Source: a virus
DNA: 29,676 nucleotides
Reading direction: 5' to 3' (one strand)
IMG/VR virus record: IMGVR_UViG_3300027896_000156
Span: 1-29,676 of that record
Every line of letters begins with the position of its first letter. The stretch's first letter is position 1. Below the pieces are notes generated by a model that had not been told where the DNA came from, made no database searches, and saw only the letters and a program-made list of their open reading frames with translations. This document shows, in pieces, positions 1 to 29,676 of the stretch. Both the position numbers and the translations under genes were made by a program.

Positions 1-197
1 ATTCCATCCTGTGCAACAGGAGGATTACCAAAGTCAGTTAATTGGTGTAACTGTGTATTCACCATCTTAGCACCCATAGCAGCTTTTTTAAATGTCTTAC
101 CGTGAGCTTTCATAAACGCTTCTTCTGTAGGAAACTTACGGTAGAACTCAGCCTCGTTCTTAACCTTAGCTATTTTTAAAAATTGATTTTTATTCAT
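1..197 (-). CDS. Probable virion-associated protein, N-terminal fragment (cut by window edge)
   Basis: This leftward reading frame opens with ATG at 197 and stays open to the left edge (65 codons seen), so only the N-terminus is visible. It begins MNKNQFLKIAKVKNEAEFYRK and continues with a Lys/Phe-rich, helical-looking segment (KFPTEEAFMKAHGKTFKKAAMG). Its ATG overlaps the end of the HNH gene by 8 bp, as expected in this packed operon. I recall similar EFY-KFP-EEAFMK-HG openings in large virion proteins of crAss-like phages, so a tail or capsid cargo protein is my inference. No catalytic motif is visible in the part present. The intact overlap and smooth coding character argue that it is real. 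Confidence 0.7.
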   Translation of the reverse strand, partial: MNKNQFLKIAKVKNEAEFYRKFPTEEAFMKAHGKTFKKAAMGAKMVNTQLHQLTDFGNPPVAQDG

Positions 198-843
198 TAT
201 TTTGTATTATTAATTTGCAAAAATTTATAAACTCTTCCATACTTAAAGTATTTTTCATTATGTTTACTGCAGTACATACTAACTGTATATTATCTATAGT
301 ATATCCTTTACTAGAATCTATTCTATCAATACTTAAATTAGTTGATAACCTTCCTTGTAATATAGTATGAGTCATAGGAATTTTAGTAATAGAGCATTTT
401 CCTTCTTGATCATTCCATAATACTTTTAATATATCTAAAGATAGTTCAAATTGTAATTTTTTCTTTCTAGCTCTACCCTTTGCACCATTTATGATTTCTT
501 TTAAATAATAATCTAAACTATTAGACTCAGTCATTCTGGTAAAATTAAGTCTAGATTTTTTAGAACATTTTTTACATCTATTTTTAAAACCTCTAGTTGT
601 ACTTGAATCTAAATGAAAGTTTTCTTTAGTTAAAGGAAAAATATTTTTACAAGAAGTACAAGTCCACAAATTCTTTTCTAAAAGAAGTTGTTTATTTAAA
701 GTATTTGTATCTACTAATTTTAAAGCACAGGTTTTACATTTTCCAAAATACCCATCTTTATTATTAGGTTGTTTCCAGTAGTTATCTAAAGTTAATTCTT
801 GTTTACAACTTTTACATTGTTTCTTGAGAATTTGATCTTTCAT
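190..843 (-). CDS. HNH homing-type endonuclease with two zinc-binding repeats
   Basis: The 217-residue protein has two copies of a zinc-knuckle unit: Cys10/Cys13 with Cys36/Cys39, then Cys62/Cys65 with Cys90/Cys93. Each has the form CxxC, an aromatic-containing stretch, then CKxC. A basic linker leads to an HNH-type nuclease core at about 148-198: Cys150, the LSIDRIDSSKGY segment (Asp173, Asp175), then NIQLVC and a VNIMKN helix. This arrangement is typical of free-standing phage HNH endonucleases, which cut DNA and promote their own spread. It sits between two probable virion genes, overlapping the downstream one by 8 bp and separated by 18 bp from the upstream one, with no obvious promoter of its own. 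Nuclease class is confident; homing activity is inferred from family and location. Confidence 0.88.
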   Translation of the reverse strand: MKDQILKKQCKSCKQELTLDNYWKQPNNKDGYFGKCKTCALKLVDTNTLNKQLLLEKNLWTCTSCKNIFPLTKENFHLDSSTTRGFKNRCKKCSKKSRLNFTRMTESNSLDYYLKEIINGAKGRARKKKLQFELSLDILKVLWNDQEGKCSITKIPMTHTILQGRLSTNLSIDRIDSSKGYTIDNIQLVCTAVNIMKNTLSMEEFINFCKLIIQNNE

Positions 844-861
844 ATTGAACGTTTGTATGAT

Positions 862-2136
862 TTATTTATATTTTTCCAACCATCCACCTTTAGGATGTTC
901 AGTGACATAATCTCCATCAAATTTATACTTCTTTCCTGGTTTCATCAACTTTTTATCTCCAGTGTTGCTTTCTCCTATAACATCATAGTTCACTCCTTTC
1001 ATTGTTATTTCATTAGAAGGAATAATAGTTGTCTCACCTGGATGAGCCCATTGTCCCATAGGATCTATTATTGCTCCATTCTGACTAATTGTTTTAGGAG
1101 TCCAATCTAATCCATTCTGATAGAATTGCATTTCTTTACCATCCTGTGCAGAAGCTTTAGTCTTCTTAGTGTATTTACCATTAGCAGGAGCTGAGCCAGC
1201 TGTGCGTGCATATGTGAATCCTACAGCACCTGGAAGACTACCGCCCATTTGAAACTGTCCACCCCATGCAGGAGAATAATTTCTTCCTTTTGTATTATTA
1301 CTCATACCTACAAATCCAGGGCCCATAGAAACAGAAGCATCATTATAATTACCATGTTTACCATAGTTATCATGTATCTTCTCTAGATTCATTCCATCCT
1401 TAGCTTTTTTATTTCCTTTAGACTCACTTTTTAATTCTTGAAACTTTTTAGTGGTGGCATCAGTCCATTTACCATCTGTACTATATAAAGCTTTGAATGC
1501 TCTTGTCACTTTACTATGTGTAACAATATCATCATCTTTAGGAGCGTTTTCTACAAATTGAAATGCTTTTACCATTCTTTGTTTAAAATCATCAAAAGAT
1601 TCACCACCTGGAACAGCTGTTTCAGGATGCTTCACCCAATCTTTTTCTTTAAAACTTCCTTGAGGAGCTCCATCATATTCACCAATATCCCATGTTCTTA
1701 ATAATGGATTAGTATACACTGGTAAGTTAGCAGTTTGGCCAATTACACTTGCTGTTTCTTTTGCTCTTTGTATATCACTAGCTACAACAGCTTTCTTTCC
1801 TCTTTTTAAAGCTTCTTTACCAATACCTTCTGCATATTTGATTCCTTTGTTTGTCAAGTCTGTTGGATTGACACCATTTTCTCTATCTTCTGCTGTAGCA
1901 TCATCTTCACCATGTTCAAACACTTCTGTACCATCCACCTTCACTGGAGCCACTTTAGGACCTGTTATATCTCCACCATTTGCATATTTTTCTAACCAAC
2001 CACCTTGTTCATAAGGTTTTGCTCCTCCTGCAATAGCACCAAAGAACTTCCTTTGTTGTTCTGTTAAAGGATGTCCGTGTACTGATTTATCATGCAGTAT
2101 TTCTCTGGCCTTGGTAGATGTTAATTTTTTTGCCAT
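862..2136 (-). CDS. Virion-type protein with degenerate histidine-phosphatase (PGM-like) domain
   Basis: The 424-residue protein carries, at about 68-220, the signature order of the histidine phosphatase superfamily: EHGED at 74-78, SDIQRAKETA at 120-129 with Arg124, IGEYDG at 151-156, GGESFDDFKQRM at 177-188 and the second His in DIVTHSKVTRA (His207). The RHG triad has Glu74 in place of the phosphate-binding Arg, so activity is doubtful. The domain is flanked by GGWLEKY peptides (45-51 and again at the extreme C-terminus, 417-423). A PGAVGFTYARTA segment at 302-313 resembles the start of the major capsid protein. These flanking elements and the position after the tail genes suggest a packaged virion protein. 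It overlaps the upstream gene (start shared with the TAA at 2136-2138). Confidence 0.8.
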   Translation of the reverse strand: MAKKLTSTKAREILHDKSVHGHPLTEQQRKFFGAIAGGAKPYEQGGWLEKYANGGDITGPKVAPVKVDGTEVFEHGEDDATAEDRENGVNPTDLTNKGIKYAEGIGKEALKRGKKAVVASDIQRAKETASVIGQTANLPVYTNPLLRTWDIGEYDGAPQGSFKEKDWVKHPETAVPGGESFDDFKQRMVKAFQFVENAPKDDDIVTHSKVTRAFKALYSTDGKWTDATTKKFQELKSESKGNKKAKDGMNLEKIHDNYGKHGNYNDASVSMGPGFVGMSNNTKGRNYSPAWGGQFQMGGSLPGAVGFTYARTAGSAPANGKYTKKTKASAQDGKEMQFYQNGLDWTPKTISQNGAIIDPMGQWAHPGETTIIPSNEITMKGVNYDVIGESNTGDKKLMKPGKKYKFDGDYVTEHPKGGWLEKYK

Positions 2137-3002
2137 TACTTATAAGAAATTTGATCTTCTGTAATAATGAATTGACTAACTAAATGAGCTATAGAGCTAT
2201 TATCAAGAATATGTCTCACCTTTAAACTCTTAGATCTTAGTGGTTCTTTTTTGAAACTTCTTTTTCCATAATCCATATTAATCTGATTCAACACCTTATC
2301 TATAGACATTGATTCACAACTAGTTAAAAATAAAGGTATAGTTTTATCTTTAACAAGTCCCCAGAATGTATTATATTGATAGAAATTATCACTTTTAGTA
2401 TAAATGATAGTTTTACTATCTTTATTATACAATGGATATAATAGATAGTTTTTTAAATTATTTATTGGTTTAGGAACTAGTTCAAGTAATCCTGATGTTT
2501 GTTGACCATTATATAAAATAGCTTTGTTAAACCACTGATTATCTGTTTCTATTTTATTGGTTGTAGAATAAATTCCATTTTCATCAGGAAAATAATTATA
2601 CACTTTTGTATAATCTTTTACACTCTGTAATATCTCATCATAAGATTGAAATGAAAATGGATATTCTATAATATAAGGTTCTATGTTTCCATAGAAGTGG
2701 TTATATAAACTTATATTTGTTAAATGTCTCCAAAGAGTGGCTGTATTACAAGGAGTGAATGTAATAGCTGCTATTTGTTCTACATCAAGGTTTTCAATAG
2801 GAAGCTCTAATGATGTGTGACATTTACCAACAGATTGTAAAACAATAGCAGTGACACTATTATCAACAGATACAGTGTACCCATCTATAAGAGTTTCTTT
2901 AGAAATGTCTGTACCAAGATTGTTTCCTAAATTGTCAAAGACATTAAAGAAATCAGTTCTATAGCCAGCACAAGTTAATTTTACTATTATTGTTTTAGAC
3001 AT
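2136..3002 (-). CDS. Tail-associated protein with N-terminal domain shared with the short fibre gene
   Basis: This is a 288-residue protein of unknown function. Residues 1-75 align by eye with the N-terminus of the 156-residue Thr-rich fibre protein at 11582-12052: a hydrophobic beta strand (TIIVKLTCAG), an F-N-V/L turn, a dLidGYTv strand, then S-x-G-x-C and an L-PI end. The remainder (about 80-288) is Tyr/Phe/Asn-rich and has no motif I recognise, and the last part is Lys/Arg-rich. It starts 11 bp after the stop of the muzzle gene and overlaps the phosphatase-like gene downstream, so it is probably co-expressed with tail proteins. The shared N-terminal domain suggests docking to a common virion partner, which is inference. 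Confidence 0.65.
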   Translation of the reverse strand: MSKTIIVKLTCAGYRTDFFNVFDNLGNNLGTDISKETLIDGYTVSVDNSVTAIVLQSVGKCHTSLELPIENLDVEQIAAITFTPCNTATLWRHLTNISLYNHFYGNIEPYIIEYPFSFQSYDEILQSVKDYTKVYNYFPDENGIYSTTNKIETDNQWFNKAILYNGQQTSGLLELVPKPINNLKNYLLYPLYNKDSKTIIYTKSDNFYQYNTFWGLVKDKTIPLFLTSCESMSIDKVLNQINMDYGKRSFKKEPLRSKSLKVRHILDNSSIAHLVSQFIITEDQISYK

Positions 3003-3013
3003 TTTGAATTATT

Positions 3014-6000
3014 TTATGAACATCCAGTTTCTAAATTACTCATTACACCATCCCCATCAACTTTCCATGGACCATAAGATGGAGAAGGAAGTCCACTTAA
3101 TGATGAATTGTCAATAGTCATATTAACACATACATTTACACCTTCTGGTTGTGTTACTGGATCTACAGCTATATTTTGAAGAGATGCACCACAATCATAA
3201 TAATAATATTGAGAGCCAGTTGAACCAGGTGCTAAATTCCAAGTGACACAAGTGGGAGCGATAGTAGTGGTAGTGGTAGTTGTACAAACTACACATACAG
3301 CAGTACCATCTAATGAACAATTATCTGATACAAACACTGCATTACCATTTATTTCACAATTTAATACCACTGTTGTTGTAGTGGTGGTGGTTGGTGTAGG
3401 TATTTCATTAATAGCTATAGCTGTAAGATCACATCCTTGATTCAATCCAGAATAGAAGAATGTTTGATCTGTTACATAGAAATTTGGTAAATAACTATGA
3501 AAACTCACCCATGTCTTACTATTAAAATTAAATGAAAGTGTCCAGCTTTTATTACAGAAATAATTTCTATCTGTTAGTTGTATCACCTTTCTTAATGTAG
3601 TGGTTCCATAAGTTTTATTTACATAAAATTCTTGTGTTTCCTCATCATATTGCACTGTATCATCAATAGGAATATAATCAAGTTTTGTGAGTATTATTCT
3701 ATCATATTTAGCATCATATACACCATGTAATCCTATTCCATTAAAATGATTGTCTGTATTTACATTAGAAAAATATTTTAGAATTTGGAACGGTAAGTAG
3801 TTTGAGAAGAATCTATTCATTCCAGATCCAAATGCTGTCAAATCTGTAGGGGTGTATCTTCCATACATATTTAAAGAAATCAAGAATATCTGACCTCTTT
3901 TAGCATCTACACTCACTTGTCCTTCAGGTATTTTTATCAGAAGTTTATTCTGTGTACCCATGTATCCTATATCAGTTTCAGCAAAATCTTGAGGAGGAGC
4001 AGATTTAAATAATTGATCATTTCCTATATATGCTGCTTGAGGATTACTTGTATTAATTGTAAGTAGTGAATTATATACAAGTCCTTTATTTTCAAATCTA
4101 GCTAAAATTCCTTTATTCTGAATACCATCTAAAGATACTAATTTACCATAGTTCTCAGGAAAGTCAAAAGAAGATACAGGTCTGTAAATTAACCAATTGT
4201 TCACTCTATTATCTGTATAGCTCTGTTGAGGATCTGAATATATACCTCTAAATGGAAAATGACTATAACAAGGATTACCACTATAATTCACTGGTAAATG
4301 TGTAAATGAATTTTCTGTATTCTGTTTAGAATAAGTTACATTATATGTATATGTATTATCAAAAGCAATTGGTACAAATGTTTGTTGTAACCAATTATCT
4401 GGAATACCTGTACTTACATGTGGATAGAAGTCTCCTTCCTGATTGTTAAATGCTTGACGTAAATCTACATTAATAGAAGATTCTGTATAATAATAAGGAA
4501 TACCATAAGCAAAAAGATACATCTTTCCAGTGTACACCGCATTTAATGGAGCAGATGTTACATTTCCATTTATTGATGTAGTGGTACTACTTGTTGTTGT
4601 AGTGGTTCCAATTAAAGTGGTTGTATTAGCAGAACAATCAAAATTATGAGCTTTAATTGATATAATATTATTAAGCACTATATGATTAGGAGTGGTCCAG
4701 TTATATAATATAGATCTAGCAGAATGCCAGAATTGAGGAAAAGCTACATTTCCTATTTCATCAAAAAATATATCACTATCATCTGGTGCACCCACTCTAT
4801 TATCAATAAAGAATGGAAGTTTTGTTTTAAATGCAAATCTTCCTATAAATGTGTCTCCACCAAACACTACATCTGAATCAGATGAAGAAATATTATTAAA
4901 TATTCTTTGGAATCCTGTATCAATTGTTTGATAGGAATACATCTGTCCCCATTGGTTAGGAATAATATTTTTTATAGATCCATAATAAGAAATAACATTG
5001 ATTGGATTTAGATATTCTGGTGTATCACAATGTCCACTTTGACCAAGTGTAAATCTTGATGTATCAGTAATTAAACTTCCACTATTACCAGCTAATGATG
5101 TTGTATCACTAGGAAAAGGGAGGGAAGGTGTTGTTTCTGATGTTTTTATATAAACAGAAGATTCTCTTTGATAATTATTTACATTCCATTTATCTCCTAC
5201 AGACTCAACACCTGGAATAAGATATTGACATATATCAAGAGATCTCTGTTTAATACTTTGATTATTTTGTATAGGGGCAGAATAATCATATGTAGCTACA
5301 GAGTTAAATGAATAAGCATAATTTTGTCTACTTATTCCATTTAAATATATTTGTAAATAAGCTTGATATGCTGTAAACATTGCTGTTGCATCAAATCCTC
5401 CTAAGTTAGCAATATTAAAACTTGAAATAAGTGCAGCTAATTGAGCATCTGCAGTGAGTAATTTATATTGTGCATTATTCTTCACTTGTATAAAGTGAGC
5501 TTCACCAGCACCAAATATTACATTCTCCATTTTAATAACACTTCCTAATGTAGGTTGTCCAAAAGAAGTTTCAGGAGAATTAAAGACCATTCTATATTTA
5601 GAATCATATTGAAATCCATCTAATTGAGAAGGATAACATGCTACATTTCTATTACTTTCTGCAATACTATATTTATTTGATCCACCTATATGTACTGGAA
5701 TGGTAGTTGAATTTACTGTTTGAGGATTATCTACAAACACTGTAATTTGCTGTAAAGAAGAAGGATTGTTTGGATCTGTATATTGAAATAAAGCACTTTT
5801 GCCAGCAGGACTAGTTCCATCTACAAAACAAGTGAGAGTGAATCCTATAGCTGTAACATTTGTAATAGTTGCAGATCCAGATAAAACAACTGGATAACTT
5901 ATAGAACAAATTTCAGTGAGTGTAGTGGGCATATTAACAGTGATAAGCTGACCATCATTACAATCATTATATTGTATTGTACCAGCAGTGGTCACTACTA

Positions 6001-7906
6001 ATTGATAACTTTGACACTGTTGATTGTATGCATTATTTTGAGAAAGAAGAAATGGATCTGGATTTAAATCATTATATGGATAGTTAGGATAGTAGTAATA
6101 AGTGGGAGTGGGATTGTTATATGAAGTATCTCTTGTATACTTACCTACATTTCTTAATATTCCTTTTGCTACAATTGATTGATTTGTACTTCTATTTCCT
6201 CTGGTTATTTTAAATCCAATAATTTGAGCTTTTTGTTCTACTGTCAAGTTAGATGCATTTATTAACTCTCTCACTTGTTCTACATCCACTTTAACACCGA
6301 TTGGATAAACAGCAGCAGATGTTTGCATCTCTACATTATATGTACCACTAGAATTAATTGTTGGTGTAGCACTTTCAAATGCAGGACTTATTACTATATC
6401 TGGAAACTTATGATGTCTAATTGGTTGATCAGCTAAATCTCCCCAAACCAATGTGTTACAAGGATATTTTTCTGTTGATTCCCAATAAGCAAACTCACCG
6501 TATTGATATGGTGTAGCATTTCCAATTGTTGGACCAGTTGCTTCTCCTAATACAGATGCTGTATTATATATCTTCCAATAAGGAAGAGTGGTAGCACCAC
6601 TTCCATCAGGAATAAAATCTGGATTGGTATTAGGAATATTAGGTTGAGAAAATTCATTATAATTTTTTGCTCTACCAGGAATATGAAAACTATCTGTTTG
6701 TTTACCATTATCTAACAAAAATGTTATCTCAAAAGGATACACTTCATCTCTTAAATAGCCTCTTAAATTACTTGCATTAAATGGATTTGCGTAGTTTTCT
6801 GTAGAAGGAATTTTATAAGTTTCCCATAATAATGTAATTCTATTAGCAATAGATTGATAATTAATTTCATCTATTGATGTAACTTGGTCCCATATAATAA
6901 TATCTCTTGCAGTGGTTAAATCTTGTGCAATATCATAATAAGGAAACTTCTCATATATATCTCCAAGAGTTAATGGAATAGAAGTTACATTTTGTCCTGT
7001 ATATGTGATTTCTTTTGATGTATTATCAATATAATATGTACCTACTAATTCAACAGATGTAATATCATTTATGGTTTTAATTATAGCTATGTTGTAATAT
7101 TGAAAATATCCTGTAGTGTCAATATTCTTAATATTCAATACAATAGACTTACCCACTGGATAATTAAAATTAGGAGTGGTAAGTTGTGTATTAGCAATTG
7201 GTATAGGATTGGTTATAGAATAATATGATGTATATGGATCACCAAATGCAGTGCCATATTGTATAGCAAATTGATAAGTGCCAGCAAGTAAGTTTCCTCC
7301 AGTGACAACATCTTGTAAAGATATTTCTGGAATAGAAAAATTAGGCTGCACTTTTAATTTATTACAATCAACAACTCCTATTTCAGGAGTGTCTTCACAA
7401 ATATTTCCTCCTGAAATTGTAACCCAAGGTGGATTTTGTAAATCTAAAAATCTTCTGGGATTGTATCCATCTGTCCAATAAATTTCTGTTGTACAATTAG
7501 TAATTTTATGTACAGCTTTTAAAATTGGATAGTTGATATTAAAATTAAGACAACGAGCACTAATGTATTGAACATAATTACAATCATTATTCACCATATA
7601 TCCAATTTGACAATCTCCTGTTTGAGGATTGGTCAAAAAGAATACATGTTTATTTTGTTCAGGAATAAAATGCTCCCCTATCACTTGAAAGTTTTGAGGA
7701 AAGTTTAGGCATAACTCATTACCTGGCTCATTCTGATAGTTAACAGAAGATGCATCAAAGTTTTCTAAAGCAGCATTTAAAGCATATGTAAGACTACCCT
7801 TTTCCACCTGATTAACAGATAGATCCATGTTTAATCCTTTTCTACCTAGATTAAACTCACTTCTTACATTACCTTGTGGTGATTGTTGTTGTTCCTGTTC
7901 TGCCAT
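3014..7906 (-). CDS. Tail muzzle / stabilization protein (large distal tail protein)
   Basis: At 1630 residues this is the largest product in the window. The start (EFNLGRKGLNMDLSVNQVEKGSLTYALNAALENF followed by a NEPGNELC segment, given here in pieces) matches the pattern I associate with the crAss-like tail stabilization or muzzle protein, which caps the short tail and is related to P22 gp10-type proteins. It is Tyr/Asn/Ser-rich and beta-rich throughout, without membrane segments. Thr-rich linkers occur near residues 1100, 1510 and 1545. After the last one comes a Cys-containing C-terminal domain of about 80 residues that resembles the C-terminus of the 156-residue fibre protein. It follows the tail tubular gene with a 7-bp gap, the standard order in these phages. 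Family assignment is from recognition and synteny. Confidence 0.82.
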   Translation of the reverse strand: MAEQEQQQSPQGNVRSEFNLGRKGLNMDLSVNQVEKGSLTYALNAALENFDASSVNYQNEPGNELCLNFPQNFQVIGEHFIPEQNKHVFFLTNPQTGDCQIGYMVNNDCNYVQYISARCLNFNINYPILKAVHKITNCTTEIYWTDGYNPRRFLDLQNPPWVTISGGNICEDTPEIGVVDCNKLKVQPNFSIPEISLQDVVTGGNLLAGTYQFAIQYGTAFGDPYTSYYSITNPIPIANTQLTTPNFNYPVGKSIVLNIKNIDTTGYFQYYNIAIIKTINDITSVELVGTYYIDNTSKEITYTGQNVTSIPLTLGDIYEKFPYYDIAQDLTTARDIIIWDQVTSIDEINYQSIANRITLLWETYKIPSTENYANPFNASNLRGYLRDEVYPFEITFLLDNGKQTDSFHIPGRAKNYNEFSQPNIPNTNPDFIPDGSGATTLPYWKIYNTASVLGEATGPTIGNATPYQYGEFAYWESTEKYPCNTLVWGDLADQPIRHHKFPDIVISPAFESATPTINSSGTYNVEMQTSAAVYPIGVKVDVEQVRELINASNLTVEQKAQIIGFKITRGNRSTNQSIVAKGILRNVGKYTRDTSYNNPTPTYYYYPNYPYNDLNPDPFLLSQNNAYNQQCQSYQLVVTTAGTIQYNDCNDGQLITVNMPTTLTEICSISYPVVLSGSATITNVTAIGFTLTCFVDGTSPAGKSALFQYTDPNNPSSLQQITVFVDNPQTVNSTTIPVHIGGSNKYSIAESNRNVACYPSQLDGFQYDSKYRMVFNSPETSFGQPTLGSVIKMENVIFGAGEAHFIQVKNNAQYKLLTADAQLAALISSFNIANLGGFDATAMFTAYQAYLQIYLNGISRQNYAYSFNSVATYDYSAPIQNNQSIKQRSLDICQYLIPGVESVGDKWNVNNYQRESSVYIKTSETTPSLPFPSDTTSLAGNSGSLITDTSRFTLGQSGHCDTPEYLNPINVISYYGSIKNIIPNQWGQMYSYQTIDTGFQRIFNNISSSDSDVVFGGDTFIGRFAFKTKLPFFIDNRVGAPDDSDIFFDEIGNVAFPQFWHSARSILYNWTTPNHIVLNNIISIKAHNFDCSANTTTLIGTTTTTSSTTTSINGNVTSAPLNAVYTGKMYLFAYGIPYYYTESSINVDLRQAFNNQEGDFYPHVSTGIPDNWLQQTFVPIAFDNTYTYNVTYSKQNTENSFTHLPVNYSGNPCYSHFPFRGIYSDPQQSYTDNRVNNWLIYRPVSSFDFPENYGKLVSLDGIQNKGILARFENKGLVYNSLLTINTSNPQAAYIGNDQLFKSAPPQDFAETDIGYMGTQNKLLIKIPEGQVSVDAKRGQIFLISLNMYGRYTPTDLTAFGSGMNRFFSNYLPFQILKYFSNVNTDNHFNGIGLHGVYDAKYDRIILTKLDYIPIDDTVQYDEETQEFYVNKTYGTTTLRKVIQLTDRNYFCNKSWTLSFNFNSKTWVSFHSYLPNFYVTDQTFFYSGLNQGCDLTAIAINEIPTPTTTTTTTVVLNCEINGNAVFVSDNCSLDGTAVCVVCTTTTTTTIAPTCVTWNLAPGSTGSQYYYYDCGASLQNIAVDPVTQPEGVNVCVNMTIDNSSLSGLPSPSYGPWKVDGDGVMSNLETGCS

Positions 7907-7913
7907 AGTTTAT

Positions 7914-8945
7914 TTATTGGGTTCCTCCATAGTAAGAATTACCATTGTATGAATATCCGCTATTTATACTTCTCCATCCAGCATCTCCATTAGGACTAGC
8001 GTTAGGTAATCCATACATTTGATTTCTATTAAGATCATTAACTATTCTTCTTTGTTTTTCCCAAGGAGTTTGTTTCTTGATTTCAATATCTGCCATAATG
8101 AATGCTTCATCATGTAGTCCTTTATAATACCCAACTTTCTGTTGTATCTGAACAAATGTTTCATCATTAATTTGATTACTTAATTGTTCAAATACTTTCC
8201 ATTTAATATATGCTTCTATAAATTCTCTGATACGATAGTTATCAGGAATTAATTGATTACCTATTTTATCATATTCTGATGCATAAAATATTAAATGCAC
8301 TATACCAGATCTAAAATTAGTTACAAATTTATTATCTCTAATATCAAATGAATCATATGTAGCAGCTCCTGGTGTAAATTCACGAAGAGGGGGTGCATAA
8401 TCTACAAATTCCCAAGAATTTGTATAACTTACATCACAATTCTTCATTGCAGAAATATTACCTGGTTTTAATAGATAATTCTTTCTATAAGCTCTAGGTA
8501 TACTACCGTTTGTTTTATATACAGCTTGAATGAGTTCAGGCATACATGTTCCTTCACAATTAGGATTTTGACAATTAGGATTACCAATAATACATGGTGA
8601 TCCTTCAAGTGTTAAAGGACTCACTTGTATAGTGGTTCTGCTTGCAGCCTGTGTATATAATGAATTTGCTGATTGATATGGGTAGTTAGGAATCTCTGCA
8701 CACATCCAAGCTTCTCTTACAGCAAGAAAATTATCTGGAAGTCTAGTTTGAAAATCTTCAATATATATTGGTTCTTCTTGAATAACGTAAGTTGCCTTAC
8801 CTAGCTTTCTTAAACATTTATCTAAATAAGTGGGAAATAATAAATCATCCACAGCTCCTGTATCAAAGTAACTTTTAAGTTCTTCTTTAACAGTGGAATA
8901 AATTGGTTCAGGAGAAACAAAGTTATATTTGTAATAGTATGACAT
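7914..8945 (-). CDS. Tail tubular / ring protein (P22 gp4-like)
   Basis: The 343-residue protein begins with a helical region (VKEELKSYFDTG ... LFPTYLDKCLRKLGK) and has a beta-rich middle with a small Cys cluster (CIIGNPNCQNPNCEGTC). A conserved helical segment, IREFIEAYIKWKVFEQLSNQ, lies at about 245-265. The last 40 residues are Gly/Asn/Tyr-rich and likely flexible. This helix-beta-helix pattern, plus the place directly before the muzzle gene, fits the tail tubular (gp4-like) protein of crAss-like phages, a ring joining the portal side to the tail tip. It is 8 bp from the upstream gene and 7 bp from the muzzle gene. Confidence 0.75.
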   Translation of the reverse strand: MSYYYKYNFVSPEPIYSTVKEELKSYFDTGAVDDLLFPTYLDKCLRKLGKATYVIQEEPIYIEDFQTRLPDNFLAVREAWMCAEIPNYPYQSANSLYTQAASRTTIQVSPLTLEGSPCIIGNPNCQNPNCEGTCMPELIQAVYKTNGSIPRAYRKNYLLKPGNISAMKNCDVSYTNSWEFVDYAPPLREFTPGAATYDSFDIRDNKFVTNFRSGIVHLIFYASEYDKIGNQLIPDNYRIREFIEAYIKWKVFEQLSNQINDETFVQIQQKVGYYKGLHDEAFIMADIEIKKQTPWEKQRRIVNDLNRNQMYGLPNASPNGDAGWRSINSGYSYNGNSYYGGTQ

Positions 8946-8952
8946 ATTATTT

Positions 8953-9429
8953 TTATTTTATCCACTCACAATAAATATGTTGATACTTATTGTCAGCATT
9001 AATGTAATGAGATAGTAATCTTGATGTAATTCTGGAAGGTTTAAAATACCAAAGGTCTGAATTCTTTAATCTAACTGATTCTTTAAACCACACCCATCCA
9101 AAAAAATATCCTTCTGTATGGTAATTAAAGTTGTATATTATTTTTCCTTTCTCTTTACTCTTTTTCCAATCTACTGGTAAGTTCACCCAATCTTTACCAT
9201 CAGCAGTTTTAAGTTTTTTTCTTTTTTTCTTGTTTATAGAGAAATCTCCAAACCCAAAAGGAAGCTTTGCTTTTTCACCAGTTTCTAATATGTAGATTTT
9301 AAATTGATCATTAAATTGGTATATAATATTTCTCCACTCATCAAATGTTAATTGAACAGTGGGATTTTTTTTACAAAAGTCATTATAAGTTTCTTTACTA
9401 GAACTTCTCCAATCTATTCGAGTTCTCAT
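8953..9429 (-). CDS. Tail connector/ring protein with HU/IHF-like GFG motif
   Basis: The 158-residue protein has a helical N-terminus, then LETGEKAKLPFGFGDFSINK (about 48-67) followed by a run of Lys/Arg. This resembles the strand-loop of HU/IHF-fold proteins (V-x-L/I-x-GFG-x-F, then basic residues) and echoes the GFGKFYFNK of the small HU-like protein at 27591-27944. The C-terminal half is Trp/Tyr-rich and ends with HIYCEWIK. Proteins annotated as IHF-like are known from the tail region of crAss-like genomes, so a structural ring role is more likely than DNA compaction. Its start overlaps the stop of the upstream connector gene (9429). The fold call is a motif-based inference. Confidence 0.6.
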   Translation of the reverse strand: MRTRIDWRSSSKETYNDFCKKNPTVQLTFDEWRNIIYQFNDQFKIYILETGEKAKLPFGFGDFSINKKKRKKLKTADGKDWVNLPVDWKKSKEKGKIIYNFNYHTEGYFFGWVWFKESVRLKNSDLWYFKPSRITSRLLSHYINADNKYQHIYCEWIK

Positions 9430-10163
9430 TAATTTGTTGGTTTTGCATTAGGTGCTTGACCATCTATATTATCAGATGTCATATCTGTTTTAATAGAGAA
9501 ATATGTACTTAATAATTTTTTAGATGTAATATCTAGCACTTGTGTTTCTAAATATCCTGGACATCCATATTCTTTATCTAATGGATTGATACATAATTGA
9601 TCTATTGTATAATTTGGTCCGCATCCGCATCCACCAGGTGGATAGAGTAGTTCATTAGAAACATCATCTTCAAAGAATGCAGATATTCTAACAGCTTTTA
9701 ATAAAGGATTATTTACATATAAATATCCTCCATTAGCTATCCAATAATACTGATCATTTTTTATAATAGGAAGTTTTAATAAATTTAAATATCTATTTAT
9801 AGTAACTTCTTTAAATCTTTTTCCTTGTCCACCCATAGCATTTATGGAATACACTCCTTGAATAAGATATTGATAATTACCTTCACTTATACGAGGAAGT
9901 TTATATTTACTTCTAGCCACTTGACAAGGATCTGTATATCCACAACAATCAGAAATAGGCACCTCAATCATCTCTAAACAAGGAATAGTTGTGAATAATG
10001 TATCAGTTGCCCAAAGTTTTCTTAAATTAGTTTCACGTTTAATTAATAGTTGTGTATTATTTTTAATCTCAGAAGCTATCGCTCTGTTAGTAATTAAACC
10101 ATCAGAGGATAGCAATTTATGCGTAGCACGCACATCTGAAACCATTTTTCTTAATGTTGCCAT
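9429..10163 (-). CDS. Probable tail connector/ring protein
   Basis: The 244-residue protein has a basic helical N-terminus (ATLRKMVSDVRATHKLL...) and then beta-rich sequence with several Cys clusters: DCCGYTDPC at about 93-101, GGCGCGPN near 182-189, and further single Cys residues. The motif YQYLIQGVYSINAMG followed by FKEVTINRYLN is distinctive, but I cannot tie it to a named family. It lies between the metallophosphoesterase and the HU-like ring gene and overlaps both, in the block that encodes the portal-tail connector of crAss-like phages. A ring or collar role is therefore inferred from position. Length and packing make it a confident gene; function is uncertain. Confidence 0.65.
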   Translation of the reverse strand: MATLRKMVSDVRATHKLLSSDGLITNRAIASEIKNNTQLLIKRETNLRKLWATDTLFTTIPCLEMIEVPISDCCGYTDPCQVARSKYKLPRISEGNYQYLIQGVYSINAMGGQGKRFKEVTINRYLNLLKLPIIKNDQYYWIANGGYLYVNNPLLKAVRISAFFEDDVSNELLYPPGGCGCGPNYTIDQLCINPLDKEYGCPGYLETQVLDITSKKLLSTYFSIKTDMTSDNIDGQAPNAKPTN

Positions 10164-11413
10164 TATAAATACTGTTTAAATATATTTGTCATTCCATCAT
10201 TCTCATCTATTAAGAATGCTGTAACCTCTCCTTTAGACATCATATGGCCATTTTTATCATCCCATAAACTTTTTGCATTTGAGAATGCGGGAACTTGATA
10301 AAATTTAATACCATTAATATCTTGGCTTATTTCATGATGTTTGTCTCCTGTAAATATATAGAACACTTGATGATTTGACCAATGTTCTCTAAATTCTATT
10401 GGAAATATTCCAGCAAGTTTTGCTGGTTTAATAGCATCTCCATGATTAAACATCATTGCTGTAACACCATATCCTACATACTTTCTGTATTTAGGACTAA
10501 TATTAAACTCCACTCTTTCTTGATTTCTAAAATATGTTTGTAAGAAATGTACTAAATGCCATCCTACATATTCATCATGATTACCTGCTACATAAGTGAT
10601 ATACACTTTATTGGTGTATTGTAATAACATTGTAATTACAAGAATTTCATGATTACATATTTCAATAAAACTCTCATGATATGTACTTATATTTTGTTGA
10701 GGAGTTCCTTTAGTTGTAGTGCCTGTAAATTCACTATTGAATTCATCAGATCCTAATATATAAGTGACATGATCTAAATTATTAGATAGTTGAGCTTGTG
10801 CCAATATAGTTTCCATTCTATATCTCAATCTAGCACATCTTTCAGCCATTTCATTACTACCATCTATATCAAACTTATTCATATGAGCATCCTGTTTACT
10901 AATCACTAGACAACCATGAGGTTTACTAGGAACAAACTTAGGACTCATTATATCTTGACTAATAGGCTCATATGAAGCTAAAAAGTCTACAAACGCATCT
11001 TGAAAAACTTGCTCTGTAGACTTCTTACCTAACCATGCTTTTACTTGCCAATGAGGCTGTTCAGCATTTCCCCAAAAGTTTTGTACATATTTAGTTACTT
11101 CCCACTTTTCTGTATCTATTTTGCACTTTTCAATCAGTTCATCCAGTGTTTTAATTTCTTCTTTAACATTAGCAATCACCTCACCTGTTCCTTTTTCTAT
11201 ATCTTCTGTAAACTTAACCACCATGTCTTCTAACTCAGCTACATAATTTCCAATCTCTGCATCATCTTGTATCTCTTCCTTTTTTCTTATTTCATTTAAT
11301 AACTCTTCAACTTCACTTTCTGTAATTCTTAGCTTTTCAGCATAAAATCTTTTTGATTTTTTCCAGTGTAACAATTGTTGCAGCTGTTGTAGAAGTGACT
11401 GATTTTCAATCAT
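10163..11413 (-). CDS. Calcineurin-like metallophosphoesterase with N-terminal HTH and coiled coil
   Basis: The 416-residue protein has the full set of metal ligands of the calcineurin-like phosphoesterase family: Asp175-x-His177 (QDAH), GSDEFNSE (Asp223), GNHDE at 277-281, NHGD at 323-326 and GDKHHE at 356-361. The N-terminal ~45 residues (WKKSKRFYAEKLRITESEVEELL) look like a small helix-turn-helix. A charged, helical segment to about 105, likely a coiled coil, comes next. The fold cleaves phosphodiester or phosphomonoester bonds using two metal ions; in phages such enzymes act on DNA or nucleotides, but the substrate here is not readable. It is the first gene after a terminator and has its own promoter-like site, and it leads the tail block. 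Confidence 0.88.
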   Translation of the reverse strand: MIENQSLLQQLQQLLHWKKSKRFYAEKLRITESEVEELLNEIRKKEEIQDDAEIGNYVAELEDMVVKFTEDIEKGTGEVIANVKEEIKTLDELIEKCKIDTEKWEVTKYVQNFWGNAEQPHWQVKAWLGKKSTEQVFQDAFVDFLASYEPISQDIMSPKFVPSKPHGCLVISKQDAHMNKFDIDGSNEMAERCARLRYRMETILAQAQLSNNLDHVTYILGSDEFNSEFTGTTTKGTPQQNISTYHESFIEICNHEILVITMLLQYTNKVYITYVAGNHDEYVGWHLVHFLQTYFRNQERVEFNISPKYRKYVGYGVTAMMFNHGDAIKPAKLAGIFPIEFREHWSNHQVFYIFTGDKHHEISQDINGIKFYQVPAFSNAKSLWDDKNGHMMSKGEVTAFLIDENDGMTNIFKQYL

Positions 11414-11441
11414 ATATGATTTTTTTAGTTAAAAATTGATG

Positions 11442-11473
11442 TAAAGATATAGATTTATTTTATATCTACCAAA
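11442..11473 (-). promoter_or_regulatory. Bacteroidota-type promoter candidate for the metallophosphoesterase/tail block
   Basis: On the minus strand, TTTG (11473-11470) is followed after 20 nt by TATCTTTA (11449-11442), one base from the TAnnTTTG consensus of Bacteroides -33/-7 promoters. It lies 29 bp before the start of the metallophosphoesterase gene and just beyond the terminator at 11516-11544, so the layout is terminator then new promoter. Motif-based only. Confidence 0.5.
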
Positions 11474-11515
11474 TTTAATTAACTAAACTAATTAGATAGA
11501 TTAATGGATTTAATT

Positions 11516-11544
11516 AAAAACTCCCAGCCTAGAAAGGCCAGGAG
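11516..11544 (-). terminator. Intrinsic terminator after the fibre genes
   Basis: On the minus strand CTCCTGGCCT, a TTCT loop and AGGCTGGGAG form a 10-bp stem with two G-U pairs, followed directly by TTTTT (11520-11516). A weaker 5-bp hairpin (11550-11569) lies just before it. It is 38 bp past the stop of the 156-residue fibre gene and separates the head/fibre block from the tail block. Confidence 0.82.
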
Positions 11545-11581
11545 AACTTCCTGTAAACCAACAAACAGGATTTTTAATATT

Positions 11582-12052
11582 TTATGATATACATTCTGCT
11601 GGTATACTGACAGGACCATCGAATGATCTATAACATGGAGTTGGATCATCATTGTTAAAATATGCACTTCCTGGTGTACCATCACATAATACATAATTAT
11701 AAGTTCCAGCTAATGAAACTCTACCTTGATAACAAGTGGGGGCTGCAGTGGTGGTTGTAGAAGTGGTGGAAGTAGTAGATGTTGTTGTACTACTAGTTGT
11801 GCTACTGGTTGTTGTAGTGGTTGTAGGAGCACCTGATATTGGCATATACAAATCTCTGCTACAAACTCCTGTAGATCTTGCAAGAATATTCGTACTACCA
11901 TCTGGAACCACTGTAGATGTATATCCAGCAAGTAAATCTGTTCTTGACACACCTGTAGCAAATGGTGTTACATATCCATCTGCATCTGAATATAGATTAA
12001 AAGGTCCAACATCTGACCCTGCTAATGTTAAAGTTATTAATACTGTATACAT
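11582..12052 (-). CDS. Short Thr-rich fibre/appendage protein
   Basis: The 156-residue protein has three parts. Residues 1-73 are a beta-rich domain that matches the N-terminus of the 288-residue tail-associated protein (2136-3002): VLITLTLAG, FNLYSDADG, dLLAGYT, STGVCSRDL, MPI. Residues 75-102 are almost only Thr and Ser, encoded by simple ACA/ACT/ACC repeats. The last ~50 residues are a Cys-containing domain (PTC, YNYVLCDG, PCYRSFDG, AECIS) that resembles the C-terminus of the muzzle protein. This anchor, linker, terminal domain plan suggests a surface appendage. It is the last gene before a terminator. The Thr/Ser linker is a plausible O-glycosylation site, which is speculation. Confidence 0.72.
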   Translation of the reverse strand: MYTVLITLTLAGSDVGPFNLYSDADGYVTPFATGVSRTDLLAGYTSTVVPDGSTNILARSTGVCSRDLYMPISGAPTTTTTTSSTTSSTTTSTTSTTSTTTTAAPTCYQGRVSLAGTYNYVLCDGTPGSAYFNNDDPTPCYRSFDGPVSIPAECIS

Positions 12053-12064
12053 TTATTTATTGGT

Positions 12065-13114
12065 TTAATAGAGTATGTTAAAATTATAACAAGTGTAATG
12101 TTGTCCTGCTCCACCTACATTAGGGAATTGCATATCTGGATATGATACAGAAGGTGTAACTTGTGTTTTTGTTAATGCTACAAAGTCATAAGTGAATATA
12201 AGTCCAGATTGTGTAACTCCATACATATTTGTTCCATCATAATATAATGCATTAGGAGTTGTATTTAATGTTAAAGCTATCTCTGCTAATAATGTTGTTC
12301 CTGAATACAATTGAATCTTACCATCTAATGTACCAGACTTGCTATAAGCAATAACAGTTTGATTGTTATTTGGATTGTATAAAATAGATGTGATGAATGA
12401 GTTATCACTAATACTCATATATGGTGTAGCAATGTGTGTAGTTAAATTATACTCATAAATATCTGATACAAGACTTGGTGAAGTACCTACACTATTAACA
12501 ACAAATAATGTGTTACTATCTTTAAATGCTATACCGTATCCAGCATTAACACTTGGATATGAACCATCCCAAATTGTAAATTGTGAATCAAATGTTATAC
12601 TAAATGGACTTATTGTATAATTATATACAAGGTAGTTTGAGCAACTATCTATCATATACATTTTTGAACTGTCCATAGCAATTTGTCTAGGAGTACATCC
12701 TTGAGAAAGAGTGGCTAGTTCTATATTTGTATGTGTTACAGAATTGTATAGTGATAGTTTCTTTGTACTTTCACGATTTAAAAATATAGAACAATCTGGA
12801 ACTATAATAGTTGTAGTTGATGATGTTGTACTTGTTGTACTTGTTGTTGTACTTGTTGTACAACTACTTATAATGTCACATAATAACGCTTTAAGTGTTG
12901 GACTAGCAGCAATAGCATCTAATACAAAAGCAGGATCAAGTTTACTATCTATTTTTTCAAGAGACACTGTAATTGAATCACCACTTTGTGTTCCAGACCA
13001 TGGTAGATTTGGTCCTATATATTTTACATTATTAGAATTAGTTTTACAATCGTTACAATCACTATCTGGATGATAGTAAGCATCATAACAAGGTGTACCT
13101 GGTAAACAATTCAT
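12065..13114 (-). CDS. Tail fibre-like protein with Thr linker and beta-propeller-like domain
   Basis: The 349-residue protein opens with a Cys-rich anchor (CLPGTPCYDAYY, DCNDCK, VKYIGPNLP) and GDSITVSLEKIDSKL. This layout resembles the N-terminus of the neighbouring collar fibre (CVSYTGAAVPQLGI ... IEETL). Thr/Ser residues 85-102 form a linker. The remaining ~245 residues contain repeated units of the type 'IAMDSSKMYMID ... YNYTI', 'GIAFKDSNTLFVVN ... YEYNL', 'ILYNPNNNQTVIAY ... IQLYSG' and 'ALYYDGTNMYGVT ... FTYDF', spaced about 40-55 residues apart as in beta-propeller blades. A receptor- or glycan-binding fibre is inferred. It starts 15 bp after the collar-fibre stop. Confidence 0.7.
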   Translation of the reverse strand: MNCLPGTPCYDAYYHPDSDCNDCKTNSNNVKYIGPNLPWSGTQSGDSITVSLEKIDSKLDPAFVLDAIAASPTLKALLCDIISSCTTSTTTSTTSTTSSTTTIIVPDCSIFLNRESTKKLSLYNSVTHTNIELATLSQGCTPRQIAMDSSKMYMIDSCSNYLVYNYTISPFSITFDSQFTIWDGSYPSVNAGYGIAFKDSNTLFVVNSVGTSPSLVSDIYEYNLTTHIATPYMSISDNSFITSILYNPNNNQTVIAYSKSGTLDGKIQLYSGTTLLAEIALTLNTTPNALYYDGTNMYGVTQSGLIFTYDFVALTKTQVTPSVSYPDMQFPNVGGAGQHYTCYNFNILY

Positions 13115-13129
13115 ATTAAGATTTTTAAA

Positions 13130-14236
13130 TTAAGAAGGGATGTACATTATATAATATGTTGCAAGAACAGGTTGTATATTTGGATGAGATGCACCATCTC
13201 CAGTGTTATTAACCGTAACTCCTACAGAAGTGTTAACTGTTATTCCTGTATAAGAAGTGCTAGTTTGCACATTTCTTGGATCTCTATTTACCATACCAAT
13301 ACTTCCTGAACTAGACCAACCTTCTGGACTATTACCAGCATAATGAAAATGGCCAGGATCATTTACAATTGATGTAGCTGCTGCTGTAGTGGTATGTGAA
13401 TGAGCAGGTAGTTGTGATGTAAGAAGAGTGACAGAATTAGCACCATTTGTATCTCCTAAAGCATAATTTGGATTGCCAGGATTTGCAGGGTTTACAGTAG
13501 CACTTAATGTAGGTCCTGTAACACCTGGAGTGACAATAGCCCCAACTCCCACTCTCCCTCTTTTATCAGGAGTGCCATTATTACCATTACATAAATATAT
13601 ATTTTGCCACCCTAAAGATGAAATACCTGCACCTGTACCATCAAAGTTAGTGAGAGGTCCATAATATTCAACTACTGTGTAAGGTACCATTTTTCTATAT
13701 TGTTGTGTACCTGCAGAAATACCATTTAAGTAAGCTTGTATTAAACTATTTAAATCAGCAATTTTTACGTAGTTTGTATTTACATCGAGAGCTAATGCCT
13801 CTAAGTCTAAAACTGTTAAACATAATTTATTGATAGTAGCTTGTAAAACATCATGTGTATTAGATGAAGAAGTTACACCAGATAGACATCCTATTGTATA
13901 GGGACTATTTAATGTTGTTATTGCTTCTGTGTTAGCCACTGTTACAGCTTCTAAAGAACAAGCTGCTTGTACTAATGCACTTAGTAATTGTACAAGAGTT
14001 GGAGTTCCTTCTGGTAAATACTGTGTTACAAGTGTACAATATAAATCTGGATTGATAGTGATATGAATACCAGCCCCATCTAAAAAAGAAACTACAGTGT
14101 TAATTAAAGTTTCTTCAATACATAATAGATTAGTAGGTGTTGTTATACCTAATTGAGGAACAGCTGCTCCTGTATAGCTGACACACTTATCTGATGTATT
14201 TTCAACACAACCATTATAACAATTATCACAAGACAT
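13130..14236 (-). CDS. Tail fibre with phage tail collar domain
   Basis: The 368-residue protein has a Cys-rich N-terminal anchor (CDNCYNGCVENTSDKCVSYTG) and a helical/beta middle. From about 190 it carries the signs of the phage tail collar domain: GWQNIYLCNGNNGTPDKRGRVGVG at about 209-232 (in two pieces), SQLPAHSH (His279-x-His281), PGHFH (His296-x-His298) and a GASHPNIQPVLATYYIMYI end. In T4 gp12-like fibres His-x-His pairs bind metal in the trimer core, so the same may hold here. It lies upstream of the beta-propeller fibre gene and shares its type of N-terminal anchor. This is likely a receptor-binding or host-contact fibre. Confidence 0.85.
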   Translation of the reverse strand: MSCDNCYNGCVENTSDKCVSYTGAAVPQLGITTPTNLLCIEETLINTVVSFLDGAGIHITINPDLYCTLVTQYLPEGTPTLVQLLSALVQAACSLEAVTVANTEAITTLNSPYTIGCLSGVTSSSNTHDVLQATINKLCLTVLDLEALALDVNTNYVKIADLNSLIQAYLNGISAGTQQYRKMVPYTVVEYYGPLTNFDGTGAGISSLGWQNIYLCNGNNGTPDKRGRVGVGAIVTPGVTGPTLSATVNPANPGNPNYALGDTNGANSVTLLTSQLPAHSHTTTAAATSIVNDPGHFHYAGNSPEGWSSSGSIGMVNRDPRNVQTSTSYTGITVNTSVGVTVNNTGDGASHPNIQPVLATYYIMYIPS

Positions 14237-14242
14237 TTTATA

Positions 14243-14509
14243 TTATTTATGAATTAACACAATCACCCTACTTGCAATCATACTTACAGTGAATGGTTCA
14301 CAATAAGATGAGTTACAAAGTTTATATGTTAATATTTGTTTATAATTTATTAAATCATTTACTAATTCACCTGATATGTAATTGTTCAATGAAAATACAA
14401 TATTATTATATTGACTATTTGCTAACTCAGTTAACTTACAGTCAATCTTTTTTAACAACTCAGGTATAGTTGTACAATCAGGACAATCAGTTAATCTTGG
14501 TGAAAACAT
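14243..14509 (-). CDS. Small conserved-looking structural-region protein
   Basis: The 88-residue protein begins MFSPRLTDCPDCTTIPELLKK and continues IDCKLTELANSQYNNIVFSL, then YKQILTYKLCN and a hydrophobic C-terminus (FTVSMIASRVIVLIHK). The CPDC pair and later Cys residues recall the Cys-containing anchors of the adjacent fibres. It overlaps the 44-residue Cys-rich gene (14487-14621) by 23 bp and ends 6 bp before the collar-fibre gene. I do not recognise the family. An accessory to fibre attachment is possible from position only. Confidence 0.55.
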   Translation of the reverse strand: MFSPRLTDCPDCTTIPELLKKIDCKLTELANSQYNNIVFSLNNYISGELVNDLINYKQILTYKLCNSSYCEPFTVSMIASRVIVLIHK

Positions 14510-14621
14510 TTTTAATTCTTTTTATTGCTTGTTTCAACTTGTTATTACATGCTGAACACAAACCATTAATTAATTGACATCCGCAGCCTACTTTAAGGCC
14601 ACACTCTCTGCAATTTGCCAT
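14487..14621 (-). CDS. 44-residue Cys-rich mini-protein (zinc-ribbon-like)
   Basis: A short frame starts with ATG at 14621, one base after the TAA of the 186-residue gene, and ends with TGA at 14489-14487 inside the next gene. Its product begins MANCRECGLKVGCGCQLING and continues LCSACNN with a basic tail. Cys4, Cys7, Cys13, Cys15, Cys22 and Cys25 give CxxC, CxC and CxxC pairs typical of a small zinc-binding knuckle. It fills what would otherwise be a 113-bp gap in a block where genes abut or overlap, which is the main reason to believe it. Function unknown; it might bind metal or help assemble the Cys-containing fibres. Confidence 0.65.
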   Translation of the reverse strand: MANCRECGLKVGCGCQLINGLCSACNNKLKQAIKRIKNVFTKIN

Positions 14622-14622
14622 A

Positions 14623-15183
14623 TTAATAAAAATTATTTATGTAATTATTTCCAGAACAACCACAATTATTACTTATAAAATAATCTAATTGTCTGTTAGC
14701 TTGTTCATATAATTTATTTGCTGTATCAACAGCACAATTATTTCCTGCAGATACAGCTCCTTGTATCATAAATGCTATACTACTTAAATCCACCTTAGCT
14801 TGAGTTCTAATTGGACCATCACACTCCATCATATCAAGTTTCATGAAAGCATTATCATACTTCTCTTGTATCTTATCAATCCTCATTATTGTCTTCTGTA
14901 CATAGTTTACATTAGAAGGAGCTACAGAATATTTCAATGTATAGATGCCATCTGGAAGAGGTTGAAGTCCTGCAGATGAATCATTTAAACCAAGGATGAT
15001 TGAGTTATATACATTGAAGTCTTGAACAATAAATGGAATAGAAACAGGATTTGTATAACCAGGTATAGTAATTTGCATTGTAGGAGAAGTAACAACTGGG
15101 GGCTGTTGATCATATGTAGATATGTCAGCCACTCCAAGTGTCTTTGTATTAAATGTATTAATTACTAAAAAATCTAAAGTCAT
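14623..15183 (-). CDS. Probable virion structural protein
   Basis: The 186-residue protein has a beta-rich N-terminal half (LDFLVINTFNTKTLGVADIS; ITIPGYTNPVSIPF; LPDGIYTLKYSVAPSNV) that resembles a small immunoglobulin-like or head-decoration fold. A helical second half follows (RIDKIQEKYDNAFMKLDMM ... ANKLYEQANRQLDYF) and it ends CGCSGNNYINNFY. I have seen this DGIYTLKYSV type of protein next to fibre and head genes of Bacteroidota phages, but cannot name a characterised member. It starts right after a hairpin that follows the Thr-tailed structural gene. Head-fibre or decoration protein is a position-based guess. Confidence 0.55.
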   Translation of the reverse strand: MTLDFLVINTFNTKTLGVADISTYDQQPPVVTSPTMQITIPGYTNPVSIPFIVQDFNVYNSIILGLNDSSAGLQPLPDGIYTLKYSVAPSNVNYVQKTIMRIDKIQEKYDNAFMKLDMMECDGPIRTQAKVDLSSIAFMIQGAVSAGNNCAVDTANKLYEQANRQLDYFISNNCGCSGNNYINNFY

Positions 15184-15194
15184 GTTGATTAAAA

Positions 15195-15239
15195 TAATAA
15201 TGCCAGAGGATTTGAGAATATCCTCTCACCCTCTGGCAT
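15195..15239 (-). terminator. Hairpin after the abundant structural gene
   Basis: ATGCCAGAGG (15200-15209) pairs perfectly with CCTCTGGCAT (15230-15239), a 10-bp stem. On the minus strand it is followed by TATTATTTTAAT. It lies in the 84-bp gap between the 381- and 186-residue genes. The T-run is interrupted, so it may be a partial terminator or an mRNA-processing/stability hairpin rather than a full stop. Confidence 0.6.
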
Positions 15240-15267
15240 AGGTTATATGATTAACTACCGTATTCTA

Positions 15268-16413
15268 TTAAGGAATTAAAGTGGTAGTTGTTGATGTAGA
15301 AGGCCAAATAGTAGTAGTTGTACTAGTTGTGCTAGTAATAGGACCACTATCGTCTGTTACAGCTCCTAATGCAGCAACCAATACAGTTTCAATTGCTGAA
15401 CTTAAAGATTGAGGAGCAGCAATTATTACAGTGCTGTCTTCATGTACATAAGCACCCCATTCGTATACAGATTTATCAAGTTCATTGAATTTGATATAAT
15501 AAGTATCATATGTAGTACCATCGCTTACCCAAGACTCAAAGTTCTCGTTGTAACCAACCATTCTATACAAATGTTTCAAATATCCAGCTTGATAGCTATA
15601 GAAGTTCTTTTCTAATTGTTGAATCTCTGCAGAAGTACCAGATGGATAAGAAGAACGTTGAGTGATTACAGGTTCTGCTACAAAATTACAAGCATCAGCA
15701 ACAATGAAATCTGCTGTAGTTGCAGGTCCACTATATACAAATGTACGGAAGTACATTCTGTCATATTCCCAAGGGAATGCTGCAACATCACATGGTTGAC
15801 CATATTTAGTTAATGGTTTACCAGAAATACGTAAGATTGCATTTTGATCATTACCAATTCTTTGGAATTGATAGAATGTGTTAAAGCTAATGTTATCAGG
15901 GTTGATACCAGGAGCTTGTTGTGTCAACTTAAGAATGAATGCATCAATCAAAGCTGGAACATCAACATCGCTACAAGGATTTTCACCACATGCTAAACAT
16001 GGTGCATTAACAGTTACACTACGAGTGAAACCATTGAAATACAATGTGTCAATGTAGCTAGAATGAGCACGCAAGGTTAATGTTACCACATCACCTGGTT
16101 TTACATTCCAACCTGCTACATCAGTAACTTGGTTAGCAGCAATTGGATTACCAACCACTTTATACCATTCAGTTACATTTGAACCAGTAGAAGAGATCTT
16201 ATCAGAACGCTTACTACCTTGTAAATATGTGTTTATTCTACCTTGTGCTAAATAGAAGTATGGTTTAGCAGCAATATTACCAGCGTTTGCAACACTGTAA
16301 TCACTTCTAAAGATACCAAACTGACCAGCTGTTAAGTTTTGTGTAGATCCAGCACTAGGTAGAGTATTTCCTACTGGAACCACAAAGAGCGTGGTTAATG
16401 AAAAATCGGCCAT
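15268..16413 (-). CDS. Abundant structural protein with Thr-rich C-terminal tail (candidate auxiliary head protein)
   Basis: The 381-residue protein is beta-rich with a short Cys cluster (PCLACGENPCSDVD, about 143-156). It ends in a Thr/Ser/Pro tail from about 357 to the stop with no folded domain after it. Codon choice (frequent ATC, AAC, GGT, CGT) resembles that of the major capsid gene more than the fibre genes and suggests high expression. Its leader is A-rich (AATAAAAAACACAATGG) without a Shine-Dalgarno site. It is bounded downstream by a strong hairpin. Its place after the capsid gene and two connector-type genes fits an auxiliary capsid or head-surface protein, but no family motif proves this. 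Confidence 0.6.
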   Translation of the reverse strand: MADFSLTTLFVVPVGNTLPSAGSTQNLTAGQFGIFRSDYSVANAGNIAAKPYFYLAQGRINTYLQGSKRSDKISSTGSNVTEWYKVVGNPIAANQVTDVAGWNVKPGDVVTLTLRAHSSYIDTLYFNGFTRSVTVNAPCLACGENPCSDVDVPALIDAFILKLTQQAPGINPDNISFNTFYQFQRIGNDQNAILRISGKPLTKYGQPCDVAAFPWEYDRMYFRTFVYSGPATTADFIVADACNFVAEPVITQRSSYPSGTSAEIQQLEKNFYSYQAGYLKHLYRMVGYNENFESWVSDGTTYDTYYIKFNELDKSVYEWGAYVHEDSTVIIAAPQSLSSAIETVLVAALGAVTDDSGPITSTTSTTTTIWPSTSTTTTLIP

Positions 16414-16441
16414 TGTGTTTTTTATTTAAATTGTAAAAAAA

Positions 16442-17173
16442 TTATTCGTTTGTTTGTATTCTATACACTGAGCTTTGTACTGCTGATTGGTTCTCTGTAT
16501 ACATTGCTAAGTTTTGAACTGTTATGTCTAAAAGCTCATCTTCTAGGTATAATTCAAGTTCACAATCAATATCTGTAGAATTTGTACCATCAAATCTTAC
16601 ATATCCAGCTTTATCTATATACTGAGGATACCTCATGTATGATATATTTATACTTGTGGGTGTAAATGTACCATCTGTAAATATACTTATCTCATCTGTT
16701 GATAATAGACAGAAAGTTTCTTGATATTCAAAAGATGGTCTATAATGTGTATTGTTCAATAAGAACTGTAAGTCACCATGTTTGGCCAAATCTCTATTTA
16801 TCCAAATCTTTCTATCTGTACAAGGTCCTTTATCTGCTAGTATATAACTATCAATATAGAACATGTATGTTGGTATCAATTCATGTATATCTGCAAACCA
16901 CTGACTTAATTCAGCATTCTTTAATGTTAAACTAAGTGGTTGATGATTATATGTAATCACCAAACTTTGTAGGTCTTCATAACGCTTTTTAAAAGCATCT
17001 AGTCCTAATCCTGAAACTGTACTAAATCCATCAACTTTCTGCTTAATCAACTTGATTTGACCTTCATTTAAAGCCAATATCTTATCTTCTAAGTTAATCT
17101 GTTGATGTTCGTTTGTTGATAGTTTATTTAGTTTCTGATCAATCTTATATAATAAACTATCTACTGGGATCAT
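16442..17173 (-). CDS. Virion protein, candidate head-tail adaptor
   Basis: The 243-residue protein starts with an amphipathic helical region (VDSLLYKIDQKLNKLSTNEHQQINLEDKIL, in pieces) and has a central beta part. A C-terminal segment, INISYMRYPQYIDKAGYVRF, is followed by an acidic strand-helix (ELELYLEDELLDITVQNLAMY). That last pattern, a beta strand with a short arginine-proline turn and then an acidic helix, is common in phage adaptor and ring proteins. Its ATG overlaps the TGA of the upstream gene (ATGA), implying translational coupling. Adaptor role is inferred from this and from position downstream of the capsid gene. Confidence 0.55.
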   Translation of the reverse strand: MIPVDSLLYKIDQKLNKLSTNEHQQINLEDKILALNEGQIKLIKQKVDGFSTVSGLGLDAFKKRYEDLQSLVITYNHQPLSLTLKNAELSQWFADIHELIPTYMFYIDSYILADKGPCTDRKIWINRDLAKHGDLQFLLNNTHYRPSFEYQETFCLLSTDEISIFTDGTFTPTSINISYMRYPQYIDKAGYVRFDGTNSTDIDCELELYLEDELLDITVQNLAMYTENQSAVQSSVYRIQTNE

Positions 17174-18138
17174 ACAGAAGCTAATTTTTTAGTTTTTAAT
17201 TTACCTTCTAGTGTTAATAGTTGGTCTTGATTATCATCATCAACAAGCATTCTCACTAAATCATCTTCATCTTTTGCTATTTCAAACTCACCTTCATATA
17301 TTTTACCATTAGGTTTAGATCTATATATAGAATGAGCAATTGCTTGTTTTACTAAATCTTTAATATGGAGCAAGTTTTCTTTCATGTCTGCAAATCTTCC
17401 AAACACTTCTACAGGGTTTAATCCTGCATATTTACCATTCTTAAATTCAGTTTGTTTTAATAAGTTATCCACTTGATTATATACCACTTCTTCTTTAGTA
17501 TCATCAGTGATAGGAAGTCCTAATAAGCGTGCCACCTTTTTCTTTCTTTCAGGTGTCATAGCATCAAATTTGATGATTGCTTTATTAATTAACTGTTTCT
17601 TCTTATACATCACTGCATTTTCAATTTCATCATCAGCTACATAAAACTGAGTGTCTGCAGGATATTCACCACGCTCCCAAGCTTGGTAGCTAGAAGCAAT
17701 TGTAGGATGAACTCTTAACCATGCAAAAGCTATTTCTCTTAAAGGTTGTGAAAAATCAAAATAATTATCACCATCCATAAGTTTTACTGGTTGTACATGT
17801 AAACTATCATCTGAAGATGTTGCTAACCCATAATTCCAGAATGAAGAACGAGGACCTAAATCAACATCACCTAGAGCTAATTCAAGTTTCTTTTTTAACT
17901 CTGTAACTCTTTCAATTTCAAGTTCTCTTTCTAATTTATCAGTAATTCTTCTGATGTAAGCAGCATTAGGATCAAGTCCTGTTCTATACTGACCATCTAA
18001 TTCTTTGTAAGGGTATTTGAATACACCTGTACCAGGTATTCTTGTTAAACCCTTTCTAGCTAATCCACCTTGCATTGTTTGCAATTGAGAATTGTTGTAA
18101 TCTTTCTTAATAGTAGAGATTTTACCTATCTTGCCCAT
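17170..18138 (-). CDS. Conserved crAss-like virion-region protein, function unknown
   Basis: I place the start at ATG 18138 (MGKIGKISTIKKDY), giving 322 residues. The longer frame to 18201 would add 21 residues of unlikely composition that extend into the hairpin-rich gap. The protein has a basic N-terminus, a helical central region (YIRRITDKLERELEIERVTE), FDFSQPLREIAFAWLRVHP near the middle, and an acidic region (EDDLVRMLVDDDNQDQL) before a basic end. It follows the capsid gene, as a protein of this type does in crAss-like genomes; there it is thought to be a virion component, but I know no defined role. It ends with TGA in an ATGA overlap. Confidence 0.6.
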   Translation of the reverse strand: MGKIGKISTIKKDYNNSQLQTMQGGLARKGLTRIPGTGVFKYPYKELDGQYRTGLDPNAAYIRRITDKLERELEIERVTELKKKLELALGDVDLGPRSSFWNYGLATSSDDSLHVQPVKLMDGDNYFDFSQPLREIAFAWLRVHPTIASSYQAWERGEYPADTQFYVADDEIENAVMYKKKQLINKAIIKFDAMTPERKKKVARLLGLPITDDTKEEVVYNQVDNLLKQTEFKNGKYAGLNPVEVFGRFADMKENLLHIKDLVKQAIAHSIYRSKPNGKIYEGEFEIAKDEDDLVRMLVDDDNQDQLLTLEGKLKTKKLASV

Positions 18139-18229
18139 GATGTAGTTGTTTTTTATTGGTTTAATTTGCAGATGGCACCCTTTTGAAGAGTAAGGCAACA
18201 AACATATAATTTATTCCTCCATCTGTGTT

Positions 18230-18322
18230 GAGAAGACTCCCCCTCTTTGGGAGGGGGGTAATTCTTCTCGGTTTTATTGCGAAACACCAATTTGGTGTCA
18301 GTCTAAGAATACTCTTCTTAGA
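18230..18322. promoter_or_regulatory. Three-hairpin region after the major capsid gene
   Basis: The 200-bp gap after the capsid gene holds three inverted repeats. TCTAAGAA/TTCTTAGA (18302-18309, 18315-18322) has a 5-nt loop. ACACCAA/TTGGTGT (18284-18290, 18292-18298) is almost a perfect palindrome. A GC-rich hairpin has an outer stem GAGAAGA/TCTTCTC (18230-18236, 18263-18269) and an inner stem CCCCCTC/GAGGGGG (18239-18245, 18251-18257). On the minus strand none is followed by a proper T-run, so attenuation or mRNA 3'-end protection of the capsid message is more likely than complete termination. Confidence 0.6.
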
Positions 18323-18338
18323 GAAGCTTTGTTTTTTA

Positions 18339-19892
18339 TTAGAATTGTGGAATTTCTTCAATCAAAACTGTACGTGATAAGTCTTCAATAAACACATCAC
18401 AACGGTCTTTCATCCAGATTTCATAACCAGGGAATTTGTTTGCAGAACTCATACCTTGAGACTTAGCAAAACCTAAGTGGTGACGAGTACCATCAATATA
18501 ACCCCAAGTCATAGAAGGAGCACCTTTCATTCTCACTTCACGGATGTTGTTAATCATAGAACCATCGCTCATAGGACTAACATCAAATACCATGAATACA
18601 GGTGTAGACTTTTTGTTTTGACCAAACTCTAAGTTAGTTTGAGGCAAATCCAATTCTTTCAAGTGAATAAGTTCAACACGACCTGTTTCACGTGTAACCA
18701 TTGCATCAAATGCAAAGTTGTATGTGATGTGTTGACCTTCACCTTGCATATAACGATTACCGCTATCTGCCATGAAAGTTAATCCTGAATTTAACGCATC
18801 ATTCTTTAAAGCTTGTTGAAATACATCAAAACCAGCTTCATTAGTGTACATTTTAACTCTACGATCCTTAACATCAACACGTCTGTAGAATAAGTCACCA
18901 AACACTGAACGAATCAAGTTTGCAGTGAACTCACCACGGTTGTATTGTACTAAGTTACCGTTATTTCTCATTCTGTGGTATACACCAGCAGAAGTACGTT
19001 TTAATTCTTGTTTAGAACCGTTAGTTTTAACAGTGCCTGGTTTAGCCCAGATCATACGTTTAACTTTCAATTCTAACATTGATTTACGCATCCAGAACTC
19101 AATAAATGGTTCCCATTTAACATCATTACGAGTTAAAGGTAATTGATTTCTACGTTGAGGAGCATATACTAAGATGTCTAATGGTTTACCAGAAGCATCT
19201 CTCATCATTTTATCATCAGCCCATTCGGTAATTTTGTGCTCATAACCATATGCTGATCCTAAAGATTCAAACATAGTGATTTGTTCACCCAAACGAGGTA
19301 AGCCTAATAAATCTTGATCAAACTCACCGATTGCAGCATCAACTAATTCCAACTCAATACCTGTTTGTAAGAAAACAGAACTAACATAATCTACAGTTGG
19401 ATTATCTGTTACAAGAGTGAAAGTGTACAAATATCCTACATTCCAAGGAACTGGATCTTTGGTAACATAAAAACGAGGACCATACTGACGAGTACCTACA
19501 GATACAATTGCATTTTTAGAGAACTCATTAGTATCAATTACTAATTGAAATTCTTGACCATCAATACCAGGTTTGTCTAAATCCTGAGTGCTTGTTGGAA
19601 TGTCAATGATTTTAGGGAATTTGTATGGAACTTGTACTTGCCACTTCCAAGCATCACTGTTATTGTCAATATAGTAAGGAGTAGACTTGTTAATCATGTC
19701 TAAGAAATCATTACTATACAAAGAGCTCTGAGTATACAAACTGATAATTTTCTTATCATAATCTGCTGGCTCTGTAGAGTGAAAACTTTCCAAGTGGTTT
19801 GCATCTGTCAATTTACCTACAGCACGCTTATCCATAGAAGCTACTCTTGCGTAAGTAAAACCAGTTAAACCTGGAATTGTCTGAATTGCCAT
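18339..19892 (-). CDS. Major capsid protein
   Basis: The 517-residue protein is the expected size and sits in the expected order (TerL, portal, scaffold, capsid) for the HK97-fold major capsid protein of crAss-like phages. It starts MAIQTIPGLTGFTYARVAS and has a long, charged N-terminal part. Regions such as FLDMINKSTPYY, RQYGPRFYVTKDPVPW, PLTRNDVKWEPFIEFWMRKS, and a late SPMSDGSMINNIREVRMKG to MTWGYIDGTRHH stretch follow. Codon use includes many ATC, AAC, CGT and GGT codons, unlike most neighbours, as in a highly expressed gene. It is preceded by the scaffold gene (31-bp A/T-rich gap) and followed by a hairpin cluster. The PGLTGFTYARVA peptide at 7-18 recurs in the phosphatase-like protein at 862-2136. 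Confidence 0.92.
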   Translation of the reverse strand: MAIQTIPGLTGFTYARVASMDKRAVGKLTDANHLESFHSTEPADYDKKIISLYTQSSLYSNDFLDMINKSTPYYIDNNSDAWKWQVQVPYKFPKIIDIPTSTQDLDKPGIDGQEFQLVIDTNEFSKNAIVSVGTRQYGPRFYVTKDPVPWNVGYLYTFTLVTDNPTVDYVSSVFLQTGIELELVDAAIGEFDQDLLGLPRLGEQITMFESLGSAYGYEHKITEWADDKMMRDASGKPLDILVYAPQRRNQLPLTRNDVKWEPFIEFWMRKSMLELKVKRMIWAKPGTVKTNGSKQELKRTSAGVYHRMRNNGNLVQYNRGEFTANLIRSVFGDLFYRRVDVKDRRVKMYTNEAGFDVFQQALKNDALNSGLTFMADSGNRYMQGEGQHITYNFAFDAMVTRETGRVELIHLKELDLPQTNLEFGQNKKSTPVFMVFDVSPMSDGSMINNIREVRMKGAPSMTWGYIDGTRHHLGFAKSQGMSSANKFPGYEIWMKDRCDVFIEDLSRTVLIEEIPQF

Positions 19893-19923
19893 TTTGTTAT
19901 TTTTTTAATTTTTGTTATATAAA

Positions 19924-21180
19924 TTATTGAAACCATGAAGTGGGTCTGACAGGAGCTTTAGATTTCACAGCACTCTTACTCGCCTGTCTAGCAACTTCTC
20001 CAAATAAATCATTAGATTTTTTGGTGATGCCATTCTTTTGAATTGTAGAGAGTGTAGGATCTTTTTCCAATATCTTCATTAATAAAGCTACCTTTACCTT
20101 CTTCTCATGATTCTCAGGACGCTTAAGTTCCAGAATTGTACGATCAAAATCTGTGAGTGTTTCTCCAGATGGTGTCTTATACTTATCTGTCACTAAGAAA
20201 TCTTGTAGTTCACTAGCCAATTTAGGATTGAGAGGAATACCATCAAACTCTTTCACTTTAAGCTTTTCTTGCAAAACATTTTGTACATTCTGCATATATT
20301 GTTGCTTAATAGCTTGTTGTTGTTGTAATTGTGTCTCTCTTTGTTGCTCTAATTGTTGAAGCTTTGCAGCTTCTTTTTTAACTAACACTTTATGATTTCT
20401 AGTTGCAACTGTTTCTAGATCACCATAATTTTTAAGTCTTTCTATTTCTGTTGTAATATCCTCAGGCTCAAAACCTTGATCAGCTAAAGCCTGTTTAATC
20501 ACTGCTATTTGATTTCCCTCTTCTTTAAGGTCCATCTCAGCAAAAGACTGTATTTTATTAAATGTACCGAAATATTCTTTAGGATCAACTCCTTTTACAA
20601 ATATGGCATCAAATGCTTGTTGATAATCTTCTCCAAATTGACCTATGAAGTTATTAACCACTTCAATAGCTCCTTTCTTTTTCTCAGCATTGAATCTTTC
20701 TAGAAACTCTTCAGGAGTGTTGATGGGTGTTTCTTCTTCTTCATCATCTTTAGAAAAGACACCTAATTTATATAGATCTTTAGATAGAGCAGTGAACTGG
20801 TTTGGTTCATCTGTTTCTTCAGGATCTTCTGTAGAAGTTTCAGCGACAGGAGCTACTGCCTTTTTTGGAGATTTAACAGGAGGAGTTTCTTCTTCATCTT
20901 CATCTTCCTCAGTATCATCAAAAAAATCTTCAATTGATTTAGAAGGATCTGGTGCTTCTGTAGTTTCTTCAGATGTAGTTGCAGCTTCTTTTTTACCAGG
21001 AGCTTTCTTTTCAGGAGTAGGAGGAGGTGTATCTTTTATATCCTGAATATCATCAGGATTAGCTGTTGATGTTTCTGGAGCAAATAAATCTTGTAAAAGC
21101 TCCTGACTTCCTGCACCAAACTCCATAGTATTCTCAATACTGAAGTTTCCCATAGAAGGGCTATCTAGATTTTCAGCCAT
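19924..21180 (-). CDS. Capsid scaffold / assembly protein
   Basis: The 418-residue protein has the composition expected of a scaffold: a very acidic, Pro/Glu/Asp/Thr-rich N-terminal ~130 residues (for example FFDDTEEDEDEEETPPVK), then a helical body. A Gln/Glu-rich coiled coil near 270-310 includes KLQQLEQQRETQLQQQQAIK, and the C-terminus is basic (SKSAVKSKAPVRPTSWFQ) and may bind the capsid shell. It lies directly before the major capsid gene and after the SPFH gene, with a 137-bp upstream gap that has a promoter-like site. No protease motif is visible, so any scaffold-cleaving protease must be elsewhere or absent. Confidence 0.8.
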   Translation of the reverse strand: MAENLDSPSMGNFSIENTMEFGAGSQELLQDLFAPETSTANPDDIQDIKDTPPPTPEKKAPGKKEAATTSEETTEAPDPSKSIEDFFDDTEEDEDEEETPPVKSPKKAVAPVAETSTEDPEETDEPNQFTALSKDLYKLGVFSKDDEEEETPINTPEEFLERFNAEKKKGAIEVVNNFIGQFGEDYQQAFDAIFVKGVDPKEYFGTFNKIQSFAEMDLKEEGNQIAVIKQALADQGFEPEDITTEIERLKNYGDLETVATRNHKVLVKKEAAKLQQLEQQRETQLQQQQAIKQQYMQNVQNVLQEKLKVKEFDGIPLNPKLASELQDFLVTDKYKTPSGETLTDFDRTILELKRPENHEKKVKVALLMKILEKDPTLSTIQKNGITKKSNDLFGEVARQASKSAVKSKAPVRPTSWFQ

Positions 21181-21212
21181 ATGTAGTTGTATTTAAATTG
21201 GTTTTCAAGTTG

Positions 21213-21243
21213 TAAAACTATATCAGATAATATTAATAACAAA
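21213..21243 (-). promoter_or_regulatory. Promoter candidate upstream of scaffold and capsid genes
   Basis: On the minus strand TTTG (21243-21240) is followed after 19 nt by TAGTTTTA (21220-21213), one base from TAnnTTTG. It sits 33 bp before the scaffold ATG, inside the 137-bp A/T-rich gap, which otherwise holds nothing recognisable. An extra promoter here would raise scaffold and capsid output over the rest of the operon. A/T-rich sequence makes chance matches likely, so the call is tentative. Confidence 0.38.
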
Positions 21244-21317
21244 GAGTTAAAGCTTATAAATGACTATTATTCAAGATAATATAGCATTAATATTTTTTAC
21301 TCTAATTAAAAATATTA

Positions 21318-21845
21318 TTATTCTTTAAAAACTGTAAACATTTTAGTGGTGACAATCCTTCCAAAATATACTTTAAGGACATTAACACCCATGTCATCAC
21401 ATTCAGATTTGAGTTTATTTTTTATCTGTGTTAAAGTTTTTCTATCTTTTATTTCTTCAAATGTACAGTCTGTTAGTAAATCAGCTATCACTCCTCTAGC
21501 TATATCATGTAAATTGTCAGCTGCATTGTTTGTATCAACCAACCATTTCTTAAACTCCACTATATCAAACTTAATAATTGGTTCTACGCTCACTTGTTTA
21601 TTGTCAGTAGTGGTGATATCTACAGCTGCTACATGGAATGTATCTATAGTTTTTATCACTGTATGTATTTCATCAATTATCGGGATTTTGAAATTAAGTC
21701 CCACTTTTAATGGATGTTTATATTTACCTAGTCTAAGTAGCACACCACCTTCATAACACCTGAGTATTGTCCATGGAGCTAAATAGTCTTTCCATTTTTC
21801 TCCAATCCACTCAAGTGAATTGATTATAATGTTACCATCTATCAT
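21318..21845 (-). CDS. SPFH / band-7 (stomatin-like) domain protein
   Basis: The 175-residue protein shows the stomatin/prohibitin signature: ILRCYEGGVLLRLGKYKHPL (28-47), VGLNFKIPIIDEIHTV (48-63), a VDITTTDNKQVSVEPIIKFDI strand pair, and a helix with DLLTDCTFEEIKDR followed by MGVNVLKVYFGRI. These match the band-7 order of e-GVV-RLG, PGL-F-IP-ID, T-D-Q-V-V, and late -G-V. It lacks the usual N-terminal hydrophobic membrane hairpin and the C-terminal coiled coil, so it is a minimal domain. It sits 3 bp after the portal gene and before the scaffold gene. SPFH proteins form large rings or cages on membranes in cells; a role in procapsid assembly at the membrane is only a suggestion. Confidence 0.82.
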   Translation of the reverse strand: MIDGNIIINSLEWIGEKWKDYLAPWTILRCYEGGVLLRLGKYKHPLKVGLNFKIPIIDEIHTVIKTIDTFHVAAVDITTTDNKQVSVEPIIKFDIVEFKKWLVDTNNAADNLHDIARGVIADLLTDCTFEEIKDRKTLTQIKNKLKSECDDMGVNVLKVYFGRIVTTKMFTVFKE

Positions 21846-21848
21846 AGA

Positions 21849-24425
21849 TTATTTCTTTTTTCTACCACTTGCATTTATCTTAGCAATAGTGATGTCATCT
21901 TTATGATTCTTTCTTTCATTATCTAGTTTTTCTCTTTCCACCTTTAATTTCTCCATAGCAACATTATTCTTACTCTGTATATCCATCACCTTAGTTCTAT
22001 AATCATTGGCAGCTTTGGTTTGCTCATTCAACAATTTATTATTCTCTAATATATCAGGGATATTGTTTTGATTTACATCCAATGGTACCTTCTCTTGACC
22101 CTCAGCTTTAATAGTGGCAATTTGTTCTTTGCTGATTCTATCCATTTGTTTGTTATAATCATCATGAGCAAGTTTTTCTTCATGTTCTCTCTGAGCCTGT
22201 TGAATTTGAGCATCAGTGGCATATCTAGCTTGATCGATTTCTTGTTGTTTCTGCTGCATCTGTTGTTGCTGTATAGTTTCTTGTTTATTCTTAAGATCTT
22301 TGAATATCTTCTTCATCTGACGAACAGAGTTTGTAGAATATAATTCAATTATATCATATACACTACCACCATTTTGAATAACAGTTTGAGACAATTGTCT
22401 AATTTCATTAAACATTTTTTGGTCCTCAGGTCTGTTAGTTAAGAACACTTTCAGGTCCCTAAATTTGAGATCTGTACCATTAACAGATACAAAAGCAGAC
22501 TCACCAGAGTTTGTAACATAAGATATTGTAGATTGTGGTTTCTTACTTTCTATGTATAAGGCAGCATCAATAATTCCTTGATAAAGCTGGCCTAATACAT
22601 ATTCATGTGCCACAAATAAAGGTTCTGTTTGTGAATAAGACTGACTAATAGCTGTATTAGTACCTGTAGCAGTTTCACTAGCTGCTACACTTCCCAGTCT
22701 TTGTTTAGACATACCAATTAGTTCCCAACATTCATTTTTAAGTTGAATAGCTAATTGATACCTAGATTGAATCTCTTGTGTACGTGTAAGATCAATATCT
22801 CTAAATTGATTAAATGAACTTGGACTCTTTAAGTTTTCAGGAGAGTCATCAATAAATACCACTCCTCTATTACGTGCTTCCATTTCCCAAACATCTAACG
22901 CATCTTGTGCATCACCATCTTTAGGAACTGGTACGTGTCTAATAGATGTTAAATACACCTTACCCACTTCTTTTTCAAGAAGTTTATAAAGCTGATTCAT
23001 ACATACATTATATAACACTTGGAAAGGTTTCATAAGATCTACTAAGCTTTTAGCTTCTGTATTCTTCACCTCATGAACCACTCCTATAATAGGACAATAG
23101 TCTAATAATTTATAAGGTTTAATGTTATAAATATCTGGACCAATCTTATATCCTTGGTACCATTGATTAATCCATCCCCATTCTAATGATTGTTCTGTAG
23201 GAATGGTTTTAGATTTATAGTTTTCATCTACAAGCATTGACTGCTCATTACCTAATTCATCTAAGTATATAAGTTTGCCTATTTTCTTTTTACTAATCCA
23301 ATATGCTCTCACCACTACATATTTATAACCGAACGAAGATACATTTGATGTAAGTCCTAAGAAGTCTCTAAGGCCATCATTGTTTTCTTTCATTTCAGAT
23401 TCAATAATCATTCTTGTCTGTAACACTAATGGATCATATGTATCATATGTTACAGAGTCTATACCTGGAGTGGCATTAGGATTACCAAGATTGGACTCAC
23501 GTACATTGATCAATCCATAATCTTGTAATGAAGAACGTAAGTGATCTATTTCCTCTTTAGAAATGTCTGGGAATGTTTCAATGATTTCAGATAGTTCCAT
23601 CACCTGCACAATACCTGCAGCATAGGCACCTTGTGCTCTACCTGTAGGATCTGAAATCCATTTTCTATCTGGTGTTGTAAGAAACCAAACATTTTTAGGG
23701 TTGGCCACTTCAACATTAAATCCAAGTTTTGAATTATCCTCGTATATGTGAAAGAACTCTCTGGAAGATATTAATAAGTCTCTGAAAGCATCTTCTGATT
23801 TCTCCTTCATTACAAATTCAGCTTTCTGTGAAGTGAGTATATGATTGGCCCATTTCTCAGCTACAGATGTATAGGAATCAAGTTGATCTTGTACATCTTC
23901 TAAAGTCATCTGTTGTAGCTCTTGATCATCTGGTTGTTGTCCTTTTAATAAAGACTCCACTACCATTTTTTTCTTAGCCTCATTTATAACATAGTCTTGT
24001 AATATCTGTGTCTTAAATTCAAGTTCTTCAGCCTGACTATCGTCATCAAAAGCTTTCACTCTAAAAGAATCTGGTCTTTTGGAGATTTCACCTACTAATT
24101 CATTTAAAGGAGTGGTGACAATAGAATACATTTTTACATAAGCTGGAAGTTGTAAATCTGCTGTAAGTACATCTGTAAAACTTCTCACCTGTGGCTCTTG
24201 ATAAAAGTCTTCCATTCTAAGAATACCTTTAACCAAATCATAGTTTTTAACAAATGAATCTCTATTCTTTACATATTCAGCATATGATCTATTAGCAAAA
24301 TAGTCCATTGTATTCTTCACCCAACTCTCATCTTGCTTCTCCTTATCAGTTTTAAATTGATCAGGAAATATATTCAAATAGGCATACCTAATTGTTGCGT
24401 CTTTTGTATATCTTATAATTGCCAT
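21849..24425 (-). CDS. Portal protein
   Basis: The 858-residue protein follows TerL and has the length and layout of the crAss-like portal. A helical N-terminal region contains DYFANRSYAEYVKNRDSFVK. A large core with clip/stem features follows, including the helix motif GMSKQRLGSVAASETATGTN and SQSYSQTEPLFVAHEYVLGQ, which typify phage portals. From about residue 720 the C-terminus is a Gln/Glu/Lys-rich coiled coil ending in a basic SGRKKK tail. Within it lies LDVNQNNIPDILE (about 781-793), resembling a calcium-binding D-x-N-x-N loop. The twelve-subunit ring forms the DNA entry vertex. The gene starts at the end of TerL in an overlap. Confidence 0.9.
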   Translation of the reverse strand: MAIIRYTKDATIRYAYLNIFPDQFKTDKEKQDESWVKNTMDYFANRSYAEYVKNRDSFVKNYDLVKGILRMEDFYQEPQVRSFTDVLTADLQLPAYVKMYSIVTTPLNELVGEISKRPDSFRVKAFDDDSQAEELEFKTQILQDYVINEAKKKMVVESLLKGQQPDDQELQQMTLEDVQDQLDSYTSVAEKWANHILTSQKAEFVMKEKSEDAFRDLLISSREFFHIYEDNSKLGFNVEVANPKNVWFLTTPDRKWISDPTGRAQGAYAAGIVQVMELSEIIETFPDISKEEIDHLRSSLQDYGLINVRESNLGNPNATPGIDSVTYDTYDPLVLQTRMIIESEMKENNDGLRDFLGLTSNVSSFGYKYVVVRAYWISKKKIGKLIYLDELGNEQSMLVDENYKSKTIPTEQSLEWGWINQWYQGYKIGPDIYNIKPYKLLDYCPIIGVVHEVKNTEAKSLVDLMKPFQVLYNVCMNQLYKLLEKEVGKVYLTSIRHVPVPKDGDAQDALDVWEMEARNRGVVFIDDSPENLKSPSSFNQFRDIDLTRTQEIQSRYQLAIQLKNECWELIGMSKQRLGSVAASETATGTNTAISQSYSQTEPLFVAHEYVLGQLYQGIIDAALYIESKKPQSTISYVTNSGESAFVSVNGTDLKFRDLKVFLTNRPEDQKMFNEIRQLSQTVIQNGGSVYDIIELYSTNSVRQMKKIFKDLKNKQETIQQQQMQQKQQEIDQARYATDAQIQQAQREHEEKLAHDDYNKQMDRISKEQIATIKAEGQEKVPLDVNQNNIPDILENNKLLNEQTKAANDYRTKVMDIQSKNNVAMEKLKVEREKLDNERKNHKDDITIAKINASGRKKK

Positions 24426-26458
24426 TATGAAAATAATTTACTTTTATATTTTCTAGGACGTGATTTAAATAGTCCTCTTGATTCTGTAAATAACATATTG
24501 TTAGGGTTTTTATGAAACATAGCTTTCACCCTATCATCTGATGATCCTCCCACCTTTCCAAGAATAGGATCCATTTTAAGTGCTTGAGCAATAGCAAGTT
24601 CTGCAGCTACAAGTCTATCAAAGTTACCCTGATCATTATATTGAATAATTTCTTCTAATAATACAGGATCAAATATCTTACTCACTCCTAACACTTCTTT
24701 AACTGTCTCTCCATTTTCATTTGTCTCTTTATATATAGTAGCTTCCAGATATTTCTTTAAACAAGTGTGAAGATACTCAATTATTTTATCACTTGAACGA
24801 TGTATACCATAATCTCTTTTTACAGTGGTGTTTGGTACAATCTCCTTTAACCATTCAGGTTGTCTCTCTAAATAGTGAGCATCTCCTTTAGCTTTCATAT
24901 ATTCTATGAATGATATATCATCATTCTCACAGAGTGTTCTGGCATTGTAATATTTAATAAGTAATCTAGCCTGCTCTTCCCATATATCTTTCTTATCTGG
25001 CCTAGCTACATATGAAGCTACAAACATATCTTGATACTTCTCACCTGTTAAATCGTGCATTCTTTTATAAATATAAACAGCACCTAATGATGAGCTATAT
25101 GCAGATTTTCCCTGTCTGTAGGGATCCACTCCTGCTGTATAAAGTCCGTATGGAGGATTTTCTACAGGAAATTCATATATGACAATAGGAGCATCTTTTT
25201 GATCACTATTCTTTAAAGGAAAGTTTGTAATAGGCATCCTGTCTGTAAACTCATGTTTTATTCCTCCATCATCACTGTATAATATTACAGGAATACCTGT
25301 TTTCTCTTGTTGTAATAATCTAAACTTCTGTCTCTTAGCTCCTTCTATATCGAATATATTAGTGTCTTCATTTAAGAATATATCATCCACTTCAAATGGA
25401 TAGTACATCTTCTCTTTTAAAAAAGCTATTCTATCTCCAGCTTTTTTAAGTCTTTCTAAATTCTTTGTAGTTATTTCATTAGCTTTTTCCTCATTACTCA
25501 CCAACATTGCTATATTATGCAGGTCACTGGAAGCTGGTTGATCAAGATAGGTCCCTAATGTAGAAGGTTCCTTGGCTTCCATTCTATACTTATTAGAGAT
25601 GAATAGTCCATGGATTCTCTTATCATCTTTGTTATTATTGTATTCTAGAAAATTAAAATTAGCTACATCAAACATTAAACTCTTTGCATCCATAAATTTC
25701 TTCATATCACCACCAGTCCCAGTAAGAATAGGAGAACATCCCCAGCCATATGGTGTAGTGAAACCTGGAATAGCAGCCTGTAACCCTCTAAGAAAACTTC
25801 CTTTACCAATCTCATCTATAATTAATTTACGTGGTTTAGTACCTGCAATAGCCTCTTCATTATTACCCTCATCTAAGTTTCTGATGAGAATAGAAGAAAA
25901 TGGTATTCTTTCTCCAGCTTTTGTCTTAATACCTAATGTCACTTGATTCTTCCAATTATCCTCTATTCTTTGCCATCTCCAATATTCAGGAATAAATCCA
26001 AGTCCTTTGTCTATTTTATCTGTAATTAGTTTAATATCTGGAGCATTTAATCCAGCTATAATATTTTGGGAGTTTTCATCAAATGTAGCTCCCCATGCTA
26101 TATAAGATGCCTCAAGAACGGATTTAGCAAAACGTCTAATACCTAGAATGACTAAGCCTTTCTTTTCTATTTGAGCTTTATCAATTTCATTTGTCACAAT
26201 CCATTCATTGTCCCTTAATAAGGGATTGGCATATTTTTGACTTATTCTTCCTCTGTCATCCAGTATGTCTACTTCTGTATGCCAGATATTTAAATGCCAA
26301 TACAAAAAGGGGTTGATATAAACCCCATTCATCATTGCACCATTTAAACATAAATCTTTATGGAAATCAAAGAAAGGTTTACATTCTTCACTATTCCTAT
26401 CAGGAATGCGTTTCTGATTTATGAACCAATCCTTATAGTCTACACTTTTAATTTCCAT
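24425..26458 (-). CDS. terL: Terminase large subunit
   Basis: The 677-residue DNA packaging motor has an N-terminal ATPase with Walker A GIRRFAKS (106-113, a terminase-type variant), Walker B LIIDE (212-216), and a coupling motif LTGTGG (245-250). The C-terminal RNase H-like nuclease shows Asp445 in YTAGVDPYRQGKS, an ENDD segment (511-514), and Asp614 in GNFDRLVAAELAIAQ, as expected for the acidic metal-binding triad. It cuts the concatemer and drives it into the procapsid through the portal encoded next. Its start overlaps the stop of the 111-residue gene and its stop overlaps the portal start. Confidence 0.93.
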   Translation of the reverse strand: MEIKSVDYKDWFINQKRIPDRNSEECKPFFDFHKDLCLNGAMMNGVYINPFLYWHLNIWHTEVDILDDRGRISQKYANPLLRDNEWIVTNEIDKAQIEKKGLVILGIRRFAKSVLEASYIAWGATFDENSQNIIAGLNAPDIKLITDKIDKGLGFIPEYWRWQRIEDNWKNQVTLGIKTKAGERIPFSSILIRNLDEGNNEEAIAGTKPRKLIIDEIGKGSFLRGLQAAIPGFTTPYGWGCSPILTGTGGDMKKFMDAKSLMFDVANFNFLEYNNNKDDKRIHGLFISNKYRMEAKEPSTLGTYLDQPASSDLHNIAMLVSNEEKANEITTKNLERLKKAGDRIAFLKEKMYYPFEVDDIFLNEDTNIFDIEGAKRQKFRLLQQEKTGIPVILYSDDGGIKHEFTDRMPITNFPLKNSDQKDAPIVIYEFPVENPPYGLYTAGVDPYRQGKSAYSSSLGAVYIYKRMHDLTGEKYQDMFVASYVARPDKKDIWEEQARLLIKYYNARTLCENDDISFIEYMKAKGDAHYLERQPEWLKEIVPNTTVKRDYGIHRSSDKIIEYLHTCLKKYLEATIYKETNENGETVKEVLGVSKIFDPVLLEEIIQYNDQGNFDRLVAAELAIAQALKMDPILGKVGGSSDDRVKAMFHKNPNNMLFTESRGLFKSRPRKYKSKLFS

Positions 26459-26793
26459 TATTTTCTATTCTTTAAAAAATCTTCAGCTTGTCCACCTAGT
26501 TCACCTTTTCCTCTAATTTCCACTTTAGCTTCTTCAGCACTTCTTAACTTATCTACCACTTCCACCAATGCTAAATAATTTTTCATAGTTTCTTGAACAA
26601 ACTTACCTTGTGCTTCAATACTGGCAATCACCATTGGTAACATACCTCCTTTAGCTGTAGGTTTCCATTCAATCCTATCCTTCAATTGATGAAGTGGATT
26701 TGCATCAACATAAGCCTTCCATGATTTAAGTTGTTGCTCAGCCCATTCAAGTTCTGTATTAATGTATGTAGTTTTTTTAATAGTTGTCGCCAT
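26458..26793 (-). CDS. Hypothetical protein preceding TerL (small terminase candidate)
   Basis: The 111-residue protein is largely helical: ELEWAEQQLKSWKAYVDANP, then QLKDRIEWKPTAKGGMLPMV, a helix IEAQGKFVQETMKNYLALVE, and a Gly-rich acidic/basic end. It overlaps both the upstream 96-residue gene (17 bp) and TerL. In many tailed phages the gene just before TerL encodes the small terminase that recognises DNA, but small terminases of crAss-like phages are not clearly known to me and no helix-turn-helix is evident. The role is therefore a position-based guess. Confidence 0.55.
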   Translation of the reverse strand: MATTIKKTTYINTELEWAEQQLKSWKAYVDANPLHQLKDRIEWKPTAKGGMLPMVIASIEAQGKFVQETMKNYLALVEVVDKLRSAEEAKVEIRGKGELGGQAEDFLKNRK

Positions 26794-27067
26794 AATCTTC
26801 GTCTCCTTCCTCTTCTTTTAAAATATTATCTAAATCCATACCCTCTTTAATAATCTTATCTATCTCAGACTCATCTGTATGTGGTATATCTAAATCTAAT
26901 TGTGATTTATATTTGTTTAAGGAAAATGCTAACTCTTTATCTGTCATTCCCCAAATGTCTCCATATCCATCAAGAGCTGTAGCAAGATGTCTTCCTATAT
27001 TGTAAGCTGGAAAGTTCTTATGTAGTTCCTGAAGGATTGATATCACTTCATTATAATAATTGTTCAT
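26777..27067 (-). CDS. Acidic hypothetical protein
   Basis: The 96-residue protein begins MNNYYNEVISILQELHKNFP and includes a short GRHLATALDGYGDIWGMTDKE region. It is rich in Asp/Glu, most of all in the last 20 residues (EEEGDEDYGDNY). It overlaps its neighbours: its ATG is within the TGA stop of the 82-residue gene (ATGA), and its end overlaps the 111-residue gene by 17 bp. I do not recognise the family. The acidic, helical character and the place before the packaging genes would suit a small adaptor, but nothing proves it. Confidence 0.55.
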   Translation of the reverse strand: MNNYYNEVISILQELHKNFPAYNIGRHLATALDGYGDIWGMTDKELAFSLNKYKSQLDLDIPHTDESEIDKIIKEGMDLDNILKEEEGDEDYGDNY

Positions 27068-27312
27068 ATTAATTGGTTATAATCTTCATCTGTCAGTTTA
27101 GTGGATATTTCAATATCATCTGTTTGTTCACTAAGCTCTTTTGCAGCCTCTGGAGTCATATATTCTTTTGTAAAGGCTATATGCATTTTATCTTGTATTT
27201 CTCCTCTTTGTGCTATTATATCTATGTAGTCCACCCCTTTATTATATAATTCAACCATTACACCAATCAGTGCATCAAGAGGCACCTTCTTTATAACTGT
27301 TTCATTATCCAT
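27064..27312 (-). CDS. Small acidic hypothetical protein
   Basis: The 82-residue protein starts MDNETVIKKVPLDALIGVMV and continues with a helix-rich, acidic sequence (YITPEAAKELSEQTDDIEIS type composition, with KLTDEDYNQLI at the end). It overlaps the zinc-ribbon gene upstream by 8 bp and shares an ATGA overlap with the gene downstream, which indicates real coding and coupled translation. No motif recognised. It ends with TGA, one of three such stops in the window. Confidence 0.55.
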   Translation of the reverse strand: MDNETVIKKVPLDALIGVMVELYNKGVDYIDIIAQRGEIQDKMHIAFTKEYMTPEAAKELSEQTDDIEISTKLTDEDYNQLI

Positions 27313-27601
27313 TTTTTATAGCAGTTTTAATTTCATTTTCCTGTTCACCATCCAATACTGCCATCCATTTTTGTTTTGGGCATTCACAGGAAAGACATTT
27401 TGTTTTAGCAGATAGTGTACATCCACAATTTGTACAATGAGCATCCAGTCTCATTGTCTTATGATTTTTAGAATGAAATTCACATTCCTCACATATAATC
27501 ATTCTCTCCCTACTTATTGTCCTAATTAAAGGCTTTAATTCTTTTGAAGGCATTATATTATTTTTCCAACCTTCATACACTTGTGAGAAATTAATCTTCA
27601 T
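27305..27601 (-). CDS. Zinc-ribbon protein
   Basis: The 98-residue protein has eight Cys residues arranged as zinc-binding pairs: Cys37/Cys40 (CEEC), Cys56/Cys59/Cys61 (CTNCGC), and Cys69/Cys72/Cys74 (CLSCEC) followed by PKQKW. The arrangement, with an R-x-D-x-x-C before the second knuckle and CP-x-x-KW at the end, is a pattern I have seen in small phage proteins, though without a known function. A nucleic-acid or protein-binding role is plausible. It overlaps both neighbours, upstream HU-like gene by 11 bp and downstream acidic gene by 8 bp. Confidence 0.7.
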   Translation of the reverse strand: MKINFSQVYEGWKNNIMPSKELKPLIRTISRERMIICEECEFHSKNHKTMRLDAHCTNCGCTLSAKTKCLSCECPKQKWMAVLDGEQENEIKTAIKNG

Positions 27602-27944
27602 ATTTAATTCTAGCTTTAAGTTGGTTTAAAGAATCTTTAGCGTTCTCAAGTGTTATTATGGCACTTTTTCTTTTTTGTTCTGTCGTATTTTCATTATTGA
27701 CAATCTTTTCCACTGCCTTCACTTTAGCTTTTAGATCTTCCACTCTTTTCTTAGCTTTTGTTTTATTAAAATAGAACTTACCAAATCCAGCTATTTCCAC
27801 ACTATCATTTGTTTGCATAGCATCATTAGCAGCTTGAAACTGATGATTAATCACCTTCTCAATTGTCTTTTCACTCACCATCATCTTCACTGCCAGGATT
27901 CTAATAAGATAGTCCTTGACAGACATACTCATTGGTTTATCCAT
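27591..27944 (-). CDS. HU/IHF-like DNA-binding protein
   Basis: The 117-residue protein has a helical N-terminus with VSEKTIEKVINHQFQAAN (23-40) and then SVEIAGFGKFYFNKTKAKKR (48-67). This is the core HU/IHF pattern of two helices, a beta strand with a GFG-type turn (53-55) and a basic strand. The normal beta-arm is replaced by, or leads into, a long Lys/Glu-rich helical extension to the end, so it is an atypical member. Proteins of this class bend DNA; IHF-like genes are known in crAss-like phages. It overlaps the winged-helix gene upstream by 8 bp and the zinc-ribbon gene downstream by 11 bp. Confidence 0.8.
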   Translation of the reverse strand: MDKPMSMSVKDYLIRILAVKMMVSEKTIEKVINHQFQAANDAMQTNDSVEIAGFGKFYFNKTKAKKRVEDLKAKVKAVEKIVNNENTTEQKRKSAIITLENAKDSLNQLKARIKYED

Positions 27945-28293
27945 GACTTATAGTTATTTGTAAAACAATATCGTTCTCAAAGTTTAGCAGAATAACAGGA
28001 TTCACCTTTACCTTACTACCATCCTTTATAAGAATTCCAAGTTTCTTAAGTTTAGAAATCATATTATTTATTGTAGGGGTGGAGCTTCCGTGTTTTTTAC
28101 AAAATTCCTCTCTTATATTAGCATAGCTTATATTTCCCTTAATAGCAGCAAATGCTACAAGCTGTATTTCTCTTTGTGTAAGTTTCAAATTATTCAAAGC
28201 TGATAGTATTATGTAATACTTCTCTGCACAAGAATAATTATCCTCTATAGACTTTTTAAGCTTTTGAACTACTATTTTCTTTTTAGCTTCCAT
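27937..28293 (-). CDS. Winged helix-turn-helix protein
   Basis: The 118-residue protein has a basic N-terminal helix, then LTQREIQLVAFAAIKGNISY and EEFCKKHGSSTPTINNMISK followed by LKKLGILIKDGSKVKVNPVI. This is the helix, recognition helix, then wing order of a MarR/GntR-like winged HTH domain (about 38-108). It is likely a DNA-binding regulator. It is the first gene of the dense block of small genes and has a promoter-like site whose -7 element ends 13 bp before the ATG, so it could autoregulate. Whether it activates or represses the late operon cannot be read from sequence. Confidence 0.72.
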   Translation of the reverse strand: MEAKKKIVVQKLKKSIEDNYSCAEKYYIILSALNNLKLTQREIQLVAFAAIKGNISYANIREEFCKKHGSSTPTINNMISKLKKLGILIKDGSKVKVNPVILLNFENDIVLQITISHG

Positions 28294-28305
28294 AATTAGT
28301 TAAAG

Positions 28306-28335
28306 CAAAGATAGGACAATATATCAACTTACAAA
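28306..28335 (-). promoter_or_regulatory. Strong Bacteroidota-type promoter for the leftward late operon
   Basis: On the minus strand TTTG (28335-28332) is followed after 18 nt by TATCTTTG (28313-28306), a full match to the Bacteroides -7 consensus TAnnTTTG with an acceptable -33 element. The predicted transcript start is only a few bases before the winged-helix ATG at 28293, giving a very short leader. It lies in the 78-bp gap after the small membrane-protein gene. This is the best promoter candidate in the window. Confidence 0.7.
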
Positions 28336-28371
28336 TAACTAAATACACCATTTAGCTATTTTAATGCTATA

Positions 28372-28605
28372 TTATGCTTCATTTCTATAGAATGTGATGT
28401 ACACACTGATAAAAAACAACCCAATAGTTATTTCTTTTTCCATTGATCCATCTTCTAATCTGTACAACTTATTTGAAATCCCCAGCTCAAAGACACCTAC
28501 ACTCGAAGGAAGTAGTTCTATCCCTATTGTTATTTCATCTGCATATGTCCATTGTGTAGCTATACATAGAATAACAAACCCTAAAATTGCATATAAACCT
28601 ATCAT
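28372..28605 (-). CDS. Small predicted membrane protein
   Basis: The 77-residue protein opens with a hydrophobic helix (MIGLYAILGFVILCIATQW, 1-19), has a soluble central part (about 20-57, with IELLPSSVGVFELGISNK), and a second hydrophobic segment near the end (ITIGLFFISVYITFY, 59-73). It therefore looks like a two-helix membrane protein. I prefer this strand over the overlapping 78-residue plus-strand frame because it has a plausible start and membrane layout and a promoter-like site 45-77 bp upstream. It may be a holin-like or superinfection protein, but no family is recognised. Confidence 0.58.
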   Translation of the reverse strand: MIGLYAILGFVILCIATQWTYADEITIGIELLPSSVGVFELGISNKLYRLEDGSMEKEITIGLFFISVYITFYRNEA

Positions 28606-28854
28606 GTTATTAAAGAAGAACAGGCTTTAAACTAACCCACCCTCCACCCCAAAGGTAAGGGGTAAATAAATTACCAACCAAATTTATTTTTAAAATACCA
28701 TCACCTACAGCTTAACAAAAAAAATTTTTTTCCAAATTACCACCCCCTCCATATACAAGGGAGAGGAGGCTACTTCCAGCTTCAACCCCTCCACATAGTA
28801 GCAGGGTTGGGGCTATCCCCCATTCAATGTAACCTGCATTAAAATAAAATCAAA
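28606..28854. promoter_or_regulatory. Divergent regulatory gap between leftward and rightward genes
   Basis: This 249-bp stretch separates the leftward and rightward modules. It contains three loosely related ACCCTCCA-type units followed by G-rich runs (about 28639-28663, 28742-28767 and 28784-28816), each able to form an imperfect hairpin. An A8T7 tract (28717-28731) would bend DNA. A TTTG N21 TACCTTTG site reading left lies at 28682-28650. No matching host-type promoter reads right toward 28855. It looks like a control region or replication-related site, but nothing identifies an origin. Confidence 0.5.
28650..28682 (-). promoter_or_regulatory. Promoter candidate for the small membrane-protein gene
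   Basis: On the minus strand TTTG (28682-28679) and TACCTTTG (28657-28650) are 21 nt apart. The -7 element is a full TAnnTTTG match. It lies 45 bp before the ATG at 28605 and overlaps one of the ACCCTCCA-type units, so it could be subject to control there. Confidence 0.6.
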
Positions 28855-29241
28855 ATGGAAAAAGAAATTAAAGGTAGAGACACCTTAAAGATTAAAACAA
28901 TCTCAAAGAACAACAAGTACAATGTTGAAGAAGGACACGTTTTCTTTGGTAAAACGTACAATTTGTACCAATTTAACGGTACTGCATTCACTGTTAATAG
29001 TGAAGATGAATTTGCTCAATGGAAAGATAATGCTAAATTGTACAGTGTTACGTTCACTGAAGGTACTCGTGATAGAGAAATTGACGGACAATTGGTTAAA
29101 GTGCCAACATTACAATTGACAAGTTGTACAAGTGTAGACCAAGAAATCTCTATGGCTAAGACTGAAAAGATTTTACAAGACATTTTCAAAGATGAACCTG
29201 CAGAAAAAGTTAGTGAATCTTTATTGAATGCTCTTAGTTAA
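28855..29241 (+). CDS. Rightward hypothetical protein, probably highly expressed
   Basis: The 128-residue protein begins MEKEIKGRDTLKIKTISKNN and has beta-rich central sequence (HVFFGKTYNLYQFNGTAFTV; KLYSVTFTEGTRDREIDGQL) and an amphipathic helical C-terminus (ILQDIFKDEPAEKVSESLLN). It is the first gene on the right side and the only complete one there. Codon choice (many AAC, GGT, CGT, ATC) differs from the late genes and suggests strong expression. It follows an A-rich leader without Shine-Dalgarno site (ATAAAATCAAAATG) and ends at a clear terminator, so it forms its own unit. I do not recognise the family; a small DNA-binding or early protein is possible. Confidence 0.78.
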   Translation: MEKEIKGRDTLKIKTISKNNKYNVEEGHVFFGKTYNLYQFNGTAFTVNSEDEFAQWKDNAKLYSVTFTEGTRDREIDGQLVKVPTLQLTSCTSVDQEISMAKTEKILQDIFKDEPAEKVSESLLNALS

Positions 29242-29251
29242 TGTAATTAAA

Positions 29252-29284
29252 GGCTCTCTCTTAATTGAGAGAGTCTTTATTTCA
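29252..29284 (+). terminator. Intrinsic terminator of the rightward gene
   Basis: GGCTCTCTC (29252-29260) and GAGAGAGTC (29267-29275) form a 9-bp stem with one G-U pair around a TTAATT loop, followed by TTTATTTC. It begins 11 bp after the stop codon at 29241. Confidence 0.85.
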
Positions 29285-29342
29285 TATATAAGGGTGGGAA
29301 AGAAAGGCTTCTTTAGGGTGGGTGAATTAAAGAAGAAATATG

Positions 29343-29400
29343 TTTTGTTTAACGTTCATAAAGAAAATCCCGTGTTTTTTGCACTCAACGTTAAACAAAA
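29343..29400. repeat. Perfect 14-bp inverted repeat with 30-bp spacer
   Basis: TTTTGTTTAACGTT (29343-29356) and its exact reverse complement AACGTTAAACAAAA (29387-29400) flank 30 bp. Each arm contains the palindrome AACGTT. As RNA this would form a 14-bp stem with a 30-nt loop; as DNA it would give a pair of identical sites in opposite orientation. No T-run follows, so it is not a terminator. Confidence 0.8.
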
Positions 29401-29600
29401 TGTGTTATAAGACAACTTTTATACATAAAAAGAAGATGAAAGAGATGGTGTGAGACCATTTCTCACCTGTCCTATGTATATTGGTCAGTGGTAAAATGCA
29501 TTGAACAAGAAACAATAAATATAGCATTAATCATATTTCCTCTTATGTTTATGTGTACAAAAAGAATTTAGTTATTCTTGCAGAAACAATTTTTATAAAC

Positions 29601-29639
29601 AACAAGATGTTAGTTTATCAAAAAAGCAATTATCTTGTT
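29601..29639. repeat. 8-bp inverted repeat before the right edge
   Basis: AACAAGAT (29601-29608) is the reverse complement of ATCTTGTT (29632-29639), with a 23-bp A/T-rich spacer. It lies 20 bp before a possible start codon at 29660, a position where an operator could act. The short length leaves room for chance. Confidence 0.5.
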
Positions 29640-29659
29640 ACAAATAAAAACACACAATT

Positions 29660-29676
29660 ATGAATATTGAATTATT
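29660..29676 (+). CDS. Possible start of a rightward gene, cut by window edge
   Basis: ATG at 29660 opens a frame MNIEL that runs off the edge after five codons. The leader AAAAACACACAATT closely resembles the A-rich leader of the 381-residue structural gene (AAAAAACACA before its ATG), which is the only support. The product cannot be named. Confidence 0.3.

Follow-up and report, generated by a model that had tools for sequence, protein, structure and literature searches.

Why does the N-terminal tip of a major capsid protein (MCP) recur, in closely similar form, inside a second protein of the same phage? The window analysed here is the whole of a 29.7-kb IMG/VR virus record (29,676 nucleotides) with a crassvirus-type structural block on its minus strand, from a large set of uncultured freshwater crass-like phages. 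The block encodes the portal, a candidate scaffold, the MCP, tail ring proteins and the muzzle, then a 288-aa protein and a 424-aa protein (Table 1). On translation of the minus strand, residues 302–313 of the 424-aa protein read PGAVGFTYARTA and residues 7–18 of the MCP read PGLTGFTYARVA. The two are identical at 9 of 12 positions, so the coordinates and identity given in the preliminary description are right. The pair is prominent among cross-protein 12-mer pairs of the window, Thr/Ser-rich tracts aside. Within one window such a match is only modestly surprising, and is suggestive rather than proof, since shuffling the residues of the 27 window proteins 300 times yielded one or more pairs identical at ≥9 of 12 positions in 13 trials (~4%). 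The likeness goes far beyond chance because both peptides are kept in relatives. Our preferred reading, to which we give an even chance, is that the second protein carries an internal capsid-targeting peptide which copies the N-terminal arm (N-arm) of the MCP and binds the same procapsid partner, either the scaffold or the capsid wall.

Table 1. Features of the window that bear on the shared peptide
Feature	Position	Strand	Basis
Mosaic cargo-like protein, 424 aa	862–2136	−	ORF; 34 relatives; synteny with crAss001 cargo genes
C-terminal folded beta module, residues 356–417	886–1071	−	pLDDT 74–88; tblastn matches
Whole cassette QMGGSLPGAVGFTYARTAGSAPANGKYTKKTKASAQDG, residues 296–333, predicted disordered	1138–1251	−	Conservation profile; invariant alignment columns; pLDDT 23–32
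Capsid-like core peptide PGAVGFTYARTA	1198–1233	−	Translation; conservation peak in 94 nonredundant relatives
Predicted histidine phosphatase (branch 1) domain, residues 75–215	1492–1914	−	PF00300, E 2.2e-22
Muzzle protein, anchors gene order for placing the cargo gene	3014–7906	−	PF25731 crAss_MUZ, E 1.1e-34
Major capsid protein, crassvirus type	18339–19892	−	PF23898, E 1e-27; phrog_11589 major head protein, E 1.1e-31
MCP residues 7–18 PGLTGFTYARVA, N-terminal arm tip	19839–19874	−	Translation; kept in 107/107 MCPs
Acidic 418-aa protein, candidate scaffold and candidate binding partner	19924–21180	−	Place next to MCP and acidity, like crAss001 gp31

Three further features of the block are recorded here. 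Thr/Ser-rich tracts, up to 11 of 12 residues identical, are common to four structural-block proteins (3014–7906, 11582–12052, 12065–13114 and 15268–16413, all minus strand) and are possible flexible linkers. A Band_7/SPFH protein (21318–21845, minus strand, E 2e-14) lies between the portal and the candidate scaffold, and a 114-kb relative, G006, has a gene of like size and position. A DNA-repair-exonuclease-like protein (10163–11413, minus strand, phrog_704, E 3e-45) is encoded inside the block.

The capsid-like peptide is the best conserved stretch of a ~37-residue cassette, which is itself the sole region common to all relatives of the 424-aa protein. When 94 nonredundant copies are aligned on the motif, conservation extends from about −6 to +31 alone, with background information elsewhere, and the consensus reads [AQ]MGGS[LIM]PG[AS]VGFTYAR[TV]..APSNG.Y.KKT.ASAQNG. 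As this set had been selected by the motif, the search was repeated by the tail NGPYAKKTxxA alone. G..YAR is present in 80 of 80 tail-selected cassettes and PG..G..YAR in 78 of 80, with replacement of F by M, N or S and of T by S, M or Q allowed. Fourteen records were also picked by their MCP alone; the gene is present in 13, the fourteenth record stopping short of where it would begin, and all 13 genes contain the cassette (nine with GFTYAR, one with GFMYAR, two with GMMYAR and one with GNMYAR). At the capsid site, PG[LV]TGF[TQ]YAR is kept in 107 of 107 MCP N-termini, with T in 106 and Q in one. Close relatives thus retain the motif in both genes. A more distant MCP, at 88% identity, has PGATGFTYAR; this MCP of the clade lies on a contig binned with a Tissierellales MAG, either as a contaminant or as a hint of the host. 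At least 80 MCP loci were recovered, on contigs from many samples, and are 95–98% identical, while the cargo gene ~20 kb away is mosaic.

The peptide is also confined to these two genes. A 17-base DNA pattern coding for GF[TS]Y[AG]R is found exactly twice in 17 of 22 records with an MCP in a first set, and once in the remaining five; a reversed control pattern gives 2 matches in 30 records. In a second set of 35 further records it is found exactly twice in 24, and the single-site records of that set either have no MCP, lack the MCP N-terminus or carry a GFQYAR variant (G054). No record of either set has three sites, and where two are present they lie 16.8–24.2 kb apart (40 records). In G006, a cassette HMM has just two matches, to the mosaic protein at E 1e-25 and to the MCP at E 1e-4. 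The pattern PGxxGFTYAR was matched 17 times across 84,980 genomes of bacteria and archaea, the sole clear case being the clade's own MCP in the Tissierellales MAG contig, so the motif is not common in unrelated host proteins. A text search of published papers found no mention of GFTYAR.

Codon usage bears on how the likeness arose. Of the nine identical residues, five have different codons at the two sites (22 of 36 nucleotides identical overall), and synonymous codons vary within each site, at most positions of the cassette core. What is selected is therefore the peptide, as opposed to a DNA element or a newly made copy. On this comparison both gene conversion and recent duplication are rejected, and the earlier suggestion of a relic of recent recombination is not borne out. 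The other earlier suggestion, that of a common recognition peptide, fits best: the peptide is the invariant core both of the otherwise mosaic protein and of the MCP N-terminus, is confined to these two genes, and is hardly ever met in bacterial genomes.

Each peptide might instead be kept for a reason of its own, the likeness being chance or ancient and involving no shared partner. We consider this unlikely, though it has several observations on its side. The shuffles put the chance of a 9 of 12 match somewhere in the window at ~4%, and a sister clade has no equivalent pair. Co-variation of the cassette and MCP motifs was sought and not found: the MCP is rigid and the cassette looser, GFSYAR, GFMYAR or GMMYAR cassettes coexist with GFTYAR MCPs, and in G054 a GFQYAR MCP stands alongside a GFTYAR cassette. 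This absent co-variation is the main weakness of the preferred reading; it would fit a copy under lower constraint, and would also fit independent constraint. However, the match coincides with the most strongly conserved part of the cassette and with an invariant stretch of the MCP. The unchanging cassette positions G, Y, A and R (and, nearly always, P and G) are also fixed in the MCP, while most of the differing positions hold near-isosteric residues (T or V, L or A), and no third gene of the genome was found to have the peptide in the HMM search of G006.

The protein that carries the cassette is highly variable. The 34 relatives of the 424-aa protein have mainly the cassette and the C-terminal module in common, with very different ORF lengths. 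Across 75 complete relatives the length is 193–2042 aa, and the cassette lies 38–1443 residues from the N-terminus (median 173) and 114–1945 from the C-terminus. The histidine phosphatase domain, predicted in the window by profile match, is swapped for other domains in most relatives. Enzymes adjoining the cassette across members are histidine phosphatase, L,D-transpeptidase (YkuD), ADP-ribosyltransferase exoenzyme (ADPrib_exo_Tox) and ART-PolyVal, and weak matches hint at metallopeptidases in some. No member was seen with two recognised enzyme domains. No enzyme is recognised in forms of 193–260 aa, and in the alignment those of 193–258 aa have no room for one, yet the cassette is retained. 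The protein is more than the phosphatase-like protein of the preliminary description, and mosaic cargo-like protein is the better name. Foldseek and VIA searches with the mosaic protein gave no significant match. The cassette, with a pLDDT of 23–32 in the AlphaFold model against the confidently modelled beta module, resembles a linear motif more than a domain. The beta module is also found by tblastn in the sister clade and in Leptolyngbya phage Lbo-JY46, and aligns best to chains 3pjy and 3m7a at a Z of ~6, which is within the tool's stated noise. Lbo-JY46 is a cyanophage whose MCP is 26% identical to the crassvirus MCP of the window, and its 496-aa protein has the module beside a lysozyme-like segment.

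The mosaic protein is probably virion cargo located inside the head, mainly because of its gene order and a gp45-like fusion. In G006 the muzzle is followed by a 288-aa protein, the cassette protein, a 1087-aa protein, a protein of at least 820 aa and a 5004-aa protein; in PhiCrAss001 the genes that come after that for muzzle gp44 encode the cargo proteins gp45 and gp46 and then gp47, the RNA polymerase protein. With the low-complexity filter off, the 1087-aa protein of G006 gives a weak match to gp45 (E 2e-6). A relative of this 1087-aa protein (E 3.7e-31) is joined to the cassette protein as a fusion in G020, and likewise in G023, a near copy of G020. The G006 cassette protein itself has no match to gp45 at E 10, and comparison of the cassette protein with gp46 gives non-significant matches alone. 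The predicted ART-PolyVal, ADPrib_exo_Tox, YkuD and His_Phos domains would suit injected cargo. Two neighbouring genes may be mentioned. In the window, an HNH-endonuclease-like ORF (190–843, minus strand) starts MKDQILK, as does the gp45-like gene for the 1087-aa protein of G006 (L422:2550–5810, minus strand); this shared start suggests that the ORF is a homing element inserted just past the start of the gp45-like gene. The 5004-aa protein of G006 (L421:4731–19742, minus strand) has NADAR and cpYpsA (SLOG) domains near its C-terminal end, of a kind met in conflict-related phage proteins.

The window MCP matches the PF23898 profile over residues 25–509, above the curated cut-off. A PDB sequence search with it gave no match, and the AlphaFold model (mean pLDDT 38) yields the I-domain alone, at about residues 91–188, with the N-arm unplaced; residues 7–18 lie at the tip of the N-terminus, ahead of the modelled I-domain. 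By analogy with crAss001 gp31, the acidic 418-aa protein encoded directly upstream of the MCP is a candidate both for the scaffold and for the binding partner. These elements suggest a model in which the enzyme domains of a virion cargo protein swap freely while the disordered cassette stays, kept since it reproduces the tip of the MCP N-arm, [ILM]PGx[VT]GFTYAR. The cassette would bind whichever partner holds the N-arm in the procapsid, putatively the scaffolding protein or an N-arm site on the inner capsid wall. Docking would bring the enzymes inside ahead of DNA packaging, and they would later be ejected into the host. We give somewhat less than an even chance to the full proposal that a widespread clade loads a hypervariable effector through a portable disordered tag that mimics the coat N-arm and shares its procapsid partner.

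The same pair of sites could also be explained by cleavage, with a head-maturation protease cutting both the MCP N-terminus and the cargo. In T4, gp21 cuts both gp23 and internal proteins, in T4 and SPN3US a single protease trims the MCP and ejected proteins, and a cut between the variable N- and C-terminal parts of the mosaic protein would free separate domains. We regard this as improbable, because Peptidase_S78 was not found in 10 nearly full-length relatives and the conserved block, which runs ~20 residues beyond the core, is longer than a cleavage site requires; nor did a Pfam scan find a protease among the window proteins.

Two last alternatives seem to us very unlikely. The cassette could be a linker kept as a recombination joint for domain exchange, its likeness to the MCP being incidental; domain changes do fall exactly at the cassette borders, but synonymous codons vary across the core, which points to selection on the peptide rather than on DNA identity, and the MCP match is left unexplained. 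Docking of the protein outside the capsid or at the portal vertex, or a decoy for a host capsid sensor, draws on the gp45-like fusion of G020 and G023, since a portion of crAss001 gp45 binds the portal, and on bacterial defences, some of which are reported to sense phage capsid proteins (PMC12578639), but the enzyme content suits delivery into the cell.

As far as tested, the trait appears limited to one clade. The MCP of the sister clade is 20–25% identical and has a near-invariant N-terminus of its own, NNGIFLRD (MATPVLNNGIFLRD). No copy of NNGIFLRD was found in sister-clade cargo, the search giving the MCP sites and one match with one mismatch alone; NNAGYMRDEQY, a weak match in a 1560-aa protein, was dropped as it resembles a muzzle segment. 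In crAss001 and the Leptolyngbya phage no MCP–cargo peptide pair stands above background in the stretches searched, and the cassette HMM finds nothing convincing in the sister clade, crAss001 or the Leptolyngbya phage. The peptide in its present sequence form is therefore not a general crassvirus signal. The earlier suggestion that similar GFTYAR segments occur in virion proteins of other Bacteroidota phages finds no support either, as neither crAss001 nor the sister MCP clade has the segment.

Crassvirus capsid assembly is described as not yet established (PMC10136315), and the peptide bears on how megadaltons of cargo enter crassvirus heads. A defined peptide common to capsid and cargo makes loading testable through mutation of ten residues. 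If the reading of an MCP-like targeting peptide is true, it represents a capsid-targeting signal made by coat-protein mimicry. Should the tag be sufficient, it could load chosen proteins into crass-like phage heads, and could guide searches of environmental phages for injected effectors not yet recognised, with any domain adjoining the cassette as a candidate.

The closest functional parallel is in T4, where a capsid-targeting sequence of ~10 residues brings injected proteins into the core (PMC9958956), among them, by one account, the ADP-ribosyltransferase Alt (PMC9958956, PMC7411985). In both systems a short conserved peptide would mark proteins destined for the procapsid and for injection, with an ADP-ribosyltransferase among the cargo, and the cassette is likewise common to proteins with unrelated flanks. 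The T4 signal is N-terminal and is removed by gp21, whereas the peptide described here is internal, 38 residues or more from the N-terminus, and MCP-like, in a clade where Peptidase_S78 was not found (10 records). PhiCrAss001 gp45 and gp46 are similar in cargo gene order after the muzzle and in the gp45-like fusion of G020 and G023; they differ in that the cassette protein has no detectable gp45 homology and crAss001 has no such peptide. The mosaic family also recalls the polyvalent proteins of phages and conjugative elements, which are multidomain, shuffled and found in a late-gene context, some with ART-PolyVal (PMC5512222). Here the polyvalent-type enzymes (His_Phos_1, YkuD, ADPrib_exo_Tox and ART-PolyVal) sit in different family members, the cassette is constant while the rest varies, and a capsid-like packaging peptide is not met in the part of that survey drawn on here (PMC5512222). 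For the arm itself the parallel is P22, which has the HK97 fold and an I-domain similar to the one in PhiCrAss001. Its coat N-arm is the scaffold-binding site of the procapsid and later reaches into the neighbouring subunit (PMC9965877); an internal protein there docks, in the procapsid, on the N-terminal arm of an HK97-fold coat protein. The difference is that the P22 arm is bound by the scaffold, whereas in the clade described here the cargo would copy the arm.
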